Positions 1 to 64,000 of a DNA stretch of 64,000 nucleotides are shown here, piece after piece. The translations under genes were made by a program, and so were the position numbers. Position 1 is the stretch's first letter. Every line of letters begins with the position of its first letter. A model generated the notes under the pieces. That model was not told where the DNA came from. It worked only from the letters and a program-made list of their open reading frames with translations, and did no database searches. Origin of the DNA: Paracidobacterium acidisoli (GTDB taxonomy: Bacteria; Acidobacteriota; Terriglobia; Terriglobales; Acidobacteriaceae); NCBI RefSeq assembly GCF_003428625.2, contig NZ_QVQT02000001.1, forward strand, positions 372,001 through 436,000. Direction: 5' to 3'.

Positions 1-1853
1 ACTGGAAACCCGCGGAGGTCATTCAGCCCGTTGAACCGGCAATCGTCTCGCAATATTTTCAGCCGATTCGTATGGAAAAAGTATTGTCGGCAAAGAAGCT
101 GACCAACCCTGCGCCCGGGGTCTACGTTTACGATTCCGGTCAGAATATGTCGGCAGTAGAACGCCTTCGCGTGCAGGGGCCAGCAGGCACAAATATAAAA
201 ATGAGGTTTGCCGAGGTGTTGAATTCTGACGGCACGCTCTATACCGAAAATCTGCGTACAGCAAAAGCGACCGATCATTACATTCTTTCCGGAAAAGGAG
301 TCGAAGAATACCAGCCACGATTTACCTTCCACGGCTTTCGTTATGCAGAAATCACTGGCCTGCAAACAAATCCTGGAATCGATGCGCTGAAAGCAGTTGT
401 AATTCATACTGACGCGCCATTTACGGCGCGTCTGCACACCGGCAGTCCAATAATTAACCAGCTATGGAACAACATCTTATGGGGGCAGCGATCCAACTTC
501 GTTGGACTACCAACAGATTGTCCTCAGCGCGATGAGCGGCTCGGCTGGACCGCCGATGCTCAGGTCTTCTGGCGTGCCGCATCGTACAACATGGATCTGA
601 CACAGTTTTCAAAAAAGTTTGCTGCTGATTTGCGAGGCACGCAAAGCGGCACTGCAATGTATGGAATCATTGCCCCCGGAACTGCAAGCTCGAGCCCCGG
701 TTTTGCCGCTGGCTGGAGCGAAGCAGGCATCATCATACCGTGGACGGACTGGTTCCAGCGGGGGGACAGACGCATTCTCGAAGAGAACTGGGATGCAATG
801 CAGAAATATCTGAGTGCGATCCACCAGGCTAACCCTGATTATTTATGGGCAAAGGAATATGGCATATCGTTCGGCGATTGGCTGTCTCCGGAAGGAAAAA
901 CCGATGAGACTCTGATCGCCACGGCCTACTGGGCCTACGATGTTTCATTGATGCGAGAAATGGCCCACGCGCTGGGAAAAACTAAAGAAGAACAGCAATA
1001 CGCAATTCTTTTCGGCCACATTCGCGACGCCTTCGATAAGGCCTTTGTTCACTCCGACGGATTTGTCGCTGGCGCGGATAACAGTGCTTCATCTTTTGGA
1101 CAGATTAATAACCCCAATGCAAAGAGCCATGGCGGCGACACGCAGACCGGATACGTGCTGGCGCTGCATATGAATCTTCTGCCAAACACGCTTCGTCGTG
1201 CGGCCGCAGAAAAGCTGGTTGAGAAGATTCGCGAGAATGGATGGCGGCTGGGAACAGGATTTCTGGGAACTCCATACCTGTTGTCGGTACTCGTCGATTC
1301 CGGTCATGCAGATATCGCATACCGCTTGCTGCTCAATACTGATTATCCATCCTGGGGATATCTCGTTGACCATGGCGCGACAACGATGTGGGAGCGCTGG
1401 AACGGCGACAAAATGCGAGATGACCCCAGTATGAATTCCTACAATCACTATGCCTATGGTGCCGTTGCTGACTGGATCTACGGTTATGCTGCGGGCGTGG
1501 ATGCGACCCCGGACGATCCGGGATTTCATACCATTTACCTTCACCCGAATTTCGATCGCCGGATTGGCAGCGTTGACTTCTCTTACGATTCGTCCTATGG
1601 ACAAATCAAATCAGCATGGTCGATTCAGGATTCAACCGTTACGTGGCAATTCACGATACCGCCGAACACCACAGCTCTTTTGTCAGAGAATAATGCCGGC
1701 ATGCGTCCATTCACACTGGATGGCGCGGCTCTGGATGATAGCCCAAAGGTGCATTTGAGTGAAATGGCCGAGGGCGAAAAAGTCTACAGGTTTCCAGCTG
1801 GCTCGTACGTGCTCAAAGCGGTTTTGCCGCCTCAGCCTCTCTCCGGAAACTAA
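1..1853 (+). CDS. Alpha-L-rhamnosidase (GH78), 5' end missing
   Basis: The reading frame is open from the first bases of the window, so the gene begins upstream and the ATG at 72 is internal. The visible part is about 617 residues. It carries the GH78 core with the acidic motif DCPQRDERLGW, where the family's catalytic acid residues lie, then an alpha/alpha-barrel stretch and a C-terminal beta domain (VDFSYDSSYGQIKSAW). The family removes terminal alpha-L-rhamnose from plant glycosides, pectin side chains and bacterial polysaccharides, usually after export. The signal peptide would be in the missing part. It converges with the SGNH hydrolase gene 22 bases downstream. Family assignment is firm; the substrate is not known. 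Confidence 0.93.
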   Translation, partial: WKPAEVIQPVEPAIVSQYFQPIRMEKVLSAKKLTNPAPGVYVYDSGQNMSAVERLRVQGPAGTNIKMRFAEVLNSDGTLYTENLRTAKATDHYILSGKGVEEYQPRFTFHGFRYAEITGLQTNPGIDALKAVVIHTDAPFTARLHTGSPIINQLWNNILWGQRSNFVGLPTDCPQRDERLGWTADAQVFWRAASYNMDLTQFSKKFAADLRGTQSGTAMYGIIAPGTASSSPGFAAGWSEAGIIIPWTDWFQRGDRRILEENWDAMQKYLSAIHQANPDYLWAKEYGISFGDWLSPEGKTDETLIATAYWAYDVSLMREMAHALGKTKEEQQYAILFGHIRDAFDKAFVHSDGFVAGADNSASSFGQINNPNAKSHGGDTQTGYVLALHMNLLPNTLRRAAAEKLVEKIRENGWRLGTGFLGTPYLLSVLVDSGHADIAYRLLLNTDYPSWGYLVDHGATTMWERWNGDKMRDDPSMNSYNHYAYGAVADWIYGYAAGVDATPDDPGFHTIYLHPNFDRRIGSVDFSYDSSYGQIKSAWSIQDSTVTWQFTIPPNTTALLSENNAGMRPFTLDGAALDDSPKVHLSEMAEGEKVYRFPAGSYVLKAVLPPQPLSGN

Positions 1854-1874
1854 TGTTCGCTTCTGTCTGTCGGT

Positions 1875-2642
1875 TCACTTACGTAGTGCCTGGGAAACTG
1901 CAGCTTCAGCAAGTGGCGACATGATGGCATAACCTTCCGCAGTTGGATGCACGCCATCCACGGAAAGGCCGGGCCGCATACCTCCGTCCTTATCCGTCAT
2001 TGCAGAGTAGTAATCGAGGTAAGTAAGACCTTCCCGATCGCAAAAATCTTTCAGCCAGCTGTTAAGCTGACGAATTTCCTCTGCAGGTTGTATGCCTGGC
2101 TTCCATGGATAGGCGATCGCAGGAAGAATCGATGCGATCACTACCCTGATGTGGTTCTGCTTCGCGATCGCAGCCATGGATGCGAAATTATCCTCGATCA
2201 TTTGCGGTGTCGACGGACCGGTATTGCCTGCAATGTCGTTTGTTCCCGCAAGAATGACAACAGCGGCCGGATTCAGGTGCACAACGTCCTGCTGAAACCG
2301 TACCAGCATTTGCGGTGTCGTCTGTCCGCTGATACCGCGATTGATGTAAGGCTTGCCGGGGAAAAAGACCCCTGTCCGGCGTCCCCACCCATCGGTAATC
2401 GAATCACCATAAAACACCACGCGCTGCTCATTTGGCTGCACTGGCGGGAGCGTGGCATTTTCCGTCTGATACCGGCCAAGTTGCGCCCAGTCCTGGAGCT
2501 GAGCTTCCATACGTGCGATCTGCTGCCAGGCATCTGCATCAGGCGCCGCTGGAGTGTTACGCAGCGGTTGAGTACCGGGCACGCTCTGAGCCTGTAAAGA
2601 CGAGGCGCCGATTAGAACAGCACAGACCAGCATACGATTCAT
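1875..2642 (-). CDS. Secreted SGNH/GDSL-family hydrolase (esterase)
   Basis: The protein has 255 residues. The N-terminus is a signal peptide (MNRMLVCAVLIGASSLQAQ). The SGNH blocks are all visible: GDS nucleophile motif near residue 79, GTND block near residue 135, and the DGVHPT block near the C-terminus carrying the catalytic Asp and His. I chose ATG 2642 because GGAG lies seven bases upstream; the GTG at 2648 directly abuts that GGAG. Such enzymes de-acetylate sugars or cleave lipid esters. Next to a rhamnosidase, a role in de-esterifying plant polysaccharide is plausible but inferred only from position. Confidence 0.88.
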   Translation of the reverse strand: MNRMLVCAVLIGASSLQAQSVPGTQPLRNTPAAPDADAWQQIARMEAQLQDWAQLGRYQTENATLPPVQPNEQRVVFYGDSITDGWGRRTGVFFPGKPYINRGISGQTTPQMLVRFQQDVVHLNPAAVVILAGTNDIAGNTGPSTPQMIEDNFASMAAIAKQNHIRVVIASILPAIAYPWKPGIQPAEEIRQLNSWLKDFCDREGLTYLDYYSAMTDKDGGMRPGLSVDGVHPTAEGYAIMSPLAEAAVSQALRK

Positions 2643-2891
2643 TTGCACGCTCCATAAAAGATCGTTTTCAACATGCCCGGCTCATACAGCACGACTCATC
2701 ATAGACGACGACCTCCTGCATCAGGCCGTGTTGGTTTGAGCGTGGTGATTCAGCCGTGCTGCAGTTTCCGGCTTACCGAAGACTCTACAATTTCTCATGC
2801 ATACATCACTGCGTCGGCAATATTTTGGTCTTCTGCCTGACTGCTCTTTGTAATGGGATCAGCTTCAGGTATCCTTTTGGGCTACAGAACA

Positions 2892-5090
2892 ATGCATCAA
2901 TTTCTGAGGACAAGCGCTCTGCGGCTCGTAACCGTTGCCGGCACCGTGGTGATTTTCGCGGGAAGCCTCAATATATTGCAACCTTCTGCATACGGACGCA
3001 ATTCAGCAAAGGCTCGAGCGATCACACAACAGGACTGGCCGGCATATAACGGCAATCAGAATGGGGATCATTACTCCTCGCTCGCTCAGATCAATCGCAG
3101 CAATATAGCAAAGCTGAAGCCGGCATGGGTCTTCGACCTGAAAGAAGCGGGCGGACTACAGACGAATCCCCTGATCATTGGCCGGACGATGTACGCCTAC
3201 ACCACTACGCAGACAGTTCTTGCTCTCGATGCCGTAAACGGCAAAAAGCTCTGGCAATTTGTTCCGGAACAGCCAAGCCGCCAGCCGGCACGTGGCCTGA
3301 GTTACTGGACAGATGGCAGGACAAGCATTCTGTTCGCAGGAATGGTCAGCTATCTTTACGCGCTCGATCCGCAGACAGGCCGGCCAATTTCAGAATTTGG
3401 CGAGGGAGGACGAATCGATCTGCGGAAGGGTCTGGCTGATCCAGGTGTCGATTACACCAAAACCTTCGCCGCGATGACATCTCCGGGCACGATCTATAAG
3501 GATATGATCATCGTTGGCTTTCGAGCCCCTGAGACGGAACCGGCTTTACGCGGCGATATTCGGGCTTTCGATGTTCATACCGGCGCTCTGCGATGGTCCT
3601 TTCACACCATTCCTCATCCGGGAGAACCAGGATATTCCACCTGGATGCCGCAGTCCTGGAAAACGAGCGGCTCAGCAAATAACTGGGCAGGCATGACGCT
3701 CGATCAAAAGCGCGGAATCCTGTATGTTCCCACCGGCTCTGCGGTCAATGACTTTTATGGGTTTGACCGCATCGGTGACGATCTCTATGCCAACACTCTG
3801 CTGGCGCTGGATGCCAATACGGGCAAACTGATCTGGCATTTTCAGGATGTGCACCATGATATTTGGGATCGCGACTTCCCTTCTCCACCTGCGCTTATCA
3901 CGGTCAGGTCCCACGGCCGATCCATTGATGCAGTGGCTCAAACCTCAAAACAGGGATTTGTTTTCCTCTTCGACCGCGTGACCGGAAAGCCACTCTTTTC
4001 CATTCAGGAAAGGCCATTTCCCCCCTCAGTGGTACCCGGTGAAAAGACCTCACCCACTCAGCCGATTCCACTTGCTCCTGCTCCATACGCGAGACAACGG
4101 CTTACCGCCGACATGCTGACCACGCGCACACCGGAAGCCCATGCCTGGGCCCTCGATCACTTCAGAACATTCGTCAGTGATGGTCAGTTTGTGCCTTTCA
4201 GGGTCGACAAGCAGACGGTGGTGTTTCCCGGATTTGATGGAGGCGCGGAATGGGGTGGGCCCGGTGTCGATCCACACACAGGCGTGATCTATATCAACGC
4301 GAACGATATCGCCTGGACAGGCGGACTGACTGAAAATAAGCCCGGCGCCAGTCTGGGTGAAACGATTTACCAGAGTCAATGCTCAGTTTGCCACGGAGCT
4401 GACCGGCAGGGTTCGCCGCCGGAATTTCCTTCACTCGCCGGTGTCACCGACCGGTTCTCCAATTCGGCAATTGGAGAGATTCTTCATCGTGGCCGAGGTC
4501 GCATGCCTTCCTTTCCGAATATCGACGGTACAAGCGAAGCTGCATTGCTGAACTATCTGCGAACAGGTGGAAAAGAGACATCGGACAGCTCCGGCCATCA
4601 GCAGGCGAAAGAAGTGGCGTCCACACTTGAGCCCCTGAATGGCGAGGCAAAGTACCGTTTTACCGGTTACCGCAAATTCCTCGATCCTGACGGCTACCCT
4701 GCCGTACGCCCCCCATGGGGTACTCTGAATGCCATCGACATGAATACCGGCCACTATCTTTGGAAGATTCCCCTGGGCAGTTATCCGGAGCTTGCGGCCG
4801 CGGGCATGAAAAACACAGGCAGTGAAAACTATGGCGGTCCGCTGGTAACCGCAGGCGGTGTGGTGATGATCGCCGCGACAAATTTCGATCGCCAGATCCG
4901 TGCGTTTAACAGCTCAACCGGTGAGTTGCTGTGGTCAGCGACGCTTCCCTACTCCGGTAATGCCACCCCTGCTACCTATATGATCGACGGCAGGCAATAT
5001 GTTGTTATCGCTGCCAGTGGAGCGCGAGATACAAAAGGACCACAGGGGGCTGCCTATGTCGCATTCGCACTGCCTGAAACGGATAATTAA
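2892..5090 (+). CDS. PQQ-dependent quinoprotein dehydrogenase with inserted cytochrome c domain
   Basis: The product is about 732 residues. A hydrophobic export signal is followed by the quinoprotein beta-propeller (DWPAYNGNQNGDHYS, then repeated LDAxTGKxxW blades). A c-type heme site, CSVCH, sits at about residues 497-501, between the main propeller part and the last blades (NYGGPLVTAGG). The layout resembles membrane- or periplasm-associated glucose/alcohol quinoproteins that pass electrons from PQQ to heme. ATG 2892 gives a clean signal peptide; ATG 2853 would add 13 residues, and neither has a good ribosome site. No pqq synthesis genes are in the window. The substrate is unknown. Confidence 0.9.
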   Translation: MHQFLRTSALRLVTVAGTVVIFAGSLNILQPSAYGRNSAKARAITQQDWPAYNGNQNGDHYSSLAQINRSNIAKLKPAWVFDLKEAGGLQTNPLIIGRTMYAYTTTQTVLALDAVNGKKLWQFVPEQPSRQPARGLSYWTDGRTSILFAGMVSYLYALDPQTGRPISEFGEGGRIDLRKGLADPGVDYTKTFAAMTSPGTIYKDMIIVGFRAPETEPALRGDIRAFDVHTGALRWSFHTIPHPGEPGYSTWMPQSWKTSGSANNWAGMTLDQKRGILYVPTGSAVNDFYGFDRIGDDLYANTLLALDANTGKLIWHFQDVHHDIWDRDFPSPPALITVRSHGRSIDAVAQTSKQGFVFLFDRVTGKPLFSIQERPFPPSVVPGEKTSPTQPIPLAPAPYARQRLTADMLTTRTPEAHAWALDHFRTFVSDGQFVPFRVDKQTVVFPGFDGGAEWGGPGVDPHTGVIYINANDIAWTGGLTENKPGASLGETIYQSQCSVCHGADRQGSPPEFPSLAGVTDRFSNSAIGEILHRGRGRMPSFPNIDGTSEAALLNYLRTGGKETSDSSGHQQAKEVASTLEPLNGEAKYRFTGYRKFLDPDGYPAVRPPWGTLNAIDMNTGHYLWKIPLGSYPELAAAGMKNTGSENYGGPLVTAGGVVMIAATNFDRQIRAFNSSTGELLWSATLPYSGNATPATYMIDGRQYVVIAASGARDTKGPQGAAYVAFALPETDN

Positions 5091-5193
5091 TTGACGTAAA
5101 GAATCGCGTGTCAGCGGCTGACAGACCAGACTCACAGCAGGATTACATTTCCACTAAAGATCAACATTAAATATCGGCAGTAAAGGTGCATGA

Positions 5194-6444
5194 ATGACAC
5201 TTCAGATCAGAACTCGCCTCAGCATCATGATGTTTCTTGAGTACTTCATCTGGGGCGCGTGGTACGTAACGCTCAGCACCTGGCTTTCTGCCGGATTGCA
5301 TTTTAACGGTGAGCAGATTGGACTTGCCGCCGGTACCACTGCAATCGGCGCTATCGTTGCACCTTTTTTTGTCGGACTCATCGCGGACCGTATGTTCAGT
5401 ACGGAACGGGTACTGACCGTTCTTCACGGCCTTGGCGCTGTTGCCCTCTACACGGCCTCGCGACAGACAAATTTCGGCACGCTCTATGTTCTTGTGCTTC
5501 TCTATTGTCTGTTCTTTATGCCCACGCTCGCTCTGACAAATTCCCTCGCCTTTCGTCAGATGACTGATCCCAAACTGGAGTTTGGGCCAATCCGCGTTCT
5601 GGGTACTGGTGGATGGATCGTTGCAGGGCTCCTGATCGGCGGTCTCAGCATTGAGAAAACAGCGTATCCCATGCAGCTCGCAGCGGTATCTTCGCTGGTC
5701 ATGGCGCTCTATTGCCTTACGCTGCCGCACACGCCGCCGCTTGCGACACAGAAGCGCGTGACGATTGGAAGCATCTTTCCGCGTGAAGCAATCGACCTGC
5801 TGCGAGATCGGTCCATTGCGATCTTTGCCATCGCATCCTTCCTCATCTGCATCCCGCTGCAGTTTTACTACGCATTTACCAATCTCTTTCTGAATGAAAA
5901 GGGTGTCGTGAACGCAGCCGGGAAAATGACAGGCGGGCAAATGTCCGAGCTGATCTGTATGCTGCTGATTCCCTGGTTTTTCCGCCGCCTTGGCGTGAAA
6001 TACATGCTGGTTGCCGGAATGGCTGCATGGACAGTGCGTTATTTTCTTTTCGCCTATGGCGGGCTCGGCGACCGCATGTGGATGTTGTGGATCGGCATTC
6101 TTCTCCATGGCATTTGCTATGACTTCTTCTTTGTTACAGGACAGATCTATATTGACCGCGAAGCGGAAACGCACTTTCGGGCGGCGGCTCAGGGACTTAT
6201 CACCCTCATTACTTACGGCGCGGGTATGTTTGTAGGCTCATGGCTCTCTGGTGCCGTGGTAGAGCACTACACGCTCGCTTCGACTACGGGCGTACCTGCT
6301 CACGACTGGCGGTCAATCTGGATCTTTTCCGCGATATCATCAGCTATTGTTCTGGTCGCTTTTCTCTTTTCTTTCAGCGAGAAACCGCGATTGCGCGTGG
6401 ATGAGCGAGAAACAAGAAGCGTTTCTCCGGAGCTTCCTGCTTAA
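5194..6444 (+). CDS. MFS transporter, nucleoside:H+ symporter (NupG-like) family
   Basis: The protein has 416 residues and about 12 hydrophobic segments. The N-terminal signature (MMFLEYFIWGAWYVTL) and the loop GLIADRMFSTERVL are typical of the NupG/XapB nucleoside permease branch of the major facilitator superfamily. The ATG at 5194 follows AAAGG by seven bases. In acidobacteria and Bacteroidetes this branch often sits beside sugar-degrading genes, so the substrate could be a nucleoside or a sugar. It lies 100 bases downstream of the quinoprotein gene on the same strand; co-transcription is possible but unproven. Confidence 0.85.
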   Translation: MTLQIRTRLSIMMFLEYFIWGAWYVTLSTWLSAGLHFNGEQIGLAAGTTAIGAIVAPFFVGLIADRMFSTERVLTVLHGLGAVALYTASRQTNFGTLYVLVLLYCLFFMPTLALTNSLAFRQMTDPKLEFGPIRVLGTGGWIVAGLLIGGLSIEKTAYPMQLAAVSSLVMALYCLTLPHTPPLATQKRVTIGSIFPREAIDLLRDRSIAIFAIASFLICIPLQFYYAFTNLFLNEKGVVNAAGKMTGGQMSELICMLLIPWFFRRLGVKYMLVAGMAAWTVRYFLFAYGGLGDRMWMLWIGILLHGICYDFFFVTGQIYIDREAETHFRAAAQGLITLITYGAGMFVGSWLSGAVVEHYTLASTTGVPAHDWRSIWIFSAISSAIVLVAFLFSFSEKPRLRVDERETRSVSPELPA

Positions 6445-6496
6445 CATTCCGATATTCATGATGAAGCTTTGCAGGGACAAGAGATCCATGGGCGCA

Positions 6497-7573
6497 TTAT
6501 TCCTTAAAGAGCAATGACAGCTCCTCTGCATCTCTGAAATTGCTCAGGCCCACACCCACAAGGCGAAAGCGTTGCTCGGGACCGGTATCGAAACGATCCT
6601 TCAGAGACAGCGCAATTGTTGTTAATTCTTCGCATGAAGCAGGTGGAGCTGCAGGAGTGCAGCTCCTCGTATAGATCGCGAATTTACTCGTCTTCAGCTT
6701 CAGAATGACCGTGCGAGCCACACGTCCGTCCTTTTGCGAGCCGGCCCACACTTTTTCCGCCAGTCGTCGAATCAATGTCTCTGTTTCGGCAAGAGGCAGA
6801 TCACGCTCAAATGTATCTTCCGCAGAAATCGATCTGGTCCGCCTGTTGGCAACAACCGGATTGTGATCAATGCCGCGCGCCAGCTCGTAAAGCCGCAAAC
6901 CATACTTCCCGAATTGTGCCTGCAGGTCCTGCAGCTCAAACCGCTGCAGATCCGCTACCGTCCTCACATCTATCTGCTTTAGCCGTTGCTCTGTGACTCT
7001 CCCAACACCGGGAATGCGTCCCACTTCGAGAGACGGTAAAAATGCCGCCACATCCTGAGGCTGAATTACGAATAGACCATCCGGCTTTCGCCAGTCCGAC
7101 GCAATTTTTGCAAGGAACTTATTCGGAGCGACCCCAGCCGACGCCGCAAGATGAAGCTCTTCACGGATTTGCTGACGAATGGTCCTGGCAACACGCGTTG
7201 CCGTTGATAATCCTGTCTTGTTCTCTGTCACATCCAGATAGGCTTCATCCAGTGACAACGGCTCGATCAGATCGGTATGGCGCCGGAATATTTCATGTAC
7301 CGCACGGGAAACGGCTCTGTAGCGGGAAAAGTCCGGAGGAACAAATATTGCTTCCGGGCACAAACGCTCAGCACGTGTTGCCGGCATAGCGGACCGGACA
7401 CCAAAACGCCGTGCTTCATACGAAGCTGCGCATACAACAGACCGATTTCCTCGCCATGCGACGACAACCGGTTTTCCTCGCAGAGACGCATCGTCTCTCT
7501 GTTCGACAGATGCATAAAACGCATCCATGTCCACATGGATGATCTTCCGGGGCATCGCCAACAGAGTGGTCAT
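6497..7573 (-). CDS. dinB: DNA polymerase IV (Y-family translesion polymerase)
   Basis: This error-prone polymerase copies past damaged bases. The protein is 358 residues from ATG 7573, which follows GGAAG; the ATG at 7555 would give the classic start MPRKIIHVDMDAFYAS. The catalytic metal-binding motifs HVDMDAFYASVEQ and SLDEAYLDVT are intact. Helix-hairpin-helix (GRIPGVGRVTEQ) and little-finger regions follow, so the gene looks complete. No beta-clamp motif could be assigned with certainty at the end (EELSLLFKE is a candidate). It converges with the permease gene, and the nearest upstream feature is a tRNA on the same strand. Confidence 0.96.
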   Translation of the reverse strand: MTTLLAMPRKIIHVDMDAFYASVEQRDDASLRGKPVVVAWRGNRSVVCAASYEARRFGVRSAMPATRAERLCPEAIFVPPDFSRYRAVSRAVHEIFRRHTDLIEPLSLDEAYLDVTENKTGLSTATRVARTIRQQIREELHLAASAGVAPNKFLAKIASDWRKPDGLFVIQPQDVAAFLPSLEVGRIPGVGRVTEQRLKQIDVRTVADLQRFELQDLQAQFGKYGLRLYELARGIDHNPVVANRRTRSISAEDTFERDLPLAETETLIRRLAEKVWAGSQKDGRVARTVILKLKTSKFAIYTRSCTPAAPPASCEELTTIALSLKDRFDTGPEQRFRLVGVGLSNFRDAEELSLLFKE

Positions 7574-7794
7574 GAATTCTTCCACGCTTACCGCGCACTT
7601 CAGAGGGAACTCGAATTGCCGCTCGAGGTGCAGCAGCATCTGATCGCCACACGAGAATGATAACCACTATGGAGTACGGCAAAGAGCTGCCCTTGCGCAA
7701 GAGAAAGATGCGCGAAGCGAATGCTGCCGACGGGACCAGATGGACTCCAATCGGTCTCTCGTAAATCGTAAGCTGTTGACTCTAATATGGATAT

Positions 7795-7871
7795 TGGTAG
7801 CGCCATCGGGGATCGAACCCGAACTCTTCGCCTTGAGAGGGCGACGTGTTAACCAATTACACCATGGCGCC
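7795..7871 (-). tRNA. tRNA-Glu (anticodon CTC)
   Basis: Read on the minus strand, all arms fold: acceptor GGCGCCA with TGGCGCT (one G-T pair), D stem GTGT/ACAC, anticodon stem TCGCC/GGCGA with loop CTCTCAA, and T arm TCGGG-TTCGATC-CCCGA. The loop places CTC at positions 34-36, which reads GAG (Glu). A discriminator A and an encoded CCA end the gene, for 77 bases in all. Confidence 0.96.
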
Positions 7872-8022
7872 GTAAGGGACCAGAACGGTCCGAAACCAAC
7901 TTTTTAACTATACCAGAGCGTGTCTGGAAAGAGAGATCTTGCCTGACTCATCTTTTCAGCAAAATGTCTCGGCTTTAAGCAGGAATGATACATGGAAGAG
8001 GCCATCAAAAAAAGCCGGCAGC

Positions 8023-8298
8023 TCAGATGCCCAGCTTTTTCACTTCCTCGTTGTAATACTTGCGATAAAGAATGTCCCATTCCTGGCTACCTTCCAGGAT
8101 AATGCGGCGCTGAGATTCGATTTTCTGCTTGGCGGCCTTATCGATCTTCAACTCTTCCATCAGCAGGTGCTCAAGAATTTTGCGCGCTTCCTGGCGGATG
8201 GTATTGCGGTCTTCAAGAAAATCGCACTCCTCAGTCTCGGCAAGCGTATCAGCTACCACATGAGCCAGTTTGTTGAGCTTGTCGCGCGAAATTCTCAC
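8023..8298 (-). CDS. DUF507 family protein (second copy)
   Basis: This 91-residue charged, helical protein is of the DUF507 type (MRISRDKLNKLAHVVADTL). No enzymatic motif or membrane segment is visible. It starts with GTG at 8298, sharing the four bases GTGA with the stop of the upstream DUF507 gene, so the two are translationally coupled. The function of the family is unknown. Confidence 0.85.
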   Translation of the reverse strand: MRISRDKLNKLAHVVADTLAETEECDFLEDRNTIRQEARKILEHLLMEELKIDKAAKQKIESQRRIILEGSQEWDILYRKYYNEEVKKLGI

Positions 8299-8573
8299 AG
8301 CACCGCCTTATATTTGCGCGCCAGTTCGATCTTCACCTTTTTGAACATCTCGGCATAGCTGGCCCCGGTACGCTGCATTTCATTTTGATAGGCGTCCAGG
8401 ATCACGCGAACTTCCTCATTGATCCGGTCTTCCAGCGACAACTCGTCCAAAAGGCCATTGTTGACACGCTCTTCGACGGCCCCGGGCTTGTCGGCCCGGA
8501 TCATTTTTGCCTCAATGAGGTGTTTCACTGTGTGGCGCGCCAGATATCCGACGTACTCGCGTGAAAAAATCAT
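8295..8573 (-). CDS. DUF507 family protein (first copy)
   Basis: The 92-residue protein beginning MIFSREYVGYLARHTV is a paralogue of the downstream gene: both share an N-terminal (I/F)SR-(D/E) start, a central acidic helix and a final RKY segment. ATG 8573 was preferred over 8597 because homologous-looking residues begin there. The GTGA overlap with the next gene suggests equal expression and perhaps a heterodimer. The function is unknown. Confidence 0.83.
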   Translation of the reverse strand: MIFSREYVGYLARHTVKHLIEAKMIRADKPGAVEERVNNGLLDELSLEDRINEEVRVILDAYQNEMQRTGASYAEMFKKVKIELARKYKAVL

Positions 8574-8656
8574 GTATCTCGTTATGAAATATAGCACATC
8601 AACTGAGGCAAATCTTCATCTTCCTGACTGGCTCAGGCCATGTGCATCTCCGAAGA

Positions 8657-9025
8657 TCAATCCCCTGATCCAGGAGCAATCTTATGCGGGCAACCGGCAG
8701 TGTTGATACACCCATCCGCCAGAATCAGCCTCCGGACGGGACGGCCTGCAACAAGATGCTCACTCACAATCTCCTGCACATCCTGCAGCTGAACGCCGCC
8801 GTACCAGACTCCTTCCGGGTAGACGACAACCGTTGGTCCATGTTCACACTGATCGAGACATCCGGCTTTATTTGCCCGGACGCGGCCAGACAGACCCGCT
8901 GCCCGGATCGCATCTTTGAAACGAGCCTGCAGCTCTCCTTTTCCATCCGTAGTACACGAGGGACGGGCGCTCCCCGGCTCGCGCGTATTGGTACATATAA
9001 AAATGTGGTGTTCGAAAGCTGACAA
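8657..9025 (-). CDS. Thioredoxin-like [2Fe-2S] ferredoxin
   Basis: The product is a 122-residue thioredoxin-fold ferredoxin. The visible cluster cysteines are in FICTN, PSCTTDG, and the paired GCLDQCEHGP, matching the C-x(n)-C ... C-x3-C pattern of this family, related to the NuoE 2Fe-2S domain. I place the start at TTG 9025 because GGGAG sits seven bases upstream and the protein then opens with the usual MSAFEHHIFICTN; TTG 9046 lacks this spacing. These proteins carry electrons in the cytoplasm; partners are not evident here. Two extra cysteines lie near the C-terminus (DGCINTAGC). Confidence 0.88.
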   Translation of the reverse strand: MSAFEHHIFICTNTREPGSARPSCTTDGKGELQARFKDAIRAAGLSGRVRANKAGCLDQCEHGPTVVVYPEGVWYGGVQLQDVQEIVSEHLVAGRPVRRLILADGCINTAGCPHKIAPGSGD

Positions 9026-9144
9026 GCAATGGCTCCCTGGCTTCAACTGGCCTGTTTTTACGGTTTCTTATTGTTAGAGGTCAAACATCGTGATCGGGAC
9101 GCATTTTCCACCCCCGCGATTCAGATACACTGGCACCTGCGACA

Positions 9145-9630
9145 ATGGAACCCCTCAATATTCATCCTGACAATCTGCATTCGACCAAAGATGACATGGT
9201 GGCCTTTATCGAAGGACACGGCATGCGCCGACTGCCCGGTCACGCCGGTGATGACGTGCCAGGCATTCTTTGGGAAGACGAAACCAACCCGGACAGCTGG
9301 AAGGATTTCGTGGAAATGGCGAAAACCGCCGGCGCTCCGTTTATTACCATGAGCGACGTCGTGCTTGAAAAGGACGATGTGGAGCTGCTGATCGAGGAGC
9401 TTCAGGAGCATCATTTCCCTGATGAAGAGGTCCCCGAAGTGGATGAAGCGCAGGTGCTCGTCACGCACATCGGGAAAACCGGCTATCTCCAGCTCGGATT
9501 CGCCCATCAGGGCATCATGTTTCTTCACGAAAGTGCTACCGGCTGGTATGAGCGTTACCAGCAGTTGCTTGAGTCGGTCAATGATTTCGGCAACATCGTT
9601 CTTGACGACGGAGATGAAGAAGAAGAGTAG
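9145..9630 (+). CDS. Conserved-looking acidic protein of unknown function, upstream of recJ
   Basis: The 161-residue product is acidic, with a run of Glu/Asp at the C-terminus (DDGDEEEE). It has no signal peptide, membrane segment or motif that I recognise. The stop TAG shares its last base with the GTG start of recJ, so the two are very likely co-translated. It begins at ATG 9145 without a clear ribosome site. A role linked to DNA repair can be guessed only from the coupling to recJ. Confidence 0.8.
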   Translation: MEPLNIHPDNLHSTKDDMVAFIEGHGMRRLPGHAGDDVPGILWEDETNPDSWKDFVEMAKTAGAPFITMSDVVLEKDDVELLIEELQEHHFPDEEVPEVDEAQVLVTHIGKTGYLQLGFAHQGIMFLHESATGWYERYQQLLESVNDFGNIVLDDGDEEEE

Positions 9631-11420
9631 TGGCCACGCCTGAACTCGCGCCCGCTCTCAGCCGGCTCGCACGGCGAAGAAACTGGATGCTCTCTTCGGC
9701 CGATGCGGGCGTGGCGTCAGCTCTGGCCCACGATGCCGGACTGCCGCTTCTGGTGGCCGAACTGCTGACAGCGCGCGGCGTGCGCAGTGCCGCAGAGGCT
9801 GAACGCTTCCTGCACCCGCAGATAAACCATCTTCTCGATCCTTTCACCATGCTTGGCATGCGCACGGCTGTCGAGCGCATGCAACGAGCCATCGCCGCAC
9901 GCGAACCCATCCTGATTTACGGCGATTACGACGTTGATGGCACGACAGCAATTGTTCTGCTAAAGACGGCCATTGAGATGCTCCACGGCGAAGTTCGCTT
10001 CCATGTGCCACATCGCCTGCGCGAGGGCTATGGCATGCAGCGCGAGATTCTGGAGACGGCCGCCGGCGAGGGTGTCTGCCTCGTCGTCAGCGTCGATACC
10101 GGAATCCGCGCCTTTGCAGCTGCCGAAGCCGCGGAGGCGCTTGGTCTGGATCTGATTGTTACGGATCACCATCTGCCGGAAGCAACGATGGGCCTGCCGA
10201 AGGCGCTCGCTGTTCTCAATCCCAATCAGGCAGGCTGTGCTTATCGGTGCAGGCATCTTTGTGGCGCCGGTGTTGCGTTCAAACTGTCTCAGGCGCTCCT
10301 CGAATCACACATTGCCCCGGACTGGGACCCCGAACGTGTGCGGACCAAAATTCTGCCCTCGTTCCTCAAGATGGTGGCTATCGCCACAGTTGCCGATGCG
10401 GTACCTCTGCTGGGTGAAAATCGTACCTTTGTCGCATCGGGACTCGAAGAACTGCGCCGCCCTGTCAGCGCTGGTCTTCGGGCTCTTATGCAGGAAGCTC
10501 AGCTCGATCCCGCACGCCGCCGGCTTACCTCCACCGATATCGGCTTTCGTCTCGGGCCTCGCATCAACGCTGCCGGACGCATGGACGTGGCATCGGATGT
10601 TGTTGAGCTCTTCACCACGCGCGATCAGCAGCGTGCGAAGGATCTCGCGGCAAAGCTGGAGAAACTGAACCGGGAACGCCGCGAAACTGAAGCGGCCGTA
10701 CTCGACGAGATCACACAGCGACTTGCCGATCCTGTTTTTCGCGACACCCGGTGTATCGTCATGGACGGTGAGGACTGGCACCGCGGTATCATCGGCATCC
10801 TGGCTTCACGTATCGTTGATCGCACCGGCAAGCCAGCGATTGTAATCACTCGAGAAGAGGGAACGGCCTACGGTTCCGGACGCTCAATCGCAGGATTTCA
10901 TCTGCTTGAGGCCATCGAAAACTGTCAGGATCTTTTCACGCGCTTTGGTGGTCATGCCCATGCTGTCGGCTTCTCACTCCCTGCGGAGCGCGTCGACGAA
11001 CTCAGATCCCGGCTTACCGCATGGGCTGCAGAACACCTTACTGAAGAAGATCTGGGTTCTCCATTGACCTGCCATGCAGAGCTTCCACTCGATCGTATTA
11101 CTCCCGCTCTCTTTTCCTGGCTAAGGCGTCTGGAACCGTTCGGCATCGGTAACGAGGAGCCGGTCTTCATTGCCCGTAATGTCCGCCTTGCCGCCGCTCC
11201 AAGGTACATGAAGGAAAAGCACGTCCGGCTGCAGCTGGCCCATGGGCCTCGCGCTAACACTTTTTCTGCTCTGGGCTGGAACCAGGCAGAGCAGATACGA
11301 GCTATGGAACTGGCTGAAGGGCAGATTCTCCACGTAGCGTATCGGCTTCGTGAAAATGAGCATCCAGAGTACGGCGGCATCGAGCTGGAAATCGTCGATT
11401 TGCAGCGCAATGACGAATAG
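9630..11420 (+). CDS. recJ: Single-stranded-DNA-specific exonuclease RecJ
   Basis: The 596-residue protein is a full-length RecJ. It has the DHH phosphoesterase motifs ILIYGDYDVDGTTA and VTDHHLPE (about residues 177-184), and the DHHA1 glycine/histidine motif FGGHAHAVGFSL near residue 440, with an OB-like C-terminal domain. RecJ degrades single-stranded DNA 5' to 3' in recombination and mismatch/base-excision repair. GTG 9630 overlaps the stop of the upstream gene by one base, which fixes the start. Confidence 0.97.
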   Translation: MATPELAPALSRLARRRNWMLSSADAGVASALAHDAGLPLLVAELLTARGVRSAAEAERFLHPQINHLLDPFTMLGMRTAVERMQRAIAAREPILIYGDYDVDGTTAIVLLKTAIEMLHGEVRFHVPHRLREGYGMQREILETAAGEGVCLVVSVDTGIRAFAAAEAAEALGLDLIVTDHHLPEATMGLPKALAVLNPNQAGCAYRCRHLCGAGVAFKLSQALLESHIAPDWDPERVRTKILPSFLKMVAIATVADAVPLLGENRTFVASGLEELRRPVSAGLRALMQEAQLDPARRRLTSTDIGFRLGPRINAAGRMDVASDVVELFTTRDQQRAKDLAAKLEKLNRERRETEAAVLDEITQRLADPVFRDTRCIVMDGEDWHRGIIGILASRIVDRTGKPAIVITREEGTAYGSGRSIAGFHLLEAIENCQDLFTRFGGHAHAVGFSLPAERVDELRSRLTAWAAEHLTEEDLGSPLTCHAELPLDRITPALFSWLRRLEPFGIGNEEPVFIARNVRLAAAPRYMKEKHVRLQLAHGPRANTFSALGWNQAEQIRAMELAEGQILHVAYRLRENEHPEYGGIELEIVDLQRNDE

Positions 11421-11485
11421 CGGCAGGGGAAAGCAACCCGTCGCTCGTTTGCCGGGATAGAGTATTCTCCAACGGGTAAATATCC

Positions 11486-12046
11486 ATGAGCTCCGCAAAG
11501 ACAGGACATCCAACACACGTGGCCCTTCTGCGCGGCGTTAATGTGGGCGGCAAAAATAAACTGCCGATGGCAGATCTTGCGGCTATTTTCGCGGATATCG
11601 GCTGTTGCCACGTAAGTACGTATATCCAGAGCGGAAATGTTCTCTTCAGCGCGCCCTCGACCTTGTTGAAGAAAATCGCAAAGCTCGTGCAGGATCGGAT
11701 CGCGACCCGGTTCGGAATACAGGTCCCCATAGTCATCCGCTCATCAGAACAGCTTGCGGATACTCTTCGAGCGAATCCCTTCCTCAAAATGGGGAAGGCG
11801 GAAGCCACGCTGCACGTTTACTTTCTGGCAGACAAGCCCGGCACTGACGCGGTGAATGGACTCGACGCGGCTCGTTCCACGCCTGATGAATTTCGCGTCA
11901 TTCACCAGGAGATATTTCTGTATCTCCCGAACGGAATGGCCCGCACAAAACTAACCAATGCCTGGTTCGATTCGAAACTAAAGACCGTCAGCACGGCTCG
12001 TAGCTGGGCCACTGTGAATAAGCTGCTGGCATTGATGCAGGCATAA
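11486..12046 (+). CDS. DUF1697 family protein
   Basis: The 186-residue protein shows the family signature HVALLRGVNVGGKNKLPM and STYIQSGNVLF. The family is widespread, cytoplasmic and without an assigned activity. It lies 65 bases after recJ on the same strand and converges with the methyltransferase gene. No regulatory site is obvious. Confidence 0.9.
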   Translation: MSSAKTGHPTHVALLRGVNVGGKNKLPMADLAAIFADIGCCHVSTYIQSGNVLFSAPSTLLKKIAKLVQDRIATRFGIQVPIVIRSSEQLADTLRANPFLKMGKAEATLHVYFLADKPGTDAVNGLDAARSTPDEFRVIHQEIFLYLPNGMARTKLTNAWFDSKLKTVSTARSWATVNKLLALMQA

Positions 12047-12069
12047 ATCCGAGCTGAGTCTGTCCGGTT

Positions 12070-12828
12070 TCAGCCGGCAGCGATGGCTTTGAAGCGCAGG
12101 CGGACATAATCAGCAGTCCACTGGCCACGATCATCGCAGAGTACCGGACGAAGCAGTTCAACGGACTCGAGGAGAACCCTTTCCCTCTCCTGCTCCGGCA
12201 ACCGATCGAGCACACCACGGCGAAATGTTTCGAGCCATCCGCGCATGCCGCTGACGGGCAGCAGCGTCGGCCGGGCAATCAGGCCAATGCTCTCCACCCG
12301 GAAGCCATTCCGTTCGAGGCGCGCAGCGTAGCTTTCTGCGGTTGGAAAGTAGTTATGCTCGGCCTCTTCGGCATTCAGCTCCTGATGCCCCAAAGCCGCA
12401 CGCAGTGCGACGCGAACAGCAGCAATGTTTCCATGACCGCCGAACTCGGCGACGAAACGCCCTCCAGGCCTCAGCGCCTGACGCACCCCGCGCAGAACGG
12501 CATCCTGATCGCGCATCCAGTGCAGCGCCGCGTTCGAGAAGACCGCGTCAAACTCTTCTTTATAATCCAGCGATTCCGCGCTCAGCACTCGCGCGGTGAG
12601 TCCGCGAGCCTGCGCCGCTGCGATCATACTGGGAGACGCATCGACTCCGGCAACGCTTGCGCCGGTAGCCGCGATTTTCTCTGTCAGCGCGCCGTCGCCG
12701 CAGCCAAGGTCGAGAATATGTTCTCCCGGCTGCGGGTCAAGCAGATCAAAAACTCCGCCGGCGAGGTCTGCGACAAAACGGCCAGTCTGCGCGTACTGTG
12801 CTGCATTCCATGTTTGTGTCTGTGTCAT
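12070..12828 (-). CDS. Class I SAM-dependent methyltransferase
   Basis: The 252-residue protein binds S-adenosylmethionine through the motif HILDLGCGDGALTEKI, followed by the acidic motif GVDASPSMI and NAALHWMRD. This pattern is close to trans-aconitate 2-methyltransferase-like enzymes, but the substrate cannot be read from sequence. Its ATG shares ATGA with the stop of the BshB1-like gene upstream, so it is translationally coupled to it. That coupling makes a thiol-metabolism link possible but unproven. Confidence 0.9.
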   Translation of the reverse strand: MTQTQTWNAAQYAQTGRFVADLAGGVFDLLDPQPGEHILDLGCGDGALTEKIAATGASVAGVDASPSMIAAAQARGLTARVLSAESLDYKEEFDAVFSNAALHWMRDQDAVLRGVRQALRPGGRFVAEFGGHGNIAAVRVALRAALGHQELNAEEAEHNYFPTAESYAARLERNGFRVESIGLIARPTLLPVSGMRGWLETFRRGVLDRLPEQERERVLLESVELLRPVLCDDRGQWTADYVRLRFKAIAAG

Positions 12829-13583
12829 AAGGATTGCACCGGAAGCAGAGTGAGGTCGTCGATCAATCCGATTTCTTTCTGCACAAAAGGCTCGGCGTAA
12901 CGCACTCCGCCGAGCAGACCATAGTGGCGAGCTTCGGCGAAGGTACGTTCTCGAATCTCCTCTTCGGGGACAAAGAGACCGCGACCGGCATCCTGGCTCG
13001 CATACTGGGACTGGTATGCCATCAGCGCGCGGTGCCGATCTTCGATAAAAGACGTGATGTCGACAACGAAGCTGGGGCGAACATCGGCATAAAGACTGGC
13101 ATAGACAATCTTGAAGGGCCGGTGCGGCTGCGTACCTGTATCGATCTTTGCCAGGCCGGAGAGAAAGCAGGCTTCGTAGCCCAGAGCCGAGCTTGTGTAG
13201 TGGTCGGGATGCCGTCCTGTCCAGTACGGAAGAATCACCACACGCGGGCGAATGTGGCGCAGAACTCCGACGACCTTCAGCCGGTTCTCCCAGGTATTTT
13301 CAACCCGGCCATCGGGGATGTCGAGGGCCTCGCGCCATTCGACTCCCAGAATGCGGGCGGCGGCGGCGGCTTCCGCGGCACGATCCTGTGCGGAACCACG
13401 CGTGCCAGCCTCTCCCTGCGTCAGATCGAGGATGGCGGTGCGCACGCCAATGGATTTCATGCGAAGAAGTGTGCCACCGCAGGTTTGTTCCACATCATCG
13501 CGATGAGCGGCGATGGCAAGAACTTCGGTAATGGAATCCTGTCCCAGCTCAGCCTCCTTCAAAGTCAAAGGCACGGAACTCAT
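12825..13583 (-). CDS. bshB1: PIG-L deacetylase, BshB1-like (bacillithiol pathway)
   Basis: The 252-residue LmbE/PIG-L enzyme would remove acetyl from GlcNAc-malate in bacillithiol synthesis, a zinc-dependent step in the cytoplasm. Visible motifs are AHRDDVEQTCGG and the HPDHYTSS block. The usual first motif is AHPDD; here Pro is Arg, while the metal-binding H, D, D are kept. The N-terminus (MSSVPLTLKEAELGQ) is about 15 residues longer than typical. The start codon lies inside a near-perfect 43-base dyad (13563-13605), and AAGGAGG sits inside the coding region just after it, so the true start is open to question. Confidence 0.85.
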   Translation of the reverse strand: MSSVPLTLKEAELGQDSITEVLAIAAHRDDVEQTCGGTLLRMKSIGVRTAILDLTQGEAGTRGSAQDRAAEAAAAARILGVEWREALDIPDGRVENTWENRLKVVGVLRHIRPRVVILPYWTGRHPDHYTSSALGYEACFLSGLAKIDTGTQPHRPFKIVYASLYADVRPSFVVDITSFIEDRHRALMAYQSQYASQDAGRGLFVPEEEIRERTFAEARHYGLLGGVRYAEPFVQKEIGLIDDLTLLPVQSL

Positions 13584-13605
13584 GATGAGCGCCGTGCCTT
13601 TGACT
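13563..13605. promoter_or_regulatory. 43-base dyad over the bshB1 start codon
   Basis: The arms AGTCAAAGGCACGG (13563-13576) and CCGTGCCTTTGACT (13592-13605) are perfectly complementary over 14 bases. Between them CTCAT-G-ATGAG forms a second, inner dyad. In the mRNA the bshB1 ATG (13583-13581) falls in the apical part. It could block translation as a hairpin or act as an operator on DNA. No U-run follows, so a terminator is unlikely. Confidence 0.6.
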
Positions 13606-13620
13606 CTCTGCTTCCTGCCG

Positions 13621-15078
13621 TCAGTAAGTGGTGTTGTCGCTGTCCGTGGCGGCGTCCATATAGGCTACGTCAACCGCGGTACCGGTCACTGACACGTTGG
13701 AGTTATCGAGCTCCGTCATAGACGATGTGTTGTAGATGTATACCTGACCGCCCTCGGCACTGTAGATCTTGTTCAGGCCCAGCACGGCGGCAATGCCGGT
13801 TGCATCGCCTTTATAAGCGTCCACAGTCACAGTATTTGTCGAGGTATTGAACATGGTGAGGCATCCATACTGAATACCGCTCACACCGGCCTGCACCTGC
13901 TGATAGCGCACTCCTGCCTGGCACTGAGCCGCGCCGATCCACAGCGTGCTCTCGTCGCCCATGACCATTTTGTTGTGCGTGCCATCGCTGATGGAATACA
14001 CCCCGCCGATGGTGTTCGAAGGCGTATTCAGGACCGTCAGGCATCCCTCCATCAGAACACCTGATCCAGGAGCGCCCGGGGTGGTACTGCACGGACTGCC
14101 GCCCTGAAACTGCTGACCTGCGATGTAAAGAGTATTTCCGCTGAAGAGGCCGTTCGTGGCGCCTCCGGGAATTGCCGTAAAGCTGGTTGCCGCCAGCGAG
14201 ATACCGGAAGCTCCTTCGCTGCCCTGGTTCAAAACAGAACCTGTGATCGGAATGACCGTTACCCCGGCAGTCGAACCTCCGCACTCAGGACCGCAGTCGA
14301 TGACATACGCCGACGATCCGTCGGAAGAAAACACCGCCTTGAGCGGGCGATCAAACTTTGCGGTACCGGTGCTGACCGGGAATACACAGAACTGCGGCAG
14401 ATTCTGCGGCTCGCAATCCTCGGCGCCCTGGTAATGCGGGTTATTGGCTGCCGCGGTTTGCTGGGCCGTCGTCAGGTGCACCACGCTGTATATATCGTCG
14501 GAGTTTGCCAGGAATGCCAGCACAATTGTTCCGCCCGGATTGACCGAGATGCCGTTCACATTGGGCAGGTTGAGTGCATAAGAGCCGCCCGTAACCCGGT
14601 CCACGACAGAAATTACATGAGTGCTGTTGTTTGCAGCATAGACGTAATTCTCATCACGACTGATGAAAATGCTGCTGGACAGTCCACCGGGAATGGCTAC
14701 AGTACCGGCGACCTTTTCCCCGGCATAGTTGATCAGGGTAAAGCTGCCCGCCGCGGCATCATACACCCCGCCTGTCTGCTGCTCCGGCATGTTCTGAATG
14801 GTGACCGGAAGCTTGCCTGAGTAACCGGAGATCGAGAATGAGCCAGTAGTCGCGTTATATGCATGCCGGATGTCGTAAAAAGCATCGACGAACGGCAGCG
14901 CACCGCTTCCGATTGCGCTCGCATCCTGTTCGGTGATCAGCACGCGATTGAGAAGACCGCTGGGCGGAAGGGTCCGGCCAGCAAAATAGAAGTTCTGGCC
15001 GCAGGATTCCAGTGCGAGACAAACCGCGAAAACAATGCCCAGAACAACGCAATGGTACAGAGAACTTCTTTTCTTCAA
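13621..15078 (-). CDS. Beta-propeller lipoprotein of unknown function
   Basis: From TTG 15078 the protein has 485 residues. Its N-terminus is a lipoprotein signal with lipobox LESC, preceded by AGAGG at suitable distance; the ATG at 15180 would add unlikely sequence. The mature part has YncE/Lgl-like repeats (ENYVYAANNSTHVISVVDR) expected to form a seven-bladed propeller. It is probably anchored in the periplasm. No catalytic residues are evident. It ends 38 bases before bshB1 on the same strand, separated by the dyad. Confidence 0.7.
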   Translation of the reverse strand: MKKRSSLYHCVVLGIVFAVCLALESCGQNFYFAGRTLPPSGLLNRVLITEQDASAIGSGALPFVDAFYDIRHAYNATTGSFSISGYSGKLPVTIQNMPEQQTGGVYDAAAGSFTLINYAGEKVAGTVAIPGGLSSSIFISRDENYVYAANNSTHVISVVDRVTGGSYALNLPNVNGISVNPGGTIVLAFLANSDDIYSVVHLTTAQQTAAANNPHYQGAEDCEPQNLPQFCVFPVSTGTAKFDRPLKAVFSSDGSSAYVIDCGPECGGSTAGVTVIPITGSVLNQGSEGASGISLAATSFTAIPGGATNGLFSGNTLYIAGQQFQGGSPCSTTPGAPGSGVLMEGCLTVLNTPSNTIGGVYSISDGTHNKMVMGDESTLWIGAAQCQAGVRYQQVQAGVSGIQYGCLTMFNTSTNTVTVDAYKGDATGIAAVLGLNKIYSAEGGQVYIYNTSSMTELDNSNVSVTGTAVDVAYMDAATDSDNTTY

Positions 15079-15319
15079 AAGCTTTGGACCTCTACTCTTC
15101 GCACGGTTTGTTCCATTCCTGGAAAGCCCAAGTATAACAAAGGAGCGAGAGATGGCGGCAGCCCCGGCATCGAGAGTCAACGATGTCTTTCCGCGGGGCC
15201 GGCAAACAGTTCCCTGTACGTTTTCATCCGTTCCCTGCGCTCTGCGGCAGCCGTCCTCTTCCAGGTTGCCTCCTGCCCGCCGCCTGTTGCCTAATGTCTA
15301 ATGTATGGAAGGTGTCAGG

Positions 15320-17245
15320 ATGGCAAATCGTCTCCACGAAGTCTTCGGCAGCCGTCCCGTTCTTTGCGACGGGGCGATGGGCACCAGCCTGTACGCCCGC
15401 GGCATTTTCATCAACAAGTGTTTCGACGAGCTGAATCTGTCACAACCGGAACTGGTTCGCTCGATTCACGAGGAATATCTGCAGGCCGGCGCGGAAGTGA
15501 TTGAAACCAATACTTTCGGCGCAAATGCTTTCCGCCTGAAACGCTACGGTTTTCAGGATCAGGTAGAAGCGATCAACCGGGCCGGAGCCCGCGTCGCACG
15601 GCAGGCTGTGGAGCAGCTGGCCGACAAGCAGGCCGGGACGGCATACGTCGCCGGAGCGATCGGGCCGCTGGGTATTCATCTGGAACCGCTGGGTAAAACC
15701 AGCCTCGAAGAGGCGCGGGCGGCGTTCACAGAACAGATTCGCGGGCTGGTGGCGGGCGGACCCGGCGTGGGAGTCGATCTGCTGGTCATTGAAACCATGC
15801 CTGCACTGAATGAAGCCGAGCAGGCGCTGCTGGCGGCAAAGGCCACCGCTCCCGATCTGCCGGTAATCGTGATGGTCACGGTGGATGAGGAGGCGAACTG
15901 CCTGGACGGCACGACGGCCGAGCTGGCCGCCGCCCGCCTGAGTGCTCTCGAGCCGGACGCCATCGGTATCAACTGCAGCGTCGGGCCGGCCACGGTGCTG
16001 ACCGCTGTCGAACGCATGTCAGAGGCCACGACCCTGCCTCTGGCCGTGATGCCCAATGCCGGCATGCCGCGCGCCGTCGATGGCCGCAATATCTACCTGT
16101 GCTCGCCGGAGTACATGGCTAGTTTTGCGCGCAAGTTCCTGAAGGCCGGGGTGCAGTTTATCGGAGGCTGCTGCGGCACCACGCCTAACCATATTCGCGC
16201 CATGAAGTCGGCGGTAAGGGCTCTGGAGGCGCAGAAGACCAGCGTGCAGACGACGGTCAAGGAAGCGATCGTGACCGAGACGCCGCCTCCGCCTCTCGCG
16301 GAGCGCTCGAAGATCGGCCGTCTGATTTACGAAGGCACCTTCGTCAGCATGGTGGAGATCGTGCCTCCGCGCGGCATCGATACGCGCAAGGAGCTGGAGG
16401 GTGCTGCCTCGCTGGCCGCCCTCGGCGTCCACGCCATCAACGTTCCGGATTCTCCGCGGGCATCGGCGCGCATGAGCGCGCAGAGCCTGTGCATTCAGAT
16501 TCAGCAGCATGCGGGCATTGAGACAGTGCTGCACTACACCTGCCGCGACCGAAATGTGCTCAGCATTCAGAGCGATCTGCTGGGCGCGTCGTCGATCGGG
16601 CTGAAGAACATTCTGTGCCTTACCGGCGATCCGCCGAAGCTGGGCAACTATCCCGACGCCACGGCGGTCTTCGACGTGGACGCGATCGGGCTGGTGAATA
16701 TCGTTAACCGCCTGAACCACGGGCTCGATATCGGCGGCAATCCGATCGGCGCGTCGACCGGCTTCAGCATTGCCGTCGCCGCAAATCCGGGTGTTCCCGA
16801 TATCGATAACGAGATTCGCCGCTTTGCCTACAAGGTGGAAGCGGGCGCCGAATACGCGATTACGCAGCCGGTCTTCGATCTGCGCATTCTCGAAGTCTTC
16901 CTGAAGCGCATCGAAGAGTTCCGCATACCGGTGGTTGCGGGCATCTGGCCGCTCACCAGCCTGCGCAACGCCGAATTCATGAAGAACGATCTGCGCGTCA
17001 GTGTTCCCGACAGCATCCTGCTGCGCATGCAGCAGGCATCGTCGCCGGAGCAGGCCCGCGCCGAAGGCGTGCGCATCGCTCAGGAGATGATCGCCGCTGC
17101 GAAGCCGATGGTGCAGGGCGTTCAGGTCAGCGCGCCCTTCGGACGCTATTCCGCGGCGGCGGAGGTGCTGGTCGAGGTGCTGGCACAGAAGGCAAAGCCG
17201 GTTCCCGTGGCGGCGAACGAAGGAGCCAGCGTTGGCCAGCTTTGA
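15320..17245 (+). CDS. Bifunctional homocysteine S-methyltransferase / methylenetetrahydrofolate reductase
   Basis: The fused enzyme has 641 residues from ATG 15320, which follows GGAAGG; ATG 15305 has no such site. Residues about 1-300 are a homocysteine methyltransferase barrel with zinc ligands Cys218 (INCSVGP) and the pair near residue 282 (GGCCGTTPNH). Residues about 330-620 are a MetF-type FAD domain (MVEIVPPRG, CLTGDPPKLGNYPD, AITQPVFD). It would make methyl-THF and form methionine, likely with a methyl donor such as S-methylmethionine or methyl-THF. It overlaps xseB by 14 bases. Confidence 0.93.
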   Translation: MANRLHEVFGSRPVLCDGAMGTSLYARGIFINKCFDELNLSQPELVRSIHEEYLQAGAEVIETNTFGANAFRLKRYGFQDQVEAINRAGARVARQAVEQLADKQAGTAYVAGAIGPLGIHLEPLGKTSLEEARAAFTEQIRGLVAGGPGVGVDLLVIETMPALNEAEQALLAAKATAPDLPVIVMVTVDEEANCLDGTTAELAAARLSALEPDAIGINCSVGPATVLTAVERMSEATTLPLAVMPNAGMPRAVDGRNIYLCSPEYMASFARKFLKAGVQFIGGCCGTTPNHIRAMKSAVRALEAQKTSVQTTVKEAIVTETPPPPLAERSKIGRLIYEGTFVSMVEIVPPRGIDTRKELEGAASLAALGVHAINVPDSPRASARMSAQSLCIQIQQHAGIETVLHYTCRDRNVLSIQSDLLGASSIGLKNILCLTGDPPKLGNYPDATAVFDVDAIGLVNIVNRLNHGLDIGGNPIGASTGFSIAVAANPGVPDIDNEIRRFAYKVEAGAEYAITQPVFDLRILEVFLKRIEEFRIPVVAGIWPLTSLRNAEFMKNDLRVSVPDSILLRMQQASSPEQARAEGVRIAQEMIAAAKPMVQGVQVSAPFGRYSAAAEVLVEVLAQKAKPVPVAANEGASVGQL

Positions 17246-17453
17246 GGAATCGCTGAAGAAGCTCGATGAGATCGTCGCGCAGCTCGAGCGCGGCGATCTT
17301 TCGCTGGAAGAGTCCATTCAGCTTTTCGAAGATGGCACCCGCCTCTCCGGAGACTGCCGGCGGCAGCTCGAAGAGGCGGAGGGCAAAGTCGAAATGCTGA
17401 TCAAACAGCGCGACGGATCGATGAAGCGCGAGCCTTTTCCGCCGGTCTCGTGA
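17232..17453 (+). CDS. xseB: Exodeoxyribonuclease VII small subunit
   Basis: The 73-residue protein is the normal length for XseB (FEESLKKLDEIVAQLERGDL, then LEESIQLFEDG). It joins several copies to XseA to cut single-stranded DNA. The start is TTG 17232 with AGGAG ten bases upstream, inside the end of the methyltransferase/MTHFR gene. xseA is not in the window. Confidence 0.93.
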   Translation: MASFEESLKKLDEIVAQLERGDLSLEESIQLFEDGTRLSGDCRRQLEEAEGKVEMLIKQRDGSMKREPFPPVS

Positions 17454-17456
17454 AAC

Positions 17457-18026
17457 CTACTGATGATTGATGATCTTCGGCGAACCGGGCTTCACTTCGC
17501 CGCAATCGGCGCTGACGAAGTGCCCTTTCACAGTCATATCGATATTGAGCGGATGGCCGGCCTGCGAGCCCTGCCCGCCGGTGGTGGTGAAGTGGCCGCT
17601 GCCGTGAGCATGCTCGGCGTCGTCAAAGTACATCTCGAAGTGACCGGTTGTGGTGTCGCCGCGTGATGTGGTGCAGCTCTCATCGAAGACCATTTTGCTG
17701 CTGGTAAAGCTGAGATTGTTCTGCGTGCACTGCTCATCGCGGTGGCGGCGCGCGTCGGCCATGCTCTTCTGCCACTCCTCCGGCGTATAGCAGGATTGCG
17801 CGGTCATGGTCTGCGGCGTGCTTCCGGGAATGGAACGGCCCATCGCCTTCAGCTTCTCAATCACGTCCGGGGGCAGCTGCAGGCCGGTCATGGTGATGGT
17901 GTTGGTGGACTCCCAGAGGCCCATACGGATGGGCGGCGGTGTCTGTGCATAGAGTGAGGCTCCCGCAAGGCAGCCAGCGGCGACGGCCAGCGTGCTCGCC
18001 AGCCGGACTGAGAGGTGCATTTTCAT
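17457..18026 (-). CDS. Exported DUF3617 protein
   Basis: The 189-residue protein has a signal peptide ending ASLYAQ and the DUF3617 pattern: GLWES near the mature start, several cysteines (QSCYTPEEW, EQCTQ, ESCTT), and a C-terminal DMTVKGHFVSADCGEV. It is probably periplasmic. The activity of the family is unknown. It follows the P-loop protein and lpxD on the same strand and converges with xseB, three bases apart. Confidence 0.85.
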   Translation of the reverse strand: MKMHLSVRLASTLAVAAGCLAGASLYAQTPPPIRMGLWESTNTITMTGLQLPPDVIEKLKAMGRSIPGSTPQTMTAQSCYTPEEWQKSMADARRHRDEQCTQNNLSFTSSKMVFDESCTTSRGDTTTGHFEMYFDDAEHAHGSGHFTTTGGQGSQAGHPLNIDMTVKGHFVSADCGEVKPGSPKIINHQ

Positions 18027-18092
18027 GGCGTTCTGTCCCTTCGGCTCTCTTCACGCGTGAGCGGGGCGCGCAAAACGTCGGCCGGAGAGCGG

Positions 18093-18731
18093 TTATATCA
18101 CACCGGCAGTGCGGGAATCGATGAAATGCCGCAGGCGATCTCCGACAAAGTGCGCCAGCGCGGCGGTCATGTATTCCGGCGGCTCGATGGCGAAGACCGG
18201 TTTGCCGGAAAAGAGCCGGGCGGAGACGCCCTTCCACTGCGGCGTCAGTTTCCTGCCCGCATCGCGCAGCAGAACTGCGCCGGCGCGATCGAGGAAGAGG
18301 CGGGCGGAGTCCTTGAAGTCGGCGGTTGCGGGGTCGAGCACGGTGAGATAGAGATCGGGGCGCAGAAACTGCAGGATACTGTTCGATTCGAGGATGACGT
18401 TCTCCGAGGCGGCGATCTCTTTGCGGATGCGGGGCATGGCCTCGGCGAGCATGCCCTGGCGTGTTCTGACCCACAGGGAGCGGACGGCTCCGGCAGCAAG
18501 GAAGCGGGCGCTGTCGGTTCCGGTGAAGGGGTCGCGCTCCTGACTGATGGCGATGGTGTGGTCGTCGGTCTGGCAGTCGCAGGGAGCACCGTCGGCGGTA
18601 CAGAAGCCGTGACCGTACTGCGTGATCTTGAAGGCGGTCCAGTGGAATTCAGGCAGGCGGGCGATGAGGCCGGCGACGACCGAGGTCTTGCCGATGTTGC
18701 GTGAGTGACCGCCGACGACGACAACCGCCAT
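18093..18731 (-). CDS. P-loop protein of unknown function, next to lpxD
   Basis: The 212-residue protein begins with a Walker A motif (GGHSRNIGKTS) and reads like a MobB/dethiobiotin-synthetase-type small NTPase, though I cannot name it. A cysteine cluster, GFCTADGAPCDCQTDDH, follows and could bind metal. Its start lies ten bases after the lpxD stop, so the two are likely in one transcript. A role in envelope assembly is suggested only by that context. Confidence 0.75.
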   Translation of the reverse strand: MAVVVVGGHSRNIGKTSVVAGLIARLPEFHWTAFKITQYGHGFCTADGAPCDCQTDDHTIAISQERDPFTGTDSARFLAAGAVRSLWVRTRQGMLAEAMPRIRKEIAASENVILESNSILQFLRPDLYLTVLDPATADFKDSARLFLDRAGAVLLRDAGRKLTPQWKGVSARLFSGKPVFAIEPPEYMTAALAHFVGDRLRHFIDSRTAGVI

Positions 18732-18741
18732 AGACTTCCTC

Positions 18742-19836
18742 TTACTCCGCCCTTTTGCTGCCTGCGCGCTTTGACGGCTTCTTGGGCGTGGTCTTTGCGG
18801 GATCGGCCTTGTGCGGCTCGGCCCTGGCGGATGCGCGCGACTTTGCGAGGCGGCCGAGAGCGGCCAGCTCCTTCAGATACTGCTGCAGCGGGCGCGCCGG
18901 GCGGCCCCAGAAGACGACGCCCGCTCCCTTTACCTTCTTGTGAGTGAGCACGCCGGAGCCGGAGCCGAGAATGACCTGCTCGCCCACGACGGCGTGATCG
19001 CCGATGCCGACCTGGCCGCCGACGACGGCGTTGTCCTCGATCACGCTCGATCCGGAGATGCCGGTCTGCGCGGCAATGACGACGTTGCGGCCGACCCGGA
19101 CGTTGTGGCCGACGTGGACCAGGTTATCGATCTTGACGCCGCGCGAGAGGCGCGTCTCTTCGAGCGCTCCGCGGTCGACGGTGGAGTTCGCGCCGATCTC
19201 GACATCATCCTCGACGACCAGACGGCCCTGCTGCGGGAACTGGAGGTATTCGCCGGTAGCGGCGTCGCGGACGTAGCCGAAGCCGTCTGAGCCGAGGACG
19301 GCTCCGGCATGGACGACGACGCGCTCGCCCAGCTCCGTGCCCGGATAGAGGACGGCGCGGGGGTAGATCCGGCAGCCGCGGCCGATGGCGACGCCCTGGC
19401 CGATGACGGCGCCAGCGCCGATGCTTACGTCTTCTCCGATGCGGACATCGGCGGCGATGACGGCGTTTGCGCCGACGGAGACACGCTTCTCGAGCCGTGC
19501 CGAGGGATCGACGGAGGCGGCCGGATGGATGCCGGAGTGCTCTTCATGGCCGCGCAGCACCCTGGCCGCGCGAGCGAAGGCCAGCTTCGGATGCTTTACC
19601 AGGAGCAGAGGCCTCGGGGGCGCTGCGTCTCCGGCGAGCCGGGCGGTGGTGATGACGGCGGCGGCCTGAGAGTCTGCGGCCTGACGGAAGGCCTCTTCCT
19701 CTTCGGCGAAGACGATGGCGCCGGCTCCGGCAGTGCCGATGGAGGAGACGCGGGTGATCTCCGCTTCCGACGCCTGGGGTGATCCGGCGGCTGTGAGCTG
19801 GGCGTCGATCAGTTCGGCAAGCTGGATGAGTCGCAT
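18742..19836 (-). CDS. lpxD: UDP-3-O-acylglucosamine N-acyltransferase
   Basis: This enzyme adds the N-linked acyl chain in lipid A synthesis. The 364-residue protein has the N-terminal uridine-binding domain and a long left-handed beta-helix of hexapeptide repeats (IGEDVSIGAGAVIGQGVAI), with the catalytic His in LVHVGHNVRVG. After the helix it carries a basic tail of about 30 residues rich in Lys, Arg, Ala and Pro (KTTPKKPSKRAGSKRAE), which E. coli LpxD lacks. The acyltransferase gene lies upstream on the same strand, beyond a repeat-filled gap. lpxA and lpxC are not in the window. Confidence 0.96.
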   Translation of the reverse strand: MRLIQLAELIDAQLTAAGSPQASEAEITRVSSIGTAGAGAIVFAEEEEAFRQAADSQAAAVITTARLAGDAAPPRPLLLVKHPKLAFARAARVLRGHEEHSGIHPAASVDPSARLEKRVSVGANAVIAADVRIGEDVSIGAGAVIGQGVAIGRGCRIYPRAVLYPGTELGERVVVHAGAVLGSDGFGYVRDAATGEYLQFPQQGRLVVEDDVEIGANSTVDRGALEETRLSRGVKIDNLVHVGHNVRVGRNVVIAAQTGISGSSVIEDNAVVGGQVGIGDHAVVGEQVILGSGSGVLTHKKVKGAGVVFWGRPARPLQQYLKELAALGRLAKSRASARAEPHKADPAKTTPKKPSKRAGSKRAE

Positions 19837-19916
19837 GGGTTTTGTCCGCTCTTCAGTGTAGATGGAAGGGACGGTCTGTGGAGTTGGCGGTGGTACGGAC
19901 AGATGGATACCCGACC

Positions 19917-20000
19917 GGGGCTGAAGCCCCCTTTCCTTTGGACTTGCTTATTCCCCCGGCTAAAGCCGGGGGCTTCTACCGGGTCTCGCTGCGCGAGACG
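19917..20000. repeat. Paired-hairpin intergenic repeat, copy A
   Basis: Three hairpins follow each other: GGGGC-TGAA-GCCCC (19917-19930), a T-rich spacer, CCCCCGGC-TAAA-GCCGGGGG (19953-19972), and, after CTTCTACCGG, GTCTCGC-TGC-GCGAGAC. Copies with the same order occur at 23185-23266 and 28429-28510. Arms differ but covary, keeping pairing. Confidence 0.85.
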
Positions 20001-20062
20001 GGATGTGTTCCGTGGCTACGTCGCTCAGGGGCTGAAGCCCTTTGATTTTTGAGGATGGGTTC

Positions 20063-20082
20063 GGCACGGCTGAAGCCGTGCC
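20063..20082. repeat. Isolated TGAA-loop hairpin
   Basis: GGCACGGC-TGAA-GCCGTGCC is a perfect eight-base-pair stem with the same tetraloop as the first hairpin of the paired repeat. A weaker relative, AGGGGC-TGAA-GCCCTT, lies just upstream at about 20027-20042. Confidence 0.75.
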
Positions 20083-20118
20083 CTGATACAAAGCGATGAC
20101 GCCTCCCATCTTTCGCTT

Positions 20119-20242
20119 CCCACCTTAGCTTCCCGCCCCAGCGAACTTTGTTCGCCGGGGACCCCGGTTCTCCACCCCAGCGCACGAACACCGCGTGCGC
20201 TGGGGACCCCGGTTCGCGAAGGTGGGGCACCCGGATTCTGCG
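20119..20242. repeat. Long nested hairpin repeat (CCCACCTTAG type), expanded copy
   Basis: Outer arms CCCACCTT and AAGGTGGG enclose two internal hairpins, 20136-20160 (CCCCAGCGAAC / GTTCGCCGGGG) and 20175-20205 (CCCCAGCGCACG / CGTGCGCTGGGG). Each of these is followed by ACCCCGGTTC. The element ends in GGGGCACCCGGATTCTGCG, shared with the compact copies at 23348 and 28628. Confidence 0.8.
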
Positions 20243-20312
20243 AAGCGAAGACTGCGGTCGGGATGACAAGAGAAGGAATTAATTGTGGGGGGTATGTCCA
20301 GCAACTCCTTCT

Positions 20313-20368
20313 GAATCAGCGATTTATGAGGGGATTACCTCGGTTATCCCCGGCTAAACTGCTGATTC
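20313..20368. repeat. Two-stem dyad downstream of the LpxL-like gene
   Basis: Outer arms GAATCAGC / GCTGATTC enclose inner arms GGGGAT / ATCCCC with a ten-base loop. It lies about 260 bases beyond the stop of the minus-strand acyltransferase gene. It is not related to the nearby repeat family. It may be a structured RNA or a DNA binding site. Confidence 0.5.
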
Positions 20369-20628
20369 TAAAAGGATGAGGATCGGGCGCGTGAGTACGC
20401 GCTCTCTGCATCGACCAGAGGGTCCGATGACTCACGATCTTTGTCTGCCTGCTCACAGATGACCTGCCGTATGGATTTTCTGCCGCCGTCTCTATTGTAA
20501 GGAGCGGCGCGAAACTCCATGCCAATCCCGGCAAGGAAAAATCATGTTTATTTTGTGCAGCTTACGACGTCTGTTTGAAATGAATGCTTGACAGGACTCA
20601 GGTCAGATACCGGGTGGCTACCGTGGGA

Positions 20629-21528
20629 TCAGTAGACGGGCTTTTCCCCTTCGGGACGGGTCTTCCAGCGGCGATGGACCCAGAGCCACTGGTCCGGGTA
20701 TGTGCGGATGGCCTGCTCGATGGCAGAGGTGAAGCGGGCGGTATTTTCCACGATGTCGCTTTCGCTGTCGCCGGTCGAGACCAGAGGGATCTCCGGACCG
20801 AAGCGGAGGACGTATTTCTGCCCGGACTCTTCCCAGAGCATGAAGCCGGGCAGGACGGCGGCTCCGGTTTTGAGGGCGACGCGGGCGAGGCCGGAGGCGG
20901 TACAGGCCATGTGATCAAAAAAAGGCACGAAGACACCCTGGGGAGGGGTCATGTTGGTGTCCATAAGGATGCCGACGGTCTCGCCCTGGCGCATGGCGGC
21001 GAGCAGGCCACGGGCGAAGTCGTCTTTGTGGAGGACGCGGTTGCCGTGGCGGCAGCGGATGCTGTTGACGAGGGCGTCGACGCGGGGGTTGTCGAGGCGG
21101 CGGATGACCATGCTCATGGGGTAGCCCATGAGGGAGTGGTAGAAGCTGGAGAGCTCCCACGCGCCGAGGTGGCCGGTGACAATGAGGACGCCTTTGCCCC
21201 GGTCGCGGGCAGAGAGGTAGTGGTCGAGCCCCTCGCAGCACAGAAAGCCGGAGGTGTTTTCGCGGGTGTAGCGCGGCATCCGGCAGAACTCGGCGAGGAG
21301 CCAGCCGAGATTGCGGTAGAGGCGGCGCAGAACCTGTTCGCGCTCGGCGGCGGGCATCTGCGGAAAGGCCAGCTCGAGGTTGCGGATGCCGACGCGGCGC
21401 AGACGGGGAAGAATGCGCCAGGCGGCTGCTCCCACTGCGGCACCGGCGCGGCGGGCGACAGGGCGAGGGAGTGCCCCCAGCAGCTTTACCAGCGTCCAGA
21501 CAACGGCAAATTCAAGGGCTTCCCGCAT
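20629..21528 (-). CDS. LpxL/HtrB-family acyltransferase
   Basis: The 299-residue membrane-associated enzyme belongs to the lipid A late acyltransferase family. It has an N-terminal hydrophobic segment (ALEFAVVWTLVKLLGAL), the H-x4-E-like active-site motif GHLGAWELSSF, and later blocks GILMDTN and QWLWVHRRWK. It would transfer an acyl chain to lipid A or a related lipid at the inner membrane. ATG 21528 fits the family start; a longer reading to 21666 adds unlikely residues. It is divergent from the metallo-hydrolase gene. Confidence 0.9.
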   Translation of the reverse strand: MREALEFAVVWTLVKLLGALPRPVARRAGAAVGAAAWRILPRLRRVGIRNLELAFPQMPAAEREQVLRRLYRNLGWLLAEFCRMPRYTRENTSGFLCCEGLDHYLSARDRGKGVLIVTGHLGAWELSSFYHSLMGYPMSMVIRRLDNPRVDALVNSIRCRHGNRVLHKDDFARGLLAAMRQGETVGILMDTNMTPPQGVFVPFFDHMACTASGLARVALKTGAAVLPGFMLWEESGQKYVLRFGPEIPLVSTGDSESDIVENTARFTSAIEQAIRTYPDQWLWVHRRWKTRPEGEKPVY

Positions 21529-21765
21529 CAGTTCGAACAAAGTTCCAGTGTAAATGGACGGGGATCGGGTAAAGAAAGTGCAGATGCCGCCGGAGGCAGG
21601 AGCTTCCGGGAATGGGCGTTTACAGATACCGACACGAAATGCGGCCGGCAACCATCCGCGGTACATTCAGTTGGCTGTGAAGTTTTTGTTCTGAAGCCAA
21701 TTCGCGGCGGCCATTTCATGCAGAATCGAAAAGAAGCCGGCGCCGGTACGGACCAAAGGAGAAGA

Positions 21766-22647
21766 ATGAGATCTATGTCGAAGGCGCTGTCGTCGGTCCT
21801 GTTCCTTGCCGCTGCCTGTATGCCCTTGTGGGCGCAGCAGAATCGATCGAGCGAAGTGATTCTGAAAGAAATCCAGGGGCACCATCAGGGAATGGCCGTG
21901 TGGTGGATGGGCAATTCAGGCTGGCTGGTCAAGTCGGGGGACCTGCTGATCGGTACCGACCTCGATCTGGAGGCCGGTGACAAATCCTATCCCAAGATCC
22001 ATCCGCCGCCGTTAACGCCGCAGCAGCTGGCTGGTGAACTGGACATCGAGTTTGTGACGCACCAGCATGGCGATCACTGCAATGTGTCCACCATCAGGGG
22101 GCTTGCGCAGGGAAGCCGGACCACGTTTGTGCTGCCACAAAGCTGTCTCAGGCAGGTCGCTTCGCTGAATATTCCGAAGGAGCGGATCATCGTTCCCGAG
22201 CCTTTGCACCCCTTCGACATCAAGGGTATTCACGTGGAGCCGATCCATGCGATTCACGGCAATCAGGATTTCACGGTGCTGACTCGCGAACCCGACTTTG
22301 TCGACAATATCGCGCACAACTGCGGCTATGTGTTCAATATCGGGGGCAAGCGAATTCTCGAGCCCGGCGATTCGGTGCTCACCGAAGAGCACCTGAACCT
22401 GAAGAACATCGATGTCCTGTTCGTTTCGCCCACGATTCACAATATGTATACCGACCGCTCGATGATTCTCATCAACAGATTGCAGCCGTCCTACATTTTT
22501 CCCCAGCACTTCGGCACGTACCAGGTGCGGGAGGATATTTCGTTCTGGACTCGCGGTTATCCGGAAGAGCTGAAAATGAATCTCTCGCAGGATCTGCAAA
22601 AGCGCTATCACCAGCTCAGGATCGGGGACATGTTCGAAATTCGCTGA
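21766..22647 (+). CDS. Exported MBL-fold metallo-hydrolase (UlaG-like)
   Basis: The 293-residue protein begins at ATG 21766, five bases after AAAGGAG. It has a signal peptide ending PLWAQ, so it is exported. The metal-binding motif THQHGDHCN is intact, and ILEPGDSVLT and FPQHFGTYQV supply further ligands. The layout resembles the UlaG/UPF0173 branch of the metallo-beta-lactamase fold. The in-frame reading from 20584 to 21765 is the antisense of the acyltransferase gene, not part of this protein. Substrate unknown. Confidence 0.88.
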   Translation: MRSMSKALSSVLFLAAACMPLWAQQNRSSEVILKEIQGHHQGMAVWWMGNSGWLVKSGDLLIGTDLDLEAGDKSYPKIHPPPLTPQQLAGELDIEFVTHQHGDHCNVSTIRGLAQGSRTTFVLPQSCLRQVASLNIPKERIIVPEPLHPFDIKGIHVEPIHAIHGNQDFTVLTREPDFVDNIAHNCGYVFNIGGKRILEPGDSVLTEEHLNLKNIDVLFVSPTIHNMYTDRSMILINRLQPSYIFPQHFGTYQVREDISFWTRGYPEELKMNLSQDLQKRYHQLRIGDMFEIR

Positions 22648-22733
22648 CCTGCGGGCGCAGTGCGCACGTTCTTTGAGCGTGCACTGGCGGATAACAGGAA
22701 GCGAAGTGCACGGCAGGCGTTGGAGGAGGATGA

Positions 22734-23126
22734 ATGGCAGATAACAGGAGCCTTATTGAGCAGGCGTACTCCGCATTCAACAGGCGGGATATCGATGGTG
22801 CACTGGCGCTGATGACGGAAGACGTGAGCTGGCCCAGAGCTTCAGAGGGCGGCAGGGTTGTGGGAAAGGAAGAGATCCGCGCCTACTGGACCCGGCAATG
22901 GGGCGAGTTCGATCCCCGTGTCGAACCGCTGGAGATCAGCGTGGAAGACGGCGGCAGGGTCCGCGTGAGGGTACACCAGCTGGTCAGGAGCCTTCAGGGA
23001 GAGGTTCTGTCGGACAGCGAAGTTCTCCACGTGTTCACGGTGAACAACGGTCTTATCGCAGCCATGCACCTGGGGGATGAGGCCGATACGACGGGTCCGT
23101 CTGCGGCCTTCGCACATCGCTCCTGA
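22734..23126 (+). CDS. SnoaL/NTF2-like protein
   Basis: The 130-residue protein has the NTF2-like pattern: an N-terminal helix pair (LIEQAYSAFNRRDIDGALAL), MTEDVSWP, GKEEIRAYWTRQW, and a final beta sheet. These small cone-shaped proteins bind or isomerise hydrophobic ligands, or are orphans. A strong GGAGGAGG precedes ATG 22734. It is 86 bases downstream of the metallo-hydrolase and may share its transcript. Confidence 0.85.
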   Translation: MADNRSLIEQAYSAFNRRDIDGALALMTEDVSWPRASEGGRVVGKEEIRAYWTRQWGEFDPRVEPLEISVEDGGRVRVRVHQLVRSLQGEVLSDSEVLHVFTVNNGLIAAMHLGDEADTTGPSAAFAHRS

Positions 23127-23184
23127 GTGGCGGCCCGGTTTGTGAGGGACAGGCACCCGGGCGATTTCGTGCTTTGGCAAGGCC

Positions 23185-23266
23185 GGGGCTGAAACCCCTC
23201 TTTTCTCCTTGTCTCTTTCCCCCGGCTAAAGCCGGGGGTTTCTACCGGGTCTCGCTGACGCGAGAT
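23185..23266. repeat. Paired-hairpin intergenic repeat, copy B
   Basis: Same order as copy A: GGGGC-TGAA-ACCCC (one mismatch, 23185-23198), T-rich spacer, CCCCCGGC-TAAA-GCCGGGGG (23219-23238), then TTCTACCGG and GTCTCGC-TGAC-GCGAGAT. Confidence 0.85.
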
Positions 23267-23347
23267 AAGAAGGCATCGATTCCATGTTTGAAGAGATGGA
23301 CATGGGCATCCGGATTTTATGACGGGGCTGAAATGCGATACAGCCCT

Positions 23348-23400
23348 CCCACCTTAGCCGCCAACAACGGGCGGCGAAGATGGGGCACCCGGATTCTGCG
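23348..23400. repeat. CCCACCTTAG hairpin repeat, compact copy B
   Basis: CCCACCTTAGCCGCC pairs with GGCGGCGAAGATGGG over 13 of 15 positions, with a short AACAACG loop. GCACCCGGATTCTGCG follows. The copy at 28628-28680 is nearly identical. Confidence 0.85.
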
Positions 23401-23461
23401 AATACCCAGCCTCATAAAAAGCAAATGCAGATCCCTCGGCTTCCCTCGGGATGACAAGGGA

Positions 23462-23519
23462 GGGATTTGGGATGACAGGGAAAGTCGGGATGATGTTGGG
23501 GGGATTTGGGATGACAGGG
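23462..23519. repeat. 19-base direct repeat
   Basis: GGGATTTGGGATGACAGGG occurs at 23462-23480 and again at 23501-23519, with GGGATGA echoes before and between. It lies inside the repeat-bearing gap. Confidence 0.7.
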
Positions 23520-23834
23520 GAAAGAGTTTTCAGTCCCATGTCCGAACACACGGAGATGGGGCACCGCGGCCAGACTGGAAATCTTAAAAAAATCTGAAAA
23601 CTTCTGCTCCTGTATGAAGGCGCGAACATGAGGCACCGGCCTGCTGCATGCGCTTTTTTTCGGGCTTGTGTCTTTCGGAATTCGCTGTCGTAACCAGAAG
23701 CGGCGTGCGTTGGTAATCGGATGGAAGAGCCGGGAAATATTGTTCGTTCCGTAATCCCGTTGTAACCCAGCGAGTGCCGGTGAACGTTACAAACTTCAGG
23801 TCGGAGAAAAACAATCCGGCGCGGAGGAGCAGTG

Positions 23835-25487
23835 ATGCAAAGGTCTCTCGCTTCATCGCTGGCAGCCATTCTGGTTGCCAGCCAGATGGGCGGTCCCGCA
23901 CTGGCCAGTGCCCAGGTGGACAGCCCCACAGCAACTCCCATCAAACACGTCGTCGTTATTTTCGGTGAGAATATCTCGTTCGACCACTACTTCGGCACCT
24001 ATCCGACTGCGCTGAATCCGAAGGGTGAACCACGGTTCGTTGCCGCTCCCGGCACGCCGAGCGTCAACGGATATACCGACGCGCTGCTGTACAACAATCC
24101 CAACGCACTGAACAAGACGGGCAACGGCACGGGCGCCACGAATCCCTTCCGCCTGGACCGCTCGCAGGCCGCGACGGCCGACCAGGACCACGATTACACG
24201 CCGGAACAGGAAGCCTTCCACGGCGGTCTGATGGACTCCTTCCCGCAGTACACGGGAACGCCCGGACCTCCGCCGACCGGACAGGCGACCAACGGCCTGG
24301 TGATGGGCTACTACGACGGCAACACGGTCACGGCGCTGTGGAACTATGCGCAGCGTTACGCGATCAACGACAACTCCTACGACACGAACTTCGGTCCTTC
24401 GACGCCGGGCGCGATCAATCTGATCTCCGGCCAGACAAATGGCGTGGGCGACCAGATGAACGCCACGGGCGACGTGATCGAGGACGGCAGCGGCGGCTAC
24501 ACGCTGATCAGCGATGCCGATCCGATCGGCGACGTCTGCTCGACGACGACCGGCGCGGTGGTGCAGATGACGGGCCAGAACATCGGCGATCTGCTCAATG
24601 CGAAGGGCATCAGCTGGGGCTGGTTCGAGGGCGGCTTCGACCTGACGGCGAAGAATCCCAACGGCACCACCAACTGCTCGCGCTCGCACACCTCGGCCAT
24701 CACGAACACGAACAAGGCCGACTACATTCCTCACCACGAGCCGTTCCAGTACTACACGTCGACGGCGAACCCGAAGCACACGCGTCCCTCCTCTGTGCGC
24801 CGCATCGGCGAGCAGGGCGACGGTGCGAACCACCAGTACGACACGAGCGACTTCTTCGCTGCTGTCAAGGCGGGGAACTTCCCGGCGGTCAGCTTCCTGA
24901 AGGCTCCCGGCTATCAGGACGCGCATGCCGGCTACTCGGACCCGATCGACGAGCAGGCGTTCGTGGTGCAGGTGATCAACTTCCTCGAGACGCAGCCGGA
25001 GTGGTCTTCGACGGCGGTGTTTATCAACTATGACGATTCGGACGGCTGGTACGATCATCAGCTTGGCCAGATCGTGAACCAGTCGACGACGGCCGCCGAC
25101 GCGCTGACGGCTCCCGGACAGTGCGGCAACGGCACGGAGACGGCTCTGCCGGGTCCGAACAACGTGCAGCATGCGCAGGGCCGCTGCGGCTATGGTCCGC
25201 GTCTGCCTCTGATGCTGATCTCGCCGTGGTCGAAGCAGAACTACGTCGATCACACGCTGACGGATCAGAGCTCGATCATCCGCTTTATCGAAGACAACTG
25301 GCTGAAGAGCCAGCGGATCGGCAACGGTTCGTTCGACGCGATCGCGGGATCGGTGAACAACATGTTCGACTTCAACCGGCGCGATAACGGCGGCGTGTAT
25401 GTACTCGATCCTTCGACGGGTCTGGTGCTGACGAACGGCGGCTCCGGGCATGGCGATGGCGGCTTCGGAGGCTTCGGAGGCCGTTAA
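23835..25487 (+). CDS. Secreted phosphoesterase (phospholipase C / acid phosphatase family)
   Basis: The 550-residue protein starts at ATG 23835 after GGAGGAG. A signal peptide ending ALASAQ is followed by the PF04185-type start VVVIFGENISFDHYFGTYP. Later metal-site blocks include SFLKAPGYQDAHAGYSDP and YDDSDGWYDHQ. The C-terminus is a Gly/His/Asp-rich tail (GSGHGDGGFGGFGGR). The family hydrolyses phospholipids or phosphomonoesters outside the cytoplasm. A strong hairpin terminator follows, so it is likely monocistronic. Confidence 0.92.
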   Translation: MQRSLASSLAAILVASQMGGPALASAQVDSPTATPIKHVVVIFGENISFDHYFGTYPTALNPKGEPRFVAAPGTPSVNGYTDALLYNNPNALNKTGNGTGATNPFRLDRSQAATADQDHDYTPEQEAFHGGLMDSFPQYTGTPGPPPTGQATNGLVMGYYDGNTVTALWNYAQRYAINDNSYDTNFGPSTPGAINLISGQTNGVGDQMNATGDVIEDGSGGYTLISDADPIGDVCSTTTGAVVQMTGQNIGDLLNAKGISWGWFEGGFDLTAKNPNGTTNCSRSHTSAITNTNKADYIPHHEPFQYYTSTANPKHTRPSSVRRIGEQGDGANHQYDTSDFFAAVKAGNFPAVSFLKAPGYQDAHAGYSDPIDEQAFVVQVINFLETQPEWSSTAVFINYDDSDGWYDHQLGQIVNQSTTAADALTAPGQCGNGTETALPGPNNVQHAQGRCGYGPRLPLMLISPWSKQNYVDHTLTDQSSIIRFIEDNWLKSQRIGNGSFDAIAGSVNNMFDFNRRDNGGVYVLDPSTGLVLTNGGSGHGDGGFGGFGGR

Positions 25488-25508
25488 GTTCCCTGCTGCA
25501 CTCTGTAA

Positions 25509-25547
25509 TGCGCCTGCGCTCTCTCCAGGAGCGCGGGCGCAGTCTTT
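25509..25547 (+). terminator. Rho-independent terminator of the phosphoesterase gene
   Basis: TGCGCCTGCGCTC (25509-25521) pairs with GAGCGCGGGCGCA (25529-25541) over 13 bases with one G-T pair; GTCTTTTT follows. Confidence 0.88.
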
Positions 25548-25595
25548 TTAAGGCGGCTGCGGCCGCAGAACGATCTCAGGCGAAAATAAGAAGCA

Positions 25596-27224
25596 ATGTC
25601 CTCTCTTTCGCGCAGCACGCGACGCGCTTTTCTGAAACACAGCGGACTGGCCCTGGCCGGCATGGGGCTGGAACGGGCTTCGGCCTCCGGGCAGGCTCAG
25701 GCATCGACGGCCAAAGCGGCGGCTCTCGATCCTTCGACGCTGAAGCCGTTTGTCGATCCGCTGCCGGTACCGAAGGTGGCGCGGCCGGAGGGCCTGCGGG
25801 CGAATCCGGAAAATCGCGCGGAGAAGATTCCGTACTACCGGATCGCGGCCCGCGAGGTGCGCGTGAAGGTGCATCGCGACCTGAAGCCGACGCGGATGTG
25901 GAGCTTCGGCGATTCGTTTCCGGGGCCGACGATCGAGACGCAGTCGGGCCAGGGAATGATCGTCGACTGGGTGAACGAGCTGCCGAAGCGGCACTTTCTG
26001 CCGATCGATCACACGCTGCACGGAGCGGAGCGCAGCGCGCCGGAGGTGCGGAGCGTGGTGCACCTGCACGGCGGACGCACGCCGGCGGAGAGCGACGGCT
26101 ATCCCGAAAGCTGGACGACGCCGGGGCAGGTGCAGACGTGCTTTTATCCCTGCGCGCAGCACGCGGCGCAGCTTTTTTATCACGACCACACGATGGGCAT
26201 TAACCGGCTGAATATCTACGCGGGCATGCAGGGGATGTTCCTGATCCGCGACCGGCGCGAGGACGAGCTCGAGCTTCCGTCAGGCGCGTACGATATTCCG
26301 CTGCTGGTTGCAGACCGGCTGCTCGATACGGAGGGACAGCTGCGGTATCCGGTGTCGGAATTTCCGGAGCGGCCGTGGGTGCCGGAGGTCTTCGGCAATG
26401 CGATTCTGGTGAACGGAAAGCTGCTGCCGTATCTGGAGGTGGAGCCGCGGCGGTATCGGCTGCGGATCTTCAACGGGTCGAACGGGCGCTTCTACCGGTT
26501 CTCGCTGTCGAACCATGCGGAGTTTCAGGTGATCGCCAACGACCAGGGGCTGCTGGAGGCTCCGGCGACGGTGAAGCGGCTGCCGCTGGCTCCGGCGGAG
26601 CGCGCCGATATTGTGGTGGATTTTGCGCCGATGGCGGGAGCGACGCTGACGATGGTGAGCGACTCCTTCGACATTCTGCAGTTTCGCGTGGCGCAGAAGG
26701 GCGCGGCCGACACGAGCCGTGTGCCGGCGGTGCTGCACACGCCGGCGGTGCAGCTCGATGAGACGAACGCGGCGCGCACGCGGCGGCTGACGCTCGACGA
26801 GCGCATGGATGACGTGCAGCGGTCGATGGGGATGCTGCTGAACAACACGCCGTGGCATGCTCCGGTGACGGAGAAGCCGGTGCTGCACACGTCGGAGATA
26901 TGGGAGCTGGTGAATCTGACGGACGATACGCATCCGATCCACCTGCACCTGGTGCGCTTCCGCATTCTCGACAGGCGGCGCTTCGATACGTTCGATTATC
27001 AGTCGAAGGGCGTGCTGCGCTTTATGGGGCCGGTGGAGGCTCCGGCGGCGCTCGAGGCGGGATGGAAGGACACGGTGCGCGCCGATCCCGGCATGGTGAC
27101 GCGCATTCTGGTACCGTTCGAGGGCTACGCAGGCCGCTACGTGTGGCACTGCCACATTCTCGAGCATGAAGACAACGAGATGATGCGTCCCTACGAAGTG
27201 CTGGCGGCGCCGGAGCCGGCGTAG
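25596..27224 (+). CDS. Tat-exported multicopper oxidase (CotA/CueO-like)
   Basis: The 542-residue protein has a twin-arginine signal (STRRAFLKHSGLALAG). All four copper-binding regions are visible: VHLHGGRTP, FYHDHTMGINR, HPIHLHLVRF, and HCHILEHEDNEMM, so types 1-3 copper can bind. Multicopper oxidases oxidise phenols, metals or bilirubin-like substrates with reduction of oxygen to water in the periplasm. There is no Met-rich insert like that of CueO. A hairpin terminator follows. The in vivo substrate is unknown; copper tolerance or phenol oxidation are both possible. Confidence 0.93.
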   Translation: MSSLSRSTRRAFLKHSGLALAGMGLERASASGQAQASTAKAAALDPSTLKPFVDPLPVPKVARPEGLRANPENRAEKIPYYRIAAREVRVKVHRDLKPTRMWSFGDSFPGPTIETQSGQGMIVDWVNELPKRHFLPIDHTLHGAERSAPEVRSVVHLHGGRTPAESDGYPESWTTPGQVQTCFYPCAQHAAQLFYHDHTMGINRLNIYAGMQGMFLIRDRREDELELPSGAYDIPLLVADRLLDTEGQLRYPVSEFPERPWVPEVFGNAILVNGKLLPYLEVEPRRYRLRIFNGSNGRFYRFSLSNHAEFQVIANDQGLLEAPATVKRLPLAPAERADIVVDFAPMAGATLTMVSDSFDILQFRVAQKGAADTSRVPAVLHTPAVQLDETNAARTRRLTLDERMDDVQRSMGMLLNNTPWHAPVTEKPVLHTSEIWELVNLTDDTHPIHLHLVRFRILDRRRFDTFDYQSKGVLRFMGPVEAPAALEAGWKDTVRADPGMVTRILVPFEGYAGRYVWHCHILEHEDNEMMRPYEVLAAPEPA

Positions 27225-27253
27225 GGCAGGCAGAGAGATTCACGCTCCAAAAG

Positions 27254-27284
27254 AAAAGCGGCCCGCAGAGCAGGCCGCTTTTTT
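27254..27284 (+). terminator. Rho-independent terminator of the multicopper oxidase gene
   Basis: AAAAGCGGCC (27254-27263) pairs perfectly with GGCCGCTTTT (27273-27282) and runs into TTTT. Read on the other strand it also has a T-run, so it may serve the convergent SYLF gene too. Confidence 0.88.
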
Positions 27285-27331
27285 CAGCGGGGAGGGTATC
27301 CGTTTTACCGGTCCTCGTTTGTACCCGGTTT

Positions 27332-28021
27332 TTACTGAGCCGCGTTCGCAGCGTGGAAGTACTTTCTTACGGTGCGGAGGAAGGGCAGCGAAGAGGCCGG
27401 GGGCAGCACGTTGCCGCGAAGGATCTCTTCGAAGCTGTGCGGCGCGCCGTAGAGCGTGGCCGTGTCGTCGCTGTTCTCGCTGACCGTGGCTCCGTTCAGG
27501 TCGATGCCGGCGAAGAGACCCTTGCTGCGCGACCAGGTAAGGAGCTCAGACTGCAGCTTCCAGTTGGTGGAGGCCTGGGCGTTGCGGCCAACCGGTCCGG
27601 CGGAGGCAGAGGCATCGCCGCCAATCTTGAACTTGCTCTTGAGCAGATCCTGGAAGCCCTTGTCGTTGACGGCGACGAGGACGAGGTCGGTTCCCTGTCC
27701 GCCGATCTGGAAGCCGAAGGAGCCGCCGGCGAGACGGATGAAGACCGGAGCGCTCCAGCCACGGGGCGTGTGGCAGGTTACGACGCCCTGTCCGTACTCA
27801 GCGCCGACGATGAACGCGCCTTTGACGAGACCGGGGATGACGCCGACGCAGGTGGCCTGACGCAGGATGGAGTCGGGAATGGCCCTGTCGGGCACGGCCA
27901 TAATGGCGTTGATGACGTCTCGGGCGCTGTCCATGCGCTGATCGAGCTTGGCTTTGTCACTCGCCGCAAAGGCGGGAATGGACAAACCGGCGAGGCACAA
28001 AATCACAATCCACTTCTTCAT
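27332..28021 (-). CDS. Exported SYLF (Ysc84-type) lipid-binding protein
   Basis: The 229-residue protein starts at ATG 28021 with a signal peptide (MKKWIVILCLAGLSIPAFA). The SYLF/Ysc84 domain is recognised by ATCVGVIPGLVKGAFIVG, SFGFQIGGQGTDLVLV and FAGIDLNGATV. In eukaryotes the domain binds phosphoinositides; in bacteria it is exported and of unknown role, probably lipid binding. A longer reading to 28249 lacks a ribosome site and adds sequence of non-coding look. Confidence 0.88.
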   Translation of the reverse strand: MKKWIVILCLAGLSIPAFAASDKAKLDQRMDSARDVINAIMAVPDRAIPDSILRQATCVGVIPGLVKGAFIVGAEYGQGVVTCHTPRGWSAPVFIRLAGGSFGFQIGGQGTDLVLVAVNDKGFQDLLKSKFKIGGDASASAGPVGRNAQASTNWKLQSELLTWSRSKGLFAGIDLNGATVSENSDDTATLYGAPHSFEEILRGNVLPPASSLPFLRTVRKYFHAANAAQ

Positions 28022-28428
28022 AGTCTTCGCTTTCTCCATCGAAAGGATGTCGGCACGGCGACGCCATGATACTGCTGCGGCGCAGTCCTCCGCTGTCTCC
28101 TTACCGATATTAAACGGCAGAGCGGCAAGGGAGGCTCCTGCAGATAGATGCAGAGTCTTGAGCTGAGGTTGAGGGAGGGCGGAAAAAAAGAAAAGGGCGG
28201 GACCCGAAAAAATAGGGGCTGCGGTTTGACAGTTGCCTGTTTTCGCCACCAGCCCCGTTCCCCAGATCTGCGTGAAACTATTCTTAGTCTCTTCTGCAAA
28301 TTACCTGCAAGTCACAGAAGTCTACTGTCCCAAAGTAATCGAAGGGTAACCATCTGGCAAGTTACCAGACCGGCACCACCGGAACAGGAGTGCGGACTGG
28401 GGTGGATCGTTTTGGGAAATCTTCCGGC

Positions 28429-28510
28429 CGGGGCTGAAGCCCCGCTGTTTGGGCGCTTTTGTCACCGGGCTAAAGCCCGGTGCTTCTACCGGGTCTCGCT
28501 GACGCGAGAC
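28429..28510. repeat. Paired-hairpin intergenic repeat, copy C
   Basis: CGGGGC-TGAA-GCCCCG (28429-28444), spacer, CACCGGGC-TAAA-GCCCGGTG (28463-28482), then CTTCTACCGG and GTCTCGC-TGAC-GCGAGAC. Compared with copies A and B the second stem has changed on both arms, keeping pairing. Confidence 0.85.
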
Positions 28511-28627
28511 GAGAACCACAGATCCCTCGACTGCGCTCGGGATGACAGAGGGCAGGGTGTCGGGGCGACAGGGGAAAGAGTTTTCAATCCCAATATCCGA
28601 AAAAACGGACATGGGGCACCCGGCCTT

Positions 28628-28680
28628 CCCACCTTAGCCGCCAACAACGGGCGGCGAAGATGGGGCACCCCGATTCTTCG
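28628..28680. repeat. CCCACCTTAG hairpin repeat, compact copy C
   Basis: Nearly identical to 23348-23400: the same stem arms and loop, with tail GCACCCCGATTCTTCG. Confidence 0.85.
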
Positions 28681-28766
28681 GAGCGTAAAGGGGCACCCGT
28701 ACCCGGCACCTGGTCCTGGTATCCGGAGATTCTTCAGAAGGGAGAAAAACTGATGAACTGAACGCT

Positions 28767-29432
28767 CTATTTTTCTTCGGAGCCGATCAGCTCGCGGCTG
28801 GCGGCGTGGATGGAGAGGGCGATGCGGTTGTCGACGCCCACTTTGCGCATGAGGCGGGCGATGTAGGCCTTGACGGTGCGCTCCTCGATGCCGAGGGTCT
28901 GAGCGATCTCGCGATTGGAGCGGGCGGCGATGAGCAGATTCAGCACCTCGCGCTCGCGAAGGGTGAAGCGCATGTTGTGCCTGCGCACGGGGCGCGAGGA
29001 GGAGTTGAGCATGCGGTCGACAAAGATGGACAAGACGCGGCGGGGCGCCCAGATGGAGCCGCTGTCGACGACGTCGATGGCCTGCATGACCTGCTCGGGC
29101 GAAGCGGTCTCTTCGAGATACCCCTTGGCGCCGGCGGCGATGGCGTTGATGATGGTCTCGTCGTCGCGGTTGTCGCCCATGACGATGAGCTTGAGGCGCG
29201 GACGCTGGGATTTGATCTTTGCGAGGAGCTCGAAGGACGCGAGCGGCTCCTGCAGCCCGAAGAGCACCATATCCAGGGTCCCGTTGGCCAGGGCTCCGTC
29301 AAGATCGGTGGCTACGACCTCGACCCGTGATCCGTCGTCGAAGATAGATCGAAATCCGGCGACACGGATCGGCTCGAAGTCCAGAAGTCCGATCCGAATC
29401 GACGATTCCTCGTTCTCGCTTTTCACTGGCAT
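28767..29432 (-). CDS. NarL/LuxR-type response regulator with a degenerate receiver
   Basis: The 221-residue protein has an N-terminal receiver fold and a C-terminal LuxR helix-turn-helix (FTLREREVLNLLIAARSNR, EERTVKAYIARLMRKVGV). The receiver lacks the usual phosphorylation residues: Gly59 stands where the phosphoacceptor Asp should be (DMVLFGLQEP), Gly87 replaces the Thr/Ser (LIVMGDN), and GYLEE replaces the GYLLK lysine motif. It is therefore likely to act without phosphorylation or to respond to another signal. It starts 20 bases after the dcd stop on the same strand. No sensor kinase is adjacent. Confidence 0.88.
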   Translation of the reverse strand: MPVKSENEESSIRIGLLDFEPIRVAGFRSIFDDGSRVEVVATDLDGALANGTLDMVLFGLQEPLASFELLAKIKSQRPRLKLIVMGDNRDDETIINAIAAGAKGYLEETASPEQVMQAIDVVDSGSIWAPRRVLSIFVDRMLNSSSRPVRRHNMRFTLREREVLNLLIAARSNREIAQTLGIEERTVKAYIARLMRKVGVDNRIALSIHAASRELIGSEEK

Positions 29433-29452
29433 GGGCCCTGCCCGGGAACATC

Positions 29453-30004
29453 TCAGAGCTTCGGCAGCACAATCCCCTGCTGTTTCTGATATTTACCCTT
29501 CCTGTCAGCGTAACTGATTTCACAGACTTCGTCAGACTGAAAAAAGAGGATCTGGCAAAGTCCTTCATTTGCATAGACACGGGCGGGGAGGGGCGTGGTG
29601 TTGGAGATCTCGAGGGTGACGAAGCCTTCCCATTCCGGCTCGAACGGGGTGACGTTCACGATGATGCCGCAGCGAGCATATGTGGATTTACCGACGCAGA
29701 TGGTCAGCACGTCGCGCGGGATGCGGAAGTACTCGATGGAGCGCGCCAGAGCGAAGCTGTTGGGCGGAACGATGACGGATTCAGACTGCACGCTGACGAA
29801 GGAGCGCTCGTCGAAGTTTTTGGGATCGATGATGGCGCTGTTGACGTTGGTGAAGATTTTGAACTCGTCGGAGACGCGCAGGTCGTAGCCATAGGACGAC
29901 AATCCATAGGAGATGACTCCCTCCCGTACCTGCTTTTCGCTGAAGGGCTCGATCATCCCTTTCAGCGCCTGCTCGCGTATCCAGCGATCGCTTTTGATCG
30001 ACAT
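29453..30004 (-). CDS. dcd: dCTP deaminase
   Basis: The 183-residue enzyme deaminates dCTP to dUTP for thymidylate synthesis. The start at ATG 30004 gives the typical N-terminus [13 protein letters not shown]. Family motifs are SSYGYDLRV, the nucleotide-binding [11 protein letters not shown], and the catalytic-Glu region [20 protein letters not shown] longer reading to 30715 is not supported, since family homology begins at 30004. The downstream pseudo-receiver regulator may share the transcript. Confidence 0.95.
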
Positions 30005-30170
30005 GTAACTCCCCGGATGAATTTCGGTGTTGTCCGTGCCCGATATGAATCCAGGCCGGAAGCTGCATCTTACGGGAGACACATTGCATTGACAATGCGG
30101 GAAAAGCTTTCTAGCATCACGAATAAGCTGGTTTTTCTGCAGGTTACATCCTGACCCGGGGTAAAAGACG

Positions 30171-30446
30171 TTGATCAAACAGGACATCATCCACCACGTC
30201 ATTGAGAAGACCGGTCTGCCGCGCAACAAGGCGGAGGCAGCGGTCGACACGGTATTCGATGGCCTCAAGAAGGCACTGGCCAAAGGCGACCGTATCGAGC
30301 TCCGCGGATTCGGCGTCTTCAGTGTGCGCCCGCGCAAGACCGGGATCGGCAGAAATCCGCGCACCGGAGCCGAAGTCTCCATCACGCCGGGCAAGGCTGT
30401 GCGCTTCAAGCCGGGCAAGGAACTGCATCTTCTCGAAAACAAATAA
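30171..30446 (+). CDS. HU/IHF-family DNA-binding protein
   Basis: The 91-residue histone-like protein starts with TTG at 30171 ([16 protein letters not shown]). The family pattern is complete: helical dimer core, [20 protein letters not shown] and the beta-arm ending [11 protein letters not shown]. It bends and compacts DNA as a dimer. It is divergent from dcd, with about 165 bases between for both promoters. Confidence 0.95.
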
Positions 30447-30816
30447 TCGGCCATAATTAATCGGCATAACGGCGCAGGGGCAATCTTTTTTTGAGGCGGG
30501 AGACGCTTCAGGATCGGCCTCCGTGTGCTTTCTCTGTCAGGCAGCTTTTCGCCCGAAGGCAGCCGGAGACGATTCCGGCAAGGACGGCTGCGCGCTCCGC
30601 TTTGGCAGAAGAAAACTGACGGCTTTTTGCCGTGAGGCCGGGCCGCAGCCGGGCCTTTACCGGTTGGCGGGTTTTCGCGAGAGCCTGCGGAACTTTTCTG
30701 TGCCGGCACCTGCACCGGTTCTGTGCGGCAAATTCGTAAACCTGGAAAACACCTGTTTTATGAATGAATTCCGGCTGAGTGAAAACGGATACACAAAAGT
30801 GCGCAATGTTACAAGC

Positions 30817-30844
30817 TTGACAACCCTTGTTTTGGTTCTTTAAT
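30817..30844 (+). promoter_or_regulatory. Sigma-70-like promoter of the TonB receptor
   Basis: TTGACA at 30817-30822 is followed, after 16 bases, by TTTAAT at 30839-30844. The -35 box matches the consensus fully. It points toward the receptor gene. Confidence 0.6.
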
Positions 30845-30898
30845 GTTATACGCCGTGCGCTACTAAACAGTTTTACTGCTTCAGAAAGCGCATCATGC

Positions 30899-30916
30899 AA
30901 AACGGGAAACCGTTTT
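30899..30916. promoter_or_regulatory. Palindrome downstream of the receptor promoter
   Basis: AAAACGG-GAAA-CCGTTTT is a perfect seven-base dyad about 50 bases past the -10 box. The AAACG/CGTTT core resembles operators of LacI-type sugar regulators, which would suit a polysaccharide-uptake gene. No LacI gene is in the window. Confidence 0.45.
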
Positions 30917-31186
30917 CAGTTTCACCCCTGTACCGGCGGCGAAGAGGGTTTGTTGTCCTCCTTTGCCGGGAAGCCGGCGAACCCTGACAACCACAGATCA
31001 ACCAGAGGCGAAGCAGAAAATTCGTTCATCCACGTTGTCGAGCTAAATCGGTTTAACCCCACGAACCACATACATCCCCTGCAAGGGATGCGGGAGAACT
31101 GCCGTCTTCTTCCCCCCGGGGAGACAGGACAGAGGCTCGCGCCCGGCCCCTGGACGTTCGTTTTTCGCTTTACCTGGAGACCTATT

Positions 31187-34100
31187 GTGAAATATGTATT
31201 TTCCTCTTCTGCCCGAACCCGCCAGTCAGCCGTGTCATGGACACTGCTGCCGACGCTGGTGCTGGCGTTGTTATTGATTTCCCTCGGAGCCCACGCGCAG
31301 CTGACCACAGGCAGTCTTTCCGGCACGGTGCAGGACCAGTCCGGCGCTGTCATTCCCAATGCGCAGGTGACGCTGCTGAACGATGCCTCGCACGACCGGC
31401 GCCAGAGCACGAGCAACTCAGCCGGCTACTTTACCTTTGCCGGCGTTCAGCCGGGCAGCTACACGATCACGATCCAGGCCAAAGGCTTTGAGAACTGGTC
31501 GCAGACCGGCGTCACGATGAACCCGGGCGATATTCGCCAGGTGCCCAACATTCAGATGGCGGTGGGCAGCGCGGGACAGACGGTCCAGGTGCAGGCGACG
31601 GCGTCGCAGATTCTGCCGATCGATTCGGGCGAGCGCTCGGCGGTGCTGAGCAGCCAGGATATTCAGAAGCTTTCGATCGAGAGCCGCAACATCTCGGAGC
31701 TGCTGAAGATTCTGCCCGGCGTGACCAGCGTCGCGAACGGCACGAGCAACGGCCTGGGCTTCGACTTTTCGAACTCGGGCTCGACGGGCAGCACCATCGG
31801 CGTGGGGCTTTCGGCCAACGGCGCGCCCTATCGCGGCGGCACTTCGTACACGCTGGACGGCGCCAATATCATCGATCCGGGCTGCAACTGCTGGTCGATT
31901 GCGGTGGTGAATCCGGATATGACGGACGAGGTGAAGGTGCAGACCTCGAACTTCGGCGCAGACAGCCCGAACGGTCCGGTGATCGTGAACGCGATCAGCA
32001 AGGCGGGCGGCGCGACCTTCCACGGACAGGCGTATCTGTATGCCCGCAACAATGTGCTGAACGCCAACACCTGGCTCAACAACAGGCAGGGCGCGGCGCG
32101 GCAGACGGCGGCTTACTACTATCCCGGCGGGAATATCGGCGGTCCGGTGCGCATTCCCGGCACGGACTTCAACAAGAACGACAAGCTGCTGTTCTGGGGC
32201 GGCTACGAGTACTACTCGCAGAACCTGCCCGCGGTGACGCCGCTTGAGTCGTATGTGCCCAGCGCGGGGATGCGCGCGGGCAACTTCACCTCTTCGGGCG
32301 ACGGCAACGGCGCGCTCTGCCCGGGCGGCTTCAACTCCACGGCAACCAACACATGGTGCGACGATCTGACCGGAAGCTATGCGCCCGACGGAACGAAGAT
32401 CACGGGCGGAATGATTTCGCAGCAGTATCTGGACCCCGGCGCTGCGTCGATCATGAAGATGTTTCCGACGGCGAACGCCAACCCGGAGACCACCCCCGGC
32501 GGCTTCAACTACTTCGAGCCGATCAACACGCAGCACAACGGCTACGTGTACCGCGTGCGCGTGGACTACAACCTGGACCAGAACAACAAGCTGTTCGTGA
32601 CCTACCAGGAAGGAGACGACACGAACACGACGCCTGCGCACCTCTACTACAACCCGGCCAATGCGGTGCTCTACCAGGGCGGCCTGATCAACAATCCCAC
32701 TACCTCGCGCGTGCTGACGGGCAACTTCCTGCACGTCTTCTCGCCGACGCTGACCAACGAGTTTGTGGCGGCGTGGGGCTACGTCAACAGCCCGAACAAG
32801 CCGACGAATCTGTCAGCGGCGTACAAGTCGACGCTCGGCTATCCGTACGAAACGATCTTCAACTCCGCATCGAGCCTTGCGCCGTCGATCAACAGCGCCG
32901 GCCCGCAGACCTTCCCGGATCTTTCACAGGCCGATTACTGGGAACCGAACGGCACGTATCCGCTGCGCAAGGAGAACCCCTCCTTTTCAGACAACATCAC
33001 GAAGGTGTATCGCAACCACACCTTCAAGTTCGGAGCTTTCACGGAGCTGGCAGGAAACTTCCAGGGCACCGCTGCCAATGTCAACGGCAGCCTGTACTTC
33101 TCGGGCAAGAACGGCCCGCTGCCGGATATGAACAATCCGAAGGTAAATATCGGCTCCTACAACCCCGTCGCCAACCTGGTGATGGGCATTGCCAACAACG
33201 GAACGGGCGGCAGCGGCTTCCAGCAGGCCAGCTCCGAGCCGTACACGGATATGGCGTACCGCACGACCTCGGCTTATGTGATGGATACATGGCAGGTGAA
33301 GCCGCGGTTCACGCTGAACCTCGGCATTCGCTGGGATCATATCGGACGCTGGTATGACCGTCAGGGCACGGGTCTTGCGGTGTGGCTGCCTGGCCAGTAC
33401 TCCTTCGACCTGGGAACGGGCAAAGCTTATCCGGGCATTTCGTGGCACGCCATCAACCCCGGTATTCCGGTGGGCGGCTCGCCGGACAACATCGCGTTCA
33501 CTTCACCGCGTTTCGGCTTCTCCTACGACGTGCAGGGCAACGGCAATGTCGTGGTGCGCGGCGGATGGGGCGAATACCGCTGGAACGACCAGTACAACGA
33601 CTACGCGGGCGCTCTGAACACGGCGCAGGAGGTTTCAACGTATAACTCGCCGGTGGGCGACGCGATTACGCTGAGCGAGATCAACGCGCTGGGCGTGTCG
33701 GGCGCGGGATCGAAGCTGGGCAGCCTGCCGAGCAGCGTACAGGCGGCCGATGCGAACGATCACCGCATGCCGCTGACCTACGCGTGGAACCTGACGGTGG
33801 ACAAGCAGCTTCCGTGGAGATCGCTGTTCGAGATCGCCTACGTGGGCAACAGCACGCACCAGCTGCTGATGGGCGGCCAGAGCGGCGGCTCGGACATCGG
33901 CGGAAGCGGCTTCTCGAACATGAACAAGATTCCGCTGGGCGGACTGTTCCAGCAGGACCCGGTTACGGGAGCGGCGGCGCCTGCCAATCCCGATAACACG
34001 TCGTCGTACAACATCATCGACTACTACCCGTACTATGCCGGCTACGGCAGCAACAGCATCACGGTCAACGAGCACGTGGGCTACTCGAACTACAACGGGC

Positions 34101-34891
34101 TGCAGCTGGCGTGGCTGAAGCAGGTGGGCCATCTGTCGTTCAACCTGAACTACACGTGGTCGAAGGCGCTGGGCATTGTGAACAGCACCGTCGACGCCTT
34201 CTCGGTGCACGGCAACTACGGCGTTCTGAATATCGATCGTCCGCAGGTGGTCAACACCTCCTACGCGTATGCCTTCGGCGATGTTTACCACGGCAATCGC
34301 TTTGCCGGCGGGGCCATCAACCACTGGACGATCTCGGGCATCACCACGTGGCAGTCCGGCGGCAACCTGCAGGCCGAATACACGCAGAACCTCGGCATGA
34401 CGCTCAACTACGTCGATGCAAAGGGCACCATCACCGGTCCTCTGACCTCAAACAGCTATTTCGGCACGAACGCGCAGTCGATTCTGCCGGTTCTGACCTG
34501 CAACCCGCGCAGCGGGCTGGCTTCGCATCAGCTTGCGAACCTCTCCTGCTTCAGCGCGCCGCAGATCGGCCAGCAGGGCGTCCGGCAGATCTCGCCGTAC
34601 CTCAGCGGACCGTCGTACACCAACACGGATCTGACCGTCTTCAAGACCTTCGGCATCACCGACCGTCAGAAGATGGAGTTCCGCGCATCGGCCTTCAACG
34701 CGTTCAACCACCCGCTCTACGGGTTCAGCACGAACAACGACATCACGCTGAACTACACGACGCCGGATGGACATACGTTCACTCCCAACCTGAGCGCACT
34801 GCAGCTCGCCCAGGGCGAGACGTGGGGCACGGAAGACACCAAGGCCGGCAACGCCCGCATCATGGAGCTGTCACTCAAGTACAGCTTCTGA
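31187..34891 (+). CDS. Oar-type TonB-dependent receptor
   Basis: The 1234-residue outer-membrane protein starts with GTG 31187, eight bases after GGAGA, giving a signal peptide (TLVLALLLISLGAHAQ). A carboxypeptidase-regulatory-like domain follows (GSLSGTVQDQSGAVIPNA), then the plug (SIESRNISELLKILPGV) and a long beta-barrel ending in Phe (LSLKYSF), as needed for outer-membrane insertion. Such receptors take up large substrates such as oligosaccharides with energy from TonB. The GH3 glycosidase gene follows after a terminator, which suggests polysaccharide uptake. The exact ligand is unknown. A reading from 30827 is too long and lacks a signal. Confidence 0.95.
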   Translation: MKYVFSSSARTRQSAVSWTLLPTLVLALLLISLGAHAQLTTGSLSGTVQDQSGAVIPNAQVTLLNDASHDRRQSTSNSAGYFTFAGVQPGSYTITIQAKGFENWSQTGVTMNPGDIRQVPNIQMAVGSAGQTVQVQATASQILPIDSGERSAVLSSQDIQKLSIESRNISELLKILPGVTSVANGTSNGLGFDFSNSGSTGSTIGVGLSANGAPYRGGTSYTLDGANIIDPGCNCWSIAVVNPDMTDEVKVQTSNFGADSPNGPVIVNAISKAGGATFHGQAYLYARNNVLNANTWLNNRQGAARQTAAYYYPGGNIGGPVRIPGTDFNKNDKLLFWGGYEYYSQNLPAVTPLESYVPSAGMRAGNFTSSGDGNGALCPGGFNSTATNTWCDDLTGSYAPDGTKITGGMISQQYLDPGAASIMKMFPTANANPETTPGGFNYFEPINTQHNGYVYRVRVDYNLDQNNKLFVTYQEGDDTNTTPAHLYYNPANAVLYQGGLINNPTTSRVLTGNFLHVFSPTLTNEFVAAWGYVNSPNKPTNLSAAYKSTLGYPYETIFNSASSLAPSINSAGPQTFPDLSQADYWEPNGTYPLRKENPSFSDNITKVYRNHTFKFGAFTELAGNFQGTAANVNGSLYFSGKNGPLPDMNNPKVNIGSYNPVANLVMGIANNGTGGSGFQQASSEPYTDMAYRTTSAYVMDTWQVKPRFTLNLGIRWDHIGRWYDRQGTGLAVWLPGQYSFDLGTGKAYPGISWHAINPGIPVGGSPDNIAFTSPRFGFSYDVQGNGNVVVRGGWGEYRWNDQYNDYAGALNTAQEVSTYNSPVGDAITLSEINALGVSGAGSKLGSLPSSVQAADANDHRMPLTYAWNLTVDKQLPWRSLFEIAYVGNSTHQLLMGGQSGGSDIGGSGFSNMNKIPLGGLFQQDPVTGAAAPANPDNTSSYNIIDYYPYYAGYGSNSITVNEHVGYSNYNGLQLAWLKQVGHLSFNLNYTWSKALGIVNSTVDAFSVHGNYGVLNIDRPQVVNTSYAYAFGDVYHGNRFAGGAINHWTISGITTWQSGGNLQAEYTQNLGMTLNYVDAKGTITGPLTSNSYFGTNAQSILPVLTCNPRSGLASHQLANLSCFSAPQIGQQGVRQISPYLSGPSYTNTDLTVFKTFGITDRQKMEFRASAFNAFNHPLYGFSTNNDITLNYTTPDGHTFTPNLSALQLAQGETWGTEDTKAGNARIMELSLKYSF

Positions 34892-34912
34892 GCGGTCTCC
34901 GGCTGTTTCACG

Positions 34913-34948
34913 AAAAGGGGTGGGCCCAGATGCTCCACCCCTTTTTTT
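34913..34948 (+). terminator. Rho-independent terminator of the TonB receptor gene
   Basis: AAAAGGGGTGG pairs with CCACCCCTTTT around a GCCCAGATGCT-containing loop, followed by further T. It separates the receptor from the GH3 gene, which then needs its own promoter or readthrough. Confidence 0.9.
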
Positions 34949-35003
34949 TCGTTCGTTGTATGATCCTTTCCGCCAACGCAAACCACGAAGACGAAGGTGA
35001 AAT

Positions 35004-37172
35004 TTGAAGATTCGACTGGCGACAGCCTTCCTCGCGCTGATGGCGCTTCCGGCCTGCGCGCAACAGTACCAATACCCTTTTCAGAACCCATCGCTTCCCG
35101 CCAATCAGCGCATCAGCGATCTGCTGTCGCGGATGACGCCGGCGGAGAAGATTCAGGCGCTGAGCACCGATCCCTCGGTGCCGCGGCTCGGCGTGGTGGG
35201 CACGGGCCACGTGGAGGGTCTGCATGGCCTCGCGCTGGGCGGACCGGGCGGATGGGAGGGACGCGGCAAAGCGATCATTCCCACCACGACCTTTCCGCAG
35301 TCGCGCGGGCTGGGGCACACGTGGGACCCGGCGCTGATCGAGAAGGCCGCAGCGGTCGAGGCCTTTGAGACACGCTACGCCTTCGGCAAATATCATCGCG
35401 GCGGGCTGGTGGTGCGCGCTCCCAATGCCGATCTGTCGCGTGATCCGCGCTGGGGACGGAGCGAGGAGTCGTACGGCGAAGATCCGTTTCTGGTGGGCAC
35501 GCTGACGGTCGCGTTTGCGAAGGGCCTGCAGGGTGACGATCCGCGCTACTGGGAGACCTCGTCGCTGATGAAGCACTTCCTGGCCAACAGCAATGAGAAC
35601 CGGCGCGACGGCTCGTCGTCGAACTTCGACGACCGGCTCTTTCACGAGTACTACTCGGTTCCCTTCCGCATGGGCGTGGAGGAGGGCCACTCGGATGCCT
35701 TCATGACCTCTTACAACGCATGGAACGGGATTCCCATGGCGGCGCAGCCGGTGCTGCGCGATGTGGTGATGAAGGACTGGGGCTTCGACGGCATCATCTG
35801 CACCGACGCCGGCGCACTGACCAACATGGTGACGCACCACAAGTATTACAAGACGATGGCCGAGGCGGCGGCGGGAGCGATCCATGCCGGGGTGAATCAG
35901 TTTCTCGACAACTACAAACAGTCGGTCGAGGATGCGCTGGCGCAGCATCTGATCACGGAGCAGGATATCGACCGCAACCTGGCCGGCGTGTACCGGGTGA
36001 TGATCCGCCTGGGCATGATGGACCCGGTGGCGCAGGTGCCGTACGCGAAGATCGGCATCGACGACAACGACGCGGCGAAGGGCGATCCGTGGGACTGGGC
36101 GGACCACAAGGCGCTGGCGCGTAAGGTGACCGATGAGTCGATCGTGCTGCTGAAGAACCAGAACAACACGCTGCCGCTGGATGCGTCGAAGCTGAAGTCG
36201 ATCGCCGTGATCGGTCCTTACGCCGATATCGTGGCGCTGGACTGGTACAGCGGCACGCCTCCGTTCGCGGTGAGTCCGCTGGAGGGCATTCGGAATGCCG
36301 TGGGCAGCGGCGTGAAGGTCGCGTTCTCGAAGGGCAGCGATCCGGAGCAGGCCGCGGCGCTGGCGAAGAGCGCAGACGTGGCGATTGTGGTGATCGGCAA
36401 CCATCCGACGTGCGACTCGGGCTGGAACGTCTGCCCGGTGCCGAGCGACGGCAAGGAGGCGATCGACCGGCAGACGCTGACGCTGGAGCAGGAGAAGATC
36501 GCGAAGGCGGTGTACGCGGCGAATCCGCACACGATTGTGGTGCTGAACACCAGCTTTCCGTATACGACGAACTGGACCGAGGAAAACGTTCCGGCGATTG
36601 TGGAGATGACGCACAACAGCGAAGAAGAAGGCACGGGACTGGCGGATGTGCTCTTCGGCAGCTACAACCCGGCCGGACGCCTGACGCAGACCTGGGTGGC
36701 CTCGATGGCCGACCTGCCGGAGATGATGGACTACAACATTCGCGACGGGCGCACATACATGTACGCGAAGCAGAAGCCGCTGTATGCCTTCGGCTACGGG
36801 CTGAGCTATACGACGTTTGCCTACTCCGATCTGAAGCTGAGCTCGGAGGAGATGAAGGGCGGCGGCAGCGTGACGGTGAGCGTGGAGGTGAAGAACACCG
36901 GATCGCGCGCGGGCGACGAGGTGGTGCAGCTTTACGTCGCGCATACCGGATCGAAGGTGGCGCGGCCGAACGAAGAGCTGGAGGGCTTCGACCGGGTGAG
37001 CCTGGCGCCGGGCGAGACGAAGACGGTGACTCTGCCGCTGAAGGCGCAGCAGCTTGCGTACTGGAGCGACGATAAGAACGGATGGGTGCTGGAGCCGGAT
37101 CACGTGGAGATTCGCGTGGGCAGCTCGTCGGACAATATCCGGCTGCGGAAGACGATCGCTGTGGCTCCCTGA
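35004..37172 (+). CDS. Exported GH3 family glycoside hydrolase
   Basis: The 722-residue enzyme begins with TTG 35004 (MKIRLATAFLALMALPACA), a lipoprotein-like or Sec signal. GH3 N-domain blocks are visible (NADLSRDPRWGRSEESYGED, DGIICTDAGALTNM with the nucleophile Asp in CTDAG), then the C-domain (ESIVLLKNQNNTLPL) and a terminal fibronectin-III-like domain (VKNTGSRAGDEVVQLYV). GH3 enzymes cleave beta-glucosides or beta-xylosides. An AAGGTG ribosome site precedes the start. The bond specificity cannot be told. Confidence 0.94.
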   Translation: MKIRLATAFLALMALPACAQQYQYPFQNPSLPANQRISDLLSRMTPAEKIQALSTDPSVPRLGVVGTGHVEGLHGLALGGPGGWEGRGKAIIPTTTFPQSRGLGHTWDPALIEKAAAVEAFETRYAFGKYHRGGLVVRAPNADLSRDPRWGRSEESYGEDPFLVGTLTVAFAKGLQGDDPRYWETSSLMKHFLANSNENRRDGSSSNFDDRLFHEYYSVPFRMGVEEGHSDAFMTSYNAWNGIPMAAQPVLRDVVMKDWGFDGIICTDAGALTNMVTHHKYYKTMAEAAAGAIHAGVNQFLDNYKQSVEDALAQHLITEQDIDRNLAGVYRVMIRLGMMDPVAQVPYAKIGIDDNDAAKGDPWDWADHKALARKVTDESIVLLKNQNNTLPLDASKLKSIAVIGPYADIVALDWYSGTPPFAVSPLEGIRNAVGSGVKVAFSKGSDPEQAAALAKSADVAIVVIGNHPTCDSGWNVCPVPSDGKEAIDRQTLTLEQEKIAKAVYAANPHTIVVLNTSFPYTTNWTEENVPAIVEMTHNSEEEGTGLADVLFGSYNPAGRLTQTWVASMADLPEMMDYNIRDGRTYMYAKQKPLYAFGYGLSYTTFAYSDLKLSSEEMKGGGSVTVSVEVKNTGSRAGDEVVQLYVAHTGSKVARPNEELEGFDRVSLAPGETKTVTLPLKAQQLAYWSDDKNGWVLEPDHVEIRVGSSSDNIRLRKTIAVAP

Positions 37173-37361
37173 CCCGGGCAAATAACTCCCTAACCCGGAA
37201 GAAACAACGAGACGGGCCGGGGAGAACCAGCGGAGATACGGCACGACGAAGCGGCAATGCACGGGCAAGGCGCGAAGATTCAATATTTTCGCGCCTGCGC
37301 GGCACAGGCTGCGGTGCAAAAACCTTCGCGGTCCGCGGCCCGCCACGATATACTGCAGGAT

Positions 37362-38399
37362 GTGACTACCTCCACTCTCGAGACCTGCACTGCCGGGCCA
37401 GACAGCACAACGCAGGCCCCTGATTCCAGCAAGGCAAAGCGCGTTCTTCTGCTCAAGCCCCGCGGCTTCTGCGCCGGCGTGGTGCGTGCCATCGACATTG
37501 TGCGGATTGCGCTGGAGACCTTTGGCGCGCCGATTTACGTGCGCCGCGAGATCGTGCACAACCGCTTTGTGGTGAATGAGCTGGCGGAGAAGGGCGCGAT
37601 CTTCGTCGAGGACATCGACCAGGTGCCGGAGGGCGCGCGCGTGATCTACAGCGCGCACGGCGTCTCGCCGGCGGTGCGGCAGCACTCGAAGGACCGCAGC
37701 CTGAAGGTGATCGACGCGACCTGCCCGCTGGTGACAAAGGTCCATGTGGAGGCGGTGAAGTTTGCGAAGCAGGGCTATTCGCTGGTGCTGATCGGACATC
37801 GCGATCACGATGAGATTGAAGGCACGCTGGGCGAAGCGCCCGACGTGACGCAGGTGGTTTCCAGCGTCGAGGAAGTGCAGACGCTCGAGGTGCCCGACCC
37901 GGAGCGCGTTGCGTATCTGACGCAGACGACGCTCTCGCTCGATGAGTCGCGCGACATCATTCACGCGCTCAAGATGAAGTTTCCGAAGATTGCAGGCCCC
38001 CACTCGCAGGATATCTGCTATGCGACGGAGAACCGCCAGGTGGCGGTGAAGAACGTGGCGCACAACGCAGACCTGGTGCTGGTGGTGGGATCGAACAACA
38101 GCTCGAACTCCAACCGTCTGGTCGAGGTTTCGCGCAATCTGGGAACGAAGGGCTATCTGATCGACAACTCCGAGGCAATCGATCCCGAATGGCTGAAGGG
38201 CGTATCGACGGTCGCGGTGACGGCGGGCGCTTCGGCACCGGAGATCCTGGTGGAAGGCGTGGTCAGTTATCTGAATGCAAAGGGCTTCGGCGAAGTGGAT
38301 GAAGTGGAAGTGATGCCGGAGAATGTTCGCTTCGGGTTGCCGCCGGAGATCGTGCAGGCGATCCAGTCTGCTCCCAAAACCACCGCGGCATCTGTCTAA
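37362..38399 (+). CDS. ispH: 4-hydroxy-3-methylbut-2-enyl diphosphate reductase
   Basis: This 4Fe-4S enzyme makes IPP and DMAPP, the last step of the MEP pathway. The three cluster cysteines are at about residues 37 (RGFCAGVVRA), 121 (DATCPLVTKVH) and 219 (QDICYATENRQ). The substrate motif GSNNSSNSNRL is intact. I chose GTG 37362 because the reading from 37257 has a non-family N-terminus; the exact start is uncertain. It opens a hopanoid-related block, with squalene-hopene cyclase starting 42 bases later, and so may supply its isoprenoid units. Confidence 0.95.
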   Translation: MTTSTLETCTAGPDSTTQAPDSSKAKRVLLLKPRGFCAGVVRAIDIVRIALETFGAPIYVRREIVHNRFVVNELAEKGAIFVEDIDQVPEGARVIYSAHGVSPAVRQHSKDRSLKVIDATCPLVTKVHVEAVKFAKQGYSLVLIGHRDHDEIEGTLGEAPDVTQVVSSVEEVQTLEVPDPERVAYLTQTTLSLDESRDIIHALKMKFPKIAGPHSQDICYATENRQVAVKNVAHNADLVLVVGSNNSSNSNRLVEVSRNLGTKGYLIDNSEAIDPEWLKGVSTVAVTAGASAPEILVEGVVSYLNAKGFGEVDEVEVMPENVRFGLPPEIVQAIQSAPKTTAASV

Positions 38400-38441
38400 C
38401 CAGACAGCCGCTGCAAGGGCAGGAATGATTTCAGCTACGGC

Positions 38442-40520
38442 ATGAGCACACCAACAGGCACTGCGCAATCCGGATCAGCAGAAGACCCGGTCGTGAAGCG
38501 GGCAGGCGAAGCATCTCCGGCGGCAGACGGTCGTCAGAACGGCAGCGTGAAATTCGGGCGCATCGATGCGTCGCTCGAGGATGTGGAACGCGCGACCGTT
38601 CGCTCCCGCGATCACATCTTCTCGATGCAGCACGGCGAAGGCTACTGGTGCGGCGAGCTCGAAGCCGACGCGATGCTCGAAGCCGACTACATCTTCGCGC
38701 ACGTGCTGCTGGGCACCGGCGATGCGGGCAAGATGCGGCGGGCGCTGGCCGAGATTCTGCGCTATCAGCAGGAGGACGGGAGCTGGTCGATTTATCCGGG
38801 CGGTCCGGGCAACATCAGCCTCTCCGTCAAATGCTACTTTGCCTGCAAGCTGATGGGCATGGAGCCGGAGAACCCGATCCTGGTGAAGGCGCGGGCGTGG
38901 ATTCTGGCGCATGGCGGCGTAACGGCCTGCAATACCTTCACGAAGATTTATCTCTGCTCGCTGGGGCAGTACGAGTACGACGCGGTGCCGGCGGTGCCGC
39001 CGGAGATCGTGCTCTTTCCGAAGTGGTTCTACTTCAACATCTACGAGATCTCGTCGTGGTCGCGCGCGATTCTGGTGCCGCTCTCGATTACCTACGCGAA
39101 GAAGCCCTTCAAGAAGATTCCCGCCGAGCAGGGGATCGATGAGCTGTTTGTGGGCGGACGCGAGAACGCGAACCTGCACCTGCGCATGGACCGGCAGAAG
39201 AAGATCGGATGGCGGAACTTCTTTCTGCTGTGCGACCGCGTGGTGCACTGGCTGGAGCGCGTACACATTCGTCCGCTGCGGGCGATTGCGCTGAAGAAGG
39301 CCGAGAAGTGGATGCTGGAGCGCTTCGAGATGACGGACGGCCTGGGCGCGATTTATCCGGCGATGCTGAACTCGATTATCGCGATGCGCTGCCTCGGCTA
39401 CTCGCTGGACGATCCGCAGGTGATCCGCGCGATGGACGAGTTCGAGAAGCTGGGCATCGACGAGCCGAACGGCACGGCGGATTATCCGGAGCCGACCTTC
39501 CGCATGCAGCCGTGCATGTCTCCTGTATGGGATACGGCGCAGGCGGTGTATGCGCTGGGCGAGGCGGGGGTTTCGCGCAACGACGCGCGCCTGCTGCAGG
39601 CGACGGACTGGATGCTGTCGAAGGAAGTGCGCCACAAGGGCGACTGGGCGGTGAAGAACCGCAAGGCGGAGCCGGGCGGATGGTACTTCGAGTTCAACAA
39701 CGAGTTCTACCCCGACGTGGACGACACGGCGCAGGTGCTGCTGGCGCTGAACAAGATCGACAATCCGCGGGAGCGGTATCAGTACGACGTGTGCCAGCGG
39801 GCGATCGAGTGGATCTTCTCGATGCAGTGCCGGAACGGCGGATGGGCGAGCTTCGATAAAGACAACACGAAGATGATCTTCGAGCATATTCCGTTTGCCG
39901 ATCACAACGCGATGCTCGATCCGCCGACGGTCGATATCACGGGACGCATTCTCGAGGCGCTGGCCACGTACGGCTACACGCGGCGCGACAAGCGCGTGGA
40001 GAAGGCGATCAAATTCATCTACGTCGAGCAGGAGCCGGACGGAAGCTGGTTTGGCCGGTGGGGCGTGAATTATCTTTACGGCACATTTCTGGTGCTGCGC
40101 GGCCTGGAGGCGATCGGCGTGTGGAATCACGAGCCGCAGGTGCAGCAGGCTGCGGAGTGGATCCGCTCGGTGCAGAACGCCGACGGCGGATGGGGCGAAA
40201 GCTGCGGCAGCTACGACGATCCGGTGACGCGCGGCGTGGGCATCAGCACACCGTCACAGACGGCGTGGGCGATTCTGGGCCTGCTGGCGGCCGGCGATAC
40301 ACGCAGCGATTCGGTGGCCAAGGGCATCAAATGGCTGCTGGCGCATCAGCAGCCGGACGGCTCATGGGACGAAAGCCTGGGCCACGGCAGAACACGCCAG
40401 GCGATTTATACAGGCACCGGCTTTCCGCGGGTCTTTTATCTCGCGTATCACCAGTACCGCGATTACTTTCCGCTGCTGGCGCTGACGAATTACAAACGCG
40501 CGATGGAGCGCGAACACTAA
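38442..40520 (+). CDS. shc: Squalene-hopene cyclase
   Basis: The 692-residue membrane-associated enzyme cyclises squalene to hopene. The catalytic acid motif DVDDTA is at about residues 425-430. QW repeats recur (QCRNGGWASFDK, QEPDGSWFGRWG, QNADGGWGES, QQPDGSWDES). The N-terminus has a low-complexity extension of about 35 residues before the family core (HIFSMQHGEGYWCGEL). It precedes hpnH by 25 bases in an apparent operon. Confidence 0.97.
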   Translation: MSTPTGTAQSGSAEDPVVKRAGEASPAADGRQNGSVKFGRIDASLEDVERATVRSRDHIFSMQHGEGYWCGELEADAMLEADYIFAHVLLGTGDAGKMRRALAEILRYQQEDGSWSIYPGGPGNISLSVKCYFACKLMGMEPENPILVKARAWILAHGGVTACNTFTKIYLCSLGQYEYDAVPAVPPEIVLFPKWFYFNIYEISSWSRAILVPLSITYAKKPFKKIPAEQGIDELFVGGRENANLHLRMDRQKKIGWRNFFLLCDRVVHWLERVHIRPLRAIALKKAEKWMLERFEMTDGLGAIYPAMLNSIIAMRCLGYSLDDPQVIRAMDEFEKLGIDEPNGTADYPEPTFRMQPCMSPVWDTAQAVYALGEAGVSRNDARLLQATDWMLSKEVRHKGDWAVKNRKAEPGGWYFEFNNEFYPDVDDTAQVLLALNKIDNPRERYQYDVCQRAIEWIFSMQCRNGGWASFDKDNTKMIFEHIPFADHNAMLDPPTVDITGRILEALATYGYTRRDKRVEKAIKFIYVEQEPDGSWFGRWGVNYLYGTFLVLRGLEAIGVWNHEPQVQQAAEWIRSVQNADGGWGESCGSYDDPVTRGVGISTPSQTAWAILGLLAAGDTRSDSVAKGIKWLLAHQQPDGSWDESLGHGRTRQAIYTGTGFPRVFYLAYHQYRDYFPLLALTNYKRAMEREH

Positions 40521-40545
40521 GTTTCTTACGGAGGGCTCACCCCGA

Positions 40546-41697
40546 ATGGCAGTCCCTGTTTCTCAGGCGTGGACCGTTGCCACCTACGTTATCGGCCAGA
40601 AGCTGAAGGGCCGAAAGCGCTTCCCGCTCGTCACCATGCTGGAGCCGCTCTTCCGCTGCAACCTGGCCTGCGCCGGCTGCGGCAAGATTCAGTACCCTGC
40701 GCACATTCTGAAGCAGGAGCTGACGCCGGAGGAGTGCTTTAAGGCAGTCGAAGAGGCGGGCACGCCGATGGTCTCGATCCCCGGCGGCGAGCCGCTGCTG
40801 CACCCGCGCATCGATGAGATTGTGGCCGGCCTGGTGGCGCGCAAAAAGTACGTCTACATGTGCACGAACGCGCTGCTGCTGAAGGAAAAGCTGCACCTCT
40901 TCAAACCGAGCAAATATCTTTCCTTCTCCGTGCATCTTGACGGCCAGCGCGAGCACCATGACTTTTCCGTCTGCCGCGAGGGTGGATACGACATCGCGGT
41001 CGAAGGCATCAAAGCCGCGATTGCGGCGGGTTTCCGCGTCACCACGAACACCACGCTCTTCGACGGAGCCGATCCGAATTCGGTTCGCGCCTTCTTCGAT
41101 GAGCTGATGGAGATCGGCGTGGAAGGAGTGATGGTTGCGCCGGGCTACACCTACGAGAAGGCTCCCGATCAGAAGCACTTTCTGGGCCGCGCCCGCTCGC
41201 GCCGCCTCTTCCGCGCGATTCTGTCGAACCGCAAAAAGTCGTGGAAGTTCAACGCGTCGCCGATGTACATGGAATTTCTGATGGGCAAGCGCGAGTTCAC
41301 CTGCACGCCCTGGGGCATGCCCGCGTACAGCGTCTTCGGCTGGCAGAAGCCCTGCTATCTGCTGCAGGACGGCTACGCCGATACGTTCAAAGAACTGATC
41401 GACACCACCGACTGGTCGAACTACGGCACGGAGAGCGGCAATCCGAAGTGTGCGAACTGCATGGTGCATTCGGGCTATGAAGCCTCCGGCGTCTACTACA
41501 CCTTCGGCTCGCTGCGCGGGCTGCTGGAAACGGCGATGGCCACCTTCTTTGACACCTACCAGGATCGCGGCGCGCTCGACCTGCTGAACGAGCCGGTGAA
41601 GCCGATGCACAGCTTCAATCCGCTGATCCAGATCGAGGCCACCGTTCAGACAACGGCCCGCATCGATACTCGCGTAGGGGAAGGAACAACCGTATGA
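40546..41697 (+). CDS. hpnH: HpnH, adenosyl-hopene synthase (radical SAM)
   Basis: The 383-residue radical SAM enzyme joins an adenosyl group to diploptene, the first step toward C35 hopanoids. The cluster motif CNLACAGC is at residues 38-45 (Cys38, Cys42, Cys45), with the SAM-binding IPGGEPLLHP downstream. A second group of cysteines (NPKCANCMVHSGYE) is a mark of HpnH. The start follows CGGAGGGCTC. Four bases overlap the next gene. Confidence 0.96.
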   Translation: MAVPVSQAWTVATYVIGQKLKGRKRFPLVTMLEPLFRCNLACAGCGKIQYPAHILKQELTPEECFKAVEEAGTPMVSIPGGEPLLHPRIDEIVAGLVARKKYVYMCTNALLLKEKLHLFKPSKYLSFSVHLDGQREHHDFSVCREGGYDIAVEGIKAAIAAGFRVTTNTTLFDGADPNSVRAFFDELMEIGVEGVMVAPGYTYEKAPDQKHFLGRARSRRLFRAILSNRKKSWKFNASPMYMEFLMGKREFTCTPWGMPAYSVFGWQKPCYLLQDGYADTFKELIDTTDWSNYGTESGNPKCANCMVHSGYEASGVYYTFGSLRGLLETAMATFFDTYQDRGALDLLNEPVKPMHSFNPLIQIEATVQTTARIDTRVGEGTTV

Positions 41698-42107
41698 CCA
41701 CGCACACGGTGAATCCCGACGAGCTGGAAATTGCGGAAGGCCGCGAGCGCGAGCAGCTCGAAGGCTGGATTCCGGCGCTGGCGACGGACGACGAGATACG
41801 CGAGGCGCTGGAAAAGGCCTTCGATTATCGCGGAGACATTACGCTGACGCTGAAGGACGGGCGCACGATCGAGGGATACGTCTTCGACCGCCGCAACGGA
41901 AAGACGCTGGCGGATTCGGCGGTGCGCGTGATTCCGTCGACGGAGCGGACGAAGCTGACGATTGCCTACTCCGAGATTGCGGCGCTCAACTTCAGTGGAC
42001 GCGACACGGCGGCGGGCAGAACCTTCGACGCCTGGGTGAAGAAGTACTGGGAGAAAAAGGCCGCAGGCGAAAAGGACATCGCGATTCATCCGGAAGCGCT
42101 GGATTAG
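41694..42107 (+). CDS. Sm-like-fold protein of unknown function in the hopanoid operon
   Basis: The 137-residue protein starts inside the hpnH stop (ATGA overlap), so it is translated with it. The middle part is a likely Sm/LSM-type beta barrel (DITLTLKDGRTIEGYVFD, then ERTKLTIAYSEIAALNFSG), followed by a basic helix (WVKKYWEKKAAGE). It has no membrane segment. I recall such genes beside hpnH in other hopanoid makers, but I cannot verify that here. A role in hopanoid export, packing or regulation is inferred only from context. Confidence 0.85.
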   Translation: MTTHTVNPDELEIAEGREREQLEGWIPALATDDEIREALEKAFDYRGDITLTLKDGRTIEGYVFDRRNGKTLADSAVRVIPSTERTKLTIAYSEIAALNFSGRDTAAGRTFDAWVKKYWEKKAAGEKDIAIHPEALD

Positions 42108-42149
42108 AGGAAGACAGGGATCAGCGATTAGCGATTAGAAAGCTGAGAT

Positions 42150-42180
42150 GGCGGCGTGCCTGCGCCGCCGTTTTCTTTTT
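42150..42180 (+). terminator. Rho-independent terminator of the hopanoid operon
   Basis: GGCGGCG (42150-42156) pairs with CGCCGCC (42163-42169), followed by GTTTTCTTTTT. It closes the plus-strand block before the convergent response regulator gene. Confidence 0.85.
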
Positions 42181-42191
42181 GGGGACGCGCT

Positions 42192-42803
42192 CTAGAGCCA
42201 GCCTTTGGCGCGCGCGAGGCGGGCGGCTTCGACGCGGTTGGATGCGCCGAGCTTGCTGATGGCCTCGGAGAGATAATTGCGCACGGTTCCTTCGGAGAGG
42301 TGCAGCTCGCCGGCGATGTCGCCGCTCGACTTCCCTTCTCCGGCACGCCACAGAATCTGCCGCTCGCGCTCGGAGAGCGGATCGGGACCACTGTCCCAGG
42401 CTTCGGCGGCGAGATCGGGATCGACGACACGCAGGCCGCGATGCACGCGGCGCACGGCCTCGGCGAGCTCGGCGGCGGGACGGTCTTTGAGCAGGTAGCC
42501 CTTTGCGCCGGCATCGAGAGCGCGGCGCAGATAGCCGGGCCGCGCGAAGGTGGTGAGGATGACGACACGGGTCTGCGGATGACGGTCGCGGACTTCACCG
42601 GCGAGCGTGAGGCCGGTCATCTCCGGCATCTCGATATCGGTGACGAGCACGTCGGGCTTCAGCTTTCCGACGGCGGCGAGCGCTTCGCGGCCGTTGGCGG
42701 CGCGGCCGCAGACGGCAATGTCGGGCTCGGTCTCGAGCAGAGCGGCAAGCGCGCCCAGAACCATCGCCTGATCTTCAGCTACGATGACCTGTATCTTTTT
42801 CAC
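42192..42803 (-). CDS. NarL-family response regulator (DesR/LiaR-like)
   Basis: The 203-residue regulator has a complete receiver: acidic AEDQAMVL, phosphoacceptor Asp in VTDIEMPEMTG, and GYLLK. The C-terminal LuxR helix-turn-helix is DPLSERERQILWRAGEG to RNYLSEAISKLG. It lies about 80 bases after the kinase gene and is the last gene of the ATPase-permease-kinase-regulator operon. It probably binds the ATGAC-N4-GTCAT dyad in front of the operon (inference). Confidence 0.93.
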   Translation of the reverse strand: MKKIQVIVAEDQAMVLGALAALLETEPDIAVCGRAANGREALAAVGKLKPDVLVTDIEMPEMTGLTLAGEVRDRHPQTRVVILTTFARPGYLRRALDAGAKGYLLKDRPAAELAEAVRRVHRGLRVVDPDLAAEAWDSGPDPLSERERQILWRAGEGKSSGDIAGELHLSEGTVRNYLSEAISKLGASNRVEAARLARAKGWL

Positions 42804-42881
42804 GTCTTATCCCTGCATTTTCCTGACATCTGCTAACTAAAATTTTCCGAACATCTTATATCTGCATTTTTTCCGAACGTC

Positions 42882-44042
42882 TTATGCCTGCTCCGGAAGA
42901 CTCTGCGGGAGTTCGATGACCAGGCGGGTGCCGTGCGCGGAGTCGATCCTGAGATGGCCGCCGAGCGATTCGACGCGCTCGCGCATGCCGCGCAGTCCGT
43001 TCCCCTCCTGGCGCACGCCGCCGCGTCCGTCGTCTTCGACGATCAGCGAGGTGCCGGCTTCGTTCCTTTCGAATTCGAAGCGGCAGCGGCTGGCCTGAGC
43101 GTGGCGCACGATATTTGTCACCGCCTCGCGCACAATTAACGAGAGCACGGTCTCTTCGGCGGCGCGCAGCTTCGGCGGCTTTGCCTCGCACTCCAGCGTG
43201 ACTCCCGCGGCTTCGAGCGTGCGATGGGCACGGTCGATCTCGGCGGCGAGGCCTTCGGCGCGATAACCGCGGATGGCCTCGCGCACTTCGCCGAGAGCGG
43301 TGCGGGCGATCTGCTCAACCTCTTTGATCTCGGTGCGGGCGCGCTGCGGGTCTCGATCGAAGAGACGGCCGGCCAGCTCGGACTTAAGCACGACGACGGA
43401 GAGCGTGTGGCCCAGAACATCGTGCAGGTCACGGGCGATGCGCTCGCGCTCGGCGACCTTGGCGAGATGCGCGATCTCTTCGTGCGCGAGGCCGAGTTTT
43501 TGAGCGGCGCGCTTCTGCATGGCGAAGATCATGTTGGTGCAGCCGACGACGAGCGCGATGAGCAGGCAGATGCCCCAGCTCCACGGAGTGAGGTGCAGCA
43601 GCCAGCCTTCGAGGAGCATGGCGGCGCAGAGCGTGATGAGAAGCGGAATGACGACGGCGATGCGCTCGAAGAGGAAGGGCAGAAAGGCCGCCGCATAAAT
43701 GATGACACCCATGGCGCCGGGGTTTGCGGGGGTGTACCAAAGGCCGAGCACGGCCATGGCGATGAGCGCGGCGCGTCCGAGCCAGCGGTTGTGCGCCATC
43801 ACCATAGTGGTGTAGATGGCGAGGAAGACCGCGTAGAAGAGGGCGAAGTGAATCCACGCGATGGCGCTGTGGCGGCCGATGGGATCGATGAAGAAGAAGA
43901 TGGAGTAGACGAGCCAGACGAAGTCGACCCAGCGCACGCGGTCCTCGCCGCGATTGAAGGTACCGGCGAGGCGCAGTGAGGGGAGCGGACCGGAGTGCTC
44001 CCCGGCGCACTGCGCTTCGCGGCTTTTATCGGCTGCGGTCAC
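42882..44042 (-). CDS. Sensor histidine kinase (DesK-like)
   Basis: The 386-residue kinase starts with GTG 44042, overlapping the permease stop by the four bases GTGA. Several hydrophobic segments span the membrane (about residues 40-200). The phosphorylated His is in ERIARDLHDVLGHTLS, typical of HisKA_3 kinases, and the ATP-binding blocks are NIVRHAQAS and DDGRGG. It would sense envelope or membrane state and phosphorylate the adjacent regulator. A reading to 44246 has no support. Confidence 0.93.
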   Translation of the reverse strand: MTAADKSREAQCAGEHSGPLPSLRLAGTFNRGEDRVRWVDFVWLVYSIFFFIDPIGRHSAIAWIHFALFYAVFLAIYTTMVMAHNRWLGRAALIAMAVLGLWYTPANPGAMGVIIYAAAFLPFLFERIAVVIPLLITLCAAMLLEGWLLHLTPWSWGICLLIALVVGCTNMIFAMQKRAAQKLGLAHEEIAHLAKVAERERIARDLHDVLGHTLSVVVLKSELAGRLFDRDPQRARTEIKEVEQIARTALGEVREAIRGYRAEGLAAEIDRAHRTLEAAGVTLECEAKPPKLRAAEETVLSLIVREAVTNIVRHAQASRCRFEFERNEAGTSLIVEDDGRGGVRQEGNGLRGMRERVESLGGHLRIDSAHGTRLVIELPQSLPEQA

Positions 44043-44824
44043 GATCTGGCCTCGCTGCGGGTAAAGACCACCCAGGCAATGCCCAGCATAACGCAGGTGA
44101 AGCCGGCGAGCGCCTCCCAGTGCGGCAGCGCGGAGCCGGGACGGGCGAATCCGAAGATGCGAAGCGCGATCTGCGCGAAGTGATACATGGGCAGGGCGGG
44201 CGCGATGCGCTGCAGCCAGTGCGGGAGGATGTCGATCGGCATCCACAGGCCGGAGGCGAAGGACATGGGCAGGTTGATGAGATTGATCATGCCGGGGGCG
44301 GAGTTTGCCGGCACGATGAGCGCGATGAGCAGGCCCATGGCGCAGAAGGGCAGCGAGCCGGCGAAGACGACAAGGAAGAGGCGCGCGGTCTCTGCGGCGT
44401 GTAGGTGCACTCCGCCCATGGTGATGCCGAGCACGAGCAGCACCGCGGTGGTGATGAGGCCGAAGAGCGCGCAGGAGATGGTCTTGGCGCCGAGATAGGC
44501 CAGGCGCGGCAGCGGGCTGGCCTGCTTCAGCTCCATCCAGCCCTGGGCGCGCTCGAGCGCGATGCCCATGCCCATGCCGAAGAGGCAGGCGGAGACGGCT
44601 CCGAAGCAGCTGTAGCCGGCGAGCAGATAGCGGGCGTAGTCGCTGTGGCGGTTGGTGGCTCCAAAGAGGAGATAGAACATGACGGGAAAGCCGATGACGG
44701 AGATCGAGAACATGCGGGTGCGGAGCATCTTCAGGATTTCGTACTGCGTTTCTTTGCGGAAGAGACGCGCGTAATAACCGGCGGTGAAAGGCTGCGGGCG
44801 ATGGGCGACGGCGAGGGTGGCCAT
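44039..44824 (-). CDS. ABC-2 type transporter permease
   Basis: The 261-residue membrane protein starts at ATG 44824, with GAGGAGAAAATC in front. About six hydrophobic segments match the ABC-2 permease family (YEILKMLRTRMFSISVIGFP, SASGLWMPIDILPHWL). With the ATPase it would form a small export system; the substrate could be a drug or a lipid. It is followed directly by the kinase (GTGA overlap). Confidence 0.9.
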   Translation of the reverse strand: MATLAVAHRPQPFTAGYYARLFRKETQYEILKMLRTRMFSISVIGFPVMFYLLFGATNRHSDYARYLLAGYSCFGAVSACLFGMGMGIALERAQGWMELKQASPLPRLAYLGAKTISCALFGLITTAVLLVLGITMGGVHLHAAETARLFLVVFAGSLPFCAMGLLIALIVPANSAPGMINLINLPMSFASGLWMPIDILPHWLQRIAPALPMYHFAQIALRIFGFARPGSALPHWEALAGFTCVMLGIAWVVFTRSEARS

Positions 44825-44852
44825 GATTTTCTCCTCGGGTGAGTGAATGCGG

Positions 44853-45839
44853 CTATGAATGTGGCTGTGATTGCGGCGCGGCATTCGGCTGATGCGAATC
44901 CGTTGCGGTGAGCGCGAGGAAGGCATCTTCGAGCGCGGCGGCGGAGACTTCGAGGCTGTGCAGACCGGGATCGCGCAGCAGCATCTCGCGCACAACGCTC
45001 TCGGGATGCTCGGCCGTCACGACGACGGCTTCGCGGTCCTGCTGCACATCGGCGACGGTGGGCAGCGAGCGCAGAAAGCCGGGCTCGAGCTGCGTGACGC
45101 AGCGGATGCGGCGGCCGGAGACGCGGTGCTTGATCTGAGCAGGCGTGCCTTCGCAGATGACCTTTCCTTTGTTGACGACGACGATGCGGCTGGCGAGCAT
45201 GTCGGCCTCTTCGAGGTAGTGCGTGGTCAGCAGCACGGTTTTGCCGGAGGCGGAGAGGGCGCGAATCTCGTCCCAGAGGCTGCGGCGCGATTCGATATCC
45301 ATGCCGACGGTGGGCTCGTCGAGAAAGACAAGGTCGGGATTACCGCAGAGCGCGAGGCCGAAGAGGACGCGCTGCTTCTGGCCGCCGGAGAGCCTGCCGA
45401 ACATGCGCTCTTCAAGGCCTTCGAGCTTTGCGATGCGGACGATCTCCGCAGCGGGAAGCGGATGAGGGTAATAGCTGCGGAAGAGATCGATGTGCTCGCG
45501 GACGCGCAGCATCTCAGGCACGCGCGTGACCTGCAGCATGGCGCCGATGCGGGTGCGCGCGTCGGAGTCGCGCGGGTCGCGGCCCATGACGCGCACGCTG
45601 CCCGCGGTGGGCGAGATGAGGCCTAGAAGCAGGCGCACGGCGGTGGTTTTGCCGGCGCCGTTGGGACCGAGCAGCGCCACCACTTCGCCGGGATAAAGAT
45701 GGAGCGAGAGGCCGTCGAGCGCGGTGTTCTGACCGTAGCGCTTTGTCACCGCATGCAGGCGCGCAGCGGGCGTGCCGTGAGGAGCAGCGGACGGCCGCAT
45801 CTCGCGGGCTCGATCCGGAAGTACGGAAGTTGCCGACAT
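44853..45839 (-). CDS. ABC transporter ATP-binding protein
   Basis: The 328-residue ATPase has Walker A (GPNGAGKTTAVRLL), signature LSGGQKQRVLFG, Walker B (VFLDEPTVGMD) and H-loop (TTHYLEEAD), all intact. It is the first gene of a four-gene minus-strand operon (ATPase, permease, kinase, regulator). GGAG sits in front of the start. Such ABC/two-component sets respond to envelope stress and often export antibiotics; here the substrate is unknown. Confidence 0.94.
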   Translation of the reverse strand: MSATSVLPDRAREMRPSAAPHGTPAARLHAVTKRYGQNTALDGLSLHLYPGEVVALLGPNGAGKTTAVRLLLGLISPTAGSVRVMGRDPRDSDARTRIGAMLQVTRVPEMLRVREHIDLFRSYYPHPLPAAEIVRIAKLEGLEERMFGRLSGGQKQRVLFGLALCGNPDLVFLDEPTVGMDIESRRSLWDEIRALSASGKTVLLTTHYLEEADMLASRIVVVNKGKVICEGTPAQIKHRVSGRRIRCVTQLEPGFLRSLPTVADVQQDREAVVVTAEHPESVVREMLLRDPGLHSLEVSAAALEDAFLALTATDSHQPNAAPQSQPHS

Positions 45840-45923
45840 GGCGTGTCTCCTTCACTCCGAAGATTTTTCTCCGGAGCGTGGAGACAGGATCGCGTGAACG
45901 TGAGACCGGCCCCAGTGGAGGTT

Positions 45924-45951
45924 GTCACGAATCGAATATGACAAACGTCAT
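45924..45951 (-). promoter_or_regulatory. Dyad operator candidate of the ABC/two-component operon
   Basis: Within the 136 bases before the ATPase start, three GTCA/TGAC half sites occur: GTCA at 45924-45927, ATGAC at 45938-45942 and GTCAT at 45947-45951. The last two make the perfect dyad ATGAC-AAAC-GTCAT. The position suits autoregulation by the operon's own response regulator. Confidence 0.5.
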
Positions 45952-45975
45952 GAAGCGGGCCGCGGCTCGTGTTGC

Positions 45976-46980
45976 TTACATGCCTTCGCCGGTGAAGGGA
46001 TTGATCTCGTTCGGCTTTGCTGTGGTGGGATCGGGCGGCTTTACGGCAGCCGCGGTCTCGGCGCCCGTAACCGGAGGCTGCGCGGACGGCGACAGCGGGT
46101 TGTAGACGCGCAGAGGATCGCCGGGGAGCATGCCGTGCGCGTCGAGCGCGATGCGGATGCGGCGCTGGGTTTCGCGCATGGCGGCCCACTGCTGATTGGC
46201 TTTGGTTCTGAGCTGAACGGGATAGATGACCTGCGATCCTTTGATGGAATCGACGCCGAGCAGCGTGGGATCGGCGAGGTAGACGGCAGAGTAGGCGGGA
46301 TCGCTGCGCACGCCCATCGCCACCTCTTTCAGCAGGCTCATGACTTCGTCGGGTTTGGCGGAGAAGTCGACGGAGACGTTGATGGTGGCGACGGAGAAGT
46401 CGCGGGTGAGGTTGGCGACGGTGGTGATCTGCGAGTTGGGAATGACGTAGAGCGTGCCGTCGCTGTCGCGCACCATGGTCTTGCGCAGCGACATGGTCTC
46501 GACGGTGCCGCTGAGTCCGGCGAGACGGACGACATCGCCGACGTTGTACTGATCTTCGACGAGAATCAGAAAGCCGTTGAGGCAGTCTTTCACGATGGTC
46601 TGCGCGGCGAGGCCGATGGCGACTCCGGCGACTCCGGCGCTGGTGAGCAGCGGCCCGAGGTTGAAGCCCAGCAGAGGCAGAATATAGAGCGCGGCGATGA
46701 CGGCGATGACGCCGATGCCGGTGGCGCGAACGACGGCGGTGAGCGTTTTGACCTGGGCGAGATGCCCGGCGCCGGTCGAATGGCGCTCGGCAGTGCGAAT
46801 GACGCGCGCCGAGATGACGTTGAGCAGGCGCGACAGCAGCCACGCGGCAACCGCGACGGCAATCAGCCGGGGAAGCTTATCGTGCAGAAAATCCTGAAGA
46901 TCCTGCACATATTCACGGCTCAGCGTATCGAAGAAGCCACGGAAAAGTTCATGTGGTGCGATCAAAAGGAAAGGTTTCAT
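45976..46980 (-). CDS. Small-conductance mechanosensitive channel (MscS family)
   Basis: The 334-residue inner-membrane protein has three hydrophobic segments, the pore helix GVAGVAIGLAAQTIVKD and the beta domain (VGDVVRLAGLSGTVETMSL, RDSDGTLYVIPNSQI). It releases solutes on hypo-osmotic shock. The C-terminus ends in a Pro-rich tail (PPVTGAETAAAVKPPDP). It is divergent from the small exported protein gene, 42 bases apart. Confidence 0.93.
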   Translation of the reverse strand: MKPFLLIAPHELFRGFFDTLSREYVQDLQDFLHDKLPRLIAVAVAAWLLSRLLNVISARVIRTAERHSTGAGHLAQVKTLTAVVRATGIGVIAVIAALYILPLLGFNLGPLLTSAGVAGVAIGLAAQTIVKDCLNGFLILVEDQYNVGDVVRLAGLSGTVETMSLRKTMVRDSDGTLYVIPNSQITTVANLTRDFSVATINVSVDFSAKPDEVMSLLKEVAMGVRSDPAYSAVYLADPTLLGVDSIKGSQVIYPVQLRTKANQQWAAMRETQRRIRIALDAHGMLPGDPLRVYNPLSPSAQPPVTGAETAAAVKPPDPTTAKPNEINPFTGEGM

Positions 46981-47022
46981 TCTTTTCTCGATAACGGCGA
47001 TGGAATCTTCCTATAATGTGCC

Positions 47023-47412
47023 ATGCGAAGCCCGATCCGACACTTAGATGCAATTCTGCGCTGGGCCGCACTGCTGCTGATCAGCTTCTGCTGCGCTGAT
47101 GCTCATGCGTGGCAGGCACAGCAGGTCCCGGCCCTGCCGCCGGCTCTCAACCCTACTCCCCCCTTCAGCGCGTCGGAGCCTCCGGACCACAGACTCGAAG
47201 AAGCCGAGAGACACATGGCGATTCAGCGGGCGGTGCAGCGCCAGAAAGAGATCGCCGACGAGACGACGAGACTGCTGGTGCTTGCGCAGGAGCTGAAGGC
47301 CGACGTGGAAAAAAGCACCAAGGATCAGCTTTCACTCCATGTGGTGAAGAAAGCGGAAGAGATCGAGAAGCTGGCCAAATCGGTGAAGGACAAGATGCGC
47401 GACGGTCAGTGA
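47023..47412 (+). CDS. Small exported protein of unknown function
   Basis: The 129-residue protein has a signal peptide (WAALLLISFCCADAHAW), a proline-rich linker, then a long charged, probably coiled-coil helix (RAVQRQKEIADETTRLLVLA, KKAEEIEKLAKSVKDKM). TATAAT (47012-47017) lies five bases before ATG, so the mRNA may be leaderless. It overlaps the 3' end of the convergent PP2C gene by seven bases. I do not recognise the family. Confidence 0.8.
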   Translation: MRSPIRHLDAILRWAALLLISFCCADAHAWQAQQVPALPPALNPTPPFSASEPPDHRLEEAERHMAIQRAVQRQKEIADETTRLLVLAQELKADVEKSTKDQLSLHVVKKAEEIEKLAKSVKDKMRDGQ

Positions 47413-48605
47413 AGGCAGCGGATCAGCAGCAGCGTCTGATCGTCAATCTGTTTTCCGAAGGCTCCGGCCTGGGCCAGGATGGCCTCTGCCAGCTCCGGCA
47501 GAGGGCGCGCCACGTGGCCGGCGATGGCCTCTTCGAGTGAGTCCACGCCAAACTCGCGGCCATGGCGGTCGCAGACTTCGAGAATGCCGTCGGTGGCGAC
47601 GACGAGCAGATCGCCGGGCGCGGTCTGCAGCGTATCGCCGGTAAAGCCGGAGACGGGCAGCAGGCCGAGCGGGTACTGCTCCTCTTCAAGGCGATCAAGC
47701 GCTCTGCGCTCCCCCTGCCAGTGCAGGATGGGCGGACTGGCCGCCATAGCGTAAAAGACACTGCCGTCGGCGTTGAGGCGGAAGGCGGTGAAGGTGGCGT
47801 ACATGTGCGGCTCCTTCACCGCGGGCAGCACGCGGTTGAGGCGCTCGAAGAGCTGCGGCAGAGTGCTGCCGGATTCGGTCACCGCGGCATCGAGCAATGC
47901 GGTGCGCGTCGCGGTCTTGAGCATGCCCATCAGAATGCCGGCGGAGAGGCCGTGGCCGGCGATATCGCCGAGATAGGCGATGGCATCGCCATTGGACAGA
48001 GCGAGAGCATCGACCAGATCGCCGCCCACCTTCTCACTGGGCCGCGAGACGCCGTACATCTCGAAGCGGCGGGTCTTGAGCGCGATGGGCGGGACCAGGG
48101 TCTTCTGCATGCCGTGCGCGAGCTCGAGCTCATTGCGCAGACGGAACGACTCCCTGCCCTCGCGCCGGATGTACGCAATGAAAAATACATAGGAGACGAT
48201 CACCACGACCATGATTCCGGTCGATGCAAATGCGATGCCCTTCTCCGATGGAACCTCCAGCACGTGAAACGCCTGAGCCAGACGGTCGGAAGCCCATCTG
48301 TCGAACGTGCCGGTAAAGAACTGAAGGACCGCCAGCCCGACCAGAGCGATGACCGGCAGCCGCGCGAGCACGATGATCCACAACGCCGCATTGAGGCCGG
48401 AAACGGCGGCGATGAGCAGCACCACGGCATAGGGGAGAGTTCCCCGGCTGGTGAGATCGACATAAAACCCGATCACCGAAAAGAGAAGAAAGACCGCGGC
48501 CATCAGCACCCACAACCGATTCATGGGCACCGAACGAAAATGCGTCCAGCGCTTCGGCGTTCTGAGCAACCAGGGTTTCCGATCTGCCGCCATGGCCCGA
48601 ACCAT
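47406..48605 (-). CDS. PP2C-family Ser/Thr phosphatase (SpoIIE/RsbU-like)
   Basis: The 399-residue protein has hydrophobic segments in its first third (about residues 30-140), then the SpoIIE-type catalytic domain: GVSRPSEKVGGDLVDAL, AIAYLGDIAGHGLSAGI, and LVVATDGILEVCDR, with metal-binding Asp residues in place. Such membrane-tied phosphatases control anti-sigma partners or stress signalling. The start (48605) lies about 20 bases after the hppA terminator, so its promoter must lie inside that region. ATG 48593 is an alternative. Confidence 0.9.
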   Translation of the reverse strand: MVRAMAADRKPWLLRTPKRWTHFRSVPMNRLWVLMAAVFLLFSVIGFYVDLTSRGTLPYAVVLLIAAVSGLNAALWIIVLARLPVIALVGLAVLQFFTGTFDRWASDRLAQAFHVLEVPSEKGIAFASTGIMVVVIVSYVFFIAYIRREGRESFRLRNELELAHGMQKTLVPPIALKTRRFEMYGVSRPSEKVGGDLVDALALSNGDAIAYLGDIAGHGLSAGILMGMLKTATRTALLDAAVTESGSTLPQLFERLNRVLPAVKEPHMYATFTAFRLNADGSVFYAMAASPPILHWQGERRALDRLEEEQYPLGLLPVSGFTGDTLQTAPGDLLVVATDGILEVCDRHGREFGVDSLEEAIAGHVARPLPELAEAILAQAGAFGKQIDDQTLLLIRCLH

Positions 48606-48625
48606 ATCAGATTTTTGCGCGCGAA

Positions 48626-48658
48626 CGAAAAAGGCCGCCCTCCTTCGAGAGCGGCCTT
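48626..48658 (-). terminator. Rho-independent terminator of hppA
   Basis: On the minus strand AAGGCCGC-TCTC-GAAG-GAGG-GCGGCCTT pairs well and ends in TTTTTC. It lies 20 bases past the hppA stop. Confidence 0.88.
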
Positions 48659-48677
48659 GCGTAGCTTGCGCCCGCCG

Positions 48678-50942
48678 TCAGACAAATAACGGAGCCAGCA
48701 CCAGGGTCACGGTAGCCAGCAGCTTGATGAGCACGTGCAGCGATGGACCGGCGGTGTCCTTGAAGGGATCACCGACCGTATCGCCGACGACCGCGGCTTT
48801 GTGCGCCTCGGACCGCTTGCCGCCGTGCGCACCGCTTTCAATGTATTTCTTGGCGTTGTCCCAGGCGCCGCCGCCGTTGTTCATGAGCATGGCGAGCAGA
48901 ATGCCGCTGATGGTTCCCACCATCAGCAGCGCGGCCACGGCTTCGGCTCCGCCGAGGTTGAGCGGCACGCCGTTGATGCGCGGACTGCTCATCAGGTCGT
49001 GCAGATGGAACTCGGGGCTGAAGTAGCGGAAGGTGACACCGACGATGAGCGGCATGGCGACGGCGAGCACGCCGGGCATAACCATCTCCCTGAGCGCGGC
49101 GCCGGTGACGATGCTGACGCAGCGTCCGTAGTCGGGCTGCGAGGTGCCGGCCATGATGCCGGGATTCTCGCGGAACTGGCGGTGCACATCTTCGATCACG
49201 GTCTGCGCGGTGCGTCCGACGGCCTTGATGGCCATGGACGAGAAGAGGTAGGTGAGCATGGCTCCGAGCAGCGCGCCGACGAAGACGGGCACGGAGGCGA
49301 GGTTGATGTTCGAGAAGCTCCATCCGGGCGGCATTACGCCGCCTGCGGCGGCGACGCGCTGGCTGACGATGTCGTGGATGGAGGCGAGGTATGCCGAGAA
49401 GAGCAGGAAGGCGGCGAGCGATGCGGAGCCGATGGCGTAGCCCTTGGTGAGCGCCTTGGTGGTGTTGCCCGCGGCGTCGAGCCGGTCGGTCTTTTCGCGC
49501 ACGCTCTCGGGCTGATTGCTCATTTCGATGATGCCGCCGGCGTTGTCGGTGATGGGGCCGAAGGTATCCATTGCCAGAATGTAGGCCGCCGAGGAGAGCA
49601 TGCCCATGGTGGCGATGGCGGTGCCGTAGATGCCCTTGGCGTAGCTGGATATGTTCGTCACATCGTGCAGGCCGAGCGTGCCGAAGTAGTAGCTGAGCAG
49701 CAGAGCCGCGCTGATGACGATGACGGGAAGCGCGGGCGTCTCCATACCGATGGCGAGGCCGCTGATGATGTTGGTGGCCGGGCCGGTGGTGGAGGCGAGC
49801 GCGATGCTGCGCACGGGACGGAAGCGGGTTTCGGTGTAGTACTCGGTGATGCGGACGAAGAGGAAGGAGGTAATGATGCCGCAGATGCCGCATCCGAGCA
49901 GCCACCAGCGCGCGCCGAGCATGAAGTAGACGGCGGCGGCGAAGCCGGCGAGGGCGAGGAGCGTGGTGATGTAGTAGCCCTTGTTCAGCGCGTGCATCGG
50001 GTCTTCATCTTCTTTGCTGTGCACCATGCTGACGCCGATGATGCTGGCCACGAGATTGATGGCCTGCACGATGAGCGGAAAGAGAATGCCCTTGATGCCG
50101 AAGACGGGAAAGAGCGCCGCGCCGAGGATCATGGCGCCGACGTTTTCCGCCGCAGTGGACTCGAAGATGTCAGCGCCGCGGCCTGCGCAGTCGCCGACGT
50201 TGTCGCCGACCAGATCGGCGATGACGGCCGGATTGCGCGGATCGTCTTCCGGAATGCCGGCCTCGACCTTGCCGACGAGATCAGCGCCGACGTCGGCAGC
50301 CTTGGTATAGATGCCGCCGCCAAGCTGCGCGAAGAGCGCGACGAGCGAGGCTCCGAAGCCGAAGCCGACGAGCTGATAGGGCGCCTGCTGCGGGTCATGC
50401 AGTCCGCCGAAGGCGAGGAAGAGAATGCCGACGCCGAGCAGAGAGAGTCCGACCACGACCAGGCCGGTGACCGCACCGCCACGAAGGGCGATCTGCAGGG
50501 CCTTGCCCAGGCTGGTGCGCGCCGCGGCAGCGGTGCGGATGTTCGAACGGATGGAGACCGCCATGCCGGTCTGTCCGGAGATGGCCGAGCAGGCGGCTCC
50601 GATGATGAAGCTGATGACCACCTTGACGGCATAGGGCCGGGTGAAGGGAGAAAGCTGATAGCCCACAAAAAGGACGACGGCCAGCCCGGCGGCGATCAGA
50701 GCAATCGTTCCGTACTGGCGCTTCATGAAGGCTTCCGCACCCTCTTTGATCGCGTCGGAGATGCGCTGCATCTCCGGTGTGCCGGTGTCAGAGCCCAGAA
50801 CCGATCGCGAAAAAAGATAAGCGGCCAGAAGTCCGAGGACGCCGGCGGCCAGCGCGATCCAGAGATATATACTGCCGCTCCCCGTGGAGCCTTCGCTGCC
50901 TGCCTGCCAGATCCAGGCGGCTGCTGCAGGGAATGAAGCCAT
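48678..50942 (-). CDS. hppA: Membrane-bound proton-pumping pyrophosphatase
   Basis: The 754-residue integral membrane enzyme hydrolyses pyrophosphate and pumps protons. The pyrophosphate-binding core is intact (GGIYTKAADVGADLVGKVE, then DDPRNPAVIADLVGDNVGD). The position that decides potassium need reads GNTTKA, with Lys at about residue 496, the hallmark of K+-independent H+-pumps. The variant ADLVGD, rather than ADNVGD, recalls the plant type II branch. About 15-16 transmembrane helices are expected. A terminator follows. Confidence 0.96.
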   Translation of the reverse strand: MASFPAAAAWIWQAGSEGSTGSGSIYLWIALAAGVLGLLAAYLFSRSVLGSDTGTPEMQRISDAIKEGAEAFMKRQYGTIALIAAGLAVVLFVGYQLSPFTRPYAVKVVISFIIGAACSAISGQTGMAVSIRSNIRTAAAARTSLGKALQIALRGGAVTGLVVVGLSLLGVGILFLAFGGLHDPQQAPYQLVGFGFGASLVALFAQLGGGIYTKAADVGADLVGKVEAGIPEDDPRNPAVIADLVGDNVGDCAGRGADIFESTAAENVGAMILGAALFPVFGIKGILFPLIVQAINLVASIIGVSMVHSKEDEDPMHALNKGYYITTLLALAGFAAAVYFMLGARWWLLGCGICGIITSFLFVRITEYYTETRFRPVRSIALASTTGPATNIISGLAIGMETPALPVIVISAALLLSYYFGTLGLHDVTNISSYAKGIYGTAIATMGMLSSAAYILAMDTFGPITDNAGGIIEMSNQPESVREKTDRLDAAGNTTKALTKGYAIGSASLAAFLLFSAYLASIHDIVSQRVAAAGGVMPPGWSFSNINLASVPVFVGALLGAMLTYLFSSMAIKAVGRTAQTVIEDVHRQFRENPGIMAGTSQPDYGRCVSIVTGAALREMVMPGVLAVAMPLIVGVTFRYFSPEFHLHDLMSSPRINGVPLNLGGAEAVAALLMVGTISGILLAMLMNNGGGAWDNAKKYIESGAHGGKRSEAHKAAVVGDTVGDPFKDTAGPSLHVLIKLLATVTLVLAPLFV

Positions 50943-51633
50943 TCAACATCCTCCAGAAAAAATCAGAAACCCGTTTGGATGACCGGCAAGAAGCGGTCAC
51001 CACTGCCCTAAAAATAAAAACAAGCTATTTTGATGCAAATACTTGCTGAGATAAGACCTGTTTTTTGAACACCCACCGGCGGGGCAGATGTACATCCGGC
51101 ACAAAACGGCTCATTAAAGCACGCGGCGAAAACGACGGTCAACGGAGGCAGGGGACAGCCAGGCGGCAGAGATCCGGTAACGGACCGGAATCGAAGCGCT
51201 CTGAGAAGAGCGATGAGGCGTCGTGTCTTCACGCCGGTCTGCAGGGCATGGTCTCCTCCATCTCCTTTGGTTATGGGCCTGCCGCGCTGAAAAGCATGAG
51301 TGTACGGGATGCACAGAAGCCGGTGCAAGGAGCGCAGAAGAACGGCCAGTGGCCGGTTTCGGAGCGATTTGCGGCGGAGGCCTTCCCTGTTCCAGGGTCC
51401 GGTTACAAAACAATTGCAAAGCCGCCGGGGCCGGGATTGCTCCACGGTCATCGAAAGTTCAGGCAGAGATGTGCTTTTGTCCCCGGTTGGGGCCTGGCTG
51501 AGAGCAGTGCATTTCTTCCCCGAAGGGTATGGTCCGGGCGGCTGCCCGGGCTGTACAATTTGCAGTCATTTATCGAACATAGGAAGAGGCGATTTCGGCG
51601 GGAGCCGATTTCGTACGTAGCCGAGAGGTGCCG
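50943..51633. other. Gene-free stretch between hppA and the E1 dehydrogenase
   Basis: The 690 bases between the divergent genes hold the promoters of both, but I could not place them with confidence. Open readings here on both strands lack family motifs, plausible starts and coding-like composition, and I leave them out. Confidence 0.6.
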
Positions 51634-53817
<2,184 letters not shown>

Positions 53818-53860
53818 GCTGCCTCTGATTTCAAGACTGCTTTCCGGAGCGGAGTGCGGC

Positions 53861-54043
53861 ATGAGCGATACAAAAGATCACAGGACGGATAGCTGCTGTG
53901 AAACGCAGAACGATTTGCTTTCGGACGAACGGAGGCAGGCAGCCATCGATACGCTAAGGGAGTTTGGACGCGGACGGAAGCTGCCGGAGGGGATGACGAT
54001 TCGATCGATGATCGAAGAAGGACGACGCCTCTTCAGCGCGTGA
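53861..54043 (+). CDS. Small protein of unknown function, antitoxin-like end
   Basis: The 60-residue protein (MSDTKDHRTDSCCETQN start) ends in RKLPEGMTIRSMIEEGRRL. That end resembles the C-terminal part of VapB-type antitoxins, but no VapC toxin gene is near. GGAG precedes ATG 53861. It overlaps the convergent methyltransferase gene by eleven bases. It could be a lone antitoxin, or unrelated. Confidence 0.6.
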   Translation: MSDTKDHRTDSCCETQNDLLSDERRQAAIDTLREFGRGRKLPEGMTIRSMIEEGRRLFSA

Positions 54044-54689
54044 TGATGACTTCGTAGAGGTTGTCTTTGGCGAGGAAGAAGCGGTAGTTGCCGAAGGCGG
54101 AGAAGAGCTTCTCAATATTGCGGTTGGTGTAGACGCGGCGTACCGGGAAGGGCTCAGACTCCTGCATCTCGATCTCGGAGCTGTCGGTGAGGTGGTAGCG
54201 GCAGTAGGCCGTGAAGGGGCCGGTAGCCTTGCTGTGAAAGATGGCCAGGATGCGTCCGCCGTGGTGGACGGCCCGGTGCAGACGCTCGATGAGCGGGGCG
54301 ACCAGCGCATCGGGCAGGTAGTCGAGCGTGGCCCAGAGCAGGACCGCATCGAACTCACGCCCCTCGAAGTTCAGGTTCTGCTCGAAAAAGCCTTCAATGT
54401 TGAATCCCGGCTCGGCGCCGGGCTCGGACGGGGGCAGCTCCCACTGGCCGGTGAGCGCTTCATGGACGATGTCCGCCATGTAGACGCTTTGCCCGAGGCC
54501 GGTGAGGAAGTTGATGTTCTGCGGCGAGGTGGGACCGATATCGAGCACGCGCATGCCGGGCTCGGCCTTCATGTCTTTCAGCAGCGCCGTCCAGCCGCTG
54601 GAGTGGCGGGGAATGCGCGGGCCGGAGAGCACGGTACGGCTCTGCCGGTCGGATTCGCCCTGCTTTCGCTGAAAGAGACTTCGAATCAC
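54033..54689 (-). CDS. Class I SAM-dependent methyltransferase-like protein
   Basis: The 218-residue protein has a SAM-binding motif I variant (MRVLDIGPTSPQNINFL) in place of GxGxG, and a motif DAVLLWATLDYLPD. The C-terminal half has HHGGRILAIFHS. The substrate is unknown. It is alone on the minus strand, with the bactofilin gene about 130 bases upstream. Confidence 0.83.
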   Translation of the reverse strand: MIRSLFQRKQGESDRQSRTVLSGPRIPRHSSGWTALLKDMKAEPGMRVLDIGPTSPQNINFLTGLGQSVYMADIVHEALTGQWELPPSEPGAEPGFNIEGFFEQNLNFEGREFDAVLLWATLDYLPDALVAPLIERLHRAVHHGGRILAIFHSKATGPFTAYCRYHLTDSSEIEMQESEPFPVRRVYTNRNIEKLFSAFGNYRFFLAKDNLYEVIITR

Positions 54690-54820
54690 GCTGCTCGATG
54701 ATCCCCTTGCCCGGTTCCTGTCCGGATGCTGAAAACAGCATAACGCGCAGCTGCGCAGCCTTTGCCGCCTGGGCTACGCGCCTTCAGGCCTGTGCCCTGA
54801 CGGGACCGCGCCCTGATGTT

Positions 54821-55270
54821 TCAGCTCTGGCCGGGAGCATTGAAGAGTGCGCCGGAGGCCGAACCGGAGGCAGAACCCGATGCCGAGGCCGGCGCAGCCG
54901 GCGGTGCGGCTGCTGCCGGACGCTCATGCGCCGCAGCGCCCGCCTGCACCAGATCCACTTTGCCGGAGAATACGGCGTTTTCCTCGATGGCAAGCCTTAC
55001 CGAGCGGATATCGCCCGACACATTGCAGCCGGAGCGCAGATCGACGCGGCCGCCGGCGGTGATGTCTCCGCGAAGCGTTCCCTGCACGACCACGTCGCGA
55101 GCCGACACATTGGCCTGCACACGCGCATTGGCACCGATGGTGAGACGGCTCTCGGTGAGGGTGATGGTGCCTTCAACGAGACCCTCGACGAGCAGGTCCT
55201 CACTGCCTTTTACTTCACCGCGAATCTGGACGGATTTGCCGATTGCGGCGCTGACTTCTCCTGCTGCCAT
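54821..55270 (-). CDS. Bactofilin
   Basis: The 149-residue cytoskeletal protein has the bactofilin beta-helix (QIRGEVKGSEDLLVEGLVEG, then RVQANVSARDVVVQG). ATG 55270 follows AGGAG; the reading to 55447 is not supported. The C-terminal tail is Ala/Pro/Ser-rich (PPAAPASASGSASGSASG). Bactofilins polymerise without nucleotide and help place cell-wall or envelope machinery. Confidence 0.93.
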   Translation of the reverse strand: MAAGEVSAAIGKSVQIRGEVKGSEDLLVEGLVEGTITLTESRLTIGANARVQANVSARDVVVQGTLRGDITAGGRVDLRSGCNVSGDIRSVRLAIEENAVFSGKVDLVQAGAAAHERPAAAAPPAAPASASGSASGSASGALFNAPGQS

Positions 55271-55383
55271 GCATAGACTCCTGTGCTTTCCGGCTTTGCT
55301 CGAACTATACGCAAGGCGGCGTAAGCTCGCAACCTTTCCCCTGTAACTCGCGGCGCTGCCCTGCTTTGTTCCGCGGTCTGACA

Positions 55384-56544
55384 TCATGCGGAACGCGTTT
55401 CGCGGCGGCGGCCATACAAAGCGCCGGAGGGTTTCGCGGAGGGCCACAGCTCTTGTTGTACGGGCAGTGCAGGGCCGGGCGAGCCTGCGCTGTCAGCAGG
55501 CAGATCAGGAAACGAGGCCAGCTTCTGCAGCAGCAGCCGATCGGTCGGCCGGCGGTCCAGCTCGTATTTGCGCAGCACGGCGGCGACGATATCGGCGACG
55601 CGTTTGCGGTAGGCCTCCGATACGAAATCTGCATTCCCGTAGCGCTTCGCGTAGTGGTCTTCGAGCTGCGGAAAGTGATCGTGGATGAAGGCCAGAAAGG
55701 TGGGCCGCGAGCAGGGCTTGAGGAAGAGCGGATTGGCCGCCATGAAGCTGGCTCCGGCGCGCTGAGCGCGGCGAGCCACGGACTCGAGCGCGGGCGCGGT
55801 GTCGGTGATGCCGGGCATGACGGGACAGCAGAGGATGCCGGTCTCGAGACCGGCGCGGCGCAGCGCGGCGACGGTGCGGAAGCGCAGATCGGGGCGCGGA
55901 GCGCGCGGCTCGAGGATTCTGGCGAGGCCGGCGTCAGGCGTGGTGATGGTGATGTGCACGACGAGACGGTTGCGGGCGGCGATCCGCTGCAGCAGATCGA
56001 TGTCGCGCTCGATGAGCGTCGATTTGGTGACGATGCCGAGCTGCAGCCCGGCCTGCTCGGCGAAGACCTCAAGCAGGCTGCGCGTGACACGCGCGCGGCG
56101 CTCGATGGGCTGGTAGGGATCGGTCGCGGTGCCGAGAGCGAGGTACTCGCCGCGTTTGATCTTTCGCAGCTCCTGGCGGAAGAGCCAGGCGGCGTTCTGC
56201 TTGATATAGATCTGCCGCTCGAAGAGCTCGGGGTCGCGCAGCTCCATGAACTCGTGTGTGTAGCGGGCGTAGCAGTAGCGGCAGCCGAACTCGCAGCCGC
56301 GATAGGGATTGATGCTCCAGCGGAAGTAGTGCATGCGCTTCGAGACGGATCGGTTGAGGATGGATTTCGCGTCGAGGGAGAGGAACTCCACCAGGTGTCC
56401 GTGGTCGACCTCGTGCCCGCAGGCGGCGATGCGGGCGATTCCTGAGAGGGCCGGCTCGTCGGATTGAAGGATCGGAAAGAGGGGTATTTTCGCTTTTTCT
56501 TCGCCCATGCGGAGAACAGTACGCCGCCGCTTCGATGCGGTCAA
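55384..56544 (-). CDS. Radical SAM protein (spore-photoproduct-lyase-like family)
   Basis: The 386-residue protein has the cluster motif CEFGCRYCYARYTHEF, following the family block NRSVSKRMHYFRWSINPYRG. This is the PA0069/SplB-like radical SAM family, of unknown substrate. It begins with TTG 56544 behind GGAGG; ATG 56508 is an alternative. It is divergent from the metal-dependent hydrolase gene, 56 bases apart. Confidence 0.88.
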   Translation of the reverse strand: MTASKRRRTVLRMGEEKAKIPLFPILQSDEPALSGIARIAACGHEVDHGHLVEFLSLDAKSILNRSVSKRMHYFRWSINPYRGCEFGCRYCYARYTHEFMELRDPELFERQIYIKQNAAWLFRQELRKIKRGEYLALGTATDPYQPIERRARVTRSLLEVFAEQAGLQLGIVTKSTLIERDIDLLQRIAARNRLVVHITITTPDAGLARILEPRAPRPDLRFRTVAALRRAGLETGILCCPVMPGITDTAPALESVARRAQRAGASFMAANPLFLKPCSRPTFLAFIHDHFPQLEDHYAKRYGNADFVSEAYRKRVADIVAAVLRKYELDRRPTDRLLLQKLASFPDLPADSAGSPGPALPVQQELWPSAKPSGALYGRRRETRSA

Positions 56545-56600
56545 GGGCCTTTTCCTCCACGATTTTCATGCTCCCGACAGGGACGCTGTACCCTGTTCGC

Positions 56601-57311
56601 ATGGCAGATCTTAAAGGCGCATCCATTACCTGGCTCGGTCATGCAACGGTGCTGATCACGACGCAGCAGGGCACGACGATCCTGATCGATCCGTTTATCG
56701 AGCACAATCCCAGATACCCGAAGGGCTTCGAGCTTCCGGAGCAGATCGATCTTCTGCTGCTCACGCACGGGCACACCGATCACATTGCCGATGCGGTGCC
56801 GGTGGCGAAGAAACATGGACCGACCGTCGTTGCGAATGTCGAACTCGCGGACTGGATACAGACGAAGGGCGTCGAGAAGGCTATCGGCATGAACCTCGGC
56901 GGGTCATGGCGCTTCAAAGATCTCTCGATTGCGCAGGTGGAGGCGAAGCACTCGTCGAGCATCGAGGACAACGGGCAGGTGCTTTACGGCGGGGTGGCGA
57001 CCGGTTTTGTGCTGACCATCGATCAGGGACCGGTTCTCTATCATGCCGGAGATACGAGCGTATTTGCGGATATGCAGCTTATCCGCGACCTTTATTCACC
57101 GCAGATAGCCATGTTGCCGATTGGCGATTTCTATACGATGGGCCCGAAGGGCGGCGCACAGGCTGCGAAATATCTGGGAGTTAATGCCGTGCTGCCCGTT
57201 CATTTCGGAACTTTTCCGGCACTTACCGGCACACCGCGCGAGCTGGAGCAGTATCTGGCGGGAACATCGGTCGAGGTATTGTTTACCGAACCGGGTAAAG
57301 TTATCCGTTAA
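56601..57311 (+). CDS. Metal-dependent hydrolase (UPF0173 family, MBL fold)
   Basis: The 236-residue cytoplasmic protein starts at MADLKGASITWLGHATVLI, the normal UPF0173 start. The metal site is intact: LTHGHTDHIAD, then LYHAGDTSVFADM and VHFGTFPAL. The reaction is unknown. The reading from 56535 adds antisense sequence of the neighbour's start. The weak hairpin at 57330-57351 may end transcription. Confidence 0.93.
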   Translation: MADLKGASITWLGHATVLITTQQGTTILIDPFIEHNPRYPKGFELPEQIDLLLLTHGHTDHIADAVPVAKKHGPTVVANVELADWIQTKGVEKAIGMNLGGSWRFKDLSIAQVEAKHSSSIEDNGQVLYGGVATGFVLTIDQGPVLYHAGDTSVFADMQLIRDLYSPQIAMLPIGDFYTMGPKGGAQAAKYLGVNAVLPVHFGTFPALTGTPRELEQYLAGTSVEVLFTEPGKVIR

Positions 57312-57329
57312 TCGCTCAGAAACAACGAA

Positions 57330-57351
57330 GGCAGGCGCTTATAAGCCTGCC
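57330..57351 (+). terminator. Possible terminator hairpin
   Basis: GGCAGGC (57330-57336) pairs with GCCTGCC (57345-57351) with GCTTATAA between. Only C/T-rich sequence follows, so it is weak as a rho-independent terminator. Confidence 0.45.
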
Positions 57352-57427
57352 CCTTCCCTCTTGGTTCTGAATATCCGCTTTCAATCCTGCTAAACAGTCA
57401 ACCGTATTTCTGTTCTGAATCTCTGCC

Positions 57428-57664
57428 TTATTTTGAACTTTTACCCGCGGCGGCTGCGGCCCGGCGACGCTCGGCCCAGCGCTTTTTCATCGCCTCGGCG
57501 ATTTTGCGGCGTCCAGCCGGACTCATGGTGCGTTTGCCTCCGGCTCCGTTGAGTGAGGCCTTCGTTGCATTTCTGGTTCCCGAGGTTCCGGCAAGTAAAG
57601 CCCGCGCCTCCTTCAGACGTTCTATTTCACGATCCAGCTCAGCAAGAATTCGGCTAACTTCCAC
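57428..57664 (-). CDS. Small basic protein of unknown function
   Basis: The 78-residue protein has an N-terminal coiled-coil-like helix (SRILAELDREIERLKEARAL) and a basic C-terminal part (TMSPAGRRKIAEAMKKRWAE) that looks DNA-binding, like short helices of some homing or Hpr-type proteins. I do not know the family. It is alone on its strand, in a low-feature area before the APC permease. Confidence 0.72.
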   Translation of the reverse strand: MEVSRILAELDREIERLKEARALLAGTSGTRNATKASLNGAGGKRTMSPAGRRKIAEAMKKRWAERRRAAAAAGKSSK

Positions 57665-57803
57665 GTATCCTCCTATAGCGCACTGATCCGGCTCCGGTCC
57701 GCAGGCAATGAATCAGGACCTGGTTATCAGCACAGCCATATATTCAGAGTAAATGGGTTAGCAAGTGATCGACAAATTATATAAGCGCGCGAAGGAAATA
57801 AAG

Positions 57804-60188
57804 TCAGATTGTATCTCGGTCGGCGGATGCGCGCGGCACGGGAATTCCCTGCTCATCGCGATATCCTGCGCCATAACTCAGACCAAGCGGAGCGCTGCGA
57901 TTGCCGTCCTGCGCGTGACGGCGCAGAGCCGTCAGCGTCTCCTGCTTGTCGCGCGCGTATTCGACGGCGAGACGGGTGAGCGCATAGGTGACGATATCGC
58001 TGTGATGAAGGTTCTGCATTTCGGGCTCGCGGCGGAAGTTGAGCCACAGCCGGTGCACGAGCTGCACGTCTTCGGCCTGCAGCGCGGGCGCATGCGGACC
58101 GATGTGGAAGGACATGGCCTCGCCGTTCGGCATGATCACATAGAACGTGAACTGCCGCTTGGGCTCGGGGAGGTTCTCCCATGCCTGGCCGACGTGCCAG
58201 GCCTGCTGCTGCGCGGACATCTTTGTCGAAAGTCCTGAGACCAGGGCTGTAACTTCGAGCGAGTTAGCTACCTGCACGAGCGCCGCGAAGATATCGCCCG
58301 CGGGCACGACCAGAAGGGAAACATGCTTTCCGAAGCTCTCGGCCACCGATACGGCTTTGGTGAAGAGCATCTGCTCGTGCTCGCTGAAGATCTGCTCGTC
58401 GAGATATTCGGGGCCGCCTGCGCCCATCATGCGGGCGGTGAGCACGACGATGTCCTGCTCATCGGTATCGGTGCGGGCCAGCACCCATTTGAGCGCGAAG
58501 GGATTGGCGGCGTCGCGCACGCTGACGAGTATGCCTCCGGGCCGGATCTGCAGCGTCTCGAGCCCGATGGTGTCTTCGTGCTCCAGCTGGAAGTGCTCCT
58601 TCATCTGCTGATCGGTGACGGCCTGACGGCGCAGGTTGCGGCGCTCGGAGATGGCAAAGATGGTGAAGAAGGCGGCGGTAAAGGCCACGCCGCTGATGGT
58701 GGCCACGCTCTTGGTGAACAGATTGACGGTGGCCGTGGTGAAGAGGGTGAGAAAGACGCAGAAGAGGCCGATGGGAAGCTCGGTCTTCCCTATCTTCAGA
58801 TTGACGGGCACCTTCCAGCCGCGCTCGCCCTTGTACTTCCAGCGGAGCACGAGCATGGCGAGCGAGTTGAAGGTGAAGCTCCAGATGACGCCGAAGGCGT
58901 AGGCCTCGCCGAGGGTGATGACGTTGCCCCAGCTGACGATGATGGTAAAGAGCTGCAGCCCGGTGACCAGATTGACGATGCGGGAGCTGGTGCCGAAGCG
59001 GCGGTGCGGCTTGCGGAACCAGTCGGTCAGCACACCGTCTTCGGCGACGCGCATAAGCACGCCGGTCGAGCCGATGATCGATGTGTTGACGGCTCCGGAG
59101 AGCATCAGGAATCCGACGATGACGACGAAGACGCGGAAGACGATGCGCAGCGTGATCGGACCCACCATATACATGGCCAGACCGGCGATGAGGTTGTCGC
59201 GATAGACGGGCACGCGCACGCTGTCGGGGATGATCATGACCGCGAGCAGCGAGACGATGCCGGTGAAGACGAAGCTGTAGATGGCGATGACGATGGCGGC
59301 GCGCTTGAGATTTTTGAGCTTGGGGTGCTCGATCTCGCGATTGACCTGGGCCAGCGTCTCTTCGCCGCTCATGGCCAGCACGGAGTGGCCGAAGGCCATG
59401 AGGATGCCGAAGAGTCCGAGCGTGGTCGCCAGCTTTGTGCCGCCGAGAAAGCCGAGCGCGTCGTGCGAGAAGTGGAGGTTCGAGGGAACGGGCAGCGGCG
59501 GCAGGTGCGCGCCGCGCCAGAAGACGGTGAAGAAGCCCCAGCCGAGAAGCAGGACCACCATGACGGTGGTGATCTTCATGACCTCAAGCGCCTTGTCCGT
59601 CGATTCCTCGATGCCCTTGATGTTCTGCCACCAGAAATACACGGTGACCGCGAGGGCGAAGACCGCGGACATGCCGTTCATGGGCAGATGGCGCGCCTCG
59701 TGCGCGCCGATGAGCAGCGCCGGAGGCAGCCAGCCGTGGACTGCGCCCACCTGCAGCAGCTCATTCAGCAGGCCGGTAATGTACTGACCGGCCGAAACGC
59801 CGGAGATCGGCCCGGTGAGGATGTAATCGAACATCAGCGCGGAGACGCTCATCTTGGCGAAGGTTCCGCCGAGGGCCTCCTTGACCACGCGATAGACGCC
59901 GCCGCGGGTAAACATCGAGCAGCTCTCGACATAGACTGCCCGGACGGCAAAGGAGAAGAGCATGACGCCGAGAATGAACCAGGGCGCGGCCTTGCCGACG
60001 GCCTCCTCTGCGATGCCTCCGGCATAAAACGCCGAGGAGCCGAGGTCATTGAGCACGACCGCGGCGGCACGCCAGAAGGAGATGAAGGTGAGCATGACGG
60101 AGGAAGCGACAACCAGCTTCACTCGCATCGAGTGTGGGGCGTTATACGTGGATCCGGCTGACATGGAATGAGGACGAACTGCGCCCAT
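57804..60188 (-). CDS. APC-family permease with a C-terminal cytoplasmic domain
   Basis: The 794-residue protein has about twelve hydrophobic segments in its first 480 residues, with the APC start SMRVKLVVASSVMLTF. A soluble C-terminal part of about 300 residues follows and includes a region with UspA-like texture (KWVLARTDTDEQDIVVLTAR, HVSLLVVPAGDIFAALVQVA). The substrate is likely an amino acid or another small cation-coupled solute. The start at 60188 lies nine bases after AAGGG; ATG 60164 is an alternative. Confidence 0.85.
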   Translation of the reverse strand: MGAVRPHSMSAGSTYNAPHSMRVKLVVASSVMLTFISFWRAAAVVLNDLGSSAFYAGGIAEEAVGKAAPWFILGVMLFSFAVRAVYVESCSMFTRGGVYRVVKEALGGTFAKMSVSALMFDYILTGPISGVSAGQYITGLLNELLQVGAVHGWLPPALLIGAHEARHLPMNGMSAVFALAVTVYFWWQNIKGIEESTDKALEVMKITTVMVVLLLGWGFFTVFWRGAHLPPLPVPSNLHFSHDALGFLGGTKLATTLGLFGILMAFGHSVLAMSGEETLAQVNREIEHPKLKNLKRAAIVIAIYSFVFTGIVSLLAVMIIPDSVRVPVYRDNLIAGLAMYMVGPITLRIVFRVFVVIVGFLMLSGAVNTSIIGSTGVLMRVAEDGVLTDWFRKPHRRFGTSSRIVNLVTGLQLFTIIVSWGNVITLGEAYAFGVIWSFTFNSLAMLVLRWKYKGERGWKVPVNLKIGKTELPIGLFCVFLTLFTTATVNLFTKSVATISGVAFTAAFFTIFAISERRNLRRQAVTDQQMKEHFQLEHEDTIGLETLQIRPGGILVSVRDAANPFALKWVLARTDTDEQDIVVLTARMMGAGGPEYLDEQIFSEHEQMLFTKAVSVAESFGKHVSLLVVPAGDIFAALVQVANSLEVTALVSGLSTKMSAQQQAWHVGQAWENLPEPKRQFTFYVIMPNGEAMSFHIGPHAPALQAEDVQLVHRLWLNFRREPEMQNLHHSDIVTYALTRLAVEYARDKQETLTALRRHAQDGNRSAPLGLSYGAGYRDEQGIPVPRASADRDTI

Positions 60189-60315
60189 TCATCGTCCCTT
60201 TTGAAGACGGGGACTGCCGAAGGGACGCCCAGGGGTGAGTGTATAACAGCCGTCCGTCCCGACCAAGGAAAGCTTTCCGCTATCAAAACGGCGTTTCGGC
60301 GGAGGACGTCTGACT

Positions 60316-60474
60316 GTGTTTGCACTTCGCGGCGATATAATCGTTCTCGTGATCGCCTTCGCGCATGCCGGGATGCATCTGCTTGTCTTCCTGTTCTTTC
60401 TGGGACTGGTGGGGTCTTCGGCTATCGTCGTCATCAGCTTCATCGAAGATCTGACCGAACTGTTCGGCGAATAA
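60316..60474 (+). CDS. Small membrane protein, 52 residues, coupled to lnt
   Basis: GTG 60316 opens a 52-codon frame ending TAA at 60472-60474, in a frame different from lnt. The product starts MFALRGDIIVLVIAFAHAG, has one long or two short hydrophobic segments (LLVFLFFLGLVG, then AIVVISF), and ends in the acidic tail EDLTELFGE. GGAGG sits about ten bases upstream. lnt starts eight bases after its stop, which suggests coupling. No motif names its function. Confidence 0.7.
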   Translation: MFALRGDIIVLVIAFAHAGMHLLVFLFFLGLVGSSAIVVISFIEDLTELFGE

Positions 60475-60482
60475 ATTCCATC

Positions 60483-62135
60483 GTGGCTACCGCGCTGCAT
60501 TCTGCCGCTCCCGCCGCTTCGGCTCCGGTGCGCTCTTCCCTTCCCGGATACGCGCTGGCGCTGCTCTCCGCCATTCTGCTCAATTACTGCTTTCCGGTTG
60601 CGGGTCCGGTGCCGGTGTGGCGCACGGGACTGGCGTGGATCGCGCTGACTCCGCTGCTGTATGCGCTGCTCTGCCGCGCGACGGCCGAGTCGCCGCGTCC
60701 GCTGCGCAGCGCGACGCTGACGGCGTATCTCTGCGGCGTCGTCTGGTACGTGCTGAACTGCTACTGGATTTACCAGACCATGTTCTATTACGGGCACGTG
60801 CCGCCGGTGGGCTCGGCCGGCATTGTGCTGCTCTTCAGCCTGATTCTCGGCCTTTACTTCGCGCTCTTCGGCTTTCTGGTCGCGTATTTTCGACTGCGCT
60901 TCGGAGTGTGGGCGGCGCTCGGGCTGGCTCCGTTTGCGTGGACGGGGATCGAGCTGGCCGGGGCGCGCGTCACCAGCGTTCCGTGGGACCAGCTTGGCTA
61001 TGCGCAGGTGGACAACCTGTGGCTGACGAAGATTGCGCCCGTCACCGGCGTGTACGGGATCTCCTTCATTCTGGTCGCGGTGAGCGCGCTGCTGACGGCG
61101 GCGCTGGTGGCGGCGCCATTCCGCGCGCGCGCAATGGCGGGAGCAGTGGCCGTGGTACTGGCGGGAGCGCTGCAGTGCGGCTGCTTCGTCTCACCGGCCG
61201 CGTCACCGACTTCGAATTATGCGGTAATGCTGCAGCCGAATATCGATGTGGCCACGGACGATCACTGGATCGGCGAGGAGTGGGACGGGCAGGTTGCGTG
61301 GATTCTGCAGCAGAGCCTGAGCACGTGCAGCGAAGCCTATGCGGGACTGCCACAGAGGCAGACTGCGCTGACGACGCCGGCGTGCGACCGCAATGTCACT
61401 GCGCCGGGCGTGGTGGTGTGGCCGGAGGTGGCGTCGTGGTTCATGAGCGATCGTCCGCAGACGATTGCGGCGATGCGCGCGATTGCGGAGACGGCGCATG
61501 CTCCGGTGATTGCCGGGATGCTGGGCCACGATGCGAGCGGGACATACAACTCGGCGGTGTTTACGAATCCCGACGGACAGATCGTCGGACGGTACGACAA
61601 GATTCACCTTGTGCCCTTCGGCGAATATATTCCCTATCGCAATCTGCTCTTCTTCGCGCACAAGCTGACGCAGCAGGTAGGCGACCTGCAGCGCGGTCGG
61701 GCGCGCAATGTGTTTCAGACGGACGGGCACACCTTCGGCACCATCATCTGCTACGAGTCGGTCTTTGCGGATGAGGTGCGCCTGTTCGTGAAGAACGGCG
61801 CGCAGGTGCTGGTGAATATCTCCGATGACGGATGGTATGGCGACACGAGCGCCCCGTGGCAGCACCTTTACATGACGCGGATGCGGGCGATCGAGAACCA
61901 TCGCTGGGTGCTGCTCGATACCAACTCCGGCGTGACGACGGCGATCGATCCGAGAGGACGCGTGACGGTGTCGGCGCCGCGCCATGCGCTGACCTCGCTG
62001 GTGGCCCGGTACGGCTACGAGAGCGACGTGACCTTCTACACGCAGTACGGCGATGTCTTTGCGTATCTGTGCGTGCTGGCGGTCTGTGCAGCTGCGGGCG
62101 GCGCACTGCTTACGAAACGCCGCTCCGCGGTCTGA
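60483..62135 (+). CDS. lnt: Apolipoprotein N-acyltransferase
   Basis: The 550-residue inner-membrane enzyme completes lipoprotein maturation by N-acylation. It starts with GTG 60483 (MATALHSAAPAASAPV); the reading from 60168 covers the small protein's frame and is not supported. About seven hydrophobic segments precede the periplasmic nitrilase domain, with catalytic residues visible in VVWPEVASWF (Glu), YDKIHLVPFGEY (Lys) and TIICYESVFADEV (Cys). Confidence 0.95.
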   Translation: MATALHSAAPAASAPVRSSLPGYALALLSAILLNYCFPVAGPVPVWRTGLAWIALTPLLYALLCRATAESPRPLRSATLTAYLCGVVWYVLNCYWIYQTMFYYGHVPPVGSAGIVLLFSLILGLYFALFGFLVAYFRLRFGVWAALGLAPFAWTGIELAGARVTSVPWDQLGYAQVDNLWLTKIAPVTGVYGISFILVAVSALLTAALVAAPFRARAMAGAVAVVLAGALQCGCFVSPAASPTSNYAVMLQPNIDVATDDHWIGEEWDGQVAWILQQSLSTCSEAYAGLPQRQTALTTPACDRNVTAPGVVVWPEVASWFMSDRPQTIAAMRAIAETAHAPVIAGMLGHDASGTYNSAVFTNPDGQIVGRYDKIHLVPFGEYIPYRNLLFFAHKLTQQVGDLQRGRARNVFQTDGHTFGTIICYESVFADEVRLFVKNGAQVLVNISDDGWYGDTSAPWQHLYMTRMRAIENHRWVLLDTNSGVTTAIDPRGRVTVSAPRHALTSLVARYGYESDVTFYTQYGDVFAYLCVLAVCAAAGGALLTKRRSAV

Positions 62136-62138
62136 ACT

Positions 62139-62765
62139 TTACTTCGCCGCAGGCGTGACCACGCCGCGCTCCCACGGAGGAGGCACCTTCACCGAGGCCA
62201 TGCCGGCCGCAGCCGCGGCTTCAATGCCCATATCGGTGTCTTCAAAGACGAGGCAGGCTTCCGGAGCAACGCCGAGGCGTTCGGCAGCGAGAAGAAATGC
62301 CTCCGGATGCGGCTTGGCATTTTTGTAGTCGCCGGCGCAGACCAGGGTGTCGAAGCGGTCGAGAAGGTCAAGGGAGCGGAGCGATTCGGTCACGCTTTCG
62401 CGGGTGCTTCCGGAGACGACGGCGAAGGGGATGCGTCCGTGCGCGTCCTCGATGTGCTCGACAACCTCGGGGACGGCCTGCAGCTGGGAGAGGATCTCGA
62501 AGTAGAGGGCTTCCTTCCGGCGCTGCACGGTTTCGACGGGCATGGCGAGGCCCTGCTGCTCATTAAGCGACTGGATGATCTCGACGACGGGACGGCCTCC
62601 CCAGGCGTAGAAGAGCTTCTCGTCGAAGACACAGCTCCACTCGCCGAGGGCCTTCGTCCAGGCGACGTAATGCAGCGGCATGGAGTCGGCGATGGTTCCG
62701 TCGCAGTCGAAGAGATAGGCTTTGAACTCGCCCGGGGGCAGAGGCAGCTTCATGGTCTGTGTCAT
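62139..62765 (-). CDS. HAD-family phosphatase (beta-phosphoglucomutase-like)
   Basis: The 208-residue protein has the HAD motifs: YLFDCDGTIADS (motif I, with nucleophile Asp and the second Asp), VVSGSTRESV (motif II), and NAKPHPEAF with VFEDTDMGIEAA (motifs III/IV). The cap domain is of the small-helical type of sugar-phosphate mutases and phosphatases. The substrate is unknown. It converges with lnt, three bases apart. Confidence 0.9.
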   Translation of the reverse strand: MTQTMKLPLPPGEFKAYLFDCDGTIADSMPLHYVAWTKALGEWSCVFDEKLFYAWGGRPVVEIIQSLNEQQGLAMPVETVQRRKEALYFEILSQLQAVPEVVEHIEDAHGRIPFAVVSGSTRESVTESLRSLDLLDRFDTLVCAGDYKNAKPHPEAFLLAAERLGVAPEACLVFEDTDMGIEAAAAAGMASVKVPPPWERGVVTPAAK

Positions 62766-62872
62766 TTCCTTTATCTTCCCACAGGCGCGGGGCCGGGCTG
62801 CCGGCCGGATGATCTGCCGATTCGGCGCCGGACAGGCCTTGCTACTATAGAAAGAAAAAGTCAGGTCACCCC

Positions 62873-64000
62873 ATGCTTAACGATCTCGAATTCGCCTGGG
62901 CTCCCATTCGCGATAAAGTACGCGACCTGCGGGAGTATCTTTGACGCACCTCGCCTGCGCAGCGAGCTTGCCACGATAGAACAGAAACTCTCCGACCCGT
63001 CGCTGTGGTCGAACCCCGCGCTTTCGCAGCCGATTATGCGCGACCGCAAGCGCATCGAAGGCCAGCTTGCCGACGATGTGGAGCTGGAGCGCCGCACGGG
63101 CGACGTGGATGCGTACTTCGACCTGGCGCGCGAGGGCGAGGCGGTGGAGCCGGAGCTGGAGCGCGAGATGAAGGCGCTGAACGACTACGCCGAATCGATT
63201 GAAGCGAAGACGATGCTGTCGGGCGAGACCGATCCGCTGAACGCGATCGTGACCGTGCATCCGGGCGCGGGCGGCACGGAGAGCCAGGACTGGGCCGAGA
63301 TGCTGATGCGCATGTATCTGCGCTGGGCCGAGCAGCAGGGTTTCAAAACCGAGATGAACGACTACCAGGACGGCGAAGAGGCGGGCATTAAATCGGCCAC
63401 CTTTACCATCCTCGGCGACTCGGCCTACGGCCTGCTCTCGGGCGAATCGGGCGTGCACCGGCTGGTGCGCATCTCGCCGTTCGACCAGGCGAAGCGGCGG
63501 CATACGTCGTTCGCGTCGGTGTTTGTGTCTCCGGAGATCGATGACTCGATCCAGATCGACATCAAGCCGGACGAGATTCGCACCGATACCTACCGCTCGG
63601 GCGGCAAGGGTGGCCAGCACGTCAACACGACGGACTCGGCGGTGCGCATTACGCATCTTCCGACCAACATCGTCGTGCAGTGCCAGAACGAGCGCTCGCA
63701 GCACAAGAACCGCGAGAAGGCGATGAAGATGCTGCGCTCGCGGCTGTACGAATACGAGCTGGCGAAGAAGACGGCGGCGACGAAGAAGCTCGAGGACTCG
63801 AAGTCCGATATCAACTTCGGCTCACAGATCCGCAGCTACGTGCTGCAGCCCTACCGCATCGCCAAGGACCACCGGACGAAGGTGGAGGTGGGCGACGTGG
63901 ATAAGGTCCTCGACGGGTACCTGGAGCCGTTCATCCGCGGCTATCTGATCATGAAGCGGAACGGCGGCGTGCCGGCAGCGGTGGATGCGGGAGACGATCT
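62873..64000 (+). CDS. prfB: Peptide chain release factor 2, with programmed frameshift, 3' end missing
   Basis: Release factor 2 reads UGA and UAA stop codons. ATG 62873 opens a 23-codon frame that stops at TGA 62942-62944, directly before C. The sequence GGGAG-TAT-CTT-TGA-C matches the classic +1 frameshift site, so translation shifts at CTT and goes on as LDAPRLRSELATIEQKL. Downstream the SPF motif (RISPFDQAKRR) and the GGQ motif (SGGKGGQHVNTTDS) are intact. The gene runs off the window at 64000. Confidence 0.96.
62931..62945 (+). promoter_or_regulatory. prfB: Programmed +1 frameshift site of prfB
   Basis: The internal ribosome-binding sequence GGGAG is followed by TAT, then the slippery CTT codon, the in-frame stop TGA and a C. 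This arrangement lets low RF2 levels favour the shift and so self-regulates RF2. Confidence 0.93.

Follow-up and report, generated by a model that had tools for sequence, protein, structure and literature searches.

KdpF is a tiny membrane peptide of about 30 residues encoded with the KdpABC K+ pump (PMC3618439), and AcrZ and CydX are small membrane proteins that act with larger membrane complexes (PMC7267776, PMC6005532). The window, the whole 64,000-nucleotide stretch of DNA that was analysed, carries a small gene (Table 1) that may be set beside these systems. Like KdpF, its predicted product is a tiny membrane peptide encoded beside a putative K+ transport system, and small size and membrane location are common to it and to AcrZ and CydX as these are described. 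It differs from KdpF in being longer, in its acidic tail, in its neighbour (a KimA-like carrier, not a P-type pump), in its own predicted leaderless promoter, and in that no Pfam family is matched at E <= 0.01 by any of 48 members, Pfam including a KdpF model; its partners differ from those of AcrZ and CydX, a sequence relation to which was sought via family libraries only. To our knowledge no small subunit has been described for KUP-type carriers, such a role being known to us only for other transporter types. With regard to expression, leaderless genes that carry a TANNNT box some 12 bp ahead of their start were predicted in silico in three of three Acidobacteria genomes, making up 13.3% of genes on average (PMC3160421); the small gene has the same box identity and spacing and, as far as that survey describes such genes, departs from them in nothing beyond the particular gene. 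The explanation that best accommodates the whole locus, and to which we would give an even chance, is that of a leaderless gene for a 41-residue protein, inverted here, whose product is an accessory subunit of the KimA-like permease C1.

The small gene is a real translated gene, under purifying selection in its own frame only. Across 64 pairs above 72% nucleotide identity, drawn from the 50 distinct loci, the window among them, that are strong (E < 1e-12), pN/pS is 0.21 in the small-gene frame versus 1.23 and 2.62 when the frame is shifted either way, and a pair differs on average by 12.5, 7.1 and 21.0 at codon positions 1, 2 and 3; translation and purifying selection follow from this frame-specific pattern. 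Searching with the 52 residues of the longer reading gave matches at E <= 1 in 93 of 150 same-family genomes, and a profile built from 31 rows found the gene in 90 of 150 family genomes (E <= 1e-3) and in 197 of 298 genomes of the order (E <= 0.1). In draws on the class and the phylum (E <= 0.01), 58 of 299 and 27 of 297 genomes matched, 55 and 22 of them belonging to the window's family; of the three and five matches outside it, one is strong (in G481) and the other seven are weak, six of those lying inside frames of at least 392 aa. Among the genomes searched, the small-protein family is almost confined to the window's bacterial family. The strong outside match (G481:C929:8868-8990) comes from another family of the class, in a genome 80% complete and 6% contaminated, and is perhaps a stray contig.

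Table 1. Features of the small-gene locus, in window coordinates
Feature	Position	Strand	Remarks
APC-type permease C1, 786 aa	57804..60164	-	PF13520; predicted KimA-like fold and C-terminal domain; steady genomic companion of the small gene
C1 promoter (predicted)	60238..60266	-	TTGGTC (3/6 to consensus), 17 nt, TACACT (60243-60238), leader 73 nt
GGAGG	60301..60305	+	upstream of the predicted promoter; no ribosome site for the small gene
First 11 codons of the 52-aa frame	60316..60348	+	hold the -10 box, poorly conserved; probably untranslated
-10 box TATAAT	60336..60341	+	7 nt before GTG 60349; leaderless transcript predicted
Small membrane protein gene	60349..60474	+	GTG start, 41 aa; conservation, pN/pS, box spacing, AlphaFold helix
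Gap, small-gene stop to lnt start, 8 nt	60475..60482	+	no Shine-Dalgarno; possible termination-reinitiation
lnt, apolipoprotein N-acyltransferase, 550 aa	60483..62135	+	TIGR00546, E 1.4e-88; weak upstream box TAAATT

Four residues of the protein (F16, G19, G22 and D34) never vary among 48 members, and AlphaFold models the 41 residues as one helix (residues 2-40, mean pLDDT 95.9). PHROGs gave no match for the small protein, and a search of the literature returned no on-topic title on a small membrane protein with a permease in acidobacteria. A SecF identity of the 52-aa reading was rejected, the NCBIfam matches having E 0.0015 and worse and at most 18 bits against cut-offs above 300; they are taken as chance similarity of a hydrophobic helix. 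On this picture, if true, there is no Pfam model for a gene that most sampled genomes of an abundant soil family retain.

In its longer reading the frame runs from GTG 60316 to the TAA at 60472-60474, 52 aa with a hydrophobic core and an acidic tail. These features, the GGAGG and the stop 8 nt before the lnt GTG are all as the preliminary description had them; its choice of start, with GGAGG as ribosome site, has had to be abandoned. A -10 type box, defined as beginning with T-A, ending with T, agreeing with TATAAT in at least four of six bases and preceding an in-frame ATG or GTG, stands 6-9 nt before the start in 48 of the 50 strong loci, window included, where shuffles expect 4.4 (the exceptions are L019 and L021); the spacing is 6 or 7 nt in 42 of the 48. 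A stricter box (at least 5/6 bases, 6-7 nt spacing) is found in 40 of 50 loci against 0.4 expected from shuffled sequence. Median protein length is 41 aa over the 48 members, the window's among them, whose start is set by the box; relatives' proteins share the window's C-terminal end yet start later, 23 of 29 best matches in other genomes beginning at residue 9 or later of the 52-aa reading. In four relatives (L004, L005, L012 and L020) an in-frame TAG is the first codon of the box, making an upstream translation start impossible there, and the seven other tandem relatives (L007, L014, L015, L019, L022, L049 and L087) have no GGAGG in the stretch shown upstream of the box. The small gene thus probably starts eleven codons later than first read, and the start at 60316 is rejected on box spacing, median length, in-frame TAGs and poor N-terminal conservation. 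Comparison across these loci strongly indicates that the gene is transcribed from a -10 box of its own as a leaderless mRNA and yields a 41-residue protein; with that predicted start, the GGAGG would lie outside the transcript. The weaker relatives, 21 in number and mostly paralogs, show no enrichment of the box (9 versus 8.1 expected), which limits the leaderless statement to the window-type gene.

Gene order separates the window from most of its relatives. When small-gene and lnt places were joined by genome, 38 of the 47 strong places (E < 1e-12) proved divergent from lnt, seven tandem and two without a listed lnt (L016 and L017); lnt fragments at these two show the divergent order, bringing the totals to 40 and seven. 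The tandem places are those of the window, four g34 genomes and two g47 genomes. With respect to C1, 39 of the 47 lie directly upstream on the same strand, three are divergent (window, G046 and G103), and five have C1 on another contig (the four g34 genomes and the fragmented G141); in G134, G029 and G107 the copy stands before C1 though lnt is 2-3 kb off or on another contig. Tandem order is seen at none of 54 weaker places, 26 of which are divergent within 3 kb of lnt and two at 5-8 kb, with 26 on another contig. In an lnt tree of 44 rows the seven tandem rows form two groups among divergent rows, a pattern with which a single origin of the tandem order would still be compatible. Given that lnt usually points one way and the small gene with C1 the other, inversion of the small gene gives the best account of the order in the window. 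An ancestral order with the small gene between lnt and C1, toward C1 and away from lnt, is strongly indicated, as is the turning round of the gene together with its promoter in the window's lineage, lnt now lying downstream. The locus is in this sense a natural case of a flipped promoter-gene cassette changing which neighbour gets driven.

The steady companion of the small gene is C1. With orthologs taken as matches above 1000 bits (89 genomes) plus three partial matches at >= 68% identity, C1 is present in 47 of 47 strong small-gene carriers, and the 55 genomes that lack C1 include no strong carrier. At E <= 1e-3 a small-gene match occurs in 87 of 92 C1-bearing genomes versus two of 55 without C1 (G052 and G058), a looser count that takes in paralogs at other places and whose Fisher value ignores relatedness; three genomes with unlisted partial matches (G080, G086 and G093) were set aside, and all these co-occurrence counts are inflated by shared ancestry. 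Within genus g35, C1 is found in 18 of 18 carriers tested and in none of nine non-carriers tested, among the non-carriers being G260 and G292 with very weak small-gene matches. On an lnt tree of 22 g35 genomes with three outgroup rows, the joint small-gene/C1 state must have changed three to four times, and well-supported branches force no fewer than two of these changes, the long rows L189 and L201 being less surely placed. As the two genes are adjacent, one deletion can remove both, and the evidence for C1 as the relevant neighbour is good rather than decisive. Nineteen further loci, where C1 or lnt is present without a good small-gene match beside it, were fetched: five hold diverged small frames (L122, L123, L133, L138 and L139), L136 holds a fragment, L140 a frameshifted frame, and at the rest no small frame was seen, so that C1 is kept there without the small gene. 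At L140 (G053, about 582-756) the small gene beside C1 appears frameshifted, through decay to a pseudogene or an assembly error. Upstream of 16 more distant C1 paralogs no small gene lies beside the permease; at one of these paralogs (L160) a small-gene copy is found at a distance of about 1 kb, facing away.

In C1 the ATG at 60188 comes first but is probably not the start; relatives begin at the equivalent of ATG 60164. In most close relatives the C1 promoter reads TTGACN-17-TANACTC with a leader of mostly 60-100 nt; it is kept in the four g34 genomes that have C1 elsewhere, takes a weaker form in the window, and in a loose version of the box is seen in 52 of 87 C1 loci, paralogs included. 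In the ancestral order the small gene, lnt and C1 seem each to have been promoted apart. Since C1 has its own promoter between both genes, one operon with the small gene is not needed, and a strict operon of the two is weakened as a candidate. Directly after the -10 box, C1 relatives carry a motif, in its best form CTCAGCGCTGAGCG, that holds a 12-base palindrome and is followed by about 70 nt of leader; it may possibly be an operator. Rfam reports no known RNA in 60100-60600 up to E 1.

What C1 transports can be approached through its fold. Foldseek on the C1 model, itself weak (pLDDT 58.8), ranks KimA first, second and third, and with a second aligner the top three chains are again KimA (Z 20.0-21.3), LAT-type transporters following at 19.1 and below over the membrane part; KimA is the sole type among the first 30 rows of the second aligner to cover both the membrane and the C-terminal parts of C1. 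The K+ and H+ residues of KimA are D36, Y43, D117, Y118, T121, S125, T230, E233 and Y377 (PMC6994465). In 20 C1 sequences D47/Y54, D120/Y121/T124/S128 and S273/E276 are invariant and keep the spacing of KimA D36/Y43, D117/Y118/T121/S125 and T230/E233, a pairing made by eye via spacing and with which the structural aligner, starting model residue 42 at KimA 37, disagrees at D36; Y429 as the counterpart of Y377 is a guess. On this model and pairing, C1 would have in common with the KimA/KUP K+/H+ symporters a predicted APC fold with a C-terminal domain, which is its best fold match, and acidic and tyrosine residues at KimA-like spacing. It differs in its greater length and in having no PDB sequence match to KimA (single-sequence and profile searches of the PDB did not find KimA and gave nothing useful), and transport by C1 is a prediction. 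On the model and these residues, the best guess at the substrate is a cation, probably K+. Among the matches listed for KimA in acidobacteria, no title was on topic.

The relation to lnt is of another kind. As the preliminary description observed, lnt has no ribosome site of its own, no Shine-Dalgarno preceding GTG 60483. It is present in 143 of 150 family genomes, and being near-universal its presence carries little information on partnership. A scan for a -10 box 4-10 nt before any of several possible lnt starts, counted by genome with a shuffle control, found one in 39 of 43 divergent genomes (4.4 expected) and in 37 of 41 genomes whose fetched stretch showed no small gene (4.8 expected), versus one of eight tandem genomes (0.5 expected), this one being the window with TAAATT (4/6). 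The difference between divergent and tandem genomes suggests that in the window's lineage it is probably the promoter of the small gene on which lnt relies. In the tandem lineage, then, lnt would probably be transcribed from that promoter, perhaps with its translation coupled to that of the small gene, having apparently given up its own leaderless promoter after the flip of the cassette. Over all genome clusters a -10 like box precedes lnt in 77 of 92 (9.7 expected; L002-L012 are examples), and lnt itself looks leaderless in the family.

With lnt starts chosen by eye, the gap from the small-gene stop to lnt is 8 nt in the window and 9 and 16 nt in L084 and L085, without Shine-Dalgarno in all three; it is longer, with Shine-Dalgarno-like motifs, in L083 and L086, and about 190-220 nt in L082 and L087. 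The coupling put forward in the preliminary description is plausible for the window's lineage, as a local and derived arrangement; it is not a family trait. The conservation for which it proposed to look was found in part, the frame being conserved with a synonymous-site excess and the co-directional place before lnt being held at seven of 47 strong places. In G132, a genus g47 genome 86% complete, the small gene and C1 are gone, lnt is kept, and a metallo-hydrolase frame like the window's 56535-57311 lies directly before lnt; the two other sampled g47 genomes are tandem. In 20 of 60 genomes without a match that were examined, no hydrophobic small frame but lnt itself was seen before lnt, and the literature offered no on-topic title on lnt with a small membrane protein. 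The minus-strand frame after lnt (62139-62765) is presumably phosphatase-like, judged by eye, and the frame beyond it we take to be peptide chain release factor 2. A member of the cluster to which this release-factor-2-like frame belongs directly follows lnt in many relatives.

Taken as an accessory subunit, the 41-residue protein would cross the membrane once as a helix, with its conserved F..G..GS face packed against a polytopic membrane protein as partner and its acidic tail placed at the membrane surface. The likeliest partner would be C1, as a KimA/KUP-like cation (K+) transporter, and the peptide could serve as a small accessory or regulatory subunit modulating C1, as KdpF or AcrZ do for theirs; transcription of lnt from the small gene, and perhaps translational coupling to it, would be a by-product of the inversion. 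We infer a candidate interaction between the small protein and C1 from genome comparison. Against it speak the separate C1 promoter, the loci that keep C1 without the small gene and the mixed neighbours of the paralogs; in addition, all four g34 genomes have the small gene still beside lnt and C1 on a different contig, and the window's copy is no longer on C1's strand. A free-standing small membrane protein, acting for example in membrane stress or as a sensor-kinase partner and owing its place to inherited gene order, would accord with the separate promoters of the small gene and C1 and with paralogs beside many unrelated genes, but would leave unaccounted for the presence of C1 in every strong carrier, the lack of strong carriers among the 55 genomes without C1, and the joint coming and going of the two genes in the g35 genomes tested; we hold it conceivable without thinking it probable. 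If C1 is indeed the partner, a KUP/KimA-type carrier gains a small subunit, perhaps the first for the KUP type.

A further reading has the small protein serving lnt: in this lineage its translation would open the start of lnt through termination-reinitiation, and the protein may in addition act as an lnt partner. The three short gaps without Shine-Dalgarno, the contrast in lnt boxes between divergent and tandem genomes (the single tandem box being the window's weak one) and the g34 genomes with the small gene by lnt and C1 elsewhere all point that way, yet 40 of the 47 strong cases have the small gene facing away from lnt, 143 of 150 genomes contain lnt as against 90 with the small gene, G132 retains lnt though the small gene is gone, and among the other tandem loci two have the gaps of about 190-220 nt and two the longer ones with Shine-Dalgarno-like motifs. 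Such service to lnt is unlikely, and lnt as a conserved partner in the general case is rejected on the divergent majority and G132; the claim that lnt requires the small gene or partners it finds no support in these counts. That a real small membrane protein gene lies directly before lnt, also claimed at the outset, is borne out by its presence in 90 of 150 genomes and its pN/pS. A chance open frame without product, to be considered for anything so short in GC-rich DNA full of spurious open frames, is scarcely credible in the face of frame-specific purifying selection, family-wide conservation with invariant residues, and conserved box-to-start spacing. The accessory-subunit reading can be drawn more sharply, with the leaderless 41-residue single-helix proteins as a new family and a dedicated subunit or regulator of a KimA-like K+ importer in Acidobacteriaceae and the flipped cassette as having taken over lnt expression; in so specific a form it is a long shot, though if true the flip ties lipoprotein maturation to potassium transport control.

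Paralogs of the small gene have mixed neighbours, among them a GH43 hydrolase, a P-type ATPase, ftsK, methylmalonyl-CoA mutase and KdpDE-like kinases, and some adjoin a DUF4118 histidine kinase with a response regulator. At L064 the best NCBIfam scores of kinase and regulator are to KdpD and KdpE, both below curated cut-offs; such KdpD/KdpE-like genes beside some paralogs fit K+ as the C1 substrate. Kdp-type genes were rejected as a general partner of the paralogs, since only some adjoin KdpD/KdpE-like genes and the others are mixed; no kdpABC was named among the paralog neighbours scanned, and the neighbours of the window-type gene are lnt and C1. At L064, L066 and L067 (about 3900-4200) paralogs come after genes that cluster with a DUF4118 kinase, with a KdpE-like regulator and with a BBP2 porin, and L077 (3952-4349) holds two relatives of the small gene, placed back to back on the two strands.
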